A DNA stretch of 64,000 nucleotides from Alkalispirochaeta alkalica DSM 8900. GTDB taxonomy: Bacteria; Spirochaetota; Spirochaetia; DSM-27196; Alkalispirochaetaceae. Location of the stretch: NCBI RefSeq assembly GCF_000373545.1, contig NZ_KB891701.1:1-64000 (forward strand), read 5' to 3'. Positions 1 through 64,000 of this stretch are shown here, in pieces; within the stretch, counting starts at the first letter, position 1; the number at the start of each line of letters is the position of its first letter. Below the pieces are notes generated by a model that saw only the letters and a program-made list of their open reading frames with translations, was not told the DNA's origin and ran no database searches. A program made the position numbers and the translations under genes.

Positions 1-541
1 TCGCCAGGTGGCGGGCCGCCTCGGCCAAGCCGATATCGCGGTGATAGTGTTTCTGGATATAGAGGAGCGCCTCGTGAACCAGGGGGTGCATCGGGGGTGT
101 CTCGGGAGACGGTATCGGGGAGGGGGGCGGAGCTGATTCTTTCTGTCCCGGCGGGGGTTCTGACCCTCCGAAACCTCCCGAGAGGGCCCGGATCGAGGCT
201 CGTTGCAGGGAGCGACGCAACTCTTCGTCGTCCAGAGGTTTCAGGAGAAAATCTGCCGCTCCCGCCCGCAGGGCCCGCTGGGCAAAATCGATCTGGCCGT
301 GGCCGGTGATGATGATCGCCGCCCGGGGTGTGGTTTCCTCCACCAGGGTGATGCCATCGCCATCGGGAAGCTTGATATCGGTTACGAGAATATCGGGACG
401 AACCCGGGCGATCACCTGGCGCGCCTCGGCTGCCGTAGTAGCCGTGGCCGCCACGGTGCAGTTTACGCTTCTCCAGGAGAACGTTTCCGTCAGCTCCCGC
501 AGCAGGGGAAGCTCATCCTCGACGATCACTACACGAAGCAT
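1..541 (-). CDS. YesN-like response regulator, receiver plus AraC-type DNA-binding domain (partial)
   Basis: This is a cytoplasmic transcription regulator, the partner of the kinase just upstream. The protein opens with the receiver signature VVIVEDE, the predicted phosphorylated Asp is D55 in LVTDIKLPDGDG, and the conserved Lys lies in FLLKPLD. After a Pro/Ser-rich linker comes YIQKHYHRDIGLAEAARHL, the start of an AraC-family helix-turn-helix; the rest lies beyond the left edge. The ATG overlaps the kinase stop in TGATG, so the two are translationally coupled. YesN-type regulators usually control nearby carbohydrate uptake genes, but the target is not visible here. The family call is firm; the function is inferred. 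Confidence 0.9.
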   Translation of the reverse strand, partial: MLRVVIVEDELPLLRELTETFSWRSVNCTVAATATTAAEARQVIARVRPDILVTDIKLPDGDGITLVEETTPRAAIIITGHGQIDFAQRALRAGAADFLLKPLDDEELRRSLQRASIRALSGGFGGSEPPPGQKESAPPPSPIPSPETPPMHPLVHEALLYIQKHYHRDIGLAEAARHLA

Positions 542-2253
542 CACCGGGGAATCCCTATGGTCGCCACCGTGCGAAGGCCCTCCCGGGTGAGGGTGAGGGT
601 CGCTGCGGGTCCGTAGATCACCGCAAGGCGTTGCCGTACATTGTTCAAACCCAGGCCGAGTCCCCCGGACTGGTAGTCTTCCTCTTCCCCGATCGGGCCC
701 GGTCCGGTATCGCTCACGCGGATCTCCAGCACCGAGGGTGTCAGACGGGTCTGGATCGTGATCTCCACGGCCCTGGCCGTTCGCTCCAGACCGTGCATCA
801 CGGCGTTCTCCACCAGGGGCTGGATCATCAGTTTGGGGATCCGGATCGACTCCGCCTGGGGGTCGCGATCGAAGGAGACCAGGAGCCGTTCCTGAAAGCG
901 GATCTTCTGTATGTTCAGATAGCGCTGAACCTGATCCAGTGATTCGTCGATACGGACCATACTCTCCGTGTCGGAGAGGGAGAAGCGGAGAATCTTTCCC
1001 AGATCGGTGACGATCGACGAGACCGCTCCGGTATCGCCCAGTTTTGCCATAGATTTGATCGAGCCCAGGGTGTTGTAGAGAAAGTGGGGGTGGATCTGGG
1101 CCTGGAGGGCTCGCCGTTCGGCCAGCCGGAGGGCCTGCTCCTCCTGGCGGACCCGATGAATCAGGGTGTCGATGGTCTCCACCATGCGGTTATAGTGCAG
1201 GGCGAGCTCCTTGAGCTCCGTTCCCGGGATGGGCGGGGCCTCAGCGGGGAGGGGACGGGGTCCCCGGGGATCGCTGGTCATGGCCTGAACGATCAGATCG
1301 ATGGGACGGCTGATGGAACGGCTGATGCGCAGCGAGACGATTCCCGTGATGATCGTCGTGACTGCCACCAGGAGCAACCCCGTCAGGATGATCTCCCGGA
1401 GCGTGGCGAAGTAGGTGGTAAGATCGGTGATGAGAATCACCGAGAGATCGTCGCTACGAAGGTCCTTCCGGTGTACCAGGGTGTGGGGGCCGGCCTGACG
1501 GACCGTGGCGTCGCTGAAGACGATCCCCAGCTCGGGATGGGCCGAGAAACTGCTGTGATCCTGGGGGTGGATCAGGTTCAGGCTGCGGAACTGGCTTCGA
1601 TGGACCAGGAAGAGCTTGCTCGTGGTTCGGGCCTGAAGGGGCGTTTTCAGCGCGTTGTTTCTGATATCGGTGATGAGCGCACCCCCGGGTAAGCGGTGCC
1701 AGAGGCTCAGGATGATGAAGGACCCCTCCCGGCCTGCTCCGGGAGCCAGAAAAAGGCGGCTCTGAGGAGGGCTTCCTTCGGGAAGGTAGAGGTCGCGTAA
1801 CTGCTGGCTGCGCAGGTCATACCGCGAGGGAAAGCGGGTGGAAGAGAAGGTGATCTCCCCGGTGTCGCTGGTGAGGTGGACTTCCACAGCCGAGAGGAAC
1901 CCCTGGATCGCGTGATAGATCAGTTGATACAGATCGAGTTCCTGTTGCCGCAGGGAATTGCTCTCGTCGGGTGCAAGCGCCCGGCGAAGCACCTCTTCCC
2001 GGGTCAGGCGCTCGCCCACGTGGCGAAATCGTTCCAGGGTCTCGTCGATCTCCGCTGCCACCCGGTGGGTATAGGTTCTTCCCAGATTGTCCACATAGCG
2101 GGTAACCAGACCGTTTCCCCCCAGAAGCAGGACGAGCCAGACCACCGCCAGCGGCAGGGTTCCCACCAGGGAGTAGGAGAGAAGAAGGCGGTAGAGAATG
2201 GGGCCTTCCTTTCGGTGCAGGACCGCCTGGAAGGGCAGGGGGACGTGTTTCAT
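541..2253 (-). CDS. YesM/LytS-like sensor histidine kinase
   Basis: Membrane sensor kinase of about 570 residues. A first transmembrane helix (YRLLLSYSLVGTLPLAVVWLVLLLGG) follows a short cytoplasmic start. About 250 extracytoplasmic residues come next, then a second helix (LREIILTGLLLVAVTTIITGIV), a HAMP segment (SRSISRPIDLIVQAM), the His_kinase core with the HPHFLYNTLGSIKSMAKLG phosphoacceptor box, and an ATPase domain (PLVENAVMHGLE, then the GLGLGLNNVRQRL region). I chose the ATG giving MKHVPLPFQ because it places the first helix about 20 residues in; a GTG start 69 bases further upstream is possible. It is coupled to the downstream YesN-like regulator and divergent from the binding-protein gene at 2.6 kb. 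The ligand is unknown; relatives usually sense sugars or cell-wall stress. Confidence 0.9.
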   Translation of the reverse strand: MKHVPLPFQAVLHRKEGPILYRLLLSYSLVGTLPLAVVWLVLLLGGNGLVTRYVDNLGRTYTHRVAAEIDETLERFRHVGERLTREEVLRRALAPDESNSLRQQELDLYQLIYHAIQGFLSAVEVHLTSDTGEITFSSTRFPSRYDLRSQQLRDLYLPEGSPPQSRLFLAPGAGREGSFIILSLWHRLPGGALITDIRNNALKTPLQARTTSKLFLVHRSQFRSLNLIHPQDHSSFSAHPELGIVFSDATVRQAGPHTLVHRKDLRSDDLSVILITDLTTYFATLREIILTGLLLVAVTTIITGIVSLRISRSISRPIDLIVQAMTSDPRGPRPLPAEAPPIPGTELKELALHYNRMVETIDTLIHRVRQEEQALRLAERRALQAQIHPHFLYNTLGSIKSMAKLGDTGAVSSIVTDLGKILRFSLSDTESMVRIDESLDQVQRYLNIQKIRFQERLLVSFDRDPQAESIRIPKLMIQPLVENAVMHGLERTARAVEITIQTRLTPSVLEIRVSDTGPGPIGEEEDYQSGGLGLGLNNVRQRLAVIYGPAATLTLTREGLRTVATIGIPR

Positions 2254-2605
2254 CTCCAGCGGGTTTCCTCTTGGTGCGAAGGGGGCTTGTGAACCGCCGC
2301 ACCTCTCAAGACGCCTGTTCACCCGGCTCCGGTACGGGGAGGGCGGGCAACATACCGCGTCGGGTACCTCGGGCTCGGGTGGTCTCCCCCGGTGCCCGAG
2401 GGGGATCTGGTGGTTCCGGCAGGGTAGCAGAAAAGACGAGCCGGATCAATATTCCCGATCTTCCGTGCCAGGACTCGATTGGAATAGTTCCCTTCCTCCA
2501 AGGTCTCCCGTCGGGGGAAGAAGCGCCTGGCAGGGGCGGGGAGGGCATTCGGAGCTGTGGTCATCACCGAAACGGTACGGGCTGTGGTATAATCGCGCTC
2601 CTGAT
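2254..2605. other. Intergenic region between divergent sensor operons
   Basis: About 350 bases without a convincing gene. It holds the divergent start regions of the YesM-like kinase (minus) and the binding-protein/NtrBC triad (plus). An 8-bp inverted repeat CCTCGGGC/GCCCGAGG lies at 2369-2376 and 2396-2403. TGCCAGG near 2466 and CCTGGCA near 2528 form a widely spaced inverted pair. That half-site resembles the CCTGGC-GCT-GCCAGG repeat upstream of the sigma54 promoter at 7.6 kb, which may be chance. Reading frames here lack a start signal or any recognisable protein. Confidence 0.6.
2585..2593 (+). promoter_or_regulatory. Extended -10 promoter (TGGTATAAT) for the binding protein/NtrBC triad
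   Basis: A perfect TATAAT preceded by TGG gives an extended -10 element. No good -35 is visible, as is common for extended -10 promoters. Transcription would begin about 6 bases before the ATG at 2606, leaving almost no leader and no room for a ribosome site. Confidence 0.55.
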
Positions 2606-3949
2606 ATGCGGTGCATCCACGATTGCCGGAACCGGTGGCACAGACATCATCCTCTCTTCCGACAGCCCGCAGACGGAGCCGGATCGGCCGGCAGTCTGGT
2701 AGGGGTTCTGGTTTTGCTGCTCCTCCTCTCTCCGGTCCAGGCGCTGGGGGCAACCGAGGCGCCGGTGATCGATGTGCTCTATATGGTTCAGTCGGGCTAT
2801 CAACCCGACGCGCTCCTGGAGCGGACCCAGGAATACCGCCGGCACAGTCCGAACCGGGTCCGACTCCATTTTGTTGAGTACAAGGATCTCTGGGAGGGGA
2901 TTCAGCGGGGAATTCACCACGGTGCCTACGACGTGGTCCTCACCGATGTGATCTGGACACACCGTCTGGTCTCCGAGGGGGCGTTGCTTCCCGTTCCTCC
3001 CCCCCTGGCCAGGACGATCCGGGAACGGATGGTCCCCCAGGTGGCCAGGACCTTCGAGCTCGAAGGGGAACTCTGGGCTTTTCCTTTCTTTATGGACTTT
3101 CAGCTACTCTTTTCGAACAGGATGATCCTGGACGCGGCGGGATTTTCCCATCCTCCGCGATCGCTGGAGGAACTCACCCGAATGGCCCGGGCCATTCGGG
3201 ACCGGGGGATACTCCCGTACCCGATCTTTTTTTCCCTGGCGCGCGAGGAAATCCTGATGTGCAAGGTCCTGATCTGGACCGGGGCCTTCGGAGGTGATCT
3301 GGCCCCCTTTGGCGAGGGAGATCGAATTCGTGTGGATACCCCCGAGGCGGTCCAGGCGGTGAGCTGGCTTCAGGAACTGCTCCGGGAGGGCCTCCTGAAT
3401 CCCTATTCCCTCGCCTCCGATGAGGTCTTCGCCGCCGAGGTCTTTCTGGCCGAGGATGCCGCCTTCACCACGAACTGGGTCTTTCTCCTGGGGAAAATTC
3501 AGGAGAGCGCGGGGCCGGTGGCCAGGGCAGGGGTCCCCTCGGCCATTCCCGTCGCCTCGGCCCGCGCCGGGGAGGGGCCGGGAGGGGGGCAAACCACGGT
3601 AAACGGCTTTCAGGGGTTTAGCGTCCTGGCCTCGTCGAACCATCCCGAGGCGGCCTGGGATTACGTGGCCTTCCTCTCGGAGATCGATTTTCACCAGAAA
3701 AATCCCTTCGAGCTGGCCCCCTGGAAGGGGGTCTGGGAGGACCGTACCGAGGGTGACCCCTACTTTGCCCTGAAGGTGGAGCAACTTTCGGCCCTGCGGG
3801 ATCGTCCCTACCACCGGAAGTACCTGGAGATCAGCGAGATCTTCCAGCGCTGGGTCCACCGGGTGCTCCGTCTGGAGATGGATCCTCTCCAGGGACTGGA
3901 GGCCGCCCAGGCGGAGATCGAGGAGCTCCTGGAAGGGGTGTCGCCGTGA
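2606..3949 (+). CDS. Secreted ABC-type solute-binding protein, probably a sensor subunit
   Basis: 447 residues with a signal segment (SLVGVLVLLLLLSPVQALGA at about residues 30-49), then a carbohydrate-type binding protein (family 1 style): VIDVLYMVQSGYQPDALLERT near the mature start, YDVVLTDVIWTHRLVSEGALLPV, LWAFPFFMDFQLLFSN, and a C-terminal HPEAAWDYVAFLSE segment. The n-region is long for a signal peptide, so the true start may be later, but no better ATG or GTG exists. No permease accompanies it. Instead its stop overlaps the GTG of a histidine kinase by four bases (GTGA). That context suggests it hands ligand information to the kinase rather than to a transporter. The ligand is unknown. 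Confidence 0.82.
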   Translation: MRCIHDCRNRWHRHHPLFRQPADGAGSAGSLVGVLVLLLLLSPVQALGATEAPVIDVLYMVQSGYQPDALLERTQEYRRHSPNRVRLHFVEYKDLWEGIQRGIHHGAYDVVLTDVIWTHRLVSEGALLPVPPPLARTIRERMVPQVARTFELEGELWAFPFFMDFQLLFSNRMILDAAGFSHPPRSLEELTRMARAIRDRGILPYPIFFSLAREEILMCKVLIWTGAFGGDLAPFGEGDRIRVDTPEAVQAVSWLQELLREGLLNPYSLASDEVFAAEVFLAEDAAFTTNWVFLLGKIQESAGPVARAGVPSAIPVASARAGEGPGGGQTTVNGFQGFSVLASSNHPEAAWDYVAFLSEIDFHQKNPFELAPWKGVWEDRTEGDPYFALKVEQLSALRDRPYHRKYLEISEIFQRWVHRVLRLEMDPLQGLEAAQAEIEELLEGVSP

Positions 3950-6045
3950 GGGGCGTCAGGATATCCCATCTCATGATGGCCCTCCTGGTGGGGACCGTGG
4001 TCTTTCAGGGGATCGTTTCGCTCTCCCTGATGGCGGTGATTCTCAACGATACCAGCACCCAGTATATGACCAAGCAGAGCCGTCGCTCCCTGGCTGCCCT
4101 GGAGGCCTCCCTCGAGGCGGTGATGGAGGAACTTTCCATCAAGGCGGTTCTCATGGGAGGGCAGAAGCGGATCGTCGATTTTTCCCGCTACGGTCTGCTG
4201 AATCTTCTCCACCGCGAGCTCGCCGAGGCCCGTCTGACTTCCCGGGTAGATTATCTTTCCGTTGAGGCTGGCCCCAGGGTCTTCGGCGAGAGCAGCAGCG
4301 AGGGACTTCCCGACCTTCCCCGGGACCCGGGACGGAAGATTCCCCCGGGACCCGAAGCCTCGCTGGAGCGGGTGGGAGATCTGGTCTTTGCCACGGTACG
4401 CACGCCGCTCCTCCACGACGAGGAACCCCTGGGGATCCTGACAGCCAGGATCGTTCTGGATCACGATTTTCTGGCCTCCCTGGAGGGGGTGATCGACGCT
4501 CGGGTGGTGCTGGTCTCGGATAACCTGATCATTGCCAGTGGCGAGGGGTGGTCGCCGGATCACCTCGAGGCGCTTCGGAGCGATGCCCGCCAGGGAACAC
4601 TCCAGGTCGGGCGATGGCGTTCGCGGTATTATCTGGAGACGCTTCCCCTGAGATCGTCGGGCACCATCCCGGGATACCTGGTGAGCGTCACCGATGGATC
4701 GAACATCTTTGACCTGGCCACCCGTTATCAGCTGGTGGTGCTGGTGGTGGTGGGCATTACCTCCTGTGTGGCTCTTCTGGTGGGATATCTTCTCTACCGG
4801 AACGCCTTCAGACGCCCTCTGGAGGCCCTTCTGGAAGGGGTTCGCCAGGTTGCCCGGGGCAACCTGGCCTTCCGCATCACCACACCGGTGAAGAACGAAC
4901 TCCTCGACCTGGCCCGGGCGATCAACAGCATGTGCGATGATCTGGTGATCCGGGACGAACAGATCGGTGAATTGAACCGCTATCTCACGCTGATCCTCCA
5001 GAGTGTCGCCTCGGGTATCATCGTAACGGACCAGCGGGGGCAGATTACCCAGTGCAACGAGGCCGCCCGGGAGCTCTTTTCCCTTCCCGATCTCGGGAGG
5101 GTGCAATATCCTCTGCTGGTGTCGTCCCTGCCCCCACCCGTGGCGGAATTGTTCGCCGAACACCTCGCCGGGATCGAATCGAATCAGCCCGGGGCATCCC
5201 GGGAGATCCCCGTCGCGACTCCTCGGGGCGAGCGGCTTCTGGGGGTCCACCTTTCGCGGCTCCTCGAGGAGGAGGGGCGGTGCATCGGTATCGTCATGGT
5301 CCTGGACGATCGGACCGAGGTGCGAACGCTTCAGGAAAAGCTGGCCGTTTCAGCCCGTCTGGTGGCTCTGGGGGAGATGACCTCGGGCGTGGCCCACCAG
5401 ATCCGCAACCCCCTGGGCATCATGAGCGTCTCGGCCCAAATGCTCGCGGAACAGCTGGACCAGAGAGAACTCTCCGATCAGGCCCGGGAACTGTTGCGGG
5501 TCATCCTGAGCGAGGTAGCCACCCTGCGCGATCTGGCCGAGCGGTTTCTCACCTTCGGACGGCCCCTCTCGGCCCGGCCGGTCCCGGTGGAGGCGGGGCG
5601 ACTCCTCGAGGATCTGCGGGCCTCGCTTCCCCGGGAAGCGGCGGTGACGATGGAGATCCCTCCCGATCTCCCCCCGATACTGGTAGACGAGACCCTCTTC
5701 TCCCAGGCGCTTTCAAACCTCCTGACCAACAGTTTCGAGGCTCTCCAGGAGGAGGGGGGGGAGGTCTTCCTCGAGGTGGTGCAGGAGTCAGGGGACTTCG
5801 CCCTGGTTATTGTGGAAGACACGGGACCGGGGATTCCCCGGGAAATTCTCGAGAAGATCTATAACCCCTTCTTTACAACCAAGGTAAAGGGAAACGGCCT
5901 GGGGCTCTCCATCGTCCATCGCTGTCTGGAGGTCCAGGGCATAGCCATGGAGATCGCCTCGGGACCCCGTGGAGGGTGCCGTGTTTCCCTGAGGGTCCCC
6001 CTGGCAGGAGGTCGGGGAGATGGGGCGGGAGGAGACGAGGTGTGA
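3946..6045 (+). CDS. NtrB-like membrane sensor histidine kinase (HAMP-PAS-HisKA-HATPase)
   Basis: 699 residues from a GTG start inside the upstream stop. A first transmembrane helix lies at about 8-30. A periplasmic domain of about 230 residues follows, then a second helix (LVVLVVVGITSCVALLVGYLL, about 263-284), HAMP, and a PAS domain (ILQSVASGIIVTDQRGQITQCNEAA). The HisKA box is ALGEMTSGVAHQIRNPLG with the phosphoacceptor at about H484, and the ATPase boxes are SNLLTNSFEALQ, DTGPGIP, and NPFFTTKVKGNGLGLSIVHR. The NtrB-style boxes match the NtrC-type regulator that overlaps its end by GTGA. The large periplasmic domain and the coupled binding protein suggest that a binding protein-ligand complex is the signal. 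Confidence 0.92.
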   Translation: MRGVRISHLMMALLVGTVVFQGIVSLSLMAVILNDTSTQYMTKQSRRSLAALEASLEAVMEELSIKAVLMGGQKRIVDFSRYGLLNLLHRELAEARLTSRVDYLSVEAGPRVFGESSSEGLPDLPRDPGRKIPPGPEASLERVGDLVFATVRTPLLHDEEPLGILTARIVLDHDFLASLEGVIDARVVLVSDNLIIASGEGWSPDHLEALRSDARQGTLQVGRWRSRYYLETLPLRSSGTIPGYLVSVTDGSNIFDLATRYQLVVLVVVGITSCVALLVGYLLYRNAFRRPLEALLEGVRQVARGNLAFRITTPVKNELLDLARAINSMCDDLVIRDEQIGELNRYLTLILQSVASGIIVTDQRGQITQCNEAARELFSLPDLGRVQYPLLVSSLPPPVAELFAEHLAGIESNQPGASREIPVATPRGERLLGVHLSRLLEEEGRCIGIVMVLDDRTEVRTLQEKLAVSARLVALGEMTSGVAHQIRNPLGIMSVSAQMLAEQLDQRELSDQARELLRVILSEVATLRDLAERFLTFGRPLSARPVPVEAGRLLEDLRASLPREAAVTMEIPPDLPPILVDETLFSQALSNLLTNSFEALQEEGGEVFLEVVQESGDFALVIVEDTGPGIPREILEKIYNPFFTTKVKGNGLGLSIVHRCLEVQGIAMEIASGPRGGCRVSLRVPLAGGRGDGAGGDEV

Positions 6046-7382
6046 AGACGATCTGGGTGATCGATGACGAAGAGAACATGAGGATCGTCCTGGCCATGCT
6101 GCTGGAGCAACAGGGGTACCACCCGGTGCTCTTCCCCTCGGGAGACCAGGCCCTGAACGCCCTGAAACGCTCCCGGCGGCCCGACTGCCTTCTTTCGGAC
6201 CTGCGGATGCCCGGAATGGACGGTCTCGAGCTCCTCTCCCGGGTAAAGGCGGTGGACAAGACGATCCCCTTTGTGGTCCTCACCGGATTCGGTACCATCG
6301 AGCTGGCCGTGCAGGCCATCAAGAGCGGAGCCGAGGACTTTCTCACCAAGCCCTTCGAAAAGGACGAGGTGCTGCGCATCCTCGAGCGGGTGCTGCCCCG
6401 GTCGGGGGAGGACCCCAGCCGCACCGGGGCCGAACAGTCCCTGATCTTCGAGAGCGGGGCCCTGGAAAACCTGGTGGGTTTGATCGAGAAGCTGGCCCTC
6501 TCGCCGGTGCCCGTTCTGATAACCGGCGAGAGCGGCACGGGGAAGGAGGGAATCGCCCGGGCCCTGCACCGGGAGACCCAGCGGCACCGGTCGGGCCAGG
6601 AGGGGCCCTTTGTGGCGCTCAACTGCGCGGCGATCCCCCTGACCCTCTTCGAGAGCGAGCTCTTTGGCCACCGCAAGGGGGCCTTCACAGGTGCTCTCGA
6701 GGATGCTCCGGGGAAGATCGCCCAGGCCCAGGATGGGACACTCCTGCTCGACGAGATCGGCGATCTCCCGCTCGATGCCCAGACCAAACTGCTCCGGTTC
6801 CTCGAGGACTACCGCTACCGTCCGCTGGGGGCGGGCCAGGAACGAACGGCCCGGGTGCGCATCATCTGCGCCACCAACCGCGATCTCCACGCCATGATTG
6901 CCGAGGGCACCTTCCGGCAGGACCTCTACTACCGGATCAGCACCTTTGTCCTCACCATTCCCCCCCTGAGGGAGCGCCGGGAAGACATCCTCCCCATCGC
7001 GGGATATTTTTTGCGTCGCTTCTCGCGCTCCACCGAGATCCAGAACCTCACCGACGAGGCCCGGGCCAAGCTTCTGGCCTGGGCCTGGCCCGGAAACGTA
7101 CGGGAATTGCGCAGCGTCATTCAGCGTGCCGTCATTCTCGTTCCCCAGGGCGTGATCCCCGCCACGGCGATCGTCTTCGATCCGGGCACCGCCGCGGGTG
7201 AGGAAAATTCAAAGGAAGAGGGCCTCTCGGCCCTGGAGCGCGCCGAGAAACAGACCCTGGAGCAGTTTCTCCGCTCGACCCGGGGAAACGTGAGCAAAAC
7301 GGCTGAACTGATCGGGGTGAGCCGCAGCACCCTCCGCTACCGTCTGGAAAAGTACGGCCTCACCGGTCGGGAGCGGTGGTGA
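6042..7382 (+). CDS. NtrC-family sigma54-dependent response regulator
   Basis: 446 residues from a GTG overlapping the kinase stop. The receiver domain starts KTIWVIDDEENM, with the predicted phosphorylated Asp at D53 (LLSDLRMPGMDG) and the conserved Lys in LTKPFEKDE. The AAA+ domain has Walker A GESGTGKEG, the sigma54-contacting loop KGAFTGALEDAPG, Walker B GTLLLDEIGDLPLD, and the FRQDLYYRISTFVLTIPPLRER region. The C-terminus has a Fis-type helix-turn-helix (VSKTAELIGVSRSTLRYRLEKYG). All the motifs needed to activate sigma54 holoenzyme are intact. A strong sigma54 promoter lies about 200 bases downstream, in front of a sugar transporter, which is the obvious target. Confidence 0.95.
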   Translation: MKTIWVIDDEENMRIVLAMLLEQQGYHPVLFPSGDQALNALKRSRRPDCLLSDLRMPGMDGLELLSRVKAVDKTIPFVVLTGFGTIELAVQAIKSGAEDFLTKPFEKDEVLRILERVLPRSGEDPSRTGAEQSLIFESGALENLVGLIEKLALSPVPVLITGESGTGKEGIARALHRETQRHRSGQEGPFVALNCAAIPLTLFESELFGHRKGAFTGALEDAPGKIAQAQDGTLLLDEIGDLPLDAQTKLLRFLEDYRYRPLGAGQERTARVRIICATNRDLHAMIAEGTFRQDLYYRISTFVLTIPPLRERREDILPIAGYFLRRFSRSTEIQNLTDEARAKLLAWAWPGNVRELRSVIQRAVILVPQGVIPATAIVFDPGTAAGEENSKEEGLSALERAEKQTLEQFLRSTRGNVSKTAELIGVSRSTLRYRLEKYGLTGRERW

Positions 7383-7396
7383 ATTTTCGCCTGCCG

Positions 7397-7467
7397 GTGG
7401 CCATTATTCGCCACTTCACCTTCCTCCGGACCGCATCGAATCATGGCAAGGGCCTGGCGCTGCCAGG
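7397..7467. promoter_or_regulatory. Candidate upstream activator sites for the sigma54 promoter
   Basis: There are two inverted repeats: GTGGC-n8-GCCAC (7397-7414) and CCTGGC-GCT-GCCAGG (7453-7467). They lie about 200 and 150 bases upstream of the predicted start site, in the range where NtrC-type activators bind. The second could also be a weak hairpin ending the regulator transcript, although no T-run follows. Confidence 0.35.
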
Positions 7468-7586
7468 AGCAACCCGACTGGAGATCCCGCTCCCTTCACT
7501 GTAAGACATTCTTTTAAAAAGAGTTGGATAAATTCCCCCTGCCGCCTCCTGTGGTTTTGCCCGGCATCATCGATCTTTCTGATACT

Positions 7587-7603
7587 TTGGCACGCTTCTT
7601 GCT
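7587..7603 (+). promoter_or_regulatory. Sigma54 (-24/-12) promoter
   Basis: TTGGCACGCTTCTTGCT matches the sigma54 consensus TGGCAC-N5-TTGC exactly, with the correct spacing between GG and GC. It lies about 60 bases before the ABC-transporter binding protein and directly after the gene for a sigma54 activator, which makes chance unlikely. Confidence 0.88.
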
Positions 7604-7660
7604 CTATTAAGACCAACTCCCCGAGGGGGAGATACCAGGTTGTTCAGAAAAGGAGTGGAT

Positions 7661-8959
7661 ATGAGCATGCGAAGAATGGTTCGAAAAGCAGGAGTGATCC
7701 TGGTGGCTGCCACGGTACTCTGCGCCACGGGAGGTACCCTTTTTGCGGGAGGATCGGGGGAGCGCCGCCCGGCTCAGGAGGAAATCACCTTCACCAGCTG
7801 GCGTACCGAGGATATCCAGCGGATGCAGCGGATCAACCGGGTCTTTATGGAGGAGAATCCCGATATTCGGGTGATTTTCTCCCCCGTGAGCGATCAGGAA
7901 TACGATGCACAGATGCAGGCTGCCATCGGCGCGGGGGTCGGGGCCGAGATCGTCTTCGTTCGTTCCTACGATCCCGGCCGGGTTCTCTACGATTCGGATC
8001 TCCTGGAACCCCTGAACCAGCTTCTGCCCCAGCTGGAATCCTTTCCGCCCGCAGCAATCGACGCCTGGGGGACCGAGGAGGGGACGATCTACGCGATTCC
8101 CTTTGTGGGAGTCACCCACGGGGTCTATTACAACAAGGGAATATTTCGCAAGCACAACCTCTCGGTACCCCGGACCTGGGACGAGTTTATCCAGGTGAGC
8201 AGAACCCTCAAGGAGCAGGGTGAGACGGTCTTTGCCCAGGGAACGCAGGAGGGCTGGCCCCTTTACGAGGTGATCTACTCGGGCCTGGGAGCGAACTTTT
8301 ACGGTGGTGAGGCGGCCCGACAAAAGCTCCTGAAGGGCGAGATGCGGCTCACGGATCGTCCCTTTGTGCGGGCCTTCGAGAAAGCCCTGGAACTGGAAGA
8401 GTTTTTCCCCCGGGACCACTCGGCGATCGACTACGTGAGCATGCAGCAGATGTTCGGAACCGGCAACGCCGCCATGTTCATCGGGGGCTCCTGGGAAATC
8501 GGCATCTTTGAGGACCTGGGACTCGGTGATGACCTGGGATGGTTTCCTCCTCCCGTGGAGCGCGTGGGCGATCGCTTGCAGTACTGCTTCCACGTCGACG
8601 CCGGCATCGGCCTCTCCCGGGGAAACAGTGGCAACGCGGCGGCCCTGAGCTATCTGGAGTGGGCATCGACGCCGGAGTTCGCCCAGCTGTTCATGAACGA
8701 GCTTCCCGGATTCTTTGCCTACACGCCGGGGAACTACGACCTGAACCACCCTGTGGCGTCCAAGATGATCGATGCCGCCCAGGACGCCGACCTCACGGTC
8801 CGTACCGTATGGCAGCATCTCTCGGCTCAGGTTCCCAGCGGGAACGAGCTCATGGAAGAAGCCCTGATTCTGATGTACAACAAGGCGATCTCTCCCCAGG
8901 AGGCGGCCGCCAAGGTTCAGAACGGTCTCAACAGCTGGTATCCGGCCTTCCGGAACTAA
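7661..8959 (+). CDS. Carbohydrate ABC transporter solute-binding protein (family 1)
   Basis: 432 residues. The ATG (MSMRRMVRKAG) has an AGGAG ribosome site seven bases before it. The signal peptide VILVAATVLCATGGTLFAGGSGE shows the 'FAGGxxE' end common in spirochaete binding proteins, without a lipobox Cys. The mature protein has features of the MalE/UgpB class: EITFTSWRTEDIQRMQRINRVF, then PRTWDEFIQVSRTLKEQG, and GNAAMFIGGSWEIGIF. It begins an operon with two permeases, behind a sigma54 promoter and probably under the adjacent NtrBC-like system. The substrate cannot be read from sequence; sugar or sugar derivative is the family norm. Confidence 0.9.
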   Translation: MSMRRMVRKAGVILVAATVLCATGGTLFAGGSGERRPAQEEITFTSWRTEDIQRMQRINRVFMEENPDIRVIFSPVSDQEYDAQMQAAIGAGVGAEIVFVRSYDPGRVLYDSDLLEPLNQLLPQLESFPPAAIDAWGTEEGTIYAIPFVGVTHGVYYNKGIFRKHNLSVPRTWDEFIQVSRTLKEQGETVFAQGTQEGWPLYEVIYSGLGANFYGGEAARQKLLKGEMRLTDRPFVRAFEKALELEEFFPRDHSAIDYVSMQQMFGTGNAAMFIGGSWEIGIFEDLGLGDDLGWFPPPVERVGDRLQYCFHVDAGIGLSRGNSGNAAALSYLEWASTPEFAQLFMNELPGFFAYTPGNYDLNHPVASKMIDAAQDADLTVRTVWQHLSAQVPSGNELMEEALILMYNKAISPQEAAAKVQNGLNSWYPAFRN

Positions 8960-9011
8960 GGAAAGTCTGCACCCTGACGCACTCCTGAAACAGGAGATGA
9001 CCAGAGGATTC

Positions 9012-9035
9012 CGAGGGAGCCCCGGGGCTCCCTCG
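9012..9035. terminator. Perfect 24-bp palindrome between binding-protein and permease genes
   Basis: CGAGGGAGCCCC is followed directly by its reverse complement, with no T-run. As RNA it would form a strong hairpin in the 99-base gap before the permease. Such hairpins behind binding-protein genes often protect the upstream mRNA or partly terminate, giving more binding protein than permease. Confidence 0.6.
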
Positions 9036-9058
9036 CCGTTCCTCCCGGAGGATTTTTC

Positions 9059-10000
9059 ATGAACCACACCACATCCATACCCGGCACCAGAAGCGTTTGG
9101 CCCATGATCGCCCTCTTCACGGTCCCGGCCTTCCTCATCTACGGCCGGTTTTTGCTCTTGCCGATCATTCAGTCGATCGGCGTGAGCTTCTACTCCGGTC
9201 CCGGCATGAATCCCAGCGAGTTCGTGGGGTTCGATAACTACCGGAACCTCTTCACGCGGGCACCCTACAATGTACGATTCTGGAACGCCCTGAGAAACAA
9301 TCTCATCTTTTTCGCCATCGTCATGGTTATCCAGAACGCCTTCGGCTTCTTTATGGCGGTCCTGCTGACCCGGCCGGGGAAGGGGGTCCATACCATGCGA
9401 ATTCTGAGCTTTCTGCCCACGACGCTCTCGGTAATCGTGGTGGGATTTCTCTTTAATATGATCCTCAACCCGACCTGGGGAATATTTAATGAAATGCTTC
9501 GGATTATCGGGCTCGAACAGTTCATTCACCCCTGGCTGGGTGACCCCAAAACCGCCCTGCCCATCGTATCGATCGCCGTAAGCTGGCAGTTCCTGGGGGA
9601 ATCGATCCTCTTCTATACCGCCGGAATCGATTCGATCAGCCCCGAGATCCTCGAGGCGGGAAAAATCGATGGGGTAAGTTTTTTCCAGGAGATATGGCAC
9701 CTGATCCTGCCGTCGCTGGTTCCCATCATCGGAATTGTGACAATCATGATCTTCGTGGGCGATTTCACCCAGTTCGATATCGTCTACGCCATGACCACCA
9801 CCCGGGGGAACCCCGCCTACGGGACCGATATCTTCGGGAGCCTCTTCTATCGGGCCGCCTTCCAGAGCCCATCCCGGGGAGGGTGGGGGCTCGGCATGGG
9901 TGCCACGGTGTCGACGATCATGTCGCTCATGGTTTTTCTGGGGGTCTCCTTCTGGCTCTTCATCTTCAACCGCCAGAAGAAACGGTTTTTCCAGGATTAA
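9059..10000 (+). CDS. Carbohydrate ABC transporter permease, UgpA/MalF type
   Basis: 313-residue inner-membrane protein with six predicted helices, starting FTVPAFLIYGRFLLLPIIQSIGVSF. It carries the family cytoplasmic EAA loop (PEILEAGKIDGVSFFQEIWHLILPSLVPII), where the ATPase docks. A GGAGG ribosome site lies just before the ATG. It pairs with the second permease eleven bases downstream. No ATP-binding subunit is encoded in this operon, so a shared MsmK/UgpC-type ATPase elsewhere is presumably used. Confidence 0.93.
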   Translation: MNHTTSIPGTRSVWPMIALFTVPAFLIYGRFLLLPIIQSIGVSFYSGPGMNPSEFVGFDNYRNLFTRAPYNVRFWNALRNNLIFFAIVMVIQNAFGFFMAVLLTRPGKGVHTMRILSFLPTTLSVIVVGFLFNMILNPTWGIFNEMLRIIGLEQFIHPWLGDPKTALPIVSIAVSWQFLGESILFYTAGIDSISPEILEAGKIDGVSFFQEIWHLILPSLVPIIGIVTIMIFVGDFTQFDIVYAMTTTRGNPAYGTDIFGSLFYRAAFQSPSRGGWGLGMGATVSTIMSLMVFLGVSFWLFIFNRQKKRFFQD

Positions 10001-10011
10001 GGGGGATCGCG

Positions 10012-10851
10012 ATGAATATGGAACGCCTGCGAAAATACCGGGATCGAACGATGCTCTGGGCCTGTCTCGGGGCCTATGGATTCACGATCCTCTACCCGCT
10101 GTACCTCATGGTGATCACCTCTCTCAAGAGCACCAGGGAAATCTTCACCGACCCCTTCGGCCTGCCCGAGAGGCTGAACCTCCAGAATTACCTGACTCTC
10201 TTCGAGACCTCGCGGTACGACCTCTATTTTATAAACAGTGTAACCGTCACGGCGGTATCGCTCACCCTGATCGTGGTTCTGGCCGCTCACGCCGCCTACA
10301 TCCTGGCGCGCTACGCCTTCCGGTTCCGCTACGCCCTGTATCTCCTCTTTGTGATGGGGCTGATCCTCCCCATTCGCCTGGGGACGATCAGTCTGCTCCA
10401 GACCATGATACGCTACGGAACCTACGATTCGATCGTGAGCCTGATTTTGGTGAACACCGCCATGGGAATTCCCTTCGGGGTCTTCATCCTCACGGACTTT
10501 ATCAAGATGGTTCCTTCGGAACTGGACAACGCGGCCCGTATCGACGGATGCAGCGAGGCGGGCATCTTTTATCACATCATCAGGCCCCTGCTGAAACCCG
10601 CTCTGGCGGCGACAGCGCTGGTGAATCTCATCCCGGTGTGGAACGACTTCTGGTTTCCCCTGATCTTTATCCGTTCTGACGCCCAGCGGACGGTGCCACT
10701 TGCAACGGCGCTTCTCTTCGGGCAGTTTCAGACCAACTACGGGCTGGTCTTTGCGGTGCTCACCTGCGCATCCCTGCCGGTGATCTTCTCCTATCTGCTT
10801 CTCTCCAGGCACTTTGTGAAGAGTCTTACCCTGGGAGCGGTCAAAGGGTAG
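10012..10851 (+). CDS. Carbohydrate ABC transporter permease, UgpE/MalG type
   Basis: 279-residue inner-membrane permease, the second half of the heterodimer. It starts after GGGGGAT with ATG (MNMERLRKYRDR). The first helix is ACLGAYGFTILYPLYLMVITSLK, and the typical loop 'TREIFTDPFGLPERLNLQNY' follows. The EAA motif is ELDNAARIDGCSEAGIFYHIIRPLLKPALAA. Last gene of the sigma54-driven operon. A short CCCCG-n6-CGGGG hairpin at 10901-10916 may be a weak end signal; no T-run follows. Confidence 0.93.
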   Translation: MNMERLRKYRDRTMLWACLGAYGFTILYPLYLMVITSLKSTREIFTDPFGLPERLNLQNYLTLFETSRYDLYFINSVTVTAVSLTLIVVLAAHAAYILARYAFRFRYALYLLFVMGLILPIRLGTISLLQTMIRYGTYDSIVSLILVNTAMGIPFGVFILTDFIKMVPSELDNAARIDGCSEAGIFYHIIRPLLKPALAATALVNLIPVWNDFWFPLIFIRSDAQRTVPLATALLFGQFQTNYGLVFAVLTCASLPVIFSYLLLSRHFVKSLTLGAVKG

Positions 10852-11051
10852 GGTTTTTCACCACCTGTCGCCGCGGGGAGTTCGGGACGCCACCCGGACA
10901 CCCCGCCACGTCGGGGCACCGAGCCGGAGGATCTCGTAGAAAAAATGGGAGCTAAACCAAATATTCAATTTATCTCCAATAACTTCGTATAATGGGGATT
11001 CTGTCTACTTGCAGGCCGGGATTGGGGCCAGGTCGTTCCTGCGACCCGTGA

Positions 11052-13211
11052 TCAGGGGACGGCCCTGTCTACCAGGGAGTTCTTCGCCGGAGGAAGCGGA
11101 ATATCGAGGATAACCCGGGTTCCGCCGCCGCGTTCGATGCGAAGATGACCCTTCAGCTGCTGCGCCAGGGCACGCAGGAGGGACAGGCCGAAGCCCGGCG
11201 AGGTCTCCAGATCTACATCGGAGGGCATGGTGATGCCGTCATCGGCCACGACGATCTCGATTACATCCTCCCCTCGACGCGCTTCGAGGGAGATCGTTCC
11301 CCCGGCGTCTTCGGGAAAGGCGTGCTTTACGGCGTTGGTGATCAGTTCGTTCACCATGATTCCCAGGTACGAGAGGGTCCGTGCCTCCAGAACGATCTCC
11401 TCCAGATCGGCGCGCACCTCGATCCTCCCCGAGGGAACCAGGGTCTCCAAAACCTCCTCGGCCAGGGAAGGCAGGTAGTCTCCCAGCGAAAGTTCCTCGA
11501 TCGATTCCGATCGGTAGAGTTTGTCGTAGAGAACCGCCATGGTCTGGAGCCTGCTTCCGGCGTCTTCCAGGGCCGAGACCGCCTCGGGGTCCCGCAGCAC
11601 CCCCGCCTGGAGGGAGAGGAGGCTCATCATCATGGTCATGTTGTTCTTTATGCGGTGGTGGACCTCCTTGAGAAGCATCTCCTTTTCCTGCAGCAGAGCC
11701 CGAATACGGCTCTCGTCCTGTTTGCGCCGGGTAATATCACGACAGAAGGCGATGATCGAGGGGGTCGGCTCGTGGAGGCTCGAAAAGGAGAACTCGATGT
11801 CAAAGAGCCCCCCCTCCTTCCGGCGGTGTTGCGTCTCGTAGTGGAGGGTTCCCCGCTCCAGGACGGTCTCCAGGAGCTGTCGGGCCCCCTCCTCTCCGTC
11901 AGAAGCCAGCGACGCGAGAGTTTCTCCCTCGAGCTCCTCCCGTGAGTAGCCGTGGATGCGACAGAAGGCGTCGTTCAACCGTATCAGGGTTCCTGTGGGG
12001 CTGATTACAGCAAAGCCGTCGTCGGTGGTTCGCAGGATCGACCGGAGATAGCGTTCCCGCTCCTCCACGGCCTGACGGGCCCGTTTCCGCTCGGTGATGT
12101 CCTGATAGATCGCGACAATTTCCCCCGAGGGCAACCGGTAGACGTAGTTGCTGCGCCATTCCTTCTCCCCCTGGCGAAGAAACTCCTTCTCCGGGTGCGA
12201 GGCGGGAACACCCGTGCGCCAGACGGTCCGGAAAATATCGAGGAGACCGAATTCATCGATCCCCGGAAAGACCACCGTGGCCCGTTTCCCGATGACCTCC
12301 TCGCGCCGGACCTGGTCCATCTCCTCGCCGCTGCGATTGATATCGAGCAGGATAAAGTCCTGCCCCTCCTCCAGGGCGCGGTACACGGCAACACCGTCGT
12401 TACTCCAGGCGAAGAGTTCCCGATACCGGACCTCGCTCTCCTGAAGCGCCTTTTCGAGCTCCTGCTGCTCCGTCACATCCCGACCGGCCCCGATCAGGGC
12501 GAAGACCGCTCCTTCCTCGTCGCGCAGTGCCCGGGTGGTCCAGCTGATCCAGCGCCACCCCGAGACGGTCCAGTTTCGTTCCTGGTGGGAGATCTCGTAG
12601 GGATCGCGGAGGAGCTCGGAGAACTTCTGCTGTACCATCTCCTGGTCGTCGGGATGAACCTGCGGCAGAAAGCTCTCCCCCTGGAGCGCTCCCAGGGGTT
12701 TTCCAAAGATCGCGCAGTAGGCGGGGTTGGCGTACTGGATCTTCCCCGAGGGGTCTGTCTTGACCACCAGATCCTGCTGGTTCTCCACGATCGTCTCGTA
12801 GCGGAGCTCCCCGGCGTCCCCAGACCGGGTGCTGTCGACCCGGGAGGGCCTGGGGCGGAAGGTCATCACCAGAGCGTTCAGATCGGGCTCGTGGAGACGA
12901 TTCACGGCGGTTAACTCGATCCACCGCCAGCTTCCATCCTTGCACAGATAGGGGATCTCCATGGACCGGAGGCCTCCGGGATCGTCGATCAGCTCCTGCA
13001 GGGCTCGCTCGCCCGAGAGAATATATTCGGGATGGACCCGCTTCCATAGGGATGTTCCCAGAATATCCTGGGGGCTCCACCCGAAGGTGCGGGTAATGCC
13101 GGGCGTAACCGCCCGGCACAGCGCCTGCTCATCCACCAGGGCGATCACGTCATCGATGTGTTCGATCAGACGCAGATCGAGATCTATCCTGTGGTGATCG
13201 TCCTGATTCAT
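11052..13211 (-). CDS. Multi-PAS cytoplasmic sensor histidine kinase, HisKA_2 (HWE-like) type
   Basis: 719 residues without transmembrane helices, so probably a soluble sensor. Four PAS/PAC units are visible, opening near IDDVIALVDEQALCRAVTPG, VKTDPSGKIQYANPAYCAIFG, SNDGVAVYRALEEGQDFILLDI and FAVISPTGTLIRLNDAFCRIHG. The phosphoacceptor box LLKEVHHRIKNNMTMMMSLLSLQAG and the ATPase box MVNELITNAVKHAFPEDAGG are those of HisKA_2 kinases. I chose MNQDDHHRID as start because the residues before it show no homology-like character and a TATACT box lies about 25 bases upstream. No response regulator is adjacent, so it is an orphan whose partner is elsewhere. Confidence 0.9.
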   Translation of the reverse strand: MNQDDHHRIDLDLRLIEHIDDVIALVDEQALCRAVTPGITRTFGWSPQDILGTSLWKRVHPEYILSGERALQELIDDPGGLRSMEIPYLCKDGSWRWIELTAVNRLHEPDLNALVMTFRPRPSRVDSTRSGDAGELRYETIVENQQDLVVKTDPSGKIQYANPAYCAIFGKPLGALQGESFLPQVHPDDQEMVQQKFSELLRDPYEISHQERNWTVSGWRWISWTTRALRDEEGAVFALIGAGRDVTEQQELEKALQESEVRYRELFAWSNDGVAVYRALEEGQDFILLDINRSGEEMDQVRREEVIGKRATVVFPGIDEFGLLDIFRTVWRTGVPASHPEKEFLRQGEKEWRSNYVYRLPSGEIVAIYQDITERKRARQAVEERERYLRSILRTTDDGFAVISPTGTLIRLNDAFCRIHGYSREELEGETLASLASDGEEGARQLLETVLERGTLHYETQHRRKEGGLFDIEFSFSSLHEPTPSIIAFCRDITRRKQDESRIRALLQEKEMLLKEVHHRIKNNMTMMMSLLSLQAGVLRDPEAVSALEDAGSRLQTMAVLYDKLYRSESIEELSLGDYLPSLAEEVLETLVPSGRIEVRADLEEIVLEARTLSYLGIMVNELITNAVKHAFPEDAGGTISLEARRGEDVIEIVVADDGITMPSDVDLETSPGFGLSLLRALAQQLKGHLRIERGGGTRVILDIPLPPAKNSLVDRAVP

Positions 13212-13235
13212 CGTCTCTGCCTCTTCTCTTCTCCT

Positions 13236-13241
13236 AGTATA
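13236..13241 (-). promoter_or_regulatory. Possible -10 box of the PAS kinase gene
   Basis: TATACT on the minus strand, 25 bases before the kinase ATG. The -35 region is not convincing, so this is a weak call. Confidence 0.3.
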
Positions 13242-13330
13242 GAAAAAACCACGCTCCGACACCACGTAGTAGGGTAAAGCGGCAGGGATGATCCGCTCGG
13301 GACAATTCCCTCGGGAGAGCAATATTTTTG

Positions 13331-13359
13331 TTGACGCCCCCGGTTTCCAGGGATACAAT
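13331..13359 (+). promoter_or_regulatory. Sigma70-type promoter of the ribose operon
   Basis: TTGACG and TACAAT with exactly 17 bases between them. The predicted start site falls inside the 28-bp operator that follows, so the LacI-type repressor should block this promoter and thereby also its own synthesis. Confidence 0.8.
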
Positions 13360-13361
13360 TG

Positions 13362-13389
13362 AAGAAATCGTTTGCGCAAACGATTTCTT
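13362..13389. promoter_or_regulatory. 28-bp perfect palindrome, LacI-family operator
   Basis: AAGAAATCGTTTGC followed directly by its exact reverse complement. The core TTTGCGCAAA has the central CG step typical of LacI-family operators (RbsR, PurR, CcpA). It overlaps the transcription start of the operon and lies 31 bases before the repressor ATG. Confidence 0.88.
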
Positions 13390-13420
13390 ATTATTTTTTA
13401 TTGTTCGGGAGTTTTTTGAG

Positions 13421-14479
13421 ATGGCTACGATAAAAGACGTTGCAAACCGGGCAGGGGTTTCCCCCACCACAGTGAGCCATATCATTAACAAAACCCGTCA
13501 TGTCAGCGACGAGCTCACTTCACGGGTCATGGCCGCTATCGAAGACCTCGACTATCGTCCCTACGGACTGGCGCGAAGTCTCCGCCGTCGCCAGTCGCGC
13601 ACAGTGGGTGTCCTTGTCCCTGACAACACAAACCCCTATTTCGCTGAAGTAGCACGACTTCTGGAAGATCGATTCTTTGATCAGGGATACAACGTGATCA
13701 TCTGCAATACCGAGCAGAATCCTCAGAAAGAACTGGCCTATCTACAGCTTCTGATCGACAAAGCCGTGGAGGGAGCTATTTTTGTTTCCACCGGAAACGA
13801 TCCTGAAGCAATTGAGATGCTCCGCCGCCAGCGGATGGCCTGTGTTCTGGTAGATCGGGATATTCCCGACCTGCCCCTGGATCGAGTGGTCACGGATAAC
13901 CAGAAGGGAGCCGAGGTAGCCACGGACTATCTCCTTGGTCAGGGACACCGGCGGATACTCTGCATCGCCGGGCCCCAGGGGATCGCCTCCACCGAGGATC
14001 GTCTCCGGGGATATCAACGGGCAATGGAGCGGGCTGATCTTCCCCAATTAATTTCCCATGGAGATTTCAGGATCCAAAGCGGTCTGCAAAAGTTCCTCGA
14101 TCAGTGCGACACAGGAGATCTTCCCTCGGCTGTCTTTGCCTCGAATGATTTGATGGCTCTGGGTGTCCTCCACGGAGCGGCAAAACGGGGAATGCGGGTC
14201 CCCCATGATCTCTCGGTTATCGGGTTTGACGATATCCACCTTGCAGAATACGCGGTACCCGCTCTCACCACCCTGCGACAGGAAAAGTCACAGATCGTCG
14301 AAGCCGCTACAACCCTGCTACTTGAACGAATAGCCTCGCTACACCGGCACGACCACACCCCGGAGATACAGGCCGATCTCCCGTCGCAATCTCCGGTTCA
14401 CCATCGCGTACTGGCCCCTACCCTGATTATTCGGGAATCCTCGGGGCCTGCGTCACAGAGGGAGCACGATTACCCGTGA
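13421..14479 (+). CDS. rbsR: LacI-family repressor, probable ribose operon regulator
   Basis: 352 residues. The LacI helix-turn-helix is at the N-terminus (MATIKDVANRAGVSPTTVSHIINK, with the hinge region near YRPYGLARSLRRRQSRTVGVLVP), followed by a periplasmic-binding-type ligand domain ending with DLSVIGFDDIHLAEYAVPALTTLRQ. It is the first gene of the ribose operon, in the same direction, and overlaps rbsD by GTGA. By position and family it should bind the palindrome in front of it and release on ribose; this specificity is inferred from the operon. The coding sequence looks less GC-rich than the flanking genes. Confidence 0.92.
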   Translation: MATIKDVANRAGVSPTTVSHIINKTRHVSDELTSRVMAAIEDLDYRPYGLARSLRRRQSRTVGVLVPDNTNPYFAEVARLLEDRFFDQGYNVIICNTEQNPQKELAYLQLLIDKAVEGAIFVSTGNDPEAIEMLRRQRMACVLVDRDIPDLPLDRVVTDNQKGAEVATDYLLGQGHRRILCIAGPQGIASTEDRLRGYQRAMERADLPQLISHGDFRIQSGLQKFLDQCDTGDLPSAVFASNDLMALGVLHGAAKRGMRVPHDLSVIGFDDIHLAEYAVPALTTLRQEKSQIVEAATTLLLERIASLHRHDHTPEIQADLPSQSPVHHRVLAPTLIIRESSGPASQREHDYP

Positions 14480-14871
14480 AAAAGACCGCCCTTCTCAACC
14501 AACCCCTGTCGAGCCTTATTGCCGAACTGGGCCACACCGATACGGTCCTCGTCGCTGACGCAGGACTTCCCTGTCCCCAGGGCCCTCGAAGAATAGATCT
14601 CGCCCTGTGTCCGGGTATCCCCGGGTTCATCGATACCGTCAGAACCATCGTGACCGAAATGCACGTCGAAGAGGCTCTCGTGGCAGAAGAGTTTCTTTCA
14701 GCCTCGCCCCATCTCTATCAGGAACTGCTGGCGACGCTCCCGGGAATTCCTGTGAGAACCCTCCCCCACCACGAACTAAAGGCTCTCTCCCCGTCTGTCA
14801 AAGGGATGGTGCGAACGGGAGAGTTTTCCCCCTACGCAAACGTGATCCTGCAATCGGGAGTCGTCTTCTGA
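14476..14871 (+). CDS. rbsD: D-ribose pyranase
   Basis: 131 residues, the normal RbsD length. RbsD interconverts the pyranose and furanose forms of ribose so that ribokinase can use it. The start MKKTALLNQPLSSLIAELGH has the catalytic His at H20, followed by TDTVLVADAGLPCP and the end SPYANVILQSGVVF, all typical of the family. The GTG start overlaps the repressor stop, and its own stop overlaps the permease ATG (TGATG). The decameric structure and active-site details are known from other bacteria. Confidence 0.95.
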   Translation: MKKTALLNQPLSSLIAELGHTDTVLVADAGLPCPQGPRRIDLALCPGIPGFIDTVRTIVTEMHVEEALVAEEFLSASPHLYQELLATLPGIPVRTLPHHELKALSPSVKGMVRTGEFSPYANVILQSGVVF

Positions 14872-15881
14872 TGAAGAGCTCTTTCAAGAACCACCGGCAG
14901 GGTCATCACTTCGGGCTCCTCTGTGCGGTATTATTTCTGGCAGCCCTTTTGTCGCTCCTCTCACCACAGTTCCTCACGACCCGTAACATTCTCAACCTTC
15001 TCCTGCAGTCCTCGGTAAACGCCCTCCTGGCCGCAGGAATGACCCTGGTAATCATTACTGGAGGGATCGACCTCTCGGTGGGATCGATTCTCGGACTCAC
15101 CGCAGTTGTAACGGCCGGAATACTGCAGAGCCCTCTTCCCGTGCCGGGAGCAATCCTGGGAGGTCTGGCTCTTGGCGCAGGGCTGGGCATCGCCAACGGT
15201 CTCGTCGTAATAAAAGGGAAGATACCTCCCTTTATTGCAACCCTGGGAATGATGACGCTTTCGCGAGGGCTGGCCCTCAGCCTCTCCGGGGGAAGGCCCG
15301 TTACGGGGCTTCCCCGAGAGTTTCTTCTGTTGGCGTCATCATCTGTGCTGGGAATCCCCACTCCGCTGTGGATCGTCGCGGCGGTCTATCTCGCCGGAAC
15401 GTTCCTCCTGGCGAGAACAAATCTTGGACGCTACATCTATGCCGTTGGTAATAATATGAAAGCCTCCCGTTACGCGGGATGCCCCGTACCAACCACCATA
15501 ATCACGGCCTATACCCTGTCGGGTATGCTCGCCGCCCTGGCAGGCATGGTTCTTGTTGCTCGACTCGATTCTGCCCAGCCCGTCATGGGCGCCGGCTACG
15601 AGTTGAACGCTATCGCAGCCGTTGTTGTTGGGGGCGCAGCCCTCTCGGGAGGGACGGGGAATCTGGGAGGAACGCTCCTGGGTGCGATCATGATGGCCAT
15701 GATCACCAATGCCATAAATATCCTCAATATTTCCCCCTTCTACGCACAGATCCTTCAGGGCGTCGTTATCCTGGCGGCTCTTTTCGTTCACTCTGCCGGA
15801 AAGAGCCCGAGCCGTTCCTGTATTACACGACATTACGGCCCCGGCAGGGGCCAAAAATTTCAAGGAGGAGAAGAGGTATGA
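14871..15881 (+). CDS. rbsC: Ribose-type ABC transporter permease (first copy)
   Basis: 336 residues with 8-10 predicted helices. RbsC signatures are clear: LLLQSSVNALLAAGMTLVIITGGIDLSVGS, IKGKIPPFIATLGMMTLSRGLAL, and NAIAAVVVGGAALSGGTGNLGGTLLGA. It forms the membrane channel of the ribose importer. A second, different permease gene lies downstream of rbsA, so the complex may be a heterodimer rather than the usual homodimer. The C-terminal tail after HSAGKSPSRSC is longer than usual. It overlaps rbsB by ATGA. Confidence 0.93.
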   Translation: MKSSFKNHRQGHHFGLLCAVLFLAALLSLLSPQFLTTRNILNLLLQSSVNALLAAGMTLVIITGGIDLSVGSILGLTAVVTAGILQSPLPVPGAILGGLALGAGLGIANGLVVIKGKIPPFIATLGMMTLSRGLALSLSGGRPVTGLPREFLLLASSSVLGIPTPLWIVAAVYLAGTFLLARTNLGRYIYAVGNNMKASRYAGCPVPTTIITAYTLSGMLAALAGMVLVARLDSAQPVMGAGYELNAIAAVVVGGAALSGGTGNLGGTLLGAIMMAMITNAINILNISPFYAQILQGVVILAALFVHSAGKSPSRSCITRHYGPGRGQKFQGGEEV

Positions 15882-16816
15882 AACGAACAGTTCTGTGTAT
15901 CCTGGTTACGGCCCTCATGGGAGGGCTGGTTCTTCCCGCTGCCGCAGCAGGGCGGGGTGAAAAAGAAGCAGACAGCACAGCCCCCGTTCTGGGACTCTCG
16001 GTATCAACCCTGAACAACATGTTCTTCGTCACACTCCGCGACGGAGCTCAGGAGGCTGCCCGGGAACTGGGGGTGCAGTTGCTCGTTGTCGATTCCCAGG
16101 ACGATCCCACCCGGGAGGCGAGCAATATCCAGGACCTCCTGCAACGCGGAGTATCGGCTTTGCTGATCAACCCCACCGATTCTGATGCAATCGCTCCAAG
16201 CGTACACCGGGCGAATCAATCGGGCGTTCCCGTCTTTACCATCGACCGGGGAGCACATGGAGGAACCGTGGTCTCTCATATCGCCAGTGATAACGTGGCC
16301 GGAGGGTCCCTGGCAGCAGAATATCTCCTCCAAAAGATCGGAGGAACGGGGGAGATCGCCGAATTGCAGGGTATTCCCGGCACCTCGGCCGCCCGGGACC
16401 GGGGAGCGGGCTTCAATTCGGTAGTATCCGGATCAGCACATGTCCGTCTTGTGGCAGCCCAAACGGCCAATTTTAATCGCACCGAGGGCCTCGATGTCTT
16501 TCAGAATATTCTGCAGGCCCAGACCAATCTGAAGGGCGTATTCGCCCACAACGACGAGATGATTCTGGGGGCAATTCAGGCAGCCGAGGCAGCAGGACGT
16601 GCTCGTGATATGATTTTTGTGGGCTTTGATGCTGTGGAGGACGCCTTGACAGCGGTTGCTGACGGAAAACTCCACGCAACGGTTGCCCAGAAACCTGCAG
16701 AGATGGGCCGGCTGGGCGTCATCACTGCCCTGAACTACCTTGCAGGGAAGCCAGTGGAATCTTCTATTCCCGTTGATTTGCAGCTGGTCACCGCCGAAAA
16801 TGTTGACCATTTCTAG
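15878..16816 (+). CDS. rbsB: Ribose-type substrate-binding protein
   Basis: 312 residues. A strong AAGGAGGA ribosome site lies about eight bases before the ATG. The signal peptide ends ...LVLPAAAAGRGEKEA. The mature protein is a RbsB-class periplasmic binding protein: VLGLSVSTLNNMFFVTLRDGAQEAA, then VDSQDDPTREASNIQDLLQRGVSALLINP, and FTIDRGAHGGTVVSHIASDN. The end YLAGKPVESSIPVDLQLVTAENVDHF is typical. The substrate is inferred to be ribose from rbsD and rbsK in the same operon. Confidence 0.94.
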   Translation: MKRTVLCILVTALMGGLVLPAAAAGRGEKEADSTAPVLGLSVSTLNNMFFVTLRDGAQEAARELGVQLLVVDSQDDPTREASNIQDLLQRGVSALLINPTDSDAIAPSVHRANQSGVPVFTIDRGAHGGTVVSHIASDNVAGGSLAAEYLLQKIGGTGEIAELQGIPGTSAARDRGAGFNSVVSGSAHVRLVAAQTANFNRTEGLDVFQNILQAQTNLKGVFAHNDEMILGAIQAAEAAGRARDMIFVGFDAVEDALTAVADGKLHATVAQKPAEMGRLGVITALNYLAGKPVESSIPVDLQLVTAENVDHF

Positions 16817-16840
16817 GTAACTGCACCGTCGTAGACGTTT

Positions 16841-16859
16841 CCCGGCGCACCCCGCCGGG
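16841..16859 (+). terminator. Intercistronic stem-loop after rbsB
   Basis: CCCGGCG-n5-CGCCGGG in the 78-base gap before rbsA, with no T-run. This resembles the palindrome behind the binding-protein gene at 9.0 kb. Partial termination or mRNA protection that raises binding-protein output is the likely role. Confidence 0.55.
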
Positions 16860-16894
16860 AGATAGCTCCGCCTCCCGGCACAGGAGTCTTCGCT

Positions 16895-18391
16895 ATGAAT
16901 TTTGTCTTGCAAGCACAGGGAATCACGAAGAGCTTTCCTGGTGTTCAGGCCCTGAAAAACGTTTCCTTCTCGGTCTCGCCGGGATCTGTTCATGCCCTTG
17001 TGGGCGAAAATGGCGCGGGAAAATCCACGCTCATGAAAATCATATCCGGTGCCCTCGCGAGCGATGAGGGCACGCTCTTCATCGATGGCGAGGAAAGAAT
17101 CCTGAAAAATCCTCGGGAGGCCCAGGATCTGGGAATCGCCATGATACACCAGGAACTCACCATTCTTCCTCTGCGAAGTGTGGCAGAAAATATCTTTCTC
17201 GGCCGGGAACCACGAAAGGCGGGGGGGATCCTGCTGGACTACGCCGCTCTGCACACCCGTGCCACCGATCTTCTGAACCAGATCCACGTCTCCGTCGATC
17301 CCTCCAGACCCGCAGGAACACTGTCCATCGCCCAACAGCAGATGGTCGAAGTTGCCAAGGCTCTCTCGCTCAGGGCCCGCGTGATTATCATGGATGAGCC
17401 CACAAGCTCGCTCACGAGCCGGGAAACATCCACACTCTTTCAAATTATCGGGGAGCTGCAAAAATGCGGAATCGCCCTGATCTACATCTCCCATCGCCTG
17501 GAGGAGATCTTTTCCATCGCCGACACAATCACCATTCTGCGCGATGGCCAGACTGTGCACTCTGCTCCCACCGCAGATCTCACGCCTGATTCTGTCGTTC
17601 GATATATGGTCGGGCGGGAGTTGAAGGAGGTTTTTCCTCAGGGCAAAGATTCTCGGGGTGATACGATCCTGAGGGCAGAGCATCTCTCGGGACAGCGTTT
17701 CACCGATGTCTCCTTTTCGCTCCGTTCGGGAGAAATTCTGGGTGTTGCCGGCCTGGTAGGAGCGGGGAGGTCCGAAGTGGCTCGAGCCCTCATGGGCCTG
17801 GACCCCCTTCAGGGGGGCACGCTTCTTTTTCAAGGAGAGCAGATCGTTCCCCGTTCGGTCAGAGCCATGATGCGTCACGGCTTCGCCTTCCTTCCTGAGG
17901 ACCGGAAGGCCGAGGGGTTATTTCTCAACATGAGCGTTCGCGATAACCTGGCTATTTCCATGCTCGACAGGGTCTTCCCCTTCGGGATTATCCGGCCCCG
18001 CCTTCTTCTCCGTCTTATCCGGGACTACTTTCATCGTCTCAATATCAAAACACCCAGTCCTCTTCAAAGAATAAAACATCTCTCGGGAGGGAACCAGCAG
18101 AAGGTCATCATCGCACGGTGCCTCTCGCTGAAGCCCCGGGTTCTCATTCTCGACGAGCCCACGCGGGGAATCGATATCGGGGCAAAATCCGAGATTTACA
18201 CCATCGCCCAGGACCTGGCTGCCCAGGGCGTTGCGATTATCATGATCTCTTCGGAGCTACCGGAAATACTGGGAATCTCCGATCGTATCCTGGTGATGAG
18301 AGAGGGGAAAAGCGTTGCAATTCTCAACCAGGGTGAAGCAACACAGGATCTGATCATGCATAAGGCCGCAGGAGGCACATCGTGGGAATAG
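16895..18391 (+). CDS. rbsA: Ribose-type ABC transporter, double ATP-binding protein
   Basis: 498 residues, the usual length for a duplicated sugar ATPase. The first domain has an intact Walker A (GENGAGKST), signature (LSIAQQQMVEVAKAL) and Walker B (VIIMDEPTSSL). The second has the degenerate Walker A typical of this family (GLVGAGRSE), signature LSGGNQQKVIIARCL and Walker B LILDEPTRGIDIG. It powers the importer from the cytoplasmic side. It overlaps the second permease gene by ten bases. Confidence 0.96.
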   Translation: MNFVLQAQGITKSFPGVQALKNVSFSVSPGSVHALVGENGAGKSTLMKIISGALASDEGTLFIDGEERILKNPREAQDLGIAMIHQELTILPLRSVAENIFLGREPRKAGGILLDYAALHTRATDLLNQIHVSVDPSRPAGTLSIAQQQMVEVAKALSLRARVIIMDEPTSSLTSRETSTLFQIIGELQKCGIALIYISHRLEEIFSIADTITILRDGQTVHSAPTADLTPDSVVRYMVGRELKEVFPQGKDSRGDTILRAEHLSGQRFTDVSFSLRSGEILGVAGLVGAGRSEVARALMGLDPLQGGTLLFQGEQIVPRSVRAMMRHGFAFLPEDRKAEGLFLNMSVRDNLAISMLDRVFPFGIIRPRLLLRLIRDYFHRLNIKTPSPLQRIKHLSGGNQQKVIIARCLSLKPRVLILDEPTRGIDIGAKSEIYTIAQDLAAQGVAIIMISSELPEILGISDRILVMREGKSVAILNQGEATQDLIMHKAAGGTSWE

Positions 18392-19368
18392 ACAGCACAC
18401 ACCGAAGGTTTTCCTGGAAGGGAGCGCTCGCTCGCCACAGCTCCGCGCTTATTTTCCTGTTCCTCTTTGCCTGCTTCTCGCTTCTCTCGGGAAGATTTCT
18501 CCGGATCGGTAATGTCGTGAACATCCTTGAACAGTCTTCTCTTCTGGCTGTTGTTGCGATCGGGATTACCTTCCCAATCATTACTGGAGGGATCGATCTC
18601 TCTGTGGGGTCTCTGGTAGCGCTCTGCGGTGCTCTGGCGGCGGGGCTTGTTACAGGACACGCTGTTCCCGTCCCCCTGGCAATCGCGATGGTCCTCGCGC
18701 TGGGGGCCCTTCTGGGGGGAATCAACGGGTTCATCATCGTAGCAGGACGATTTCAGCCCTTTGTGGTTACTTTGGCAACTATGGCGATAACCCGGGGAGC
18801 GACCTTGGTATATACACAGGGAAGACCCATCTCGGGAATCCCGGCGTCCTTCACATTCCTGGGAGATCGCGTGGCGGGCATACCGGTCTCCCTCCTGATC
18901 CTCCTGATCATCCTGATTCTCTTCCAGGGCCTGTTGCGCTTCACCCCTTTTGGAGCTCACCTCTATGCCCTGGGAGGAAACGAGGAAACGGCGCGACTGG
19001 CCGGTATATCCGTCCACTGGATAAAGATAGGCGCCTATAGCATAAGCGGAGGCATGGCGGCCCTGGGAGGAATCATTCTCACCGCGCGGTTATGGAGCGC
19101 GCAACCCCAGGCTGCGGTGGGACTGGAGCTGCAAACTATCGCTGCAGCCGTTCTGGGTGGGGTATCCCTCGCGGGAGGATCAGGAGGGCTGGCAGGAACA
19201 CTGCTGGGGGCGCTTTTGATGGGAACTCTCGCCAACGGCCTGAACCTCCTCGGTATTTCTTCCTATCTTCAGCAGGTAATCATCGGAGCAATCTTCATCG
19301 CCGCCGTCATGCTCGATCTGTGGACAAAAGAGAGGCATGGCGAATCATCGCAAGGAGCGTTATCATGA
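18382..19368 (+). CDS. rbsC: Ribose-type ABC transporter permease (second copy)
   Basis: 328 residues from a GTG with a GGAGG site nine bases upstream. It shares family motifs with the first permease (SLLAVVAIGITFPIITGGIDLSVGS, AGRFQPFVVTLATMAITRGATLV, TIAAAVLGGVSLAGGSGGLAGTLLGA) but is clearly diverged, so it is not a recent duplicate. A permease on each side of rbsB-rbsA suggests a heterodimeric channel. It overlaps rbsK by ATGA. Confidence 0.92.
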   Translation: MGIDSTHRRFSWKGALARHSSALIFLFLFACFSLLSGRFLRIGNVVNILEQSSLLAVVAIGITFPIITGGIDLSVGSLVALCGALAAGLVTGHAVPVPLAIAMVLALGALLGGINGFIIVAGRFQPFVVTLATMAITRGATLVYTQGRPISGIPASFTFLGDRVAGIPVSLLILLIILILFQGLLRFTPFGAHLYALGGNEETARLAGISVHWIKIGAYSISGGMAALGGIILTARLWSAQPQAAVGLELQTIAAAVLGGVSLAGGSGGLAGTLLGALLMGTLANGLNLLGISSYLQQVIIGAIFIAAVMLDLWTKERHGESSQGALS

Positions 19369-20357
19369 CTGAAACCCACCGGCCCGCCAGAATTTTTGTC
19401 CTGGGCAGCCTCAACGTGGACCTGGTGGTCCAGGTCGATCGCTTTCCCCAGCCGGGGGAAACCCTCCCGGGACGAACCTTCCACACCTTTCCGGGAGGAA
19501 AAGGAGGAAACCAGGCTGTGGCTGTGGCGCGCCTCGGCGGGAGCCCCTCCATGGCAGCCCGTCTGGGAGACGATTCCTTTGGAGAGGAATATCTGGCCAC
19601 CCTGATACGCGAGGGTGTCCAGGTGAACCAGGTAGAACGCATCCCGGGCAAGACTACGGGCACCGCCCTGATCGAGGTAGACCAGCGGGGCCAGAACCGT
19701 ATCGTTGTTGTGGCAGGAGCCAATGAGTGCTGGGACGATCGGGCGGTCTCCATCGCTCTGGCGGGGATCGCCGAAGGGGATATTCTCCTGCTCCAACTGG
19801 AGATCCCCCTCCCTGCCGTGATCGAAGCGGCCCTCATCGCCTCACGGCGGGGAGCCCAGGTTATTCTGGACCCCGCTCCGGCACCGGAAGCCCCCCTTCC
19901 CCGGGAACTCCTGGGCGCCCTCTCCTGGTGTACACCCAACGAGCACGAGGCAGCCCTCATAACCGGGATCGCCACCTCCTCCGCCGGGGGACAGCGGGAA
20001 GCTGCCCTGGCCCTGGTGCGACACGGCGTATCCCGGGCTGTCGTGAAGGCCGGAGCCCGGGGAGCCTGGCTTGCCCTGGAAGATCGGGCAGAACTCCTCC
20101 CGGGATTTCCCGTGGAAGCCCGCGATACTACTGCAGCGGGCGATTCTTTCAACGGAGGGCTCGCCTGGGCGCTCTCACATCACTTCTCACCCCGGGAGGC
20201 CGTCATTCGTGCAAACTCTGTGGCGGCCCTCTCCACCACGGGGCTGGGAGCGCAGACGGCAATGCCCACGGCAGCCCAGCTGAGTTCCTTCCTGGAGAAA
20301 GCCGGGATCACTCCGGGGGAGCAAAAAAATCGCGATACCCCGGCCAGTGATCCCTGA
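19365..20357 (+). CDS. rbsK: Ribokinase (PfkB family)
   Basis: 330 residues. It phosphorylates ribose to ribose 5-phosphate in the cytoplasm after import. PfkB signatures are complete: FPGGKGGNQAVAVARLG near the N-terminus (substrate site) and ARDTTAAGDSFNGGLAWAL near the C-terminus, with the catalytic base Asp in AAGDSF. VLGSLNVDLVVQVDRFPQPGET is the typical ribokinase opening. AAGGAGCG lies seven bases before the ATG. Its last 50 bases overlap the converging lipase gene, and no terminator is visible between them. Confidence 0.95.
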   Translation: MTETHRPARIFVLGSLNVDLVVQVDRFPQPGETLPGRTFHTFPGGKGGNQAVAVARLGGSPSMAARLGDDSFGEEYLATLIREGVQVNQVERIPGKTTGTALIEVDQRGQNRIVVVAGANECWDDRAVSIALAGIAEGDILLLQLEIPLPAVIEAALIASRRGAQVILDPAPAPEAPLPRELLGALSWCTPNEHEAALITGIATSSAGGQREAALALVRHGVSRAVVKAGARGAWLALEDRAELLPGFPVEARDTTAAGDSFNGGLAWALSHHFSPREAVIRANSVAALSTTGLGAQTAMPTAAQLSSFLEKAGITPGEQKNRDTPASDP

Positions 20358-21108
20358 AGGAGAAGAGCGGAAGAAGCGACCGATCGCCCACGCGCACGAG
20401 TCGCCCCACGTGACGGAATCCCAGAAAGGCCGGGGGGACTCCGGCGATCGCATCGCGGCCCATCACGATGCGCAGCACCCTGGAATGGTGCTCTTTAAAC
20501 CAGGCCGCACCGGCTCGATTGAAAACCCGGGGCATGCCGAAGGTAACAACCGACATCTCGATCTCGGGAAGCCTCCCGACGAGATCAAAAAAGGCGATCA
20601 CCCCCAGGGCACCCCCCCCGCTGTGGCCGACAAAGACGATCCGCCCGGGAGGATCCCGGGACAGCGCCTGGTGAAGGTCATCGCGGATACCCAGATATTT
20701 TTCCAGAAACCCCCGGTGGATCCTGACCGACGGCTGATCGCCGAAGGGAGGTCGTCGGGGAAGAAACCGCAGATTCTGTCCCAGATCGGTGCGATCCCCG
20801 GGAGCCTGGGAACCCCGGAAAATGACATAGAGAAGATCCCCCTTCCGCAGCAGTCCCCCCAGGGTGTTTGTCCCGTCGTGACGGATATACTCGAGGCTCC
20901 AACCCGTCTCGGGAAAGGTTTCGTACTCCCTCCAGACACTCCGGCACATCAGCAGAAAGCGATGGAACTCCTCCCCCCCGTATCCTCCCTCGCGCAACAG
21001 ATCCTCCGGACGCTCGCCGGAGAAGAAGGTCTGACACGACAGGAGCAGCCCCAGCGCAGCCCCTACTATAACCCCCCTCCCCCCGGGGACTCCTGCGCCC
21101 CCCCTCAC
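20308..21108 (-). CDS. Lipase class 3-like lipoprotein
   Basis: 266 residues from a GTG that overlaps the upstream HD-GYP stop (GTGA). The N-terminus GVIVGAALGLLLSCQ looks like a lipoprotein signal with the lipobox Cys in LLSC. The alpha/beta-hydrolase core has IVFVGHSGGGALGVIAF (nucleophile elbow GHSGG), a following VVTFGMPRVFNRAGAAWF, and a candidate acid and His in RIVMGRDAIAGVPP and FSFRDHWPGYRDFF. It probably hydrolyses esters at the cell envelope; the substrate is unknown. Confidence 0.8.
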   Translation of the reverse strand: MRGGAGVPGGRGVIVGAALGLLLSCQTFFSGERPEDLLREGGYGGEEFHRFLLMCRSVWREYETFPETGWSLEYIRHDGTNTLGGLLRKGDLLYVIFRGSQAPGDRTDLGQNLRFLPRRPPFGDQPSVRIHRGFLEKYLGIRDDLHQALSRDPPGRIVFVGHSGGGALGVIAFFDLVGRLPEIEMSVVTFGMPRVFNRAGAAWFKEHHSRVLRIVMGRDAIAGVPPAFLGFRHVGRLVRVGDRSLLPLFSFRDHWPGYRDFFAPPE

Positions 21109-22328
21109 GGGTCATCTGTCCCCTGCAGCTCCCGATACACCTCCGTGATCGCGGGAAGGGCCTCCAGGAAGGCCGCAAATATTCGCGGATCGAACTGCGC
21201 CCCCTCCTCACGGGACATCATCTCCAGGGCCGCATCCAGAGGAAAAGCTTTTTTATAGGGCCTCGCCGTGGTCAGGGCATCAAAGACATCGGCCACGGCC
21301 ACGATCCTCCCCGCCAGGGGGATATCTTCCCCGGCGAGGCCCCGGGGGTAGCCCCGGCCATCCCACCGTTCGTGGTGACCGGCCACAATCTCCCGAGCTG
21401 TTTTCAGGAGATCCCCGGAAAAACTCGCCGAAATACTGCGATTCATCGCCTCCACCACCGACTCGCCCTCCTCGACGTGACTCTTCATGATCTCCCATTC
21501 CGCCTCGTCCAGAGCTCCCGGTTTGGTCAGAATCGCATCGGGAATGGCGATCTTACCGATATCGTGCATCGGTGAGAACCAGAGAATCTCCCGGACGAAC
21601 TTCGGGGTCACGGGGTATCCCCCGGAGAGAAGCTGCTTCGCGATCAGATAACTGTAGCGGGACATCCTGATAATATGCTCCGAGGTCTCGTTATCCTTCT
21701 TCTGAGCCAGCGCGACAAAGCCCTCGGCCGATTGTGCCAGAACCTGCTGCAGCAAGTAGGAATAGTAGAATCGTTCGCGCAGACGGGCCGCCACATCCAT
21801 GACCAGCTGCGCGTCCCTGTCGCGATAGGCGTACGGTTCCCGGCTGGAGACAAAGAGAAACCCCAGGCAACGCCCCTGAATGTAGAGGGGCGCTGTGATG
21901 CTCGAGAGGAGTCCCTCCTGGAGAATCAATCGGGTAGCGCGGGACCGGTGGACGCGATCGTGATGTCTGGCAAGATCCCCGATAATACGCGCTTCGCCCC
22001 CTTCGGCCACTTGGGGAAGGGTGGTCTCCGACAAAACGGCGGAAAATCCCGGATCAAGATGCACCCGGGGCATCGCCGAGAAGGCCGATTCGGCGATCAC
22101 GTTCCCGAAGGGATCAAGAAAGGCCAGGGCAACCCGATCACAGGGAAGGTGCGTCGCCAGGAGCGGGTGGAGCGCGCTGATCAGATCTTCCAGGGCACCT
22201 CCGGGAGCGAGATTCTCAAGACCCCGAAGAAGATCAGGTTTTCGGCGGCACCCCCGACCACTGCGAAGATCGCAGGCCAGACGACGCCACCACCTCACCA
22301 GAGGGGGAGGATCTCTGTCGATATTCAT
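21105..22328 (-). CDS. GAF-HD-GYP protein, probable cyclic-di-GMP phosphodiesterase
   Basis: 407 residues, soluble. A GAF-type sensory domain spans about residues 50-200 (DRVALAFLDPFGNVIAE; SITAPLYIQGRCLGFLFVSSR). The HD-GYP domain follows: the metal-binding HD in FSPMHDIGKIAIPDAILTKPG and the diagnostic AGHHERWDGRGYPRGLAGEDIPLAGRIVAVADVFDALTTARPYK segment. All catalytic residues I can identify are present, so it should cleave cyclic di-GMP. The ligand of the GAF domain is unknown. It is coupled to the downstream lipoprotein gene. Confidence 0.9.
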   Translation of the reverse strand: MNIDRDPPPLVRWWRRLACDLRSGRGCRRKPDLLRGLENLAPGGALEDLISALHPLLATHLPCDRVALAFLDPFGNVIAESAFSAMPRVHLDPGFSAVLSETTLPQVAEGGEARIIGDLARHHDRVHRSRATRLILQEGLLSSITAPLYIQGRCLGFLFVSSREPYAYRDRDAQLVMDVAARLRERFYYSYLLQQVLAQSAEGFVALAQKKDNETSEHIIRMSRYSYLIAKQLLSGGYPVTPKFVREILWFSPMHDIGKIAIPDAILTKPGALDEAEWEIMKSHVEEGESVVEAMNRSISASFSGDLLKTAREIVAGHHERWDGRGYPRGLAGEDIPLAGRIVAVADVFDALTTARPYKKAFPLDAALEMMSREEGAQFDPRIFAAFLEALPAITEVYRELQGTDDP

Positions 22329-22443
22329 CGCCCTATGCTACGGGAAGATCCCGCCCCATGGCAACGTCCCCGGGACGGGGCCTCGGGCCGTCTCGACGTC
22401 TGGTTCTCTTGATTGGTGACCGGGATCACACGCTCACCCCCTC

Positions 22444-22471
22444 ATCACCCCGGGATTCGAGCCGGGGTGAT
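22444..22471. promoter_or_regulatory. 10-bp-arm inverted repeat ahead of the MarC-family gene
   Basis: ATCACCCCGG-n8-CCGGGGTGAT in the 188-base divergent region between the HD-GYP and MarC-type genes. It could be an operator for either gene or a hairpin in the MarC-gene leader; a loosely T-rich stretch follows, so an attenuator is possible. Confidence 0.45.
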
Positions 22472-22516
22472 CCCCGTTGTGTTTCTCCCTCCTTTGAGGG
22501 TACAAGATAAAACGCC

Positions 22517-23101
22517 ATGTTCTTCAGCACCTTTATCGGACTCTTCTTTCTCCTCACGCCCTTTTTTGTCCTCTCCTCATTTCTGGCACTCACCCAGGGG
22601 TATACCTCGGCCCAGCGACGCCGTCTGGCCCTGGAGGTCGCCCTGGGAACGATGGCCGTGGGGATCACCCTCTTTCTTCTGGGGAATCATATCTTCGCCC
22701 TCTTCGGGATCAATCTTCATTCATTTCGTATGGGCACGGGGATTCTTCTGATGCTCTCGGCGATCAATCTCGTCCAGGGGGGGAGCACGGCACCCCTGAA
22801 GGGGATCGACCGGGAGGCGATCTCGATCGTACCCCTGGCGATTCCCATCACCGTGGGCCCCGCCACGGTGGGGTACCTCCTGGTGCTCTCGTCGGAACAG
22901 ACCGCACCCGCCGAAGCCGCGCTCACCCTGGGAGCCTTTGCCCTGGCCGCCTGCGCCGTGGGAACCCTCCTCTTTATCTCCTCCTGGATCGAACGGGTTC
23001 TGGGACGATCGGGGATTACCATCCTGAGTAAAATCACGGGGCTCATTCTCTCGGCCCTGGCAGCGCAGATGTTTATGCAGGGCTTTACCCAGTTCCTGTA
23101 A
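22517..23101 (+). CDS. MarC-family integral membrane protein
   Basis: 194 residues with six predicted helices, the standard MarC/UPF0056 size. Family features include TPFFVLSSFLALTQGYT in the first helix region, FRMGTGILLMLSAINLVQG, and SIVPLAIPITVGPATVGYLLVL, where the small-residue 'P.A.P...GP' stretch is the family hallmark. MarC proteins sit in the inner membrane and their transport substrate is not established. It is followed 77 bases later by metY in the same direction. Confidence 0.85.
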   Translation: MFFSTFIGLFFLLTPFFVLSSFLALTQGYTSAQRRRLALEVALGTMAVGITLFLLGNHIFALFGINLHSFRMGTGILLMLSAINLVQGGSTAPLKGIDREAISIVPLAIPITVGPATVGYLLVLSSEQTAPAEAALTLGAFALAACAVGTLLFISSWIERVLGRSGITILSKITGLILSALAAQMFMQGFTQFL

Positions 23102-23178
23102 TGGGTCACCATGCCCCGGTCACCAAAGACCACCAGCGGCACGGGACAGCAGAGCACAGAAAAAGGAGGCACCACGCG

Positions 23179-24459
23179 ATGAATCCCCAGTGGAAAAAAG
23201 AGACCCGAGCAATCCAGGGCGGCTACCGGCCCGGCAACGCCGAGCCCCGGGTCACCCCCATCTATCAGAGCACCACCTACAAGTACGACACCGCCGAGGC
23301 TGTGGCCCATCTCTTCGATCACCCCGAGGAAGGCCATATCTACTCCCGTATCAGCAACCCCACCACGGAGGTGCTCCAGAAAAAACTGGCCGACCTGGAG
23401 GGGGGAATCGCCGCGGTGACCACCTCGTCGGGCCAGGCTGCAACGACCCTGGCAATCCTCAACCTCTGTCAGGCGGGGGATCATATCGTCGCCTCCAGTT
23501 CTCTCTACGGAGGGACCTATAACCTCTTCAATTACACCCTCCCCCGGATGGGAATCGAGGTAACCTTTGTAGACCAGGACCAGAGCGCCGCCGAGATCGA
23601 AGCAGCCTTCAGGCCCCGCACGAAGGCGATCTTCGGTGAGTCCATCAGCAACCCCGCCATGGAGGTTCTGGATTTCGAGAAGTTCAGCCAGGTTGCCCGC
23701 TCCCGGGGGGTCCCTTTTCTGGTGGATAACACCTTTCCCACACCCTTCCTCTGTCAGCCCCTGAAACTGGGTGCCCACATCGTGATTCACTCCACCACCA
23801 AGTATATCGACGGTCACGCCACCAGCGTGGGCGGGGCCGTCATCGACGGGGGAACCTTTCCCTGGGACAACGGGAACTTCCCCGCCTTCACCGAACCGGA
23901 CCCCAGCTATCACGGCGTTTGCTACCACGAACGTTTCGCCAGCGCCGCCTACGCCGTGAAACTGAGTTATCAGCTCATCCGTGACCTGGGGACACCCCTG
24001 TCGCCCATGAACGCCTTTCTCACCAATCTGGGGCTGGAGACGCTCCATCTCCGCATGGAGCGGCACAGCCAGAACGCCCTGGCTCTGGCGCAATATCTCC
24101 AGGACCACCCTCGCGTCTCCTGGGTCCGCTACCCCGGCCTCCCGGGAAGCCCCTCGGCAGAACGGGCCCGGCGGTATCTCCCCAAAGGATCCAGCGGCGT
24201 GCTCACCTTCGGCATCACGGGGGGGCAGCCCGCAGGAGAAGCCCTGATGAACTCCCTGGAGCTGGCGTCGATCGTGGTCCATGTGGCCGACGTACGAACC
24301 TGCGTTCTCCACCCTGCCAGCATGACCCATCGCCAGCTCTGCCAGGAGGAACAGCAGGCCGCCGGGGTCTCGCCGGACCTGATCCGTGTCTCCCTGGGGC
24401 TCGAGCACATCGATGACATCATCGCCGATTTCGACCAGGCCTTCCGGCGCCTTCCCTGA
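23179..24459 (+). CDS. metY: O-acetylhomoserine sulfhydrylase (PLP-dependent Cys/Met enzyme)
   Basis: 426 residues. It should make homocysteine (or methionine with methanethiol) from O-acetylhomoserine in the cytoplasm. Family features: TRAIQGGYRPGNAEPRVTPIYQSTTY at the N-terminus, SSLYGGTYNLFNYTLPRMGIEV, the PLP-binding Lys in IHSTTKYIDGHATSVGG, and the end LIRVSLGLEHIDDIIADFDQAF. AAGGAGG precedes the ATG by nine bases. Its 5' and 3' ends recur in a decayed copy 1.26 kb downstream. MetB/MetZ-type activity cannot be excluded, but the long DNGNFPAFTEPDPSYHG segment fits MetY. Confidence 0.92.
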   Translation: MNPQWKKETRAIQGGYRPGNAEPRVTPIYQSTTYKYDTAEAVAHLFDHPEEGHIYSRISNPTTEVLQKKLADLEGGIAAVTTSSGQAATTLAILNLCQAGDHIVASSSLYGGTYNLFNYTLPRMGIEVTFVDQDQSAAEIEAAFRPRTKAIFGESISNPAMEVLDFEKFSQVARSRGVPFLVDNTFPTPFLCQPLKLGAHIVIHSTTKYIDGHATSVGGAVIDGGTFPWDNGNFPAFTEPDPSYHGVCYHERFASAAYAVKLSYQLIRDLGTPLSPMNAFLTNLGLETLHLRMERHSQNALALAQYLQDHPRVSWVRYPGLPGSPSAERARRYLPKGSSGVLTFGITGGQPAGEALMNSLELASIVVHVADVRTCVLHPASMTHRQLCQEEQQAAGVSPDLIRVSLGLEHIDDIIADFDQAFRRLP

Positions 24460-24506
24460 CCACTCCTGACGATTCATCGCCTCCCCGGGCGCTCTCGCGG
24501 GCGCCC
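24331..24506 (+). repeat. Direct repeat, 3' end of metY and terminator (copy 1)
   Basis: The last 43 codons of metY plus its downstream stem-loop. The same sequence recurs at 25590-25765 with scattered substitutions, so the two copies flank a 1.1 kb segment with the toxin-antitoxin genes. Confidence 0.85.
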
Positions 24507-24509
24507 GGG
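24484..24509 (+). terminator. Stem-loop after metY
   Basis: CCCGGGCGC-n8-GCGCCCGGG with no clear T-run. It lies 24 bases past the metY stop. In the repeated copy downstream the stem is damaged. Confidence 0.6.
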
Positions 24510-24558
24510 CTGCGCAAAACATCCATGTGGACCCGTCGGGTCGTCGCAATCCTGCAGG

Positions 24559-24879
24559 TTAGCCGTCCTTTTCTACGATTCCTGTGTTTACAAGTTTCTT
24601 CATCAACTCGTAGATGTCTTTCTTGTCACCGGATTTTCGGATTCCAACCGCAACTACGATCACCACAACCTGGGTATCTTCAACCCGGTAGACGATCCGA
24701 TATCGTTGACCAGCCGCACGGACCGTCCTGAATCCTTTTAACGGCCCCAACAGCGGCTTGCCCATTAGAGCCGGCTCCTCCTTCAGCTGTTCAATCTTCC
24801 TGATGATCTGAGTTCTGGCGGTGGCCTCGACGCTCTTGATCATCTGAGTCGCCAACTCGGTCAGCTTGATTTTATACAT
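24559..24879 (-). CDS. RelE/ParE-family toxin
   Basis: 106 residues. Features of the RelE/ParE fold are MYKIKLTELATQMIKS, QIIRKIEQLKEEPALMGKPLLGPLKGFRTVRAAGQRYRIVYRVED, and VVVIVVAVGIRKSGDKKDIYELMKKL. The 'LKG.R..R.G.YRIVY' core is the usual RelE core. It probably cleaves mRNA at the ribosome, but ParE-type gyrase poisons share the fold. The ATG lies inside the end of the antitoxin gene (eight-base overlap), the normal antitoxin-first order. The sequence is less GC-rich than its surroundings, which suggests transfer. A 13-base palindrome at 24530-24542 follows the stop. Confidence 0.85.
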   Translation of the reverse strand: MYKIKLTELATQMIKSVEATARTQIIRKIEQLKEEPALMGKPLLGPLKGFRTVRAAGQRYRIVYRVEDTQVVVIVVAVGIRKSGDKKDIYELMKKLVNTGIVEKDG

Positions 24880-25138
24880 CAAAGCCTTTCTTGAACTCCT
24901 CGAAATCGATCAGCTTCCCCTGCCGGGCCTGGGAGATTCCGATCTTCAAATCGTTGTAGCCTTCCGGGTCGGAAAGAATATCCAGAGTTTCTGCGATGCT
25001 TTCGTAGGTGTCCCACCGTAGAATAGCCAGGACTTCCTTCCCGTGATTGGTTACAGAGATCGTATCTTCATACGACATATCGGTTTCCAACGATGTTATT
25101 TTTCTTCGTGTCTCGGATATCGACATTTGCTTAATCAC
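24872..25138 (-). CDS. Phd/YefM-type antitoxin
   Basis: 88 residues from a GTG with an AGGAG site six bases before it; an in-frame ATG four codons later (MSISETRRKI) is the alternative. The N-terminal half (SISETRRKITSLETDMSYEDTISVTNHGKEVLAILRWDTYESIAETLDIL) has the Phd/YefM pattern. In these pairs that half binds the promoter and the C-terminal tail neutralises the toxin. It is coupled to the RelE-like toxin and is expected to repress its own promoter. Confidence 0.85.
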   Translation of the reverse strand: MIKQMSISETRRKITSLETDMSYEDTISVTNHGKEVLAILRWDTYESIAETLDILSDPEGYNDLKIGISQARQGKLIDFEEFKKGFDV

Positions 25139-25490
25139 TGGTTTCTCCTCGTACGAAGCCTGCTCTATTTTGTACAATAATGCAATGGCATGATGTACAT
25201 TTTGCGCTTCTCCGCTTCGCCCGCGACGTGTGTCTTTCGCTCGAGATAACCGGCGAGTTGGGTAATAGTCACCGCATAACGGATTCACGTGGTGTTGGGG
25301 CCCGCACTATTTGTTTATGAATCTGGGGATATAACCAAAATACTGTAGTTGAGACTTGAAAGAAAGGGGAACGGAAACCGGGCTCAGGGGAATTCCTGAT
25401 TGCCTTTTGGGTGCTCAATCATTACACAGAAGACGGAGAACAGCCCCAAAATCGCGCGTTACCGACTTGGGAGTGGATTTGAGGAGCACA
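25139..25490. other. Low-GC segment upstream of the toxin-antitoxin pair
   Basis: About 350 bases with no gene I can support. The minus strand before the antitoxin must hold its promoter: TACAAAATAGAGC lies near 25170-25182, but I see no clean -35/-10 pair. The stretch near 25255-25310 contains GTTGGGT and GCATAACG, which loosely resemble integron attC ends, but no full site. Base composition is visibly lower in GC than the flanking genes, consistent with insertion. Confidence 0.5.
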
Positions 25491-25718
25491 GGAAAAAGAG
25501 ACCCGAGCAATCCAGGGTGGCTACCGGCCCGGCAAGGCCGAGCACCGGGCTATCCCCATCTATCAGAACACCACCGAAAAGCAGGACCCCGCCAGCTCTG
25601 CCAGGAGGAACAGCAGACCGCCGGGGTCTCGCCGGACCTGATCCGTGTCTCCCTGGGGCTCGAGCACATCGACGACATTATCGCCGATTTCGACCAGCCC
25701 TTCCGGCGCCTTCCCTGA
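25491..25718 (+). pseudogene. Decayed metY copy with a large internal deletion
   Basis: Bases 25491-25591 match the 5' end of metY from codon 5 on, with one A lost from the A-run (an early frameshift) and no start codon. The sequence then jumps directly to the metY 3' end. About 1,039 bases are missing between two copies of CGCC, a short-homology deletion. The final part still reads LCQEEQQTAGVSPDLIRVSLGL and ends with the metY stop. It cannot make an enzyme. Confidence 0.88.
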
Positions 25719-25765
25719 CCACCCCTGGCGGTTCATCGCCTTCCCGGGCACTCTCGCGGGCGCCC
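25590..25765 (+). repeat. Direct repeat, 3' end of metY and terminator (copy 2)
   Basis: Second copy of the repeat at 24331-24506. Substitutions spoil the terminator stem: GGGCGC has become GGGCAC. It ends next to the converging chemoreceptor gene. Confidence 0.85.
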
Positions 25766-25784
25766 CTCCTTCCCGGCAGACGCC

Positions 25785-27884
25785 TTAGCCGTGCCCGGGC
25801 TCGTGATCATCGGCGATGGTAAAAACCGCCACGTGGTCGTCCACCTTGCGGACACTCTCGATATTCTCGTTCAGCAGGCCCACGGCCTCTTCCACAATCC
25901 GGTGCGTCTCCTCGGCGTGGTCCACCACCTTCTCCGCCGAGGATTCCACCGTCTCGGTGATCTTCACCAGCTGCTCCATATCCCCGACGATCTCCTGGCT
26001 TCCCGAGAGCATCACCCGCGATCCCTCGTGAACCTCCCGGGTGATCTCGCTTATCCCCGCCAGGGCCTGGAGCACCTGGGCGCTCCCTGCAGACTGCTCG
26101 TCGAGGGAACTCTGGATCTGCCCCTCAATAGCGGTAACGACCTCCACGGACTGGACGATCTTCTCGAAGGACTCCCCCGTGTTCCGGGAGAGCCCCACGG
26201 AACCCCCGATCGACTTTTCCAGGTTCCGCAGATTTTCCGAGATGATCTTGGATTGCTGGTTTGAGACCTCGGCGAGTTTTCTGATCTCCTCGGCTACCAC
26301 GGCAAAGCCCCGCCCCGATTCGCCGGCGTGGGCCGCCTCGATGGCGGCGTTCATCGCCAGGAGATTCGTCTGGGAGGCGATGCCCTTGATAATCTTGTTT
26401 GCCTCCATGACGCTCCCCGACTGGTGCGAGAGGGAACTGATCATCTCCTGGAGACTGGCCAGGTCGGTGCTCCCCGAGGATACCACCGATCGAAGCGTCT
26501 CAAACTCCCGGGAGCTGTTCTGCAGAGAGTTTCCGATCGCCCTGATATTCGCCACCATCTCCTCCACCGCCGCAGCGCTCTCCGTACCGTGGGAGGCCAG
26601 GGAGGAAATCTTCTCATCCTGGGTCTCCACGGTTCCCACGATCGCCGTAACCGCCGCGAAGATCTCTGACACCAGACGGGATTGCTGGCCGATCACCTCC
26701 TGCACCTCGTTGGCGATAGCCGTGATATCCCCCGATGCCCGATCGAGATTCTCCAGCGAGGAGAGGAGGGTCCTGCCCTTCTCGTCCGTTACCTGGACGG
26801 CGCGCTGCATCTCCCGTATCAGGGGACGGAGGAAGAGGATAAACGTGTTGAAGTTCACCGCAACCTGGCTGATCTCGTTGCTTCCTGTGGCAGCGAGCTC
26901 GCGATTGACGATCCGGCCCTCGCTCAGGTCCTTCAGACTGCTCCCCAGAAGAACCAGGGGTCGTCCCAGTTTCCGGCCCAGAAAGGTGCTCTGCACCACC
27001 CCCAGCACCCCCGAGATAGCCAGCACCATCAGTAATACCAGGAGAATCTGCCGGAGAATGGGCACGATCACCTCCCGGGCGCTCACCACGGTAACCACCT
27101 GCCACTGGCTTCGATCCAGCTGGTGGATCCTCGCCAGATGGCGCTCTCCACCCAGGGAAGCCATCACCAGACGCGATCCCCAGTCACGCCGGTTCTGGAG
27201 AATCTCTTCCAGGGAACGCCCGATCAGATCGGTATCGGTGTGGAGAATAATCTCCCCCGCTGCATTGGCCACAAAGGTGGACGCGCTCTCGTAGTCGAGC
27301 CGCTGGTTGATCACCTCCAGAAAATCATCGATCCGGCAGTCCACGGCCACCACCCCCTGAGGGGCTCCCCCTTCGTCCAAAGCCCGGGAGGTGGAAAGCA
27401 GCCATTCCCGGGTATTGATATCCTGATAGGGATTCCCCAGGGCGATGGCAGAACCGGCAGCGATCGCCTCGCGATACCAGGGACGGCTGGTGGCGTCGAA
27501 ATCGTCGGGAGGGGTATAGCCCTCGATCAGGAGCTCCCCTCCCGCGTAGCCCGAGTAGACGTAGGTGATGTTGGGGTTCGCCCCGGCAAAGCGGGTGAAG
27601 AGATCCAGCGCCTGGGCGCGGTTCTCGCCGGAACGCATCGCCCCGATCACCCCGGGGTGTTCTGACAGAACGTTCACGGTGTTGTAGATCTCGGTGAAAA
27701 ATCCCTCGATAAAGGTGGAGATCGCGTTGTTTCTCTCCACAATGTAGACCTCGGCCCGATTGGCGTGGGCCCGGTAGAGGGGAATCGCCAGGGCCGCCGC
27801 CAGACCGCAGGAAATCACCGAGAAGGTTATCAGCACGGAAAAGAGGATCTCCTTCCCGATCGTCGTTGTGCGGGATCGCTTCAT
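25785..27884 (-). CDS. Methyl-accepting chemotaxis protein with Cache sensor domain
   Basis: 699 residues. The ATG (MKRSRTTT) has AAGGAG five bases before it. The first helix is [25 protein letters not shown] double-Cache-like periplasmic domain of about 270 residues follows ([58 protein letters not shown]). The second helix is [21 protein letters not shown], then HAMP, then the signalling hairpin with the conserved tip [41 protein letters not shown]. It should signal through CheW/CheA to the flagella. Double-Cache domains bind small molecules such as amino acids or carboxylates. It is divergent from a sugar transporter. Confidence 0.93.
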
Positions 27885-28034
27885 GTTCACTCCTTGCCGA
27901 TGCCCCCTGCCAGAGCATCACCTGGGCCCCCGGGTGAAGAGTTTTGGTGTCAGGATCCTCACCGGAAACATCTCTTATTTCATAGTAGGGGAGAACCAGC
28001 GATGATTCCAGAAAAACCCGGTAAAAATGACAAA

Positions 28035-28059
28035 AAGGTATGACCGGGCATCATACCTT
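28035..28059. promoter_or_regulatory. Inverted repeat, candidate operator of the second sugar transporter
   Basis: AAGGTATGA-n7-TCATACCTT, perfect 9-bp arms. It lies about 75 bases before the predicted -10/-35, with a further half-site (TTCATACTT) near 28105, just in front of the -35. An activator or repressor site is more likely than a terminator; the cognate protein is not obvious. Confidence 0.6.
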
Positions 28060-28110
28060 CGGCTCTCGCCGGAGCAGAAAACCCGCAAAAGATCGCAAGG
28101 AACTTCATAC

Positions 28111-28140
28111 TTGCCGGTTCTCCCGATCGGTCCCTACAAT
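28111..28140 (+). promoter_or_regulatory. Sigma70-type promoter of the second sugar transporter
   Basis: TTGCCG and TACAAT with 18 bases between. An ATG lies six bases after the -10 box and another in frame at 28167, so the first could be used by a leaderless message. Confidence 0.6.
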
Positions 28141-28166
28141 GCCTCATGGTACGAAACGGGGGGCCC

Positions 28167-29063
28167 ATGAAACGAAAACACCTGCCCATGGTGGTGACCT
28201 TCCTCGCTCCCTGCCTTCTTCTCTATGGAGGACTCTTCCTCTATCCGGCGGGTCGGGCCTTTTACGTGAGCCTCTTCGACTGGAGCGGCTTCACCGCCGA
28301 CATGCGGTTTATCGGCCTGGGGAACTTCCAGGAACTCCTTCGGGACCGTCATTTCTGGCGGGTTGTCATGGCCAACAGTTTCGGCATCATCTTCTTCGGG
28401 GGGATCCTCACCTTCGCCATCGCCTTTTTCCTGAGCGGCCTCATCGCCACCGGTCCCAGGGGCAAGGGCTTCATGCGGGGGCTGATCTACTTCCCCTCAA
28501 TCATCAACCCCGTGGCGGTGGCGATCCTCTGGTCGTTCATATACAACCACCAGTACGGTCTGCTCAACGGCTTCTTGCGCGCCATCGGCCTGGGTCACAT
28601 CCAGCCCACCTGGACCGCTCCGGAGACGCTCTTCTGGGCGATTCTGGTTGCTCTGGTATGGATGTACTCGGGATTCTATTTTGTCATTCTCTCGTCGGCC
28701 CTGGAGCGGGTGCCGCCCGATCAGATCGAATCGGCCAGAATCGAGGGCGCCTCGGAGGTGCGGATCTTCTTCTCCGTGAAAATTCCCATGATCTGGGATG
28801 TGCTGATCACCACCATCATCTACTGGTGTATCGCTGCGGTGAAGGAGTTCTCCCTCCTCTACGCCTGGGGAGGCGGCGTGGACGTTCCCCAGGCGGGCGC
28901 CCAGAACCTGGCCACCTATATGTATATCACCGCCTTCGGACGGCGTGTCACCATGTACCGCATGGGCTACAGCACCGCCATGGGCGTGGTGATGTTTCTG
29001 ATCGTGGTGGCCTTCTACCTGGTGATCACCAGGGTAACAAAGCGGGATGAGATCCAATACTGA
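28167..29063 (+). CDS. Carbohydrate ABC transporter permease, UgpA/MalF type
   Basis: 298 residues starting MKRKHLPMVVTFLAPCLLLYGG; an in-frame ATG seven codons earlier is possible if translation is leaderless. Six helices are predicted. The EAA loop reads PPDQIESARIEGASEVRIFFSVKIPMIWDVLI. It has GLVCL-type membrane sequence throughout (FLSGLIATGPRGKGFMRGLIYFPSIINPVAVAILWSFIYN). The operon order is permease, permease, binding protein, unlike the order at 7.6 kb, and again no ATPase is present. Confidence 0.9.
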   Translation: MKRKHLPMVVTFLAPCLLLYGGLFLYPAGRAFYVSLFDWSGFTADMRFIGLGNFQELLRDRHFWRVVMANSFGIIFFGGILTFAIAFFLSGLIATGPRGKGFMRGLIYFPSIINPVAVAILWSFIYNHQYGLLNGFLRAIGLGHIQPTWTAPETLFWAILVALVWMYSGFYFVILSSALERVPPDQIESARIEGASEVRIFFSVKIPMIWDVLITTIIYWCIAAVKEFSLLYAWGGGVDVPQAGAQNLATYMYITAFGRRVTMYRMGYSTAMGVVMFLIVVAFYLVITRVTKRDEIQY

Positions 29064-29105
29064 TCTGCCGGGCGCCGCGGGGCCGCCAGGCGGAAGGGAG
29101 TGACT

Positions 29106-29951
29106 GTGGCTGGACGAATCGGGAAACTGACCTGGTGGGAGATCTTCGCGCGGGCCCTGCTCTATCTCTGGTGCGGCTTCTCGATTTTCGTCTTTCTCTG
29201 GGTGATTAACAGCTCCCTCAAGACGAACCGGGAGTTCTTCAGCAATATCTGGGCGCTCTTCTCCACACCCCAAACGGCAAACTACGAGAAGGTCTGGGTC
29301 ACCTACCAGCTGGGCCGGTACTTTATCAACTCCCTGCTCCTGGTTCTTCCCTCGGTGCTGGCTCTCCTGGCGATCAGCGCCCCCGCCGCCTACGTTCTCG
29401 CCCGCATTCCCTTTCCCTTCCGGGAGGGGCTCACGCGAATCGTCTCCTTTGGCATGGGCATACCCTACCAGCTCCTGCTGGTGCCGCTCTTTTTTCTGCT
29501 CTTCCGCCTGGGTTTGATCAACAATCTCCTGGGACTCATCCTGGTCTACGTGGCCCTCTCGGTGCCCTTCACGGTCTTTCTTCTGTTGGGATACTTCCGG
29601 ACGCTCCCCAGGACGCTGGAGGAGGCCGCCGAGATCGACGGCTGCGGACCGATCCGAACCTTCTTTCAGATCATGCTTCCCCTGGCCCGAAACGGCCTGG
29701 TCGCTGCGGCGGTGCTCAACTTCGTGGGGCTCTGGAACGAGTTTCTGCTGGCCCTCACCTTTCTGAACCGCCAGTCCCTCTATCCCCTCTCCCGGGGACT
29801 CTACGCGTTGCAGGGAAGTCTCCAGTATACCGGAGACTGGGTCTCCCTCTTTGCAGCCTTCACCCTGGTGGTAATCCCCACTTTTCTTTTGTTTATTCTC
29901 CTTTCCCGCACCATCGTGGCCGGTATGACCATGGGAGCGGTGAAGGAATAA
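29106..29951 (+). CDS. Carbohydrate ABC transporter permease, UgpE/MalG type
   Basis: 281 residues from a GTG with GGGAG five bases before it; a GTG two codons earlier is an alternative. The first helix is LLYLWCGFSIFVFLWVINSSLK. The loop 'TNREFFSNIWALFSTPQTANYEKVW' follows, and the EAA motif is TLEEAAEIDGCGPIRTFFQIMLPLARNG. It should pair with the preceding permease in the inner membrane. Confidence 0.9.
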   Translation: MAGRIGKLTWWEIFARALLYLWCGFSIFVFLWVINSSLKTNREFFSNIWALFSTPQTANYEKVWVTYQLGRYFINSLLLVLPSVLALLAISAPAAYVLARIPFPFREGLTRIVSFGMGIPYQLLLVPLFFLLFRLGLINNLLGLILVYVALSVPFTVFLLLGYFRTLPRTLEEAAEIDGCGPIRTFFQIMLPLARNGLVAAAVLNFVGLWNEFLLALTFLNRQSLYPLSRGLYALQGSLQYTGDWVSLFAAFTLVVIPTFLLFILLSRTIVAGMTMGAVKE

Positions 29952-29968
29952 AAAATGGAGGTACCGGA

Positions 29969-31282
29969 ATGAAGAAACGAACCATACTTGCGGCGTGTCT
30001 GATCGCAACGGTCCTGGCTGCGCCCCTCTTTGCGGGAGGGCAGCGGGAGAAGGTCCAGGAGGATGTGCTGGAGTACGCCTCCATGTGGAACCCCGGGGAA
30101 CCCCAGGCGGTGTACATGGAAGAGATGGCACGAAAGTTCGAGGCCGAGACGGGGATCCGCGTGGATATCAGCTTCGCCGGACGCGACGTACTCACCAAGA
30201 TCCGCAGCCGCATCCTCATGGGAGATGTCCCCGACATCGTGGAACAGGATTTCAGCGAGCTCGCCGGCGCCTTTTTGCGCAACGACGGCATCCTGGTCCA
30301 ACCCCTGACGGATTTTTTCTACCAGACTCCCGGCCCCGAGGGACAGCCCACCATGATGGATCTCTTCGACGAGAACGTGATCACCCTCTACGCTCATAAC
30401 AACGAGATCTACTTTTTCCCCTACGAGTTCATCACATCGGGCTTCTTCTACGACAAAACCCTCTTCGCCGAACAGGGTCTCTCGGCCCCCCGGACCTGGG
30501 ACGAGTTCATCCAGGTGAACCGCGATCTGAAAGCTGCAGGGATTCCGCCCCTGGCGCTGGATGGAAATATCTCCTTCTATAACGCCTACTACTACTACTG
30601 GGCCCTGACCCGCGTGATGGGACCGGGACACCTGGCCCGCGCCGCCGGGGACCGCACCGGAAAAACCTGGGATGAGCCGGGATACCTGGAGGCGGCACGA
30701 ATGGTCTACCAGCTCAGCGCGGGGGGAGAAAACTTCTTCCAGCCCGGTTATGCCGGAAGCAACTATCCCGCCGCCCAGGCCGACTGGGCCCTGAACCGTT
30801 CGGGGTCGATTCTCTGCGGAACCTGGATTCCTTCGGAAACCCGGGAACAAACCGTCGATGGCTTTGAGGTGGGGTTCTACCCCTTCCCGGAAGTCCCCGG
30901 CGGCGCTGGATCGGTGGGTGATGTCGAGGCCTATCTGATCGGCTTCGCCGTTCCCGTGGAAGCCAAGAACCCCGAAGCAGCCCGGGAGTTCATGCGCTTC
31001 ATCAGCCGCAAGGAACACGCCAACCAGCTGGCCCGGGACACGATCAACATTGCAGCACGCACCGATGCTGCCTACCCCCGGTTGCTTGAGGGGGTCCGCC
31101 CTACCCTGGAAGGGGCCCAGCGCTTCCACGTCTCCTACGACGGGGTGATGCAACTCTATCCCGAGTGGTTTGCCAACGTTTTTTACCCCGTGGATAACGC
31201 CCTAGTCTTCGGGAACATCACGCCCGAGGAGTTTATCTCCCGCATGAAGGCCGACACGATCGCCTTCTGGCGAAACCGCTAG
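29969..31282 (+). CDS. Carbohydrate ABC transporter solute-binding protein (family 1)
   Basis: 437 residues. GGAGG lies seven bases before the ATG. The signal peptide LAACLIATVLAAPLFAGGQREK shows the same 'FAGG..E' end as the binding protein at 7.7 kb. The mature protein contains VLEYASMWNPGEPQAVYMEEMARKFE, a DVPDIVEQDFSELAGAF segment and PRTWDEFIQVNRDLKAAG, as in the family-1 sugar-binding group. The substrate is unknown; the NahK-like kinase and two-component pair nearby hint at an amino sugar or oligosaccharide. Confidence 0.9.
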   Translation: MKKRTILAACLIATVLAAPLFAGGQREKVQEDVLEYASMWNPGEPQAVYMEEMARKFEAETGIRVDISFAGRDVLTKIRSRILMGDVPDIVEQDFSELAGAFLRNDGILVQPLTDFFYQTPGPEGQPTMMDLFDENVITLYAHNNEIYFFPYEFITSGFFYDKTLFAEQGLSAPRTWDEFIQVNRDLKAAGIPPLALDGNISFYNAYYYYWALTRVMGPGHLARAAGDRTGKTWDEPGYLEAARMVYQLSAGGENFFQPGYAGSNYPAAQADWALNRSGSILCGTWIPSETREQTVDGFEVGFYPFPEVPGGAGSVGDVEAYLIGFAVPVEAKNPEAAREFMRFISRKEHANQLARDTINIAARTDAAYPRLLEGVRPTLEGAQRFHVSYDGVMQLYPEWFANVFYPVDNALVFGNITPEEFISRMKADTIAFWRNR

Positions 31283-31294
31283 CGCTTCCCCCGC

Positions 31295-31320
31295 AGGAGG
31301 CGGCCTCCGGGCCGTCTCCT
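31295..31320 (+). terminator. Stem-loop after the binding-protein gene
   Basis: An 11-bp stem with one G-U pair (AGGAGGCGGCC / GGCCGTCTCCT) and a four-base loop. No T-run follows. It lies twelve bases past the stop and just before the next kinase gene. Confidence 0.55.
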
Positions 31321-31321
31321 G

Positions 31322-31330
31322 TGATAGAAT
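31322..31330 (+). promoter_or_regulatory. Extended -10 element (TGATAGAAT)
   Basis: TG-n-TAGAAT ending eight bases before the kinase ATG. If used, the mRNA would be almost leaderless; no ribosome site is visible. Confidence 0.4.
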
Positions 31331-31338
31331 AACCCCAG

Positions 31339-32841
31339 ATGTTCTACCTCATTCTCGCTTATCTGCTCTTCGCCCTGGTGGTGTTGCTCCGGCACAGAAA
31401 AACCCTGAACATCCTCTGGTTCCTCATGATGCCCCTGGGGATCTGCCTGGCCCTGCTGGGACTGCTCTTTTTTACCGAATACATCTCCTACGCCAACTTC
31501 ATCATGAACCCCCTCTTTGGCGGAGAGAATCTCCTGATATGGCGGCTCAACTATTATCTGAACCTCTCGGTCTTCGGCATGTACCGTCTCATGAACCTGG
31601 GCATAACCCTCTATCTTCTGGGAGCTCTGGGATACCCCCTCTCGTTTCATCCGAACCGGTCCGTGCGGACCGGAGGATATCTGATGATGCTCATCATCGC
31701 GGGGGCGATTCTCCTGAACGACCCCGCCCTGCTCCAGATGCTCTTTCAACCCCACACGATCTTTCACGCGATTCCCCGGGTTCTCTCGACGCTCTATCTC
31801 TACAACTCCCTGCTGCGCTGGCTTATCCGCATCTCCCTCACGGGGAGTGCCCTCCTCATGGGATACATCCACCTGAAAACACCGTCGATATTCAAGAAGC
31901 AATCACTCCTCATTATTGGCGGCATCATGCCGATCCACGTCCTGGTGGTGGTTCTCTTTTTCTGGTTTCCCAGCCACTCCATCCATATCTGGCGCTTCTC
32001 CACGCTGAAACATGTCAGCCTGCCCTATACGCGGGTGCTGGCATCGTCGATCGTGCTGCTCTCGTTTCTCTCCATGGCGGCCCTGATCTATACCGCCCTG
32101 GTCTACAACTCCTTCGAGCTGAAGACGATCCAGCGCCGGCGGGCCTTCCAGGCCACCATGAAGACCGCCCACAGCGGCATCAGAATATTCTCCCACTCCA
32201 TCAAGAACCAGTTCATCGCGATCCGGCTTCTGGCCGAACAGGGATTGCTCCAGGAGGCCCCGGCGACAGCCCCGGGGGAGCTCCCCTCGCCCGCCCCGGG
32301 AGATCGGCTTCAACAGATCCTCTCGATCTGCGAACAATCCATCGCACGGCTCTCGTCGATCCCCGCCCTCCACGACCGGATCACCCTCTCCTGCCAGAAA
32401 GTTACCCTCGATCGGCTTCTGACTCCCCTCGTCATGGAGTTCCCCCAGGTAACCGTGAGCAACCCGATTCCCCAGGCCTCGATCGTGGTGGACGAGCACT
32501 ACTTCGGCGAGATCCTGCGCAACCTCATTGTGAACAGCCAGGAAGCGCTCCTGAACCACCCCGCTCCCCGGATTCACCTCTCCTGCGAACGCAATCTCTC
32601 CCACATCGTGATCCGCGTCACCGACAACGGCTGCGGAATCTCCCGGGAGCACCAGAAGCAGATCTTCAACCCCTTCTTCTCCACCAAGCCCTCGATCCGC
32701 AGCTGGGGACTGGGGCTTGCCTTTTCTCGGCAGCTCGTGGAAGCCTTTGGTGGTGCCCTCCACGTGGAGAGCACCGAAGGAGTGTATACCCGGATGGAAC
32801 TCTATATTCCCGAAGACCGATCGCCCGGAGAGATCCCGTGA
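31339..32841 (+). CDS. Polytopic membrane sensor histidine kinase
   Basis: 500 residues. The N-terminal 260 residues hold about seven hydrophobic helices with only short loops (e.g. LILAYLLFALVVLL, LWFLMMPLGICLALLGLLFF, YLMMLIIAGAILL, SLLIIGGIMPIHVLVVVLFFW), so sensing is probably within or near the membrane. The phosphoacceptor region is IFSHSIKNQFIAIRLLAEQ with His at about H286. ATPase boxes are LRNLIVNSQEALLNH, VTDNGCGIS and NPFFSTKPSIRSWGLGLAFSRQLVEAFGG. It is coupled by GTGA to a LuxR-type regulator. The signal is unknown. Confidence 0.88.
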   Translation: MFYLILAYLLFALVVLLRHRKTLNILWFLMMPLGICLALLGLLFFTEYISYANFIMNPLFGGENLLIWRLNYYLNLSVFGMYRLMNLGITLYLLGALGYPLSFHPNRSVRTGGYLMMLIIAGAILLNDPALLQMLFQPHTIFHAIPRVLSTLYLYNSLLRWLIRISLTGSALLMGYIHLKTPSIFKKQSLLIIGGIMPIHVLVVVLFFWFPSHSIHIWRFSTLKHVSLPYTRVLASSIVLLSFLSMAALIYTALVYNSFELKTIQRRRAFQATMKTAHSGIRIFSHSIKNQFIAIRLLAEQGLLQEAPATAPGELPSPAPGDRLQQILSICEQSIARLSSIPALHDRITLSCQKVTLDRLLTPLVMEFPQVTVSNPIPQASIVVDEHYFGEILRNLIVNSQEALLNHPAPRIHLSCERNLSHIVIRVTDNGCGISREHQKQIFNPFFSTKPSIRSWGLGLAFSRQLVEAFGGALHVESTEGVYTRMELYIPEDRSPGEIP

Positions 32842-33536
32842 CCGACGAATCCCCCATCCGCTGCGTCGTCGCCGAGGATTACCCCGAACTGAACCGGATC
32901 TACACGAGCATTCTGAATCACGAACCGGAGATTACCGTCCTGGCGAGCCTTCATTCGGGGGCGGAGCTCCTGGCCTTTGTGGAGCAGGAACAGCCCGATG
33001 TGGTCCTTCTGGATATCGAGATGGAGGAACCCACGGCGGGGATCACCTGCTGCCGGGAGATGCATCGTCGCTTCCCCGACATCCGCGTGGTCTTTCTCAC
33101 CTGTCACGACGAGGAAGAACGCATTCTCTCGGCCTTCGAGGCGGGGGCTATCGATTATATACGAAAAACCGAATCGATGACGGAGATCATCGCGGCGGTC
33201 AGGCGCGCCGGCGGGCGCGACGCGCCCATCCACAGCTACGCCGCCGAGACCTTGCGGCGACACATGCAGAAGGCCGGCCAGTACAAGGAAGAGCTCCAGC
33301 GGTTCACCCAAATCTTCATGACCCTCTCACCGGCCGAGGTGGGCATCCTGCAGCTCCTGCTCCAGGGCTACAAGCAGCGGGAGATCGCCCAGATAAAGCA
33401 TATCGAAGTGGTAACCGTGAAGAGCCACGTGGGGCGGATCCTGAAGAAGTTTCAGCTCCGCCGCACCAGTACGATCGTGGGCCTCATCAGGGAGCTGGAC
33501 GCCCAGGACCTGGTCGCTCAAGCCCGGTCGATCTGA
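32838..33536 (+). CDS. NarL/LuxR-type response regulator
   Basis: 232 residues from a GTG overlapping the kinase stop. The receiver starts IRCVVAEDYPELNRIY, with the phosphorylated Asp in DVVLLDIEMEEPTAG and the switch Lys in DYIRKTESM. The C-terminal helix-turn-helix is TLSPAEVGILQLLLQGYKQREIAQIKHIEVVTVKSHVGRILKKFQ, the LuxR pattern. It probably controls the adjacent sugar transport genes or the kinase gene on the other side. Its last 19 bases overlap the converging kinase gene. Confidence 0.92.
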   Translation: MTDESPIRCVVAEDYPELNRIYTSILNHEPEITVLASLHSGAELLAFVEQEQPDVVLLDIEMEEPTAGITCCREMHRRFPDIRVVFLTCHDEEERILSAFEAGAIDYIRKTESMTEIIAAVRRAGGRDAPIHSYAAETLRRHMQKAGQYKEELQRFTQIFMTLSPAEVGILQLLLQGYKQREIAQIKHIEVVTVKSHVGRILKKFQLRRTSTIVGLIRELDAQDLVAQARSI

Positions 33537-34624
33537 GCAAGCTCCTCCTCGAGCTCCCCCCGGACCGCCTCGATCTGCGAAGCCAGGGCGATCTGCGTGC
33601 GGGCCCGCACCAGATTGTGCTCGTCGTAGGCGGTCTTGAAATAGACGTTCCCTTCCAGGTAATCCGTGAGAAACCGCACCCCCACCTCGTAGGTCATCAG
33701 AAACCCCCCAAAAACCAGATGCTCCCGCTCCAGGGGGGTGAGAAACGCCCCGGCCGAGGAGAGATAGCCCCGGGCCAGGGCCAGGAAGAACTCCCTGTCG
33801 AAACGCACCTTCTCCAGATCCCGCTCGTCCTCGACAGCCCTGGTGGTGGAGGTCCTCACGAGATCTCCAAAATCATAGGGAACCAGGCCGGGCATCACCG
33901 TGTCGAGATCGATCACGCACACCGCCTGGTGAGTCTCCTGATCGATGAGAACGTTGTTCAGCTTTGTGTCGTTATGGGTCACCCGCTCCGGCAGCAGCCC
34001 CTGGCGCTGCAACGACACCAGCCGCGAAGCCTCGTCGTGACGGGAGAGAAAAAACTCGGCCTCGACCCGCACCGCCTCCCTCCGGGGCCGGGGAGCCTCC
34101 GCAAAAACCTGGCGAAACCGCTCCAGCCGCCGGGGCGTATCGTGAAACCCGGGAATCGTCTCGTGAAGCCGCGGACCGGGGAGATCCGCGAGAAGTCGCT
34201 GGAACTCCCCGAAGGCCCGGGCCGCTTCGAAGGCCTGGCGGTGGTTTTCCACCACGTCGTACCCCAGAGCGCCCTCGATAAAATAATAGACCCGCCAGAA
34301 CCCGCCCTGATCGTCCTGGTGGACGGGCGCACCCTCGCGGGTACAGACCACCGTCAGGGCCCGGCGCGAGGACCGCTCCTCGCCGTCCCGGCGCAAGCCC
34401 GCTCCCAGCTCCCGGCAGATACGGTGAATGTTCTCCATAAGTCGGGGAGGATCGGGAAAAACCCGGTGGTTGATCCGCTGCAGGATATACCGCACGGTCC
34501 GGCCCGCCTGGTCCATGGTAACGGCGTAGGTATCGTTAATGTGCCCGCTTCCGTAGGGACAGGCCTCGACAAAATCTCCGGCTACACAAAACCGCTCCAT
34601 CAGAGCCCTGAAATCAACCGCCAC
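33518..34624 (-). CDS. APH-fold sugar kinase, NahK-like (N-acetylhexosamine 1-kinase type)
   Basis: 368 residues from a GTG preceded by GGAGGTGATCC, a near-perfect ribosome site that settles the start. The aminoglycoside-phosphotransferase fold is shown by VTHNDTKLNNVLIDQE (catalytic loop HND..LNN) and VCVIDLDTVMPGLVPYDFGDLVR (metal-binding D.D). The 'CVIDLDTVMPGL..YDFGD' sequence is characteristic of NahK-type proteins, which phosphorylate GlcNAc/GalNAc at C1. The substrate is inferred. It is divergent from a PocR/AraC-type regulator and close to a sugar transporter. Confidence 0.8.
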   Translation of the reverse strand: MAVDFRALMERFCVAGDFVEACPYGSGHINDTYAVTMDQAGRTVRYILQRINHRVFPDPPRLMENIHRICRELGAGLRRDGEERSSRRALTVVCTREGAPVHQDDQGGFWRVYYFIEGALGYDVVENHRQAFEAARAFGEFQRLLADLPGPRLHETIPGFHDTPRRLERFRQVFAEAPRPRREAVRVEAEFFLSRHDEASRLVSLQRQGLLPERVTHNDTKLNNVLIDQETHQAVCVIDLDTVMPGLVPYDFGDLVRTSTTRAVEDERDLEKVRFDREFFLALARGYLSSAGAFLTPLEREHLVFGGFLMTYEVGVRFLTDYLEGNVYFKTAYDEHNLVRARTQIALASQIEAVRGELEEELAQIDRA

Positions 34625-34703
34625 GGATCACCTCCCGAATCGAGCTATACCGGTGATAGTAGCGCCCCCGGGAGGAGATGAACATACAGGTTTCGGGGAA
34701 AAC

Positions 34704-35663
34704 ATGGACAAATCAACACAAAAGGGAAACAATGAATCTATGTTTTTCCCCTCCCCTCCCGGGTCGGCCCACGCCACAGACCTGAAGGACCTGATCGTTC
34801 AGGAAGAACTCCTGGCAATCTTCACCCATATCGCCCGGGCCTTCGGGTTTCGCACCTCCCTGCTTGATCTGGAGGGCCGGGAAATCCTCCCCGGCGAGGC
34901 CCACCAGCTCTCCCGCTACTGCCGACTGGTGCAGGAGTCGCTCCATCTCCGCCACCGCTGCCGGGAGAACGACCGCTGCCAGGCCAGTATCGCCCGCCAG
35001 CGGGGAACGGCTCATCACTATACCTGTCACGCCGGCCTGGCCGAGGCGATCTTCCCCCTCCTGGCGGACCAGCACTGCGTGGGCTACATCCTGGTGGGAC
35101 AGTTCCGCCACGACCGGACAATCCCGCCCGATCTTCACTGTCCCTGCGGGTCCCTCTCGCCCGGCGCGCTCCGTGAGGCCTACCAGGAGCTCCCCCGGTG
35201 CACCACAGACCAGCTCCAGAGCATCCTGGAGCTTCTGAGAATCACCACCTCCTACATCCTGGACCACCGGATCGTCACCGCCCGCAGAACCCGCCTGGCC
35301 GACGCGATTCGCGAGACGATCCGTAGCTCCTGCGATACCCCCCTGACCATGAGCGACCTGGCCGCCCGCTACGGACGGTCTCCCTCGACGATCAACCAGG
35401 CCCTCAGGGAGGTCACGGGGAAATCCTTCTCCTCCCTCCTGGCAGAGACCCGCCTGGAGCGGGCGCGGAGACTCCTCCAGGAAGAACCCGAGACACCAAT
35501 TCAGGAAATCGCCCGCCGGGTCGGCTTCGACGACCCCCTCTACTTCTCGCGATTCTTCCGCACGCACCAGGGAGTCTCTCCCCGAACCTACCGCCAGAAC
35601 CTGGATCGTCCGCTCCCCTCCCCGGGAAGAGGAGACGACGGACACCGAGGGCGAGAAAAATGA
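34704..35663 (+). CDS. PocR-domain AraC-family transcription regulator
   Basis: About 319 residues from MDKSTQKG; in-frame starts at 34653 and 34740 are possible. The N-terminal half is a PocR-type sensory domain: DLIVQEELLAIFTHIARAFGFRTSLLDLEG, then CRLVQESLHLRHRCRENDRCQASIARQ and HYTCHAGLAEAIFPLL. The Cys and His residues (C..C......H.TCH.G) match the family. The C-terminus is an AraC helix-turn-helix (LTMSDLAARYGRSPSTINQALREVTGKSFSSLL, then IQEIARRVGFDDPLYFSRFFRTHQGVSPRTYRQN). It is divergent from the NahK-like gene, which may be its target. Confidence 0.88.
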   Translation: MDKSTQKGNNESMFFPSPPGSAHATDLKDLIVQEELLAIFTHIARAFGFRTSLLDLEGREILPGEAHQLSRYCRLVQESLHLRHRCRENDRCQASIARQRGTAHHYTCHAGLAEAIFPLLADQHCVGYILVGQFRHDRTIPPDLHCPCGSLSPGALREAYQELPRCTTDQLQSILELLRITTSYILDHRIVTARRTRLADAIRETIRSSCDTPLTMSDLAARYGRSPSTINQALREVTGKSFSSLLAETRLERARRLLQEEPETPIQEIARRVGFDDPLYFSRFFRTHQGVSPRTYRQNLDRPLPSPGRGDDGHRGREK

Positions 35664-35696
35664 AAGCATTATTGTGAAATACCCGATACATTTCTC

Positions 35697-35746
35697 TTGA
35701 CATGGATCGACCGGGGGAATTATACATACAATCAAGGATGTATGTA
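35697..35746 (+). promoter_or_regulatory. Promoter with overlapping TetR operator for the efflux operon
   Basis: TTGACA (35697-35702) and TTATAC/TATACA 17-18 bases later. The palindrome TACATACA-n8-TGTATGTA (35723-35746) covers the -10 and start site. A repressor bound there would block its own gene and the RND genes after it. Confidence 0.75.
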
Positions 35747-35747
35747 A

Positions 35748-36374
35748 ATGAGACGAACAAAAGAGGAATCGGAACAGACCCGGGAGGCCATCTTCGACGC
35801 AGGTCTCCAGGTCTTCTCCGAAAAGGGCTTTACCGCCGCCACCATGAGCGATATCGCCCGAAAGGCGGGGGTCACCCGCGGGGCGATCTACTGGCATTTC
35901 AAGAACAAGGAAGCCTTTTTCGAGGAGATCGTCAGCCAGTCCTGCTCGTACTACGACGAACTCCAGGAAGAGGCGGTAAAAAGCGACCTGCCCATGCTGG
36001 AATCGCTTCACCGGGCGATCACCACCATGCTCTCGCGGTTCTTCTCGGACCGGCGGTGGCGGATGATGCAGGAGTTTATCCTGCGGGAATCCCTCACCAC
36101 CCAGGCCTCGTCGGAGGAACTGAACGATCTTGCATCAGGCCGGGGGATCACCCTCCTGCAGGAAGCGATCGAGAAGGGCCAGATCTTCTCCCGCTGGTCG
36201 GCCTCCACGGCCCAGCTCTCGCTCCATGCCCTGATAGTGGGGGTCTTTCTGGAATCGAGTTACCAGGGAACCACCCTCTCCCGGGAAGAGATCGGCCACA
36301 TCGCCGATTTCATCGTCCGGGGCTTTGCCCCCTCGCCCAACCATTCCACAAGGAGTATCCATGAAAAGGCCTGA
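35748..36374 (+). CDS. TetR/AcrR-family repressor of the efflux operon
   Basis: 208 residues. The N-terminal TetR helix-turn-helix is clear: TREAIFDAGLQVFSEKGFTAATMSDIARKAGVTRGAIYWHFKNKEAFFEEI, very like AcrR/TtgR-type efflux regulators. The ligand-binding half is all-helical. The palindrome over its promoter lies one base before the ATG, so it probably represses itself and the RND genes until a drug-like ligand binds. It overlaps the adaptor gene by fourteen bases. Confidence 0.92.
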   Translation: MRRTKEESEQTREAIFDAGLQVFSEKGFTAATMSDIARKAGVTRGAIYWHFKNKEAFFEEIVSQSCSYYDELQEEAVKSDLPMLESLHRAITTMLSRFFSDRRWRMMQEFILRESLTTQASSEELNDLASGRGITLLQEAIEKGQIFSRWSASTAQLSLHALIVGVFLESSYQGTTLSREEIGHIADFIVRGFAPSPNHSTRSIHEKA

Positions 36375-37425
36375 CGCCGTGCCCTTCCTCTTCCCGCTGG
36401 CTCTGATTCTCCTGACCCTCCCGGGATGCGCCGGGCCCGAAGAACGCTCCTCGCGAAGCATCGAGGAGATCCACCACGCCGAGGGAGTTCCCGTCATCAC
36501 CAGACCCGTCGAGACCACCCCCTTCCGGACCTACGTGAGCTACACAGGTCGGCTCAGCGGGATCACCGAATCCACCGCCACGGCCCTGGTATCCGACCGG
36601 GTCGAGGAGATCCGCCTCCGCGTGGGTGACCGCGTGAGACGGGACACGCCGGTGGTGATCTTTCCCCGGGACAACCCCTCGGTAGGGTTCGAGCAGGCCC
36701 GGGTCAACCTCGAAAACGCCCGCCAGGCCTACGAGCGAACCCGCCGCCTCCATCTGGAAGAGGGGGTCTCGCGTCAGGCCTACGACAACGCACGAACCCA
36801 GTTCGAAGTAGCCCAGGCCAACTGGCAGACCGCCCGCAAGATGGTAGAGGTTCAGTCGCCCCTCACGGGCTACATTACCCGCATGGCCGTCTCGGAATCG
36901 GACAACGTCCAGCCGGGAGACCCCCTGTTCACCGTCTCTGTCTTCGACCGCCTGAAGACGACGGTCTGGACCAGCGATCACCACGCCGAGATGATCGCCC
37001 CCGGCCTCCCCGCCCGGGCGATCTGGCGGGACCGGGAGATACGGGGTGTTGTCCAGGAGATCGATATGGCCATGGATAAAACCACCCGGGCCTTCTCCAC
37101 CAAACTCCAGTTCGATAACCCCGATCTTGCCGTACGCAGCGGGGTCACCGCCACCATTCACATCGAGACCTACCGGCAGGACGAGGCGATCCTCCTCCTC
37201 CAGCAGGACCTGCGCTCCGACGCCGAGGGCTTCTACGTCTACGTGGCCGAAGAGGGCCGGGCGGCACGTCGACCGGTTCTCCTGGGACGTCACCAGGGGG
37301 TGTATCGGGAGGTTCTTTCGGGCCTGGTCCCGGGAGATCACCTGGTCTCCCAGGGCATCGATCAGCTTCGGGAGGGTCGAACCCTTCGGGTCATGGGGCA
37401 GGAATCGCCCCTGATGCAACCTTAG
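36361..37425 (+). CDS. RND efflux periplasmic adaptor (membrane fusion) lipoprotein
   Basis: 354 residues from an ATG with AAGGAG six bases before it. The lipoprotein signal is FLFPLALILLTLPGCAG, with the modified Cys after LPG. The HlyD/AcrA fold is recognisable: TYVSYTGRLSGITESTATALVSDRVEEI, a helical hairpin (FEQARVNLENARQAYERTRRLHLEEGVSRQAYDNAR), and VQSPLTGYITRMAVSESDNVQPGDPLFTV. It bridges the inner-membrane pump and the TolC-like channel encoded next. Confidence 0.93.
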   Translation: MKRPDAVPFLFPLALILLTLPGCAGPEERSSRSIEEIHHAEGVPVITRPVETTPFRTYVSYTGRLSGITESTATALVSDRVEEIRLRVGDRVRRDTPVVIFPRDNPSVGFEQARVNLENARQAYERTRRLHLEEGVSRQAYDNARTQFEVAQANWQTARKMVEVQSPLTGYITRMAVSESDNVQPGDPLFTVSVFDRLKTTVWTSDHHAEMIAPGLPARAIWRDREIRGVVQEIDMAMDKTTRAFSTKLQFDNPDLAVRSGVTATIHIETYRQDEAILLLQQDLRSDAEGFYVYVAEEGRAARRPVLLGRHQGVYREVLSGLVPGDHLVSQGIDQLREGRTLRVMGQESPLMQP

Positions 37426-37444
37426 AAAAGGGGGAACGAAGACT

Positions 37445-40400
37445 ATGTTTCTATCGGATCTCTCTATCCGCCGCCCCGTACTGATGACCATGGTCCTGGC
37501 GGCCACCCTCCTCTTCGGCGCCATCGGCTTCATCGGCCTGCCCCTGAACATGATGCCCGCCGTGGACATCCCCTACGTGACCATCCAGACCGTCTATCCC
37601 GGGGCGAACCCCGATCAGGTAGCCAGCCAGGTCTCACAGCTTATCGAGGACGAGGTGAGCACCGTGAGCGGCCTGAAAAAAATGCTCTCCTACAGCCTCG
37701 ACAGCGTATCGATCATTATTCTGGAGTTCGATATCGGAAAGGATCCCGATATCGCCACCCAGGAGACCAAGGATAAAGTCGATACCATCCTGAACGATCT
37801 TCCCGATGACGCCGAGCGCCCCATCATCCAGAAGCTCAACATCACCGAAACCCCTGTGGTCAATCTGGTGGCAAGCGGCGATCTGGAGGCGGTCACGATC
37901 GGCGAGCTGGCCGAGACCACCCTCAGGGACCACCTCTCGCGGATCCCCGGGGTGAGCCAGGTCAATATCTCGGGAAACCGGAAACGAGAGATCCGCGTGG
38001 AGCTCTCCAACCACGCCCTCTACGAGAACGCCCTGAGTCTGCCCGGCCTGGCCCGAACCATCGCCGGGGCAAATCTGGATATGCCCGGCGGTGCGATCCA
38101 GACGGGGGGGCAGGATTTTTCCGTCCGCCTCGACGGTCGGTTCCTCTCTCTCGAGGATCTTTCGAATCTGGAGATTCCCGTGCGGGGAGAGCGAAAAATC
38201 CTGGGCAACATCGCCCGGATTATCGACACCGGCGAGGAGATGCGCGAACGAACCTCCTTTCTGGACAACCTCACGGGGGAGCACTTCAGCAACACCGTAA
38301 CCCTGGAGGTCATGAAGACCCCCGAGGGAAATCCCGTGGAGATCGCCCAAAACGTTCGGGCCCTGCTGCCGGCGCTGCGCGAACTGCTTCCCGCAGGCGT
38401 GGATCTGGCGATCACCAGCGATTCCGCCGAGGCGATCCAGGGAAGCGTCGATGACACCCTCTCCAATATTCTGCTGGGTATTCTTCTCACAGCCCTGGTG
38501 CTCCTGCTCTTTCTCCACGACCTGCGATCCACCCTGATCATCGCCCTCTCCATGCCCATGTCGATCATCCCCACCTTCTTCGTGATGGACCTCTTGGGGA
38601 TGTCCCTGAACATCATGTCCCTCATGGGGATCGCCACCGCCGTGGGGGTGCTCATCATGAACTCCGTGGTGGTTCTGGAGAACATCTTTCGCCACAAGGA
38701 GCTCGGCCACGACCGCAGGACCGCAGCAGCCCGGGGGACAGCAGAGGTCACCGTGGCCGTGGTGGCCTCCACCATGACGAACATCGCCGTTTTCTTTCCC
38801 ATGGCCACCATGAGCGGGATCGCCGGGCTCTTTCTCCGGGAGTTCGCCCTGGCGATCTCCTTCGCCACCCTCTTCTCGCTCCTGATCTCCTTCACCCTGA
38901 CCCCCATGCTGGCATCGCTCCTGCTCCCCGAGGTGGACCGAAAGAAACACCCCCTGGGGGACCGCCTGGAGGCCTTCTTTCGCCTCATGGAAGGGGGCTA
39001 CGCCTTCATCCTGGAAAAAACCCTCCACAGCAAGCTCCGCAGCGCCCTGCTCATCGTGGGAACCATTCTGATTTTTCTCCTGGCCATGTCCTTCTTCGGG
39101 AAGGTCCCCTTCGAGTTCTCTCCCGCCATGGACCAGGGAACGGTCAGGATCGATGTGGAGCTCCCCACAGGTTCCGACCTGGACCGGACAGCAGCGCTTT
39201 TGAGGGAGGTGGAACGCCGCGTCGCCCGCTACAGGGAGGTGGAGAACGCCGTAATCACCCTGGGTTCCACCAGCGCCCTGAATCGGGGAACAAACCTGGC
39301 CCGGGTAGATATCAAGCTCATCGAGCGATCGGACCGGGTCTCCAACGAGATCATCGCCGCACAAATCGGAGAGGATCTGGCCGATCTCCCGGGAGCGATC
39401 TTCCGCGTCTCCTCTTCCCAGAGCGAGAGCGGCATGGCCCCGGTCACGTTCTACCTCCAGGGACTGGAGCGGGAAGTCCTGGAAGAGCTGGCCGCGACGC
39501 TGCGCCCCAAACTGGACGATATCCCCGGTCTGCGGAATATCGACAGCTCCAACAAGCCGGGGAGCCCCGAGGTGGTGCTCTACCCGGACCGACAGAAGCT
39601 GGTCCACGCGGGAATCACCGTTCAGGATCTTGCCCTGACCGTCCGGGGAGCCGTGGAGGGGCTGGTGATGTCCACCTTCCGCGAGGGCGGCGAGGAGTAC
39701 GATATCAGGGTTGCCCTGGCGAAGGAGGATGTCTCGGGCGCCGACCGGATCGGCCAGATCCTGATCCCCACGGAGGCCGGAATCTTTCCCCTGGAACATT
39801 TTGCCCGGGTGGAACTCTCCCAGGCGGGCGACACGATCCTGCGGGAGGACAAGATTCTCTCGGTGGAGTTCTCGGCCGATCTCGACCCGGGCTACGTCCT
39901 GGGACACGTGAACCAGCCGATTCAGGATCTGGTGAACTCCCTGGACCTCCCTCCGGGGTACGGCCTGTCCTGGGGAGGGGACGCCGAGATGCTGGAGGAG
40001 ACGGTCCGGGAGTTTCTCTTCGTCTTTATTCTGGCCATCGTCCTCACCTATATGCTCCTGGCGGCGATTCTCGAGAAGTTTGTTCAGCCCCTTCTGATTC
40101 TCTCCACCATCCCCCTCTCCCTGATCGGGGTGGTGGTGGCCTTTCTCCTCACGGGGAAAACCATGAACATCGTCTCCATGCTGGCTATCGTCATGCTGGT
40201 GGGGCTCGTGGTGAATAACGCGATCCTCATTCTGGACTACGCCAACCAGCTGCGCCGGGAGGGCCGCGGTGTTCGCCAGGCCCTCCTCGAGGCGGCCCCG
40301 GCAAAACTCAGACCCATCGTGATGGCCAACAGCGCCACCATCCTGGGAATGCTCCCCATGGCCCTGGGAATCGGTGCCTGGGGTGCCGAGATGCGACAAC

Positions 40401-40543
40401 CCATGGGAATCGTGAGCATCGGCGGCCTCGCCACAACCACCTTTCTCTCGCTTTTTGTGATCCCCGCTTTCGAAAATCTGATAGAATCCCGGAAAGACAC
40501 CGCCGGGACGAACCCCAAAAAAGGAAGGAACCACCATGACTAA
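37445..40543 (+). CDS. RND-family efflux pump, inner-membrane transporter
   Basis: 1032 residues, the normal AcrB/HAE1 length. The start FLSDLSIRRPVLMTMVLAATLLFGAIGFIGLPLNMMPAVDIPYVTIQTVYPGA is typical. Twelve helices are expected in two repeats. TM4 carries IMSLMGIATAVGVLIMNSVVVLEN; in AcrB this helix has the proton-relay Asp pair and 'GLLVDDAIVVVEN', whereas here 'GVLIMNSVVVLEN' shows Asn/Met at those positions. The second repeat has SMLAIVMLVGLVVNNAILILDYANQLRREG. The missing Asp residues suggest altered energy coupling or a distinct HAE subfamily. The substrate is unknown. Confidence 0.93.
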   Translation: MFLSDLSIRRPVLMTMVLAATLLFGAIGFIGLPLNMMPAVDIPYVTIQTVYPGANPDQVASQVSQLIEDEVSTVSGLKKMLSYSLDSVSIIILEFDIGKDPDIATQETKDKVDTILNDLPDDAERPIIQKLNITETPVVNLVASGDLEAVTIGELAETTLRDHLSRIPGVSQVNISGNRKREIRVELSNHALYENALSLPGLARTIAGANLDMPGGAIQTGGQDFSVRLDGRFLSLEDLSNLEIPVRGERKILGNIARIIDTGEEMRERTSFLDNLTGEHFSNTVTLEVMKTPEGNPVEIAQNVRALLPALRELLPAGVDLAITSDSAEAIQGSVDDTLSNILLGILLTALVLLLFLHDLRSTLIIALSMPMSIIPTFFVMDLLGMSLNIMSLMGIATAVGVLIMNSVVVLENIFRHKELGHDRRTAAARGTAEVTVAVVASTMTNIAVFFPMATMSGIAGLFLREFALAISFATLFSLLISFTLTPMLASLLLPEVDRKKHPLGDRLEAFFRLMEGGYAFILEKTLHSKLRSALLIVGTILIFLLAMSFFGKVPFEFSPAMDQGTVRIDVELPTGSDLDRTAALLREVERRVARYREVENAVITLGSTSALNRGTNLARVDIKLIERSDRVSNEIIAAQIGEDLADLPGAIFRVSSSQSESGMAPVTFYLQGLEREVLEELAATLRPKLDDIPGLRNIDSSNKPGSPEVVLYPDRQKLVHAGITVQDLALTVRGAVEGLVMSTFREGGEEYDIRVALAKEDVSGADRIGQILIPTEAGIFPLEHFARVELSQAGDTILREDKILSVEFSADLDPGYVLGHVNQPIQDLVNSLDLPPGYGLSWGGDAEMLEETVREFLFVFILAIVLTYMLLAAILEKFVQPLLILSTIPLSLIGVVVAFLLTGKTMNIVSMLAIVMLVGLVVNNAILILDYANQLRREGRGVRQALLEAAPAKLRPIVMANSATILGMLPMALGIGAWGAEMRQPMGIVSIGGLATTTFLSLFVIPAFENLIESRKDTAGTNPKKGRNHHD

Positions 40544-41903
40544 GACCCTCGTTCGATCAGCGATCGCGGGAGTGCTCCTCCTGGCCCCCCTGTCGGGTCA
40601 GCTCTTCGCCCAAGAGACCCTGGACCTTGCCGCCTTCATCAACCTGGTGGAGTCCTACAGCCGGGACCTGGAACAGGCCCGCACGGACCGCTCCCTGGCA
40701 GCAACCCAGGAGCGGGCTGTGCGATCCCAGCTCTTCCCCTCGGTGGGCGCCCAGGTTGGCTACGCCCGAAACCTCCTGGAAATCGAGCAGTCCGTTCCCG
40801 CCTTCGCCGAGGGTAATGGTAGTGGCCCCTACCCGATCAGGTACCGCGACGTCACGGTGAGCAAGGACAACGACTTTTCTCTGGGAATATCCCTGGAGCA
40901 GAATATCTTCAACATGTCCGTCTTTCGGGGGCTCGAGGTGAGCCGGCAGTTCACCTCCTTCACCGGGCGGGTCTACGAGACGGCGCACCAGGAGATCATC
41001 ACCGCAGCGAAACAGCTCTTTTTCCAGACCCTTCTGCTCCAGGAGGTTCTGCGGGTTCGGGAATCCTCCGAGGAGATCGCCCAGGAGAACTACCGCGACG
41101 CCCTGCGCCGCTACGAGACGGGGGTTGCCTCCCGCCTGGAGGCGCTCCAGGCCGAGGTTAACTGGAAGATGACCCAACCCAACACCACCCAGGCACGACG
41201 GAACCTCCAGATCGCCCTGGAACACCTGAAGAACATGGCGGGCCTTCCCCGGGATCGGGAACTTTCCATCGAGGGAACCCTCGAGACCTACCCGGACTTC
41301 CCCGATACGGGACCGGCCTGGGAAAACCCGGCGCTCCGCCCCGATTTCCAGATGCTCCTGAGCAAGAAACGGATGCAGGAGCTGAACGTGGAAGCCCAGC
41401 GCGCCGCCTACTACCCCAACGTGACAGCCTCGGTCAACTACGGCGGCAGAGCCTCGAGCGACGGCTTCTCGGGATTCAGCAGCGACGACTGGACCGACAC
41501 CTTCACCCTGGGACTCACCCTGGCCGTGCCCATCTACTACGGGGGAAGCCGCCCCGCTGCGGTACGCCAGGCCCAGCTGGAGCTGACCAAAACACAGATT
41601 GAAATTTCCCAACGCGAGTCCGATATCTCCACGGAGCTTCAGAACATCCGCCTCACCCTCCAGGAGGCGCAGGAGCGAATCGAATCGGCCCGGCAGACCA
41701 TGGCCACCGCCGAGGAAGCCTTCGAGGTCACGGAAAACTTCCTGGAAAACGGCATGGCCACCCAGCTCGACCTGAAGGACGCCCGGGTGAGCCTCGAACA
41801 GGCCCGGTTGAGCTACTTCTCGGCGGTCTTCGATTACCTGAACGCCTACTTCTCCTGGCAACGCGCCACGGGACGGGGCAGCGAGATCGACCCCTTCCTC
41901 TGA
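40536..41903 (+). CDS. TolC-family outer-membrane efflux channel
   Basis: 455 residues with a signal peptide (SAIAGVLLLAPLSGQLFAQE). The duplicated outer-membrane efflux protein pattern is visible: long helices such as SYSRDLEQARTDRSLAATQERAVRSQLFPSVGAQVGYAR and LQEAQERIESARQTMATAEEAFEVTENFLENGMATQLDLKDARVSLEQARL. It completes the tripartite pump with the two preceding genes and overlaps the pump gene by eight bases. Confidence 0.94.
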   Translation: MTKTLVRSAIAGVLLLAPLSGQLFAQETLDLAAFINLVESYSRDLEQARTDRSLAATQERAVRSQLFPSVGAQVGYARNLLEIEQSVPAFAEGNGSGPYPIRYRDVTVSKDNDFSLGISLEQNIFNMSVFRGLEVSRQFTSFTGRVYETAHQEIITAAKQLFFQTLLLQEVLRVRESSEEIAQENYRDALRRYETGVASRLEALQAEVNWKMTQPNTTQARRNLQIALEHLKNMAGLPRDRELSIEGTLETYPDFPDTGPAWENPALRPDFQMLLSKKRMQELNVEAQRAAYYPNVTASVNYGGRASSDGFSGFSSDDWTDTFTLGLTLAVPIYYGGSRPAAVRQAQLELTKTQIEISQRESDISTELQNIRLTLQEAQERIESARQTMATAEEAFEVTENFLENGMATQLDLKDARVSLEQARLSYFSAVFDYLNAYFSWQRATGRGSEIDPFL

Positions 41904-41915
41904 CCACCTTCATTC

Positions 41916-41948
41916 CCCCCGGTCCCCCGCCCGTTCCGGGACCGGGGG
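41916..41948 (+). terminator. Terminator of the efflux operon
   Basis: Perfect 11-bp stem CCCCCGGTCCC / GGGACCGGGGG with an eleven-base loop, followed by AGTTCTT. It lies twelve bases past the TolC-like stop. Confidence 0.7.
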
Positions 41949-41953
41949 AGTTC

Positions 41954-41981
41954 TTGCGGAATTTGCAAAAACACATAGACT
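41954..41981 (+). promoter_or_regulatory. Possible promoter of the HisKA_2 kinase gene
   Basis: TTGCGG and TAGACT, 16 bases apart. The -10 box ends seven bases before the ATG, with no ribosome site between, so the message could be leaderless. Confidence 0.4.
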
Positions 41982-41988
41982 TGAGTGC

Positions 41989-43989
41989 ATGAAGAGCGGG
42001 GGGGGATCTCCATCACCAGTGCGGTATATCGCTGTGATCCTGGTCTCGCTCGCCCTGGTCCTGGGGTCGCTCTCCTTTGCCGACCGCACCACCCTCGCCA
42101 TGCACCTCTCTTTGGCCGCAGAAAACCGGGCCCTCCAGACGGAACTGGCAACCCGGGCTATCGAGGAGGGGTTTCTCCGGCTCCTCGAGGAAAACCTGAT
42201 CCTCGCCACCTACTCCTTTCCCGACTATCTCGCCGGAGGACGTTCCGATGACTCGATGAATCTCCTCCTCGCGGCGGAACTCGCCTCCTACGGGGAGTCG
42301 CGAGTCTACGCCTTCTACACCTCCCCCGAAGAACCCCGATTTATCGCGCGTCGAACCCCCCGCGAACCGGGAGAAGCGATCATCCACGAGGCGGTTCGAG
42401 ACCTCTGGACGGACCCGCTTCTCACCGAGGGAACACCCCTGGTGCTATCCGATTCCTACGATCGGGAAGCTCCCTTTTTCATCCTCCTCTACCCGGTTTA
42501 CCACGAAGGAGCTCCCCGGGGGATTCTGGGAACGGTTGTGAGCTTTCGCCAGGCCCGGGAGAAGTTTCTTCTCCCCCTGAGCGCCCGGGGACAGCGGATC
42601 GTGGCGATCGAGAATAGCGATTCCACCCTCCTGTGGAGTTCCTCCCCCGACAGATCCCTGGCGACGCTGGATGAGGAGACCTACCTGATCGAGACCCGAT
42701 CCTTCGACCTGGCCAACGAGCGCTTCTCCATCATCACCGCCGAAGCGCAACATCTCCTCCTCCAGGAACTTCAATCGATGGATTCCCCCCGGAAAGCAAC
42801 CCTTCTGGTTTCTCTCTTTGTTCTCTTTCTGATTTCCTATATGACCCTGCGGGTCTACAACGAGCGGAAATACTCCTTCACCCTCCAGGAAGAGGAGCGC
42901 CGTCTGGAAGGGGCGGTACGGACCCGGGAGGCGGAACTCCGGGAATCGGAACTGCGCTATCGCTCCCTGGTGGAACACGCCCAGGACGGAATCATCATCC
43001 TCGACAAAGAGGCGCGAATCCTCGACGGCAACCCCCGGGCGGCCCAGCTCTTCGGTCTCCCCCGGGAGGATCTCATTGGCTCGACCCCGGGCGATCTATC
43101 TCCGGAGTTCCAGGTCGACGGAACCCCCAGCACCCGCTCCGCCCGGGAGCTGATCGACTCGGCGATCGCGGGAAGGTCCCTCTCGGTGGAGTGGGTTCAC
43201 CGGCGCGCCGATGGAACCTCCTTTGACGCCGAAGTCTCCCTGGCGTCGTTTCCCTCAGCCGAGGGACCCCTGGCCCAGGTCATCATCCGGGATATCACCA
43301 CTCGGAAACAGAACGAACGCATTCTCGCCGCCACCCTGGAGGAGCGGGAACTTCTTCTCCGGGAACTCTTTCACCGGGTAAAGAACAACTTCCAGTTTCT
43401 GGACAGCCTGATCGAACTTCACAAAACCCTCTCTCCGGGAAACGATACGGCCTCGCTGGAAAAGGTACAGTCCCGGATATCGGCCCTCGCCTCGGCCTAT
43501 ATCCTGGCAGTCGATACCACGGAACACCTCCGTGTCGATTCCAGGGCCTACCTCTACGCGATCGCCTACCAGGTCCTGGGAAGCACCGAGGCCCTTGAGG
43601 GAGGGGACGGGCACCACCCCGACCGATCACCCCCGGCGTCGGTGATCGAGGGAGTCCCCCTCCCCCTGGATGTGGCCGCTCCCCTGGGACTTATCGTCCG
43701 GGAACTTTTGGAGAACATCGCCCTCCACGGTCACACCTCCCCGGGAGAGATCCCCTTCCGGATCACCCTCACCAGAACTTCCGGGGGGCTTGAACTTTCC
43801 CTGCGCGATTACGGCCCCGGCGAGAGCCAGAATATCCAGGAAGGGCTGGGAATTACCATCGTTCGGGCCCTCACGCAGCAGCTCAAGGGAAGCTACAGGA
43901 TCATATCGGCTCACCCGGGAATCGAGGTGACCATTACCATCCCCGGGACGTTTCCTCCCACCCGGGAGCCCCCCCGAAAGGAGGAGTAG
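41989..43989 (+). CDS. Membrane PAS sensor kinase, HisKA_2 type
   Basis: 666 residues. A first helix (YIAVILVSLALVLGSLSF) is followed by an extracytoplasmic domain of about 230 residues, a second helix (ATLLVSLFVLFLISYMTL, about 264-282), a short coiled coil and a PAS domain (LVEHAQDGIIILDKEARILDGNPRAAQLFG). The kinase core has LLRELFHRVKNNFQFLDSLIELHKTL and LGLIVRELLENIALHGHTSPGE, a HisKA_2-type arrangement. The next gene, 79 bases downstream, encodes a receiver protein and is the likely partner. Confidence 0.9.
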   Translation: MKSGGGSPSPVRYIAVILVSLALVLGSLSFADRTTLAMHLSLAAENRALQTELATRAIEEGFLRLLEENLILATYSFPDYLAGGRSDDSMNLLLAAELASYGESRVYAFYTSPEEPRFIARRTPREPGEAIIHEAVRDLWTDPLLTEGTPLVLSDSYDREAPFFILLYPVYHEGAPRGILGTVVSFRQAREKFLLPLSARGQRIVAIENSDSTLLWSSSPDRSLATLDEETYLIETRSFDLANERFSIITAEAQHLLLQELQSMDSPRKATLLVSLFVLFLISYMTLRVYNERKYSFTLQEEERRLEGAVRTREAELRESELRYRSLVEHAQDGIIILDKEARILDGNPRAAQLFGLPREDLIGSTPGDLSPEFQVDGTPSTRSARELIDSAIAGRSLSVEWVHRRADGTSFDAEVSLASFPSAEGPLAQVIIRDITTRKQNERILAATLEERELLLRELFHRVKNNFQFLDSLIELHKTLSPGNDTASLEKVQSRISALASAYILAVDTTEHLRVDSRAYLYAIAYQVLGSTEALEGGDGHHPDRSPPASVIEGVPLPLDVAAPLGLIVRELLENIALHGHTSPGEIPFRITLTRTSGGLELSLRDYGPGESQNIQEGLGITIVRALTQQLKGSYRIISAHPGIEVTITIPGTFPPTREPPRKEE

Positions 43990-44003
43990 AGTGACAACCT
44001 TCA

Positions 44004-44031
44004 TTGAATTTGTAGAAATATTTGTTATAAT
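44004..44031 (+). promoter_or_regulatory. Promoter with extended -10
   Basis: TTGAAT and TGTTATAAT (extended, perfect TATAAT) 16 bases apart, in an AT-rich stretch 38 bases before the receiver-PAS gene. A palindrome AAATAA-GT-TTATTT follows at 44034-44047 and could be an operator. Confidence 0.7.
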
Positions 44032-44068
44032 GTAAATAAGTTTATTTGATCAGTAAGGGTGGTATTCC

Positions 44069-45736
44069 ATGCCCATGAGCAATCACAAGACAATTCTTCT
44101 CATCGAAGACGAGGTGATCATCGCCATGACCGAGGCGATGACCCTGGAAAAGTACGGCTTTCGCGTTGTCCTGGCCCATTCAGGTCAGAAGGCCCTGGAG
44201 ATCGTCGAAAAGAACGCCGATATCGATCTGATCCTCATGGACATTGACCTGGGGGGGGCTATCGACGGAACCGAAGTGGCTCGATCGATTCTGGAAAATC
44301 GGATGATTCCCCTGGTTTTTCTCTCCTCCCACACCGAGCAGGCCGTGGTGGAGAAGACCGAGGGAATTACCTCCTACGGGTATATCGTAAAAAACTCCGG
44401 CGAAACCGTCCTGATCGCCTCCATCAAGATGGCTTTTCGCCTCTTCGAGGCCCAGCAGAATATCATCTCCCAGAACGCCCGAATCGAGGCAGCAAACAGG
44501 CAGCTCCAGGTAACAAATCAACAGCTGCTCCGCTCGCGTGACCAGCTTCGCCAGGGCGAAACGGCGCTTCACGAGAGCCAGGAGCGGTTACGCCTCTTCT
44601 CGGAACAGGCCCAGGACATGATCTACCGCTTCGAATTCGTCCCGGTCCGTCGCTTTTCCTACGTGAGCCCCTCGGCGACCCGTATCACCGGGTATACCCC
44701 GGAAGAACTCTACCAAGACCCCGAGATCGGGTACCGCATGATCCACCCCGATGACAGCCATCTTCTGCCGGACCTCCTGAAGGATCGCCGTTCCCGGAAG
44801 GACCCCCTGGTTCTGCGGTGGAAAAAAAAGGATGGATCCCTGATTTGGGCCGAGCACATGAGCTCCCCCGTCTACGACGAGACGGGGACCCTCGTGGCCT
44901 TCGAGGGAATGGCTCGGGATGTCACGGGTCGTCAAAGAGCCCGGAACGCCTACGAAGAGCTCTCGGCGGTGCTGGACCGAATTATTGAGGGATCTTCGGC
45001 GGGGTGTTTCTTTATGCGCTGCGATCCCCCCTTTACCTGGAAGGCCACAGAAGATCGGGAGATTCTTATCGATCGCGCCTTCGCCACCCAGAAGATCGTG
45101 CGGGTCAATCAGGCCTTCGCCGGGCAGTACGGTCAGAATCCTGACGAACTTCTGGGAAGAGGACCGGCGCAACTCTTTGAAACCAATCCGGAAAAAGGGA
45201 AGAGCCTCTGGAAACAGCTTCTGGAACGGGGAAAGCTCCACATTCGAACCGAAGAGCTCCGCTCCGACGGTTCCCGTTTCTCAACTCTGGGAGACTACCT
45301 CTGTCTCTACGACTCTCAAGGAAGAATCGACCAGATCTTCGGGCTTCGCTACGACGTTACGACCCCAGAAACCCGGGATGAGTTTCTCCAATCCCGCACG
45401 GATCACCTCTGCGATGCTCTTCTCGAAACGGATCTTCAGGGACGGTGCCGCTATGTTTCTCCCAGCCACGAGCGGCTTTTGGGACGCGGTAAGGAGATCC
45501 TCGGCGATTCCTGCTTCGAATTTGTCCATCCCCAGGACCGGGAACGCGCGATGGAAACCTTCCAGGAAGCGGCCCGAACGGGACGGGAGGGCCGCGCCGT
45601 GTATCGCTATCTCCACCCCGAACGGGGATATATCTGGCTCGATTCGGTGGGCCAGGTCTATACCAACCCCGAGGGAGAATCGGTGGGATTAATCGCCATC
45701 AGGGAAGCATCACACCCTTTTACCCCTTCCCCGTAG
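44069..45736 (+). CDS. Receiver-PAS-PAS-PAS protein without output domain
   Basis: 555 residues, soluble. The receiver (KTILLIEDEVIIAMTEAMTLEKYGF) has its phosphorylated Asp in DLILMDIDLGGAIDG and the Lys in SYGYIVKNSGET. A short coiled coil (ARIEAANRQLQVTNQQLLRSRDQL) leads into three PAS/PAC units: RFSYVSPSATRITGYTPEELYQD, IVRVNQAFAGQYGQNPDELLGR and CRYVSPSHERLLGRGKEILGD. The protein ends after the third, with no kinase, GGDEF, EAL or DNA-binding part. It probably acts by protein contact downstream of the preceding kinase. Its 3' end overlaps the converging rep gene by 79 bases. Confidence 0.88.
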   Translation: MPMSNHKTILLIEDEVIIAMTEAMTLEKYGFRVVLAHSGQKALEIVEKNADIDLILMDIDLGGAIDGTEVARSILENRMIPLVFLSSHTEQAVVEKTEGITSYGYIVKNSGETVLIASIKMAFRLFEAQQNIISQNARIEAANRQLQVTNQQLLRSRDQLRQGETALHESQERLRLFSEQAQDMIYRFEFVPVRRFSYVSPSATRITGYTPEELYQDPEIGYRMIHPDDSHLLPDLLKDRRSRKDPLVLRWKKKDGSLIWAEHMSSPVYDETGTLVAFEGMARDVTGRQRARNAYEELSAVLDRIIEGSSAGCFFMRCDPPFTWKATEDREILIDRAFATQKIVRVNQAFAGQYGQNPDELLGRGPAQLFETNPEKGKSLWKQLLERGKLHIRTEELRSDGSRFSTLGDYLCLYDSQGRIDQIFGLRYDVTTPETRDEFLQSRTDHLCDALLETDLQGRCRYVSPSHERLLGRGKEILGDSCFEFVHPQDRERAMETFQEAARTGREGRAVYRYLHPERGYIWLDSVGQVYTNPEGESVGLIAIREASHPFTPSP

Positions 45737-47190
45737 GAGCCTCCTTCCGCCACGCTGCACCAGAGCTCAAAATCGGGGAGCTCCAGCGCCTCGTCGAGCA
45801 GCCTCTCCCGTTCGGCGATCCGCAAGGCTCCCACCATCCATTCCCGATCTGTCCCAGCCTGCTCCCTCACCCGCCGCTCGATCCGCTGGTCGAAGGCTTC
45901 CCGCTCTTCCCGGGAAAGGCCCTCGAGAAAAGACCGTCGAGCCTGATCCCGGAAGGATCCGTAGGCATCCTGTAAATCCCTCTCCTTCTGTTTCTGCCGG
46001 GACTTCTTCCGCTCCTCCTCCTGGCTTTTCTCCTTTTCCTGATCTTTCAGGAATTCATCATCCTGCCAGTCCTCACGAACCGACTGATAGAGATACCGGC
46101 TCGGCCCCTTCACCTTCTCTGGTCGCTCCCGAAGTAAAAATTCCAGCTGATCCAGCTTCTCCCGTATCATTTTTTCCGGATAGGTCGCCAGAAGTTCCCG
46201 TATCTGCCCCTCCCCCAGACCGTGGCTCTTCATCCGCTGCGCGATTTTTTGCGGTGCCACACCCTTTTTCCCCCGAGGTTTTTCCGGTTGCACCAGGGGA
46301 AATTTCTCCACCGTCTCGGGCGTTACCTCCCGCCAATTGATCGATCTCATGAGATCCAGTTTGATGTACACATCCTGAACCCGTCGCTCGAAGGACCAGG
46401 CCTGGATGACTTCCTTGTCCCGCAGTTCCTGAAGCGCTGTGGCAAATTGCTTGCGTATGTTCTTTATTCCCCGTTGAGGGGAAATATGAAGATACTCCAC
46501 CAGGGTCTGGTAGGGTATTTCCGTGTGCATGCGCTGACGGTATTTTTGTGTCTTTTTGTCGAAGTAGAAGACTGTGTAATTCAAATAATCGAAGAGCCTC
46601 ACGGCGATCCCGCTCTTCAGTTGTGCCACAAGGCCCATGTTGACCACCCGGTAATAACGGTTCCGGAAGTTTTCCACGTGCCAGTCGTTCAGGGCGATCT
46701 CGACACGATTGGTCCTGCTGGTTTTTCCCGTCCGGACATCGGCCTGGATTCTGGTGATGCGATAGAGAAGATTAAACTCGCTTTTTACATCGTAACTTTT
46801 TCCGTCCCGTCGTATTTTAAGAATCGTCTTGATTTCCACCGAGCGAAGTTTCGAAAGACTCTCGTATATTTTTTGGGTGTTCGAGGAACTCATGTTCAGG
46901 ACATCGGCGATCTCCTTGAAGGTAGTCACCACAATATTCGATTCGAAGGTGGGATTTTGTTTCAGGTAGAGATATTCAATGGCAAGAAGCATTTTCCGGT
47001 CGTAGGCGGTAAGATTTCTCTCGTGGGTTACCTCGATTTGAAAGAGATCGTTGTGAAGGCTGTAGTCGTACCGGTCGGTCTGACGCTCTCCCGTTGTTTT
47101 GGAGGTGCTGAAGATGGGGAGTCGGAGAAAATTGATCTCCGTTGCAACGGAGCGTTCTATCTCCTCCTGGAGAGAATCCTGTTCTGCCAT
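45658..47190 (-). CDS. repA: Plasmid-type replication initiator protein
   Basis: 510 residues. The N-terminal 300 residues look like a winged-helix initiator of the RepA type: NFLRLPIFSTSKTTGERQTDRYDYSLHNDLFQIEVTHERNLTAYDRKMLLAIEYLYLKQN, TTFKEIADVLNMSSSNTQKIYESLSKLRSVEIKT (helix-turn-helix), and MGLVAQLKSGIAVRLFDYLNY. The C-terminal third is charged and probably coiled coil (KDQEKEKSQEEERKKSRQKQKE). It lies beside five iterons and divergent parA, the layout of a plasmid or chromid origin. The promoter puts the -10 box five bases before the ATG and no ribosome site is seen, so the message may be leaderless. The role is inferred from fold and setting. Confidence 0.85.
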   Translation of the reverse strand: MAEQDSLQEEIERSVATEINFLRLPIFSTSKTTGERQTDRYDYSLHNDLFQIEVTHERNLTAYDRKMLLAIEYLYLKQNPTFESNIVVTTFKEIADVLNMSSSNTQKIYESLSKLRSVEIKTILKIRRDGKSYDVKSEFNLLYRITRIQADVRTGKTSRTNRVEIALNDWHVENFRNRYYRVVNMGLVAQLKSGIAVRLFDYLNYTVFYFDKKTQKYRQRMHTEIPYQTLVEYLHISPQRGIKNIRKQFATALQELRDKEVIQAWSFERRVQDVYIKLDLMRSINWREVTPETVEKFPLVQPEKPRGKKGVAPQKIAQRMKSHGLGEGQIRELLATYPEKMIREKLDQLEFLLRERPEKVKGPSRYLYQSVREDWQDDEFLKDQEKEKSQEEERKKSRQKQKERDLQDAYGSFRDQARRSFLEGLSREEREAFDQRIERRVREQAGTDREWMVGALRIAERERLLDEALELPDFELWCSVAEGGSYGEGVKGCDASLMAINPTDSPSGLV

Positions 47191-47195
47191 GGCCA

Positions 47196-47225
47196 ACTAT
47201 AAAAACGATTGAAGCAGCATGTCAA
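47196..47225 (-). promoter_or_regulatory. repA promoter
   Basis: On the minus strand, TTGACA and TATAGT 18 bases apart, ending five bases before the repA ATG. It lies in an AT-rich stretch (47200-47300) with a perfect palindrome TATACTTAAGTATA at 47245-47258, a candidate melting region or operator. Confidence 0.75.
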
Positions 47226-47229
47226 ATAC

Positions 47230-47315
47230 TTCTTAATATTTCTTTATACTTAAGTATACTTAGAGACAAGGTAAATGACTATTTAAAAAGAGTTTACAAG
47301 AACGGAGGGGGGTGA
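47230..47315. other. AT-rich stretch, candidate origin unwinding region
   Basis: A run of A/T-rich sequence rare in this window, between the repA promoter and the iterons, including TATACTTAAGTATA and ATTTAAAAAG. In iteron plasmids the melting region lies next to the iterons. I see no good DnaA box. Confidence 0.5.
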
Positions 47316-47418
47316 AGGGTGTGAACGATGGGGGTAAAAAGTGTGACCGTGGGGGGGAAAGGGTGTGATCGCTGGGGGAGAAGGGTGTGATCGCTGGGGG
47401 GGAAATAGTGTGATCGCT
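47316..47418 (+). repeat. Five iterons, candidate replication origin
   Basis: GTGTGA recurs at 47319, 47341, 47363, 47385 and 47408, spacing 22, 22, 22 and 23 bases, i.e. two helical turns. The fuller unit is GGGTGTGATCGCTGGGGG; copies three and four are almost identical, and the outer ones vary (GAACGAT, GACCGT). Such arrays bind the plasmid initiator protein, here probably the divergent repA product. The last copy abuts the parA promoter. Confidence 0.85.
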
Positions 47419-47423
47419 CTGCC

Positions 47424-47452
47424 TTGCGTTGACCCGGGAAATGCCCTATCTT
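47424..47452 (+). promoter_or_regulatory. parA promoter
   Basis: TTGCGT and TATCTT with 17 bases between, directly next to the fifth iteron. Initiator binding to the iterons could therefore affect parA expression. Confidence 0.5.
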
Positions 47453-47504
47453 CAGTCCAGAGATCTCATAGCGCGTGGGCGTTCGGCAAGGAGAATAATC
47501 AGAT

Positions 47505-48284
47505 ATGCATGTTCTTTCGGTTGCTTCGGTAAAGGGTGGTGTAGGAAAAAGCGCAACAGCGATCAGTCTTGCCTATATGCTGGCAATGGATAAGAAGCGC
47601 AGAGTTCTTCTGATCGACACGGATCCACAAAACGCCACGACGAGCCACTTTTTTGCCGACCTGCAGTTTCACCACACCCTCAGTAGCGTTCTCCGTGAGG
47701 AGTGTTCCATCGAAGAGGCCGCGCGGCCAATCGAGGGAGTGTCGATCTCCCTCGTTCCCAGCGAGCTCGAGCTCGCTGATATAACCACCGCCATCGATGA
47801 GGGGCCGTCCCGGTGGTTTCTCCTCCACAACGCCCTGAAGGAGGTGGAGGAACACTACGATAATGTGGTGATCGATACGCCCCCGTCGCGGTTTTTTACA
47901 ACCCGTCTGAGCCTGATAGCCTCCCACGCCGTGGTGGTTCCCACCCAACTCGATAAATGGGCTGTGCGGGGGGTAAATACAACCTTCCGGGATATTCAAA
48001 GCGCGCTCCGCGACCAGCGGCTGGTGAACCGCCAGATCGAGGCGATCGCCGTGGTTCCCACCTTCTACGAAGAGAACCGTCAGATCAAGGATATTTTACT
48101 GCAGCAGGTGCGGGAGAACTTCAGTCGCTACACCACAAATACCCTTATTCATCGGGCAACGGAAATCGAAAAGACCTATTCGATCGACAACGAGCGACTC
48201 ACCCCGGGAAGCCGGGCTTACGCGGAATACGCCACCCTTCTCGATGAACTCATCGCCCGGGGAGTGATTAATGGCGAAGCATGA
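47505..48284 (+). CDS. parA: ParA-family partition ATPase
   Basis: 259 residues with AAGGAG about eleven bases before the ATG. The deviant Walker A motif is SVASVKGGVGKSATAISLAYMLA, Walker A' is RVLLIDTDPQNATTSHFF, and Walker B is NVVIDTPPSRFFTTRL. No N-terminal DNA-binding extension is present, as in small type Ib-like or chromosomal ParA proteins. It moves the replicon by ATP-driven nucleoid binding with a partner protein and centromere, probably the next gene and the palindrome behind it. Confidence 0.93.
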   Translation: MHVLSVASVKGGVGKSATAISLAYMLAMDKKRRVLLIDTDPQNATTSHFFADLQFHHTLSSVLREECSIEEAARPIEGVSISLVPSELELADITTAIDEGPSRWFLLHNALKEVEEHYDNVVIDTPPSRFFTTRLSLIASHAVVVPTQLDKWAVRGVNTTFRDIQSALRDQRLVNRQIEAIAVVPTFYEENRQIKDILLQQVRENFSRYTTNTLIHRATEIEKTYSIDNERLTPGSRAYAEYATLLDELIARGVINGEA

Positions 48285-49032
48285 CCTTTCAAAAATAAAG
48301 GTAAATGCCTCAGTGGTGGATCCCCTGGGGGGGAGCGAGGTTCGCCAGGAGGTCGACCCGGCGGCCGAGGCGCTGCGCCTTCGCTATTACGATCCCGTCA
48401 CGGCACAACCGATCAGCTTTGATCATTTGGAGCGACGAATACGAAAAAACGCCGACCGAATGAATCGTCTTTCCGTGGAGATGATGTTCGATCTCTACTT
48501 CGCCCACGCCAATTGGTCGGGATTTTACGATCGCACCGATTCTTTCAGCTCCTGGCTGGAGCGCACCGTCGATGTCTCCCGCAGTTACGCCTACGATATC
48601 ATCAAGGTTGTGAGAACCATGATTCACTACGTTCATCATCAAGCCTCGGGAGCTGACCCTCTTCCCATCGAAGAGATCGGCCGTCGAATCGAGGCGGTGG
48701 GGCTGAAGAAGATGAAGCTCATCAGCCAGGTCAAGGATCAGGGCCTCCAGTACACCTTTCTCTCCCGGGTTCTCTCGGGGGAATCCCTGGCCGATCAGGA
48801 TATTATCGAGCGCAATCGCGAGCTCCTGCAACGGGGTGCTCCTCGAGGTTCGGCGGGTGTTTCGGATGTACCGGTTCCGCGTGAAAGGGTCAGGGAGGTT
48901 ATCACCTCCCTGGAGGCGGCCCTGAAGAACCCCGCCGAACGGGAACGAGCCCTGGGGGCACGGGAGGTGGTAATCGCCCTCTTTGGGGGAACCGATCTGG
49001 AACAGGAGATCAGAAAAACTCTGGAAGATTGA
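48271..49032 (+). CDS. Putative ParA partner (centromere-binding protein), family not recognised
   Basis: 253 residues starting fourteen bases inside parA, which is the usual parB position. I do not see the ParB nuclease-fold motifs (GERR, or the arginine patch) or an obvious ParB helix-turn-helix. Visible features are a charged N-terminal stretch (MAKHDLSKIKVNASVVDPLGGSEV), a helical middle part (FSSWLERTVDVSRSYAYDIIKVVRTMIHYVHH) that could bind DNA, and a C-terminal helix ending ALGAREVVIALFGGTDLEQEIRKTLED. Position and coupling argue for a partition role. This is inference. Confidence 0.6.
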   Translation: MAKHDLSKIKVNASVVDPLGGSEVRQEVDPAAEALRLRYYDPVTAQPISFDHLERRIRKNADRMNRLSVEMMFDLYFAHANWSGFYDRTDSFSSWLERTVDVSRSYAYDIIKVVRTMIHYVHHQASGADPLPIEEIGRRIEAVGLKKMKLISQVKDQGLQYTFLSRVLSGESLADQDIIERNRELLQRGAPRGSAGVSDVPVPRERVREVITSLEAALKNPAERERALGAREVVIALFGGTDLEQEIRKTLED

Positions 49033-49081
49033 TGAGCTCTGCCGCTGGCAGGGCCCTCCTGGGGCGAACGGGGGGGTGCGG

Positions 49082-49108
49082 AAATGTGTCGTACCGTACG
49101 ACACATTT
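49082..49108. repeat. 27-bp perfect inverted repeat, candidate centromere (parS) or operator
   Basis: AAATGTGTCGTAC, one central C, then the exact reverse complement. It lies 50 bases past the parA-partner stop and 27 bases before the -10 box of the next gene. It could be the site bound by the partition partner, or an operator for the barrel gene that follows. Confidence 0.7.
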
Positions 49109-49134
49109 GAAGGTTTTCTGTGGCTGTAGGCGTC

Positions 49135-49143
49135 TGGTATAAT
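49135..49143 (+). promoter_or_regulatory. Extended -10 promoter (TGGTATAAT)
   Basis: The same TGGTATAAT extended -10 element as at 2585. It ends six bases before the ATG, so the message would be leaderless. The 27-bp inverted repeat lies just upstream, over the -35 region. Confidence 0.65.
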
Positions 49144-49149
49144 AGCATC

Positions 49150-49935
49150 ATGAAGGTCTTTCCTGTTTTGTTCGTTCTGGTTTTGGGAGTCGGGGTCCTG
49201 GGCGCCCAATCGCCGGAACGCTCCGGGGGGGAGGGATTCAGCATCACCCCTCCCCCTCGGGGATACGGATCCTATTCCCGGGACCCCGCAGCGAATCGTC
49301 ATCGGGCAGAACTCTCGTGGCACTACCTGGAGACCGATCTCTATACGCTCCAGGGTGGGTCGCTGTACATCACCTCCCGCCTCTTTCGGCGTTCCTGGGG
49401 TGGGCTCTCCCTGCAGTACGGTGGCTTTTACCTCCAGGGAGAAGAAACCGCTGCAATCATGACAAAAAAAGATGGATCGTGGGGTTCCGATCAGGATGAG
49501 GAGACGGACCTTCGTGTCTCCGGGTTCGGCGTTGCACCAACCTTGGAGGTTGTGCTCTGGGGATCAACCGAGGCTGGTTCGGAACGCAGTCGGCGGGCCC
49601 AGCTTCTGGGCTTTGCCGGTTTTGACGGAGGGCATCAGTTTTTTTCCCAGGACCTCGGCGAGGGATGGGAGAACTACTACAGCCGTTACGCCGCACCCCT
49701 GGCGGGGGTGCAGCTCCACCTCCCCCTGGGAGGGCTTCTGATTTCTCCCTTTGGAATGTACAAGCATCTCTATGGGCAGTCGCTGTACAACGGAACTACC
49801 CATGATTTCGATATCGCCCTGGCCAGCGGCGGTGTTGATCTGCTCTGGCGGGGGATTTCTGTAAGTGGGATTGTCCAGGCTCTGGATGATCGCTCGGACA
49901 GAACATATACCCTTTCGGTGGGGTTTTCCTTCTGA
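49150..49935 (+). CDS. Small outer-membrane beta-barrel protein
   Basis: 261 residues with a signal peptide (VFPVLFVLVLGVGVLGAQ). The rest alternates hydrophobic and polar residues with many aromatics (AELSWHYLETDLYTLQGGSLYITSRLF, GGLSLQYGGFYLQGE) and ends RTYTLSVGFSF with a terminal Phe, the barrel-insertion signal. The function is unknown. It directly follows the partition genes and may share the palindrome in front of it as an operator. Confidence 0.75.
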   Translation: MKVFPVLFVLVLGVGVLGAQSPERSGGEGFSITPPPRGYGSYSRDPAANRHRAELSWHYLETDLYTLQGGSLYITSRLFRRSWGGLSLQYGGFYLQGEETAAIMTKKDGSWGSDQDEETDLRVSGFGVAPTLEVVLWGSTEAGSERSRRAQLLGFAGFDGGHQFFSQDLGEGWENYYSRYAAPLAGVQLHLPLGGLLISPFGMYKHLYGQSLYNGTTHDFDIALASGGVDLLWRGISVSGIVQALDDRSDRTYTLSVGFSF

Positions 49936-50029
49936 AGACGGAGTCACGGGTGTTACGCCCGGCGATCCTCGGGGGTGATTTCCGCAGCGACCCTCAAGCG
50001 GGTTGAGAGGGACGCCCTAAACGTGGTAC

Positions 50030-50056
50030 ACCTGTCCAATACATCAAAGGACAGGT
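50030..50056 (+). promoter_or_regulatory. Ribosome-site hairpin ahead of the OFA transporter
   Basis: ACCTGTCC-n11-GGACAGGT, ending at the base before the ATG. The 3' arm includes the GGA of the AAAGGA ribosome site and runs up to the start codon, so folding would hide the translation start. As DNA the same repeat could be an operator. Confidence 0.65.
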
Positions 50057-51337
50057 ATGAAACAGAATAACACGAACAGGGGCTGGGCCGTTGTGGCCTC
50101 CGGCCTGGGAATTAATCTTGCCCTGGGGGTCTTGTACGCCTGGAGTATCTTCAAGGAAGCGATCACCGAGTCGATCCACCAGGGCGGCCCCGGGGCGTTT
50201 CAGTGGAATCCGGCGTCGCTCAACGACCCCTATGCGCTGTGCACGCTGGTCTTTGCTTTTGCCATGATCGCCGCAGGGCGGTTGCAGGATAAAAAGGGTC
50301 CAGCCCTCACGGCTTTTCTCGGAGGGCTCCTCGTGGCGAGCGGGTTTTTCCTCATTTCCCGAACCACCTCGTACGCCCTGTGGGTTTTTGGTTTTGGCGG
50401 TCTTGTGGGTGCCGGCATCGGCTTCGGCTATTCTGCCAGTACACCCCCTGCCCTGAAATGGTTTCCCCGGGAGCGAAGTGGTCTGATCGCAGGGATCGTC
50501 GTTTCGGGATTCGGTCTCGCTCCGCTCTACATAGCCCCCCTGGCAAATTTTCTCCTGGGACAGCTCTCCCTTTCCCGGGTTCTGGCGCTCTTTGGGGGCG
50601 CGTTCTTGCTGATCGTCTCGGTGTTGAGCCTCTTTCTCAAGAACCCTCCTGCCGGGTTTTCTCCCGAAGCGGAGGCTCCCCAGGATGACCAGCGGGGAGC
50701 TTCCCCCATGGGCGCCGCGACGGGTGGGTCTTGTGGAGATGTTCCCGCGCGGCAGATGCTGCGAAGCCCCGCCTTTCATCTCCTCTGGCTTCTGTATTTT
50801 GTTGGTGCCGGTGCGGGATTGATGGTGATCGGCAGCATTGCCGGTCTTGCCCAGAGGAGTCTGGGAGATATGGCCTTTCTGGCCGTGGCGATCATGGCTG
50901 TGGGAAACGCGGCGGGCCGTGTCGCGGCGGGCATCCTCTCGGATCGGCTGGGAAAGAACCGCACCCTGGGGCTGGTCTTCCTGGTTCAGGCTCTTTTGAT
51001 GTTCGCTGCCGTGGTGGTAACGGGGGGGGACAGCGCCCTTCTGCTGGTCCTGGTGGCTACCAGTATCGGCTTTAATTACGGGGCGAACCTCTCGCTCTTC
51101 CCGGCCTTTTCCAAGGCCTGGTGGGGGATGAAAAATTTTGGGGTGAACTACGGGCTGCTCTTTACTGCCTGGGGGACGGGGGGATTCATCATGAGCCGCC
51201 TCAGCCAGACCCTGGCCGAGCGGACCGGTTCCTTCGCGCTGACCTTTGTCATCGCCGGGACGCTTCTGCTCTGCTCTGCCGGGGCAACGCTCCTTTTGAA
51301 CCGCTGGGATCCCGCACCGGTGAAGGTGTCGGGATAG
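50057..51337 (+). CDS. OFA-family major facilitator transporter
   Basis: 426 residues with twelve predicted helices. Family signals are RGWAVVASGLGINLALGVLYAWSIFKEAI at the N-terminus, the MFS loop GRLQDKKGP between helices 2 and 3, FGYSASTPPALKWFPRERSGLIAGIVVSGFG, and RVAAGILSDRLGKNR between helices 8 and 9. This subfamily (oxalate/formate, pyruvate or other monocarboxylate exchange) is recognisable, but the substrate is not. A hairpin encloses its ribosome site. Confidence 0.88.
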   Translation: MKQNNTNRGWAVVASGLGINLALGVLYAWSIFKEAITESIHQGGPGAFQWNPASLNDPYALCTLVFAFAMIAAGRLQDKKGPALTAFLGGLLVASGFFLISRTTSYALWVFGFGGLVGAGIGFGYSASTPPALKWFPRERSGLIAGIVVSGFGLAPLYIAPLANFLLGQLSLSRVLALFGGAFLLIVSVLSLFLKNPPAGFSPEAEAPQDDQRGASPMGAATGGSCGDVPARQMLRSPAFHLLWLLYFVGAGAGLMVIGSIAGLAQRSLGDMAFLAVAIMAVGNAAGRVAAGILSDRLGKNRTLGLVFLVQALLMFAAVVVTGGDSALLLVLVATSIGFNYGANLSLFPAFSKAWWGMKNFGVNYGLLFTAWGTGGFIMSRLSQTLAERTGSFALTFVIAGTLLLCSAGATLLLNRWDPAPVKVSG

Positions 51338-51444
51338 CCCTCACTATTCTGGAGGCGAGGTGCTGGCAGGTCCTGAGGGGGTAAAAGAGTATGATCGATT
51401 ACGGCGATTGTCTCCATCAGGGTCCCCTGGATGAGGGGTGATTC

Positions 51445-51472
51445 TTTGTTAAGGGGTTTCGTAGTACTATAC
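51445..51472 (+). promoter_or_regulatory. Possible promoter of the DUF1538/PII operon
   Basis: TTGTTA and TATACC 16 bases apart. A palindrome CCCGGCGCCGGG lies downstream at 51528-51539 before the coding region. No other gene is visible in this 248-base gap. Confidence 0.4.
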
Positions 51473-51585
51473 CCCCATGGGGATTTTCGCAGGAATACAC
51501 CGCAGTAGATCAGGCAGGATAGAAAACCCCGGCGCCGGGAGTGGGGTCTCCCGGCCGGGCCAGAAGAGCCCCCCCCCAGGGAAGG

Positions 51586-53613
51586 GTGAAGATATCCTGG
51601 ACTAACAGCCTGCGCATGATCGGGGGATACGCCCGATTGCGTGTGCAGGAACAGGTCAGAGCGGTAGCTTTCATTATCGCCTACCTCATTATCTTCCAGC
51701 TTCTGATCCTGAGAGCTCCCCTTGAAGATGCCCTGGCGCTCACGCTGGGGGGTTCGGCGGTGGTGATTGGGTTAGCCCTCTTTCTGGAGGGGCTGGTCCT
51801 GGGATTGATGCCCCTGGGCGAGCTGGCGGGGGTCAAGCTTCCCCAGCGGGTGGGGCTGGCGGTGATCCTGCTCTTCGGACTCTTCGTGGGGCTCGGATCT
51901 ACCCTGGCTGAGCCGGCCTTTGCTGCGCTTCGGCTGGCCGGCCGGGATGTCACCCCCTGGGGGAGCCCCCTTCTGTATGTACTTCTGGAACAGCACAGCT
52001 ACACCGTGATTCTCTCGATCGCCGGCGGGGTTGGTGTTGCCGTTGCGCTGGGTATGCTCCGCTTTTCTTTGGGCTTTTCCCTGAAACCGCTGGTATTTTC
52101 CCTGATTCCCCTGCTGCTGATACTTTCGTTGATCGCCTCAAGGGATCCCAAGGTTCGTAGTGTGATTGGCCTCGCCTGGGATTCCGGTGCTGTCACCACG
52201 GTGCCCCTGGTGCTGGCTCTGGGGATCGGTGTCTCCCGATCTTCGGGGAATCGGGGAGAAGGGGGAGGTTTCGGGGTTATCATGCTCGCTTCGGCCCTGC
52301 CCGTGGCGAGTGTCCTCCTCCTGGCCATGGCCCTTGCTCCCTCTGTTCCCGACCCGGTAGAGGAAGAACACTTCTTTTCCCCGGCCTATCGGGAGCGGGC
52401 GCTGGAAGTTGTGATCGACGAAGGGACGCTCCTGCGCAGCGCCTTTTCCCAGAGCAGTGAGGCGGGCAGACGGGCCTTTTTTTCCGATGGCCGCTCCTAC
52501 GAAGAGACGCTCCACGAGCTGGGAAGCGATTTCGCCCTGCGGGAATCCCTTCTGGAGGGAATATCCTTCCGGGATTGGGTGAACCATCGAGCTTCGGATT
52601 TTGAGCGACGGCTTCTCGATGAGTATCCACTGGAAAATTTTTCCGGAGAGGGTGAGCGGTCCGGTCGGGGAGTGTTTTCCCGGGAGCTTCAGGGGGCCCT
52701 GCGAGCCGTGGTTCCCATTTCAGCGCTTCTCATCGCCCTCCTCTTTCTGCTTCGGGAGCGGCCCCGCTACATCGACGAGGTACTTTTGGGAATTGTTTTT
52801 GCCCTTCTGGGAATGACCTTTCTCACATCGGGGATCCATTTTGGCCTGGGTCCCCTGGGAGACATGGTGGGTCGGGAGATCCCCCGAGCCTACCGGAGCA
52901 GCGAGCGGGGGAGCGACCGGATCGTGATCGACCGTTTTGACCCGGAGTTGGTCTTTGAAAGCATTTCTGCCGATGGAGAACGGGAACAGTTCTTCTTCTA
53001 CCATCGGGGAGACCAGCCTCAGGCGATACCCTTTCGGCCGGAACAGTTCGATCCGCACCGACAGCGCTACGAGCACCGGCTTCAGCTGCCACCCCTCTTC
53101 GGTCCCAACCTTACGGCCCTGGGGATTGCCCTGGTATTGCTCTTTGCCTTCGGTCTCGGCTTTGGCTCTACCCTGGCGGAACCGGCCCTCCGGGCTCTGG
53201 GACGAACCGTGGAGGAGCTCACCGTGGGAACCATACGGGGACAGGAGGTTGTTCTCGCCGTTTCGATCGGGGTGGGAGTGGGCATTGTCGCGGGGGTATG
53301 CCGCATTCTTTTTGATTTTCCCCTGCTCTGGATCCTGGGGCCGGCCTATCTGGTACTGCTGCTTCTCACGGCGGTGAGTTCCGAGCTGATGACGAGCATC
53401 TCCTGGGATTGTGGTGGTGTCACCACCGGACCCGTTACGGTTCCCCTGGTTCTTGCCCTGGGGCTGGGGTTGGGCGGGGAGCTGGCGACCCTGGAGGGGT
53501 TTGGTGTTCTCGCCCTTGCCTCGGCCTTCCCCATTATTTCGGTCCAGCTTTTTGGCCTGATTGCGCAGTTTCGGCAGGGCCAGGCGATCGCGCCCGATCA
53601 GGAGGCCCAGTAA
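51586..53613 (+). CDS. Duplicated DUF1538-type integral membrane protein
   Basis: 675 residues from a GTG (KISWTNSLRMIGG); an in-frame GTG at 51541 or ATG at 51616 is possible. Two homologous membrane halves are evident: the first has GSTLAEPAFAALRLAG and WDSGAVTTVPLVLALGIGV, the second GSTLAEPALRALGRTVE and WDCGGVTTGPVTVPLVLALGLGL. A soluble domain of about 110 residues lies between them (about 265-375). The repeated 'GSTLAEPAL' and 'W-D-[SC]-G-x-VTT' motifs fit the DUF1538 family, proposed to be transporters; the substrate is unknown. The next gene, a PII-like protein, starts one base after the stop. Confidence 0.8.
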   Translation: MKISWTNSLRMIGGYARLRVQEQVRAVAFIIAYLIIFQLLILRAPLEDALALTLGGSAVVIGLALFLEGLVLGLMPLGELAGVKLPQRVGLAVILLFGLFVGLGSTLAEPAFAALRLAGRDVTPWGSPLLYVLLEQHSYTVILSIAGGVGVAVALGMLRFSLGFSLKPLVFSLIPLLLILSLIASRDPKVRSVIGLAWDSGAVTTVPLVLALGIGVSRSSGNRGEGGGFGVIMLASALPVASVLLLAMALAPSVPDPVEEEHFFSPAYRERALEVVIDEGTLLRSAFSQSSEAGRRAFFSDGRSYEETLHELGSDFALRESLLEGISFRDWVNHRASDFERRLLDEYPLENFSGEGERSGRGVFSRELQGALRAVVPISALLIALLFLLRERPRYIDEVLLGIVFALLGMTFLTSGIHFGLGPLGDMVGREIPRAYRSSERGSDRIVIDRFDPELVFESISADGEREQFFFYHRGDQPQAIPFRPEQFDPHRQRYEHRLQLPPLFGPNLTALGIALVLLFAFGLGFGSTLAEPALRALGRTVEELTVGTIRGQEVVLAVSIGVGVGIVAGVCRILFDFPLLWILGPAYLVLLLLTAVSSELMTSISWDCGGVTTGPVTVPLVLALGLGLGGELATLEGFGVLALASAFPIISVQLFGLIAQFRQGQAIAPDQEAQ

Positions 53614-53614
53614 T

Positions 53615-54748
53615 ATGGCTGAGAGACTCTATCATTGCCCTGCGCGAAGGCGAATAACAGCCGCAGTCCATCCCCGCTACGTCTCGGATCTGGAGGAATG
53701 TCTGGCCCGGAGGGATATCGCATCGGTCTTTCTTACCGGAGGGAGGAGTGTTCGGCAATTTCTGCGGGACCGGCCGGGGTTTTTCCCGGGAAAACGGAAG
53801 ACCCTGGAAGACGGTCCCCTGGAGCTGTATCAGTTTACCCTGCCTGCCCATCGGGAGGAGGAAATTCTTCAGGCCCTGGCAGGAGCTGCAGGGTTTGACC
53901 GTCCCGGGCACGGGTCGGTTTTCTCCCAGCCACTGGAAGAGTACTGTGGGAGCGAAGAAGATCGGGGAAGTGATGAAAAGGCCCAGAAGGTCGATCGGGT
54001 CGAAGAGCAGCGAAGGCTGACACGGGATCTCTCGCTCCTTACGGTTATTCTCTCTCTTCCAGGAAGCGGAGAGCATCTTGCCGGGATCGCCCTGGAGCTG
54101 GGGCTCTGCGTGCCCATTATTACGCACGGGATCGGTACGGGCGTACGCGACAAGCTGGGACTCTTGCGGATTACCATTCCCCCCCGGAAGGAGATCGTCC
54201 ATCTTCTGATTCCCGCCCACGATGAGGAGAGCATTCTGAGAATTCTCATCGATGAGGCGCGATTAAACGCCCCGGGGCGGGGGTTTATTTACTCCACACC
54301 GGTCGATCGGGCGCTGCTCGATACGCGATTGCGTCTGGGAAAGCAACGTCACGCCGCGAGTATCGAGCAGATTATCGCTGCTATCGACGATCTGAGACAG
54401 GATACCTCCTGGCGACGGCGGTCCGCTGCCGGAGCCAGGCAGACGCAGCCCCTCTTTCGCCGCGAGCCGGGGCAGGAGATTATCGCCCTCTGTCGGGAGG
54501 GGGCCGGAGACCGGATCGTGTCCCGGGCCTTGCGCGCCGGGGCCGGCGGGGCTACGGTGGGGAAGGTTCGGCGCCTGCGGTTTTCCTCCCCTTCGGGAGA
54601 GAGTCAGGCCTGTGAGCGGGTAATTCTGCGTATGTCCCAGGGAAGATGCGAGGGGGTGGTGGCAGCAATCCTCGAGGGAGCGCCTGAAGGAGCCCTGGAG
54701 AGTCTTCAGATCATCTCTTCTCCCCGGGTCTTTTCCCATCAGTCCTGA
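53615..54748 (+). CDS. Triple PII-like signalling protein
   Basis: 377 residues, soluble. Three repeats of the PII fold (beta-alpha-beta-beta-alpha-beta) can be recognised. The first covers about 10-115, ending FDRPGHGSVFSQPLEEY. The second, about 140-250, has LLTVILSLPGSGEHLAGIALELGLCVP and the end NAPGRGFIYSTPVDRALL. The third, about 295-377, is IALCREGAGDRIVSRALRAGAGG... The 'PG.G..[FY]..P' phrase mirrors the PII C-loop. The start is one base after the membrane-protein stop, with GGAGG upstream, so they form a pair, as GlnK does with AmtB. Ligands such as ATP or 2-oxoglutarate are not established. Confidence 0.75.
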   Translation: MAERLYHCPARRRITAAVHPRYVSDLEECLARRDIASVFLTGGRSVRQFLRDRPGFFPGKRKTLEDGPLELYQFTLPAHREEEILQALAGAAGFDRPGHGSVFSQPLEEYCGSEEDRGSDEKAQKVDRVEEQRRLTRDLSLLTVILSLPGSGEHLAGIALELGLCVPIITHGIGTGVRDKLGLLRITIPPRKEIVHLLIPAHDEESILRILIDEARLNAPGRGFIYSTPVDRALLDTRLRLGKQRHAASIEQIIAAIDDLRQDTSWRRRSAAGARQTQPLFRREPGQEIIALCREGAGDRIVSRALRAGAGGATVGKVRRLRFSSPSGESQACERVILRMSQGRCEGVVAAILEGAPEGALESLQIISSPRVFSHQS

Positions 54749-54769
54749 ATGACCGGGCAGGAGTCCCCT

Positions 54770-54789
54770 CCAGGGCTCGAAGGCCCTGG
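54770..54789. terminator. Bidirectional terminator
   Basis: CCAGGGC-n6-GCCCTGG, extendable outwards by further pairs. It lies between the converging PII-like gene and the symporter gene and could serve both. Confidence 0.65.
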
Positions 54790-54817
54790 GGGGGGAGGGT
54801 GCTTACGGGCTTCTCCC

Positions 54818-55993
54818 CTAGCTGTTTTTGGTCTCCTTCGTGCCGGCGAAGGAGTCGATCACCAGGGAAATCGCGCCGTCGCAGGTAACGTTACAGGCCG
54901 TGCCAAAGCCGTCCTGGGCCATGTAGAGGGCGATCATAAGGCCCTGCTGGGCGGGTGAAAACCCCAGGATCGTGGTGAGCAACCCCAGGGCGGCCATAAC
55001 AGCCCCGCCGGGTACACCGGGGGCGGCCACCATGGTGATTCCCAGAAGAATGATAAAGGGAAGAAACTCCAGAAAGGCGGGGTTCCCACCGTTCATGATC
55101 AGCACGGCCACAGAACAGGCAACGAGCGTGATGGTGCTCCCGGCCAGGTGGATCGTCGCGCAGAGGGGAACGGTAAAATCGGCGATCTCCCGGGAGACAC
55201 CGTTGTTTTTGGTGCACTGAAGCGTTACAGGTATGGTGGCGGCGCTGGACATGGTCCCCAGGGCGGTGGCGTAGGCTGCCCCCATGGTGCGCACGGCACG
55301 AAGGGGATTTATTCCTTTTCGAACCCCGGCGATGGTGAAGTGGAGCATGATATACCCCAGATGCATGGCGATGATCAGGACAAAGACCTGGGAGAAAACG
55401 CGCAGCGTGGCGAAGGCCTCACCCGTGGCAGCCATATCGGCAAAAATTCCCGCGATATAGAGAGGGAGAAGGGGAATGATGACCTTCGATATGATCAGGA
55501 CGATGACCTGACGAAACTCCTGAATCGCCTGGAAAAGGATGGTTTGGGCCTTTTCGTGGCGAAGAAAGTTGATTCCCAGACCGAAGATAAAGGCCGTGAC
55601 CAGGGCCGTCATGACCCCCATCATGGGAGGAATATCCAGAGAAATATAGGGGGTGAGCCCCAGGGCTTCTTCCTCGACGAGCGCTCCCTGGGAGACGATC
55701 GCCGGAAGGATCAAGCGCGAGATAAAAAAGGCAAGAATCCCTGACACCAGGGTTGAGATATAGGCGATTCCCGCGGTTGCACCCAGGAGTTTCCCTGCCT
55801 TTGCCCCCAGATCGGCGATGCCCGGGATGATAAAGCCCAGGATGATCAGGGGAACGATGTAGGAAAGAAACTGCCCGAAAATCTGGGTGAAGGTGAAAAG
55901 AATATTTCCCACCCACCCAGGAAAGTAGAGTCCTACCAGAATACCAGAGACGATTCCCAGGACGAGCCAGGGGATCAAACCAAACTTCTTCAT
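54818..55993 (-). CDS. Dicarboxylate/amino acid:cation symporter (DAACS family)
   Basis: 391 residues, slightly short for the family but complete. The start is MKKFGLIPWLVLGIVSGILVGLYF. Signature regions are TMGAAYATALGTMSSAATIPVTLQCTKNNGVS (the serine-rich hairpin), GSTITLVACSVAVLIMNGG and MVAAPGVPGGAVMAALGLL. The alternate AAPGVPGG segment is the family's second re-entrant loop. It imports acidic amino acids, serine/threonine or C4-dicarboxylates with Na+ or H+; which one is not evident. AGGAGCG precedes the ATG. Confidence 0.92.
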   Translation of the reverse strand: MKKFGLIPWLVLGIVSGILVGLYFPGWVGNILFTFTQIFGQFLSYIVPLIILGFIIPGIADLGAKAGKLLGATAGIAYISTLVSGILAFFISRLILPAIVSQGALVEEEALGLTPYISLDIPPMMGVMTALVTAFIFGLGINFLRHEKAQTILFQAIQEFRQVIVLIISKVIIPLLPLYIAGIFADMAATGEAFATLRVFSQVFVLIIAMHLGYIMLHFTIAGVRKGINPLRAVRTMGAAYATALGTMSSAATIPVTLQCTKNNGVSREIADFTVPLCATIHLAGSTITLVACSVAVLIMNGGNPAFLEFLPFIILLGITMVAAPGVPGGAVMAALGLLTTILGFSPAQQGLMIALYMAQDGFGTACNVTCDGAISLVIDSFAGTKETKNS

Positions 55994-56143
55994 GATTCGC
56001 TCCTTTTATATTGAATTCAGGTCTTCAAAGAGCGAATCATAGAGGGATTTTCCCGGGGAGACAACCCGCGGGCTTTTTTCCCGCAGGAAGAGGGGAGCTG
56101 TCTTCCGGGCGGGGCGGATTTCCGCGATCGTCTCTCCGGGCGT

Positions 56144-58303
56144 TCAGAATTTCCGGTCCCTCAGAAACTGGGCAACCTCCAGGTTCTGAAAGAACGGCGC
56201 GTAGAGCTTATCGCATTTCACGATGTGTTTGACCACCCAATCTTCCAAAAAATCCATTACTTCAAGAGCAACCATTTTCTTGTTTCCTTCTTGCATCTCC
56301 CGGTGAAGGGCGTGGATTTTTTTTGCCAGCTTCTGGTGCATCTCCTTGTGATTCTGGCACTGGGGATACCCGAAATGTTCAAAGGCGGCCTCTTCGGCCC
56401 CCAGGTGGTAATCGGTGTAGGCGATCACATCGTCGAAGGTTTTCTCCAGGACCTCATCGGAAGAGCCGTCGCGAAGGACCCGGTAGAGCTGATCGATGAT
56501 GGCGAGCCAGCGTTTGTGGTGTTCATCGAAGATATCGACCTTCACCGAGAGACCGGGGGTCCAGGTGGGGGTGCTTCCCTCCTGAAGGGTGGTGAGTATC
56601 TCCAGGATGGTGCGGCTCTCGGCGAGAAGTTCCTGAAACTGCTCCTCTGCGGCCGCCGGGTTTTCCCGGTAGAGCGCGGGAAGCTCCCGGGAGAGATCCC
56701 GGGTTTTCCGGTGGGTTTCGGTCAGGCGGCGGTAGGTTTGGGGATCTCCCGTCCGGGTTTTTCCCTCAACCTGGAGCCACTGGGTCAGGGCGGTATCGGG
56801 AATCTCGAGAGCCGGTGAGACCGGGTCCCTCGCATCCAGGACAGAGCGGATCTCCGTGAGCCATCGCACGTGGTCCAGCATCAGGTTTGCCGTCTCCAGG
56901 CGCTGAATCGAGAGGCCCGTCTGAAACCGGTCATCTTCCCGGGTGCTGTCCTGCTCCTGGGTATTTCGAAGGGTTCGGAAGAGATGAATAACCTGGGAGT
57001 TGTTCTCTGCTCCCAAGCGGGTCAGCTCTGTGGTACCCCCGCTCAGGGCGGTGAGGGAGGTCCCGATGGAGTCCATGGCCTCGGTGGTTTCCCGGGCGGC
57101 CTGGCGGGTCGACGCGAGAAGTTCCGTCACCGTGGCCGTTCCATTTTTCATGTCGTCGGCGCTGGAGCTGATTCCGGTGGTAATCTCCCTGAGAGAGGTC
57201 GTCGCCGACACCACCTCGCCCGTTCCCTGGGAGAGCTCTCGCGTGGCTGCAGCGATCTCCTGAAAGGCTTCGACCACGCTGTGGACACCCTCTTCGATAT
57301 CGCCGAAGGACCGGGCGGTATGCTGACTGGCGACCTGGGCCTGATCGATATTGTCGACGAGTTCCTTCAGGGTTTGGGAAATCTGCTTCGCGTTGTGGGC
57401 GGTGGACTCTGCCAGGTTTCTGATCTCGGCGGCGACCACGGCGAAGCCTCGGCCGAAGGAGCCTGCGTGGGCTGCCTCGATGGCGGCGTTCATCGCCAGG
57501 AGGTTCGTGCGGGCCGCGATCTCGTTGATCACGTTCACCATGGTGTTGACACTCTGAACCGAGGATCCCACTTTTCCGATAACTCCTTCGGTGGTGCTGA
57601 CCTGGGATCGTCCCTGGGAGGCCAGATCGAGCAGACCCTCGGCGGAGGAGCGCTTTGATTCTGTCACGGAGGCTACGCTCTCGATCGATGCCGACATCTG
57701 GGCGACAGCGGTGGCGCTTTGTTCGACGAGCCCGCGTTGGGAGGCGATTCGCGTGACCAGCGCGGCCAGTTCCTGCTGGATTTCTTCCACCGTGGAGGCG
57801 CCCCGATCGACCTGGGTTGAGAGATTCCTGGCGAGGCGGGCCGTCTCGGCCGATTCTCCGGCGATCTGGCCGATCAGAAAAAGCGTTTCCGCCACTTCCC
57901 GGGCCAGACGGCGACCAACTTTTTCGCTTCCCTGGGCGCTCTCGTGAACCTCCCTGATGAGTTCTCGCAACGCCGAGAAGCCCCGGCCGAGAAGTGCTTC
58001 CAGGGGATCACCCCTTCCATCCGGGGCGGGATTGGGTTCGTCGTGGGTGAGATCGTCGAAGATATGGCCCGAGGCGAAGCGCTCCAGGGCTGCGCGCAGG
58101 GATTGCGATGTCCCCCGACGAGCACCGGTGATGGCCAGGACGATGATGGACCCCACCAGAAGAGCCTGGGTTCCCCAGAACAGAGGGCCCGCAGGTGCCT
58201 GGGGCTGGAGGATCTCCCGGAATATGAGGGAGAGAACCGCGAGCATCCCCGCTCCAGCGGGGAGGGCCGTGGCGAGCAGATTCTTCAGGCGTGGTTTCTT
58301 CAC
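56144..58303 (-). CDS. Chemoreceptor with CZB-like and C-terminal hemerythrin domains
   Basis: 719 residues from a GTG preceded by AAGGGGG. Two N-terminal helices ([34 protein letters not shown]) leave almost no periplasmic part. The signalling tip is [46 protein letters not shown]-like segment ([21 protein letters not shown]...THRKTRDL) follows, but its usual zinc-binding Cys seems to be missing (DTALTQWLQ). The C-terminal hemerythrin domain is complete: [48 protein letters not shown] and [25 protein letters not shown] give the H-HxxxE-HxxxH-HxxxxD set. It should sense O2 from the cytoplasm. Confidence 0.92.
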
Positions 58304-58350
58304 AGGGGTCCCCCTTCACGTAATATGTACCGGCTAGCGGTTCAGGGATA

Positions 58351-58359
58351 AGTATAACA
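58351..58359 (-). promoter_or_regulatory. Extended -10 promoter of the hemerythrin chemoreceptor
   Basis: TGTTATACT on the minus strand, about 48 bases before the GTG start. No clear -35. A GGGGTCCCC palindrome overlaps the ribosome site. Confidence 0.5.
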
Positions 58360-58401
58360 GATTGGACCAGCCGGGGCGCAACAGCAGAATGGGGAAGAGA
58401 A

Positions 58402-59610
58402 TCAGAACCGGTATAAACATCCTGCAGAGAACCAGAGGGATCCCTCCTGGTCCTGGTTGTACCGCGATGACGATGATCCCGCCTGGACACCCGCGAAGGC
58501 CTGGAGGTGAAGACCGCTCTGGATCGTCCAGGATACCCCCCCCGAGAGGTGGGCCGAGGAATCAACGGGGGAGATCATACTGCGGCTCACCAGCTCGAGG
58601 GACCGGTTCGGCGAGAAACGCAGCTCTGGATAGAGAAAGATCCCGTAGGAGGCGGTTTGCGGGTCCTCTGCCCTGGTCCAGGCCCCTCCCGGAAAAAGGA
58701 GCGCCTCCACGCGCAGGGTCAGGGAGCGATTGAACCCCGGGGAGAGGTGCCAGAGGGAGCCGAGGGTCATGAGGGAGCGCTCCTCCAGACCGTGACGGAG
58801 CGTTTCGTCCGGTCGATCTTCCAGGGTTACCTGTCCCGCTGCGTACAGGTCGAGCGATCCCGCACCGCCCTGGATCGTCACGGCAGCGGTGGTTTCCTCC
58901 CGTTCTCCCTGGTAGAGGAGGGATGTTTCCAGGGAGAGTCGTTCTCCCGCGCGGTACAGGCGGAAGCCCGCCCTGGTCTGCTCCGGTCCCTGCCGGGATG
59001 GGAGGTGCTCGCCCGGGGAATGCTCCAGGGGCGGGAGGACCGCTGCTTCCAGATAGGCCAGATCTCCCAGAGGAAGAAAGACCGCTGTGAGCCAGGCCGT
59101 CTCGTCGCGCAGCGCTCCCAGGGTCGTCAGATCGACCAGAGCGGTTCCATCGGCTCCAAAGATCAGATCGCCAGCGTTCAGAAGCGCGCCTGCCCCCCAG
59201 GTGAGGCGGTCCTTTCCCGAGGTGATGCGCAGGGAGGTTTTCTCCCCCAGGGGGAGGCGAAACCGGGTGTAGCCTCGAAGCAGTTCCGTCAGGACCTGAT
59301 CGGTGGAAGCTTCTCCGTTCTGCTCTTCCCGATGTTCATCGTGAAGGGTAAACCGGAGCTGGATTCGGCCCTCCACGGCCTGGCCGGGGGGGCTTCGCAG
59401 ATCGACCGTGGCCCGGAAAGCGCTGGTGCTGTCCATACCCCCCTCGTCCCGACGCAGGAGATGGAGAAGGCTCTCGACCTCGGCCTGGACCCGCAGATCC
59501 TCTGCCGCCAGGGGAGCGGGTATCAGGGCGATCAGCGGGATCAGAAGGACCAGAAGTCTGCCTGAAAAACAGGGGAGCCTCGGGATCGACGCCACCAGGG
59601 GGTGCCTCAC
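58402..59610 (-). CDS. Outer-membrane beta-barrel protein of the ABC export operon
   Basis: 402 residues from a GTG that overlaps the LolA-like stop (GTGA). The signal peptide is LLVLLIPLIALIPAPLAAED. The rest is beta-rich with alternating residues (SLRITSGKDRLTWGAGALLNAGDLIFGADG; LSLETSLLYQGEREETTAAVTI) and ends LWFSAGCLYRF with a terminal Phe. It resembles DUF1302-like or porin-like barrels. Coupling to a LolA-like protein and an ABC exporter suggests it is the outer-membrane end of a lipid or hydrophobic-compound export route. Confidence 0.7.
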   Translation of the reverse strand: MRHPLVASIPRLPCFSGRLLVLLIPLIALIPAPLAAEDLRVQAEVESLLHLLRRDEGGMDSTSAFRATVDLRSPPGQAVEGRIQLRFTLHDEHREEQNGEASTDQVLTELLRGYTRFRLPLGEKTSLRITSGKDRLTWGAGALLNAGDLIFGADGTALVDLTTLGALRDETAWLTAVFLPLGDLAYLEAAVLPPLEHSPGEHLPSRQGPEQTRAGFRLYRAGERLSLETSLLYQGEREETTAAVTIQGGAGSLDLYAAGQVTLEDRPDETLRHGLEERSLMTLGSLWHLSPGFNRSLTLRVEALLFPGGAWTRAEDPQTASYGIFLYPELRFSPNRSLELVSRSMISPVDSSAHLSGGVSWTIQSGLHLQAFAGVQAGSSSSRYNQDQEGSLWFSAGCLYRF

Positions 59611-60389
59611 CAGGTGAGCCGGTCCAGGGAGAAGATATCCCCGGGCAGATCGATGCCGATCCGGACGGTGGTGAGGGCCAGTTCCGTTCCCCGGGAACGT
59701 CTGGTCTGGTCGGTGATTCTCAGGCGCGAGGGAAAGTGATAGGGGCCCTCCCGGCGCGTTTCCAGAACCTCCGTGACCTTCAGGATTCGTCCTGATCGCG
59801 CGTATTGTTCGCTCCGGCGAAGGACAAAGTATTCCCGGTCGACCCAGAAGATCTGTCTGGGGTAGGCCACGGTGGGGCGCCGAGCCAGAAGTTCTATTTT
59901 GAAGGTTCCCCGGCCATGGATCTCCTCTTCTCCCAGGAGGGTGAAATCGTAGTCCTGGGAGAGGCCCCTGCCACCGGTCATATCTTCGTAGGAGATATCG
60001 GAACCCACCAGGGAATCCCGGAGGGCCGCGCCGGTGAGACGGATCGTCTCCCGGGCGTCGGGATAGTAGAGGTAGAGATCGCCATCGCGACGGAGAACCC
60101 GCTGGCCCGCCTCGTTTCGGGAGGTGAACTCCAGGAGAAACCGATCGGTTCCCCTGGTATGGGCGATGTAGCTGCTCCGACGCTGGCCAAAGCGGTCGGT
60201 AATGATGATGTATCCCTCGAGGTAGCTCGTGGGGTGTGTCTGGTTCTCCTCCATGCGGGAGATAATGTACGAGGCCTGGGGTGTCTCCCCGCTGACGGGG
60301 AGGGGCAGGAAGATGGTCAGGGCCAGGAGGAGGGCCTCCGGGCTTCGGAGGAGCAGGGAAGGGAGCGTGGAATGTTCGCCACGGTGCAT
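59607..60389 (-). CDS. LolA-like periplasmic (lipo)protein-carrier family protein
   Basis: 260 residues. AAGGAG lies six bases before the ATG, fixing the start. The signal peptide is ALLLALTIFLPLPVSGET. The LolA-like fold is suggested by SYIISRMEENQTHPTSYLEGYIIITDRFGQRRSSYIAHTRGTDRFLLEFTS, RRDGDLYLYYPDARETIRLTG and VAYPRQIFWVDREYFVLRRSEQYARSGRILK. Such proteins are annotated 'outer membrane lipoprotein-sorting protein'; they carry hydrophobic cargo across the periplasm. It is coupled to the barrel gene and follows two ABC permeases. Confidence 0.82.
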   Translation of the reverse strand: MHRGEHSTLPSLLLRSPEALLLALTIFLPLPVSGETPQASYIISRMEENQTHPTSYLEGYIIITDRFGQRRSSYIAHTRGTDRFLLEFTSRNEAGQRVLRRDGDLYLYYPDARETIRLTGAALRDSLVGSDISYEDMTGGRGLSQDYDFTLLGEEEIHGRGTFKIELLARRPTVAYPRQIFWVDREYFVLRRSEQYARSGRILKVTEVLETRREGPYHFPSRLRITDQTRRSRGTELALTTVRIGIDLPGDIFSLDRLTW

Positions 60390-60412
60390 AGCGTTCTCCT
60401 TATGGTGTGATT

Positions 60413-61723
60413 TCAGGCTCGCAGGGCCTCTACGGGGGGGAGCCCCGCCGCCCGCCGGGCAGGAAGATAGGATGCTGCCAGGGCAACGGCCAGGGAGTAG
60501 CAGAAGACCCCCAGGGTCGACTGGAGGTTCAGAAGCGGATGGATTACCGACGATATATCGATCTCCACCATGTCCAGGCGGGAACCGAAATCGATTCCCC
60601 CGATCTGGGCGGGCAGGACCAGGAGAGATCCCGCCAGAACCCCTGCCAGAGATCCCAGGGTTCCCAGCAGGGATGCCTCGGTGAAGAAGAGTCGAACCAG
60701 GGTTCCCTCGGACATTCCCAGGGCCGAGAGGGTTCCGATCTCGCGGGTTCGTTCGTGGATGGTCATCATGGTGGTGTTGACGATCACGCTGCTTCCCACG
60801 AGAAAGAAGCACAGGGCGATGATGCGGTAGATGATATCGGCCACCTGAAGATAACGGTAGCCACCGCTGACCTCTGTCCACGGGAGGGGACGAAGCTGGT
60901 CGAGTCCCTGCGCCTGAAGGACCTCGTCCACCGCCCGAACCAGACCGGGAGTATCGCTGCCGGTGCCGCTTATCAGGATTTCGCTCACCCCCCCCTCCAT
61001 ACGAAGGTACCGACTCGCTGTCTCCAGGGGCAGGAGGTAGGAAGTCTGGTTCATGTGCCCCAGAGGAAAGGCCACGAGGCCCGTTACATCCAGGGTAAAG
61101 GCGTTGGAGCTGCGCAGGCGGGTTGTGGTGAGCACCGTAAAGGGTTCTCCCGGCGAAAGCCCGAGTTTTTCGGCAAGTCCTGCTCCCACCAGGGCCTCGC
61201 TGGTTCCGGGGCGGGGGAGCCTGCCGCTCAGGAGGAGTCGCTCCAGGTCGAGGTCTTCCCTCTCCCGGTCCAGGTCGATTCCGATTCCCCGGGAGGGGAT
61301 CATCTCCTCACCCCGGAAGGTTGCTCCCTGGATGTGCACGCGGGGGCTCACCCGGTGGGTCTGATCCAGGCTTCGCAGGGCGGGGAGCAGAAGATCTGCC
61401 TCGGCCACGGTGTAGTGCAGAGGGTTCAGGTGCTCGTAGCGGTCGAAGAGGGCGTGGCGCAGGCGGACCTCTCCGGTTTCGTAGTTCCAGGAGTTGTGAC
61501 GGACATCGGCCCGGATCCCCTCCAGCAGGGCAAAGAGGAGGGTGATCGTACAGGCCGCCAGGGCGATGGCCGTCACCGAGAGGACGCTGCGCCGCCGGTT
61601 TCTCAGGATATTTCGTGTGGCCAGGGTGATAATGTTTCGCGCCATCGCTGGGGGCCAGAAGGGGAATGGCGGGACGCGCAGGGGAGGTGTCGATCTGTCT
61701 CTGTGATTTCTGTGCGTCTTCAT
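60413..61723 (-). CDS. FtsX/LolE-type ABC transporter permease (second copy)
   Basis: 436 residues. The ATG overlaps the preceding stop in TGATG; MARNIITLATRNILRNRRRS, 26 codons later, is the more typical family beginning and could be the real start. Topology is one N-terminal helix (VLSVTAIALAACTITLLFALLEG), a large periplasmic domain of about 220 residues, then three C-terminal helices (IIALCFFLVGSSVIVNTTMM, LGTLGSLAGVLAGSLLVLP, LGVFCYSLAVALAASYLPARRA). This is the MacB/LolCE layout. It should form a heterodimer with the other permease. Confidence 0.9.
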   Translation of the reverse strand: MKTHRNHRDRSTPPLRVPPFPFWPPAMARNIITLATRNILRNRRRSVLSVTAIALAACTITLLFALLEGIRADVRHNSWNYETGEVRLRHALFDRYEHLNPLHYTVAEADLLLPALRSLDQTHRVSPRVHIQGATFRGEEMIPSRGIGIDLDREREDLDLERLLLSGRLPRPGTSEALVGAGLAEKLGLSPGEPFTVLTTTRLRSSNAFTLDVTGLVAFPLGHMNQTSYLLPLETASRYLRMEGGVSEILISGTGSDTPGLVRAVDEVLQAQGLDQLRPLPWTEVSGGYRYLQVADIIYRIIALCFFLVGSSVIVNTTMMTIHERTREIGTLSALGMSEGTLVRLFFTEASLLGTLGSLAGVLAGSLLVLPAQIGGIDFGSRLDMVEIDISSVIHPLLNLQSTLGVFCYSLAVALAASYLPARRAAGLPPVEALRA

Positions 61724-63006
61724 CAGGTCCCCCGCAAGAGATCGGTGATAGGAAGGGAAAACATCCTCCCCAGGGGAAGGAGTGCTACCGTCGTGGCCAG
61801 GCAGATCGCCCCCAGGGGAGTGCCCGCCAGCGCGGGGACGCTCCAGACCCCCTGGAGAACGCCACTGAAGGGGTAGTCGCTCTTGAGATCTTCCAGGAGG
61901 GGCGTGTAGTCGATCCCCCAGGTCACGAGATACCAGGAGAGGCCCGCGCCGATCACGAGCCCCACCAGCCCCCCGATCGCCCCGATCGTCGACCCCTCCA
62001 GGGCGAAGAGAAGACGCAACTCCCGATGGTTCATTCCCAGGGCCTGCATCATGGCGATCTCCTCCTCCCGTTCCAGCACGGCCATGACCATGGTGTTGGT
62101 TATTCCCACCGCGGCGATGAGCCCCAGCAGCAGCAAAATCGCGTTCAGCATCGAGTCCTGCATGTCAAAGGCCCGGGAAAACTCCCGGGTCATCTCGTGG
62201 AAGGTGAGGACCTCCAGGGGCTCCCCCGGGGAATGTTCCCCCGCCAGTTGGGCTGCCTGCGTCGGGTCTCCCCGGCCGGGAAGGGCTTCATCCAGGGCGA
62301 TATGGATCATGGTGACGGCCTCCCCCAGCTCGAGGTCTTCCTGAACCTGGTCCAGGGGCAGATAGACCGTCGATCTGTTCAACCCGGGGTGGGGCGTGTC
62401 GAAGATTCCTGCCACCTCCAGATCCAGCAGCTGGTGAAAGCCCTGGCGGGTCCGGGTGATAACCGTTACGGGGAACCCCGGTTTTGCCCCCAGCTGGTCC
62501 GCCAACCAGGAGCCCAGGAGAATTTCAGGTTCCCCGGCGCGGAGAAACCGGCCATCCCGGATCGTTCGATCCAGGTGGAAGACGGCCGGGTCTTTCCGGG
62601 GGTCGATGCCGCAGAAATCCAGAAAGAGGGAGCCCTCCTCGGGGTAGGGGTCGTAGTGAACGATCAGTTCACCCCGAAAGGAGACCCGGGGGGCAGCGGC
62701 GATTGCATTTTTTTCCAGCTTTTCAAGCAGGGCGGAGGTGTTCCCGACGAGCCGATCCAGGGATCGTCGCGACCGGTCGTCCCAGTATCCCCGCGATGCG
62801 ATGGCGGCGCTCCCCGTAACGTAACGTGCCAAATTCCGTTCCGATTCGCTGCGAATCCCCTGGAGAAGGGAGGTCATGGCGATAAAGATCCCCACCCCCA
62901 GGGCGACGGCGCCGGTGGTGATCGCTGTCCTGCGCCGATAGCGGGTGAGGTTTTTTCCGGCCAGACGGGCCAGAAAGGAGATCTCGCCCCAACGAAGGCC
63001 CGTCAC
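61723..63006 (-). CDS. FtsX/LolC-type ABC transporter permease (first copy)
   Basis: 427 residues from a GTG overlapping the ATPase stop. The N-terminal helix is in AITTGAVALGVGIFIAMTSLLQG, then a periplasmic domain of about 240 residues, then three helices (ILLLLGLIAAVGITNTMVMAVLE, IGAIGGLVGLVIGAGLSWYLV, GAICLATTVALLPLGRMF). The cytoplasmic loop EREEEIAMMQALGMNHRELRLLFALEG is the FtsX-family coupling region. Confidence 0.9.
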   Translation of the reverse strand: MTGLRWGEISFLARLAGKNLTRYRRRTAITTGAVALGVGIFIAMTSLLQGIRSESERNLARYVTGSAAIASRGYWDDRSRRSLDRLVGNTSALLEKLEKNAIAAAPRVSFRGELIVHYDPYPEEGSLFLDFCGIDPRKDPAVFHLDRTIRDGRFLRAGEPEILLGSWLADQLGAKPGFPVTVITRTRQGFHQLLDLEVAGIFDTPHPGLNRSTVYLPLDQVQEDLELGEAVTMIHIALDEALPGRGDPTQAAQLAGEHSPGEPLEVLTFHEMTREFSRAFDMQDSMLNAILLLLGLIAAVGITNTMVMAVLEREEEIAMMQALGMNHRELRLLFALEGSTIGAIGGLVGLVIGAGLSWYLVTWGIDYTPLLEDLKSDYPFSGVLQGVWSVPALAGTPLGAICLATTVALLPLGRMFSLPITDLLRGT

Positions 63007-63737
63007 AGGAGGACCCTCTCCTGTTCCTCCTGGAGTGTGCCATCGCGGAGGAGGCAGAGCCGGGAAGCCCGGTCCATCACCCGGGGATCGTGGGTAGAAA
63101 AGACAAAGGTGGTACCCCGGCGCTGGTGGATCTCGCGCATGAGGTTCAGGATCGATGCGCCCGTCTCGGAGTCCAGGTTTGCCGTGGGCTCGTCGGCCAC
63201 GACGATCAGGGGGTTTTTAACGAGTGCCCGGGCAACGGCTACCCGTTGCTGCTGCCCTCCCGAGAGCTCGCCCGGTCGCCGGTTTTCCAGTCCCTCGAGT
63301 CCCACCTCGCCCAGGATCTCCCGGGATCGGTGAAAGACCTCCTCCGGGGAAAGGTTCAGCAGGGTCAGGGCGATGGCGACGTTTTCCTGGGCCGTGAGAA
63401 CGGGAATCAGGTTGAAGTTCTGGAAGATGAAGCCGATCTTTTTCCGTCGCACCGCGACCTGTTGTCGGGTGATCTCCCGGGCCTGACGGCGGCTCTCGGG
63501 ACGGGCGTTTCGGGAAGGGATAGGGATTCCCGCCAGGGTGAGTTCCCCCCGGTCAGCCTGATCGATGCACCCGATGATGTTGAGCAAGGTGGTTTTGCCC
63601 GATCCCGAAGGCCCTGCCAGGGCAAGAAAATCGGAGGGCCTGATCGAGAGGGTGATTCCCCGCAGGGCCTGCACCGGGGTGGCTCCGTTGTGGTAGCTCT
63701 TGTGGAGATCGGTGATCTCTATCATGGCGGGGGTCAT
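63003..63737 (-). CDS. LolD/MacB-type ABC transporter ATPase
   Basis: 244 residues. AAGGA precedes the ATG. Walker A GPSGSGKTTLLN, Q-loop IGFIFQNFNLIPVLTAQENVA, signature LSGGQQQRVAVARALV, Walker B LIVVADEPTANLDSET and the H-loop FSTHDPRVM are all intact. It drives the two FtsX-type permeases encoded next. MacB-type systems are mechanotransmitters that act on periplasmic cargo. Confidence 0.95.
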   Translation of the reverse strand: MTPAMIEITDLHKSYHNGATPVQALRGITLSIRPSDFLALAGPSGSGKTTLLNIIGCIDQADRGELTLAGIPIPSRNARPESRRQAREITRQQVAVRRKKIGFIFQNFNLIPVLTAQENVAIALTLLNLSPEEVFHRSREILGEVGLEGLENRRPGELSGGQQQRVAVARALVKNPLIVVADEPTANLDSETGASILNLMREIHQRRGTTFVFSTHDPRVMDRASRLCLLRDGTLQEEQERVLL

Positions 63738-64000
63738 GATCGTCCTTCCTTCTGACTGGCGAGATAGCGTTGAATGCTCTCGATGATCGGCTGGACCCCC
63801 AGATCGATCCGCCCCGGGGGGAGTCCCAGGAGAAGGTTTACGGTGTATTCCAGATGACGGACCTGGTCGGCGTATTCTGTGAGTTTTTCCGGGTTCTGGA
63901 TCGATTCCAGGATGATCTTTCCCTGACTGTGGCTGGTTCCTGCCATGAGAACCAGGAGAAACCGGCCAAACCCGCGAGGATCGGGAAGGAAGAACTCCCC
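63734..64000 (-). CDS. C-terminal part of an unrecognised protein (partial)
   Basis: The last 88 residues; the frame continues beyond the right edge. Visible sequence includes GEFFLPDPRGFGRFLLVLM, then TSHSQGKIILESIQNPEKLTEYADQ and VQPIIESIQRYLASQKEGRS, all probably helical. It overlaps the ATPase start by ATGA, so it belongs to the export operon. It could be the effector half of a TetR-type regulator, but this rests only on helical character and position. Confidence 0.6.
   Translation of the reverse strand, partial: GEFFLPDPRGFGRFLLVLMAGTSHSQGKIILESIQNPEKLTEYADQVRHLEYTVNLLLGLPPGRIDLGVQPIIESIQRYLASQKEGRS

Follow-up and report, generated by a model that had tools for sequence, protein, structure and literature searches.

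What lies in this stretch of spirochaete DNA? The window, that is, the whole 64,000-nucleotide stretch analysed, comprises bases 1–64000 of contig C11 (70,709 bp in total) of a draft genome of 71 contigs and 3.36 Mb. The features of interest are the following:

45658..47190, minus strand: repA, initiator of RPA/TrfA/Rep_3 type, 510 aa if translation starts at the ATG (47190), 512 aa if at the TTG (47196)
47196..47225, minus strand: sigma-70-like repA promoter, TTGACA-18-TATAGT, called by its 11/12 consensus match only
47231..47290, no strand: AT-rich candidate unwinding element, 70–85% AT per 20 bp
47302..47416, plus strand: array of five iterons, predicted RepA-binding origin, core GTGTGANCG, spacing 22-22-22-23
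47505..48284, plus strand: parA, Walker-type, 259 aa, no N-terminal DNA-binding domain
48271..49032, plus strand: parB-like partner gene, predicted centromere-binding protein, 253 aa, its homologues directly behind parA
49082..49108, no strand: perfect 27-bp palindrome AAATGTGTCGTACCGTACGACACATTT, candidate parS, with 13-bp arms, unique in the genome

A sequence-only reading had listed a RepA-like initiator, an AT-rich stretch, five iterons of 22–23 bp, a divergent parA and a coupled partner gene; all are present as it described them. The palindrome at 49082–49108 falls within the span it marked out, where it received no separate mention.

The repA gene has two possible start codons, the TTG and, two codons further in, the ATG. 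The best promoter-like site places its −10 box about 6 bp before this ATG, which would leave the repA transcript with little or no leader. Between repA and parA lies what looks like the origin. Its AT-rich stretch contains a perfect palindrome, TATACTTAAGTATA, at 47245–47258, and beside it copies of the core begin at 47319, 47341, 47363, 47385 and 47408, in iterons of 22–23 bp. No tandem repeat in the window scores higher than this array; at a fixed period four copies could be chained, against two in each of eight 70-kb Markov shuffles. Direct repeats of about 17–23 bp beside an AT-rich region and an initiator gene are the marks of an iteron-type theta plasmid, and all of them are found here. 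The iterons are predicted to be RepA-binding sites; in plasmids of this type the initiator, by binding them, also controls copy number. A search of the origin region for DnaA boxes, with up to one mismatch allowed, found none.

To what family does RepA belong? In Pfam its sole match is PF07112 (DUF1368), a narrow pass at 27.2 bits against a cut-off of 25. NCBIfam, PHROGs and the solved structures returned no match, and the PF10134 model had none up to an E value of 10. A tblastn search of plasmids yielded a single weak relative (E 4e-5), the replication initiator protein A of Planctomyces pPL62-2, itself a PF10134 RPA protein; phages (tblastn), viral contigs and a scan of the genome-contig collection yielded none. 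Profile comparison was more informative. Residues 12–438 of RepA aligned by hhalign over 399 columns, at E 4.6e-17, with a profile built on six plasmid RPA proteins (Planctomycetota, Rubrobacter, Deinococcus, Thermus and Manganitrophus), whereas a control protein gave E 0.16. One of the six also matches TrfA and Rep_3. Judged by these alignments, RepA is a divergent initiator of the RPA/TrfA/Rep_3 superfamily; it is not a formal member of PF10134, because that model itself does not match it. A single-sequence structure model of residues 3–315 (mean pLDDT 39) was of too low confidence for a winged-helix call. Since RepA belongs to DUF1368 and aligns with the RPA proteins, that family may be one of plasmid replication initiators, which would give it a plausible function.

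The C-terminal part of RepA is common to the replication genes of other spirochaete plasmids (genomes G067 and G027). Their N-terminal domains differ from that of RepA, the one tested matching Phage_rep_O, and most have a divergent parA beside them. In G067, five paralogous repA genes occupy separate small contigs (C23, C202, C228, C411 and C385; L033–L037), on most of which the divergent parA is visible. This suggests many co-resident plasmids outside Borrelia.

The partition genes overlap by 14 bp. ParA matches phrog_164 (3e-44), and its structural relatives are the Soj/ParA and Borrelia PF-32 structures. As expected of a Walker-type partition system, the ATPase is accompanied by an operon partner and by a nearby candidate cis site, to which the partner is predicted to bind.

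What, then, is the partner? It matches no family in Pfam, NCBIfam or PHROGs, that of ParB/Spo0J (CTPase) included. Among 393 spirochaete genomes, full-length homologues were found, besides that in its own genome, only in G089 (three) and G037, and each directly follows a parA. One of the G089 copies sits between Rep_3 initiator genes. Viral contigs gave one match, a near-copy of the G037 locus. Neither the partner nor a G089 homologue matched any plasmid by tblastn, and a scan of the genome-contig collection with the partner alignment found no relatives. The confidence of a single-sequence structure model (mean pLDDT 55) was too low for an HTH call. Homology to the Borrelia PF50/PF01672 partner is not supported (hhalign probability 3%, E 0.013). 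PF01672 has zero matches in the genome studied here; it occurs in many copies in a family of the same class with genomes of 1–2 Mb, mostly multi-contig. Kinship with that family marks the host as a spirochaete. Three ParA partners of the other spirochaete plasmid type, two from G067 and one from G027, do resemble the Borrelia PF50 family.

The palindrome sits just 3′ of the partner gene. Does it travel with the partner? On contig C3 of G089, GAAATGTGTCGTATAATACGACACGTTTC immediately follows the homologous partner gene and is found again upstream of parA; contig C48 has two variants with TGTCGGAC half-sites, both upstream of parA. Two of the three homologous parAB cassettes of G089, a distant spirochaete, are thus accompanied by the palindrome, with even its half-site conserved. 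A search of 13 whole genomes (about 41 Mb) for the strict motif TGTCGKAYN{1,2}RTMCGACA gave four sites, each next to a parAB cassette with a partner of this family, and no match for the reversed control motif. This exclusivity is partly circular, because the pattern was drawn up once the relatives' sites were known. The motif is absent from the homologous cassettes on C41 of G089 and C24 of G037. G089 carries three different parA–partner cassettes (C3, C41 and C48; L029–L031), two with the TGTCG palindrome and one without, possibly representing three compatible plasmids with distinct centromeres.

Might the palindrome instead terminate transcription, or serve as an operator for the gene that follows? 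It does lie 12–42 bp upstream of that gene (start at 49120 or 49150), and some of the G089 copies stand upstream of parA, the place expected of an operator. But no T-run follows it, and the terminator scan did not report it. Moreover, what is conserved with a distant plasmid, again just after the partner gene, is the sequence and not symmetry alone, and the motif is found nowhere else in the genomes searched. We regard a terminator or operator in place of parS as unlikely. The two roles can in any case coexist, and an operator role in addition to parS is possible. The 27-bp palindrome is best read as the parS candidate of this partner family, a strong candidate on the evidence of its recurrence, though unproven.

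We also put forward, tentatively and at rather less than even odds, that the partner is the first representative of a new family of centromere-binding proteins, whose ParA is short and whose DNA site is a palindrome of its own, 17–27 bp long (TGTCGKAY-N-RTMCGACA). Such a family would be unrelated to ParB/Spo0J, to Borrelia PF50 and to ParZ. If it is real, then, taken with the PF50-like partners, it would mean that several HTH proteins of unrelated origin have been taken on as ParA partners among spirochaetes.

On what kind of molecule does this module reside? Four further features bear on the question or on the upkeep of the molecule:

1..541 in the window, continued at C11:70388–70614, minus strand: response-regulator gene (REC and AraC-type HTH) spanning the junction once the circle is closed
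8000..9000, no strand: GC-skew maximum, predicted replication terminus region
24559..24879, minus strand: ParE-family toxin gene (PF05016, 34.6 bits)
24872..25078, minus strand: small ORF (68 aa) overlapping the ParE-like gene, presumed antitoxin by position only, with no family match

The first 95 bases of C11 match its last 95 bases exactly, and no other pair with an exact terminal overlap was found among the 23 contig ends compared. Joined through this overlap, the contig becomes a circle of 70,614 bp. The response-regulator gene then reads uninterrupted across the join as a protein of 255 aa, in which both the receiver domain and the AraC-type HTH are found; a histidine kinase gene (541–2253) adjoins it. 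The circularity of C11 rests on the exact overlap together with the intact gene, and this is how a circular plasmid appears in a short-read assembly.

Replication polarity agrees. Cumulative GC skew reaches its raw minimum at 46429 (46.4 kb), less than 1 kb from the module and its iterons, and its detrended maximum at 8681; round the circle the two are separated by 32 kb in one direction and 39 kb in the opposite one. No skew amplitude as large as that of C11 arose in 2000 block permutations. In blocks of 1 kb, skew is negative in 35 of 38 on the left arm and positive in 28 of 33 on the right arm (p 7e-11). Gene orientation is not the cause, because the difference between the arms persists at third codon positions within genes of the same strand. 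The sequence-only reading would have been refuted by dnaA on the same contig with a single skew minimum elsewhere; but dnaA sits at 47.8 kb on C35, a different contig of 184.6 kb, and has a skew minimum of its own beside it at 45.9 kb. The cell therefore contains two or more molecules that replicate independently. A search for 16S rRNA genes found none in the whole 71-contig draft. Anatomy, closure and the location of dnaA together bear out the sequence-only reading in placing a plasmid-type origin and partition module on a secondary replicon. The replicon is not the large one it had envisaged, at only 70.6 kb.

The cargo is varied. There are several ABC sugar-uptake operons, one of ribose type with a ribokinase, as well as two-component systems, chemoreceptors, an RND efflux system and MFS and dicarboxylate transporters. 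No tRNA was found on the plasmid, and no core, relaxase or transfer gene among about 50 genes scanned. Neighbours that had been called chromosome-like thus prove to be accessory genes of sugar uptake, signalling and efflux. The one amino-acid enzyme is a Cys/Met PLP-family protein. Its gene has a decayed second copy within 23179–25765, where 25493–25593 corresponds to the 5′ end region (88%) and 25580–25765 to the 3′ end (94%). Between the intact and the decayed copies lies the ParE-like pair, a probable plasmid-addiction module. A perfect palindrome, AAGAAATCGTTTGCGCAAACGATTTCTT, at 13362–13389, immediately precedes a LacI-type regulator and the ribose operon and is likely an operator.

Could the module nevertheless belong to an integrated plasmid, or to a plasmid-derived origin in a larger chromosome or chromid, with C11 merely a fragment broken at a repeat? 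Many of its genes look chromosomal, and in GC content (60.3%) and tetranucleotide usage it agrees with the chromosomal contig as closely as the two halves of that contig agree. Chromosomal flanks with integration boundaries are what an integrated plasmid calls for, but the contig closes on itself: the overlap is exact and terminal, and closure restores a complete gene. The skew, moreover, fits a circle of 70.6 kb with origin and terminus about opposite, and the one genome of the same genus that was compared lacks both repA and the partner gene. Integration, one of the two explanations offered by the sequence-only reading, is accordingly very improbable.

The same chromosome-like composition, combined with a plasmid-type origin, is found in chromids, plasmid-type replicons that have become essential. 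Yet this molecule makes up only 2% of the assembly. Its Cys/Met PLP enzyme is duplicated at full length on contig C24, and the 20-kb stretch that holds the module (28.5–48.5 kb) has only one weak match, of 118 bp, in the same-genus genome. Because it has no tRNA that could be found, and neither core nor transfer genes among those scanned, we call the molecule a plasmid and not a chromid, and give the latter just as slight a chance as integration. Its composition, equal to that of the chromosome, indicates that the plasmid has probably long been resident in the lineage. We conclude, with considerable confidence, that the window represents 64 of the 70.6 kb of a free, circular spirochaete plasmid, presumably of low copy number, with a RepA/iteron origin and a partition system of ParA, partner and palindrome.

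How might such a plasmid be replicated and inherited? RepA would bind its five iterons in the repA–parA interval, melt the adjoining AT-rich stretch and load the host replisome. Theta replication would proceed in both directions and end about half a circle away, near 8–9 kb. ParA would form an ATP-dependent gradient on the nucleoid; the partner, predicted to be of HTH type and unlike ParB/Spo0J, would bind the 27-bp palindrome behind its own gene as parS and stimulate ParA, so that sister plasmids are moved apart. Plasmid loss would probably be penalised by the ParE-type toxin–antitoxin pair.

A draft contig has thus become a complete native replicon, its origin, partition genes and candidate parS lying within 3.5 kb. 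The sequence-only reading had called such replicons poorly described in free-living spirochaetes. For this spirochaete group literature searches did find few described plasmids; elsewhere among spirochaetes they are already on record, for example in Turneriella parva (PMC3746428) and Treponema succinifaciens (PMC3156407). Given the complete set of native elements and the few described plasmids in the group, the block at 45.6–49.2 kb offers itself as a candidate from which to build a shuttle vector. As a replicon the plasmid is of an ordinary kind; the part worth testing is the partner protein and its palindrome, which make up a small ParA system, with a partner other than ParB, that lends itself to direct tests.

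How does the module compare with known systems? In the RPA (PF10134) plasmids, such as pPL62-2 of Planctomyces sp. SH-PL62 and unnamed1 of Candidatus Manganitrophus, the initiator is homologous over most of its length and repA adjoins parA–parB; the Manganitrophus plasmid shares the divergent layout of repA and parA–parB. However, their initiators are only about 20–22% identical to RepA, which the PF10134 model does not match, and their ParBs are annotated as ParB/RepB/Spo0J, which the C11 partner is not. In Deinococcus radiodurans, repeats upstream of parAB on chromosome II and the megaplasmid are reported to serve as origin and parS and to bind DnaA and ParB (PMC7671480). Those secondary replicons likewise have iteron arrays upstream of parAB, whereas C11 has a separate palindrome as its parS candidate, a dedicated repA and no DnaA box that we could find.

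The Borrelia plasmid loci, with PF32 ParA and the PF50/PF01672 partner, are alike in ParA and in having a small, parA-linked, non-ParB partner, but the two partners have no detectable homology, and there is no PF01672 in the genome that carries C11. A PF50-like partner is found instead in the other spirochaete plasmid type (G067 and G027). That a spirochaete ParA can be controlled by a centromere-binding protein other than ParB is established for the ParA/ParZ system of the Borrelia chromosome (PMC9712426). ParZ differs in that it belongs to the chromosome and has its binding site within its own coding region. What appears to be new here, as far as sequence comparison can tell, is a sorting protein outside the described families, together with a matching candidate DNA site that is common to distant spirochaete relatives.
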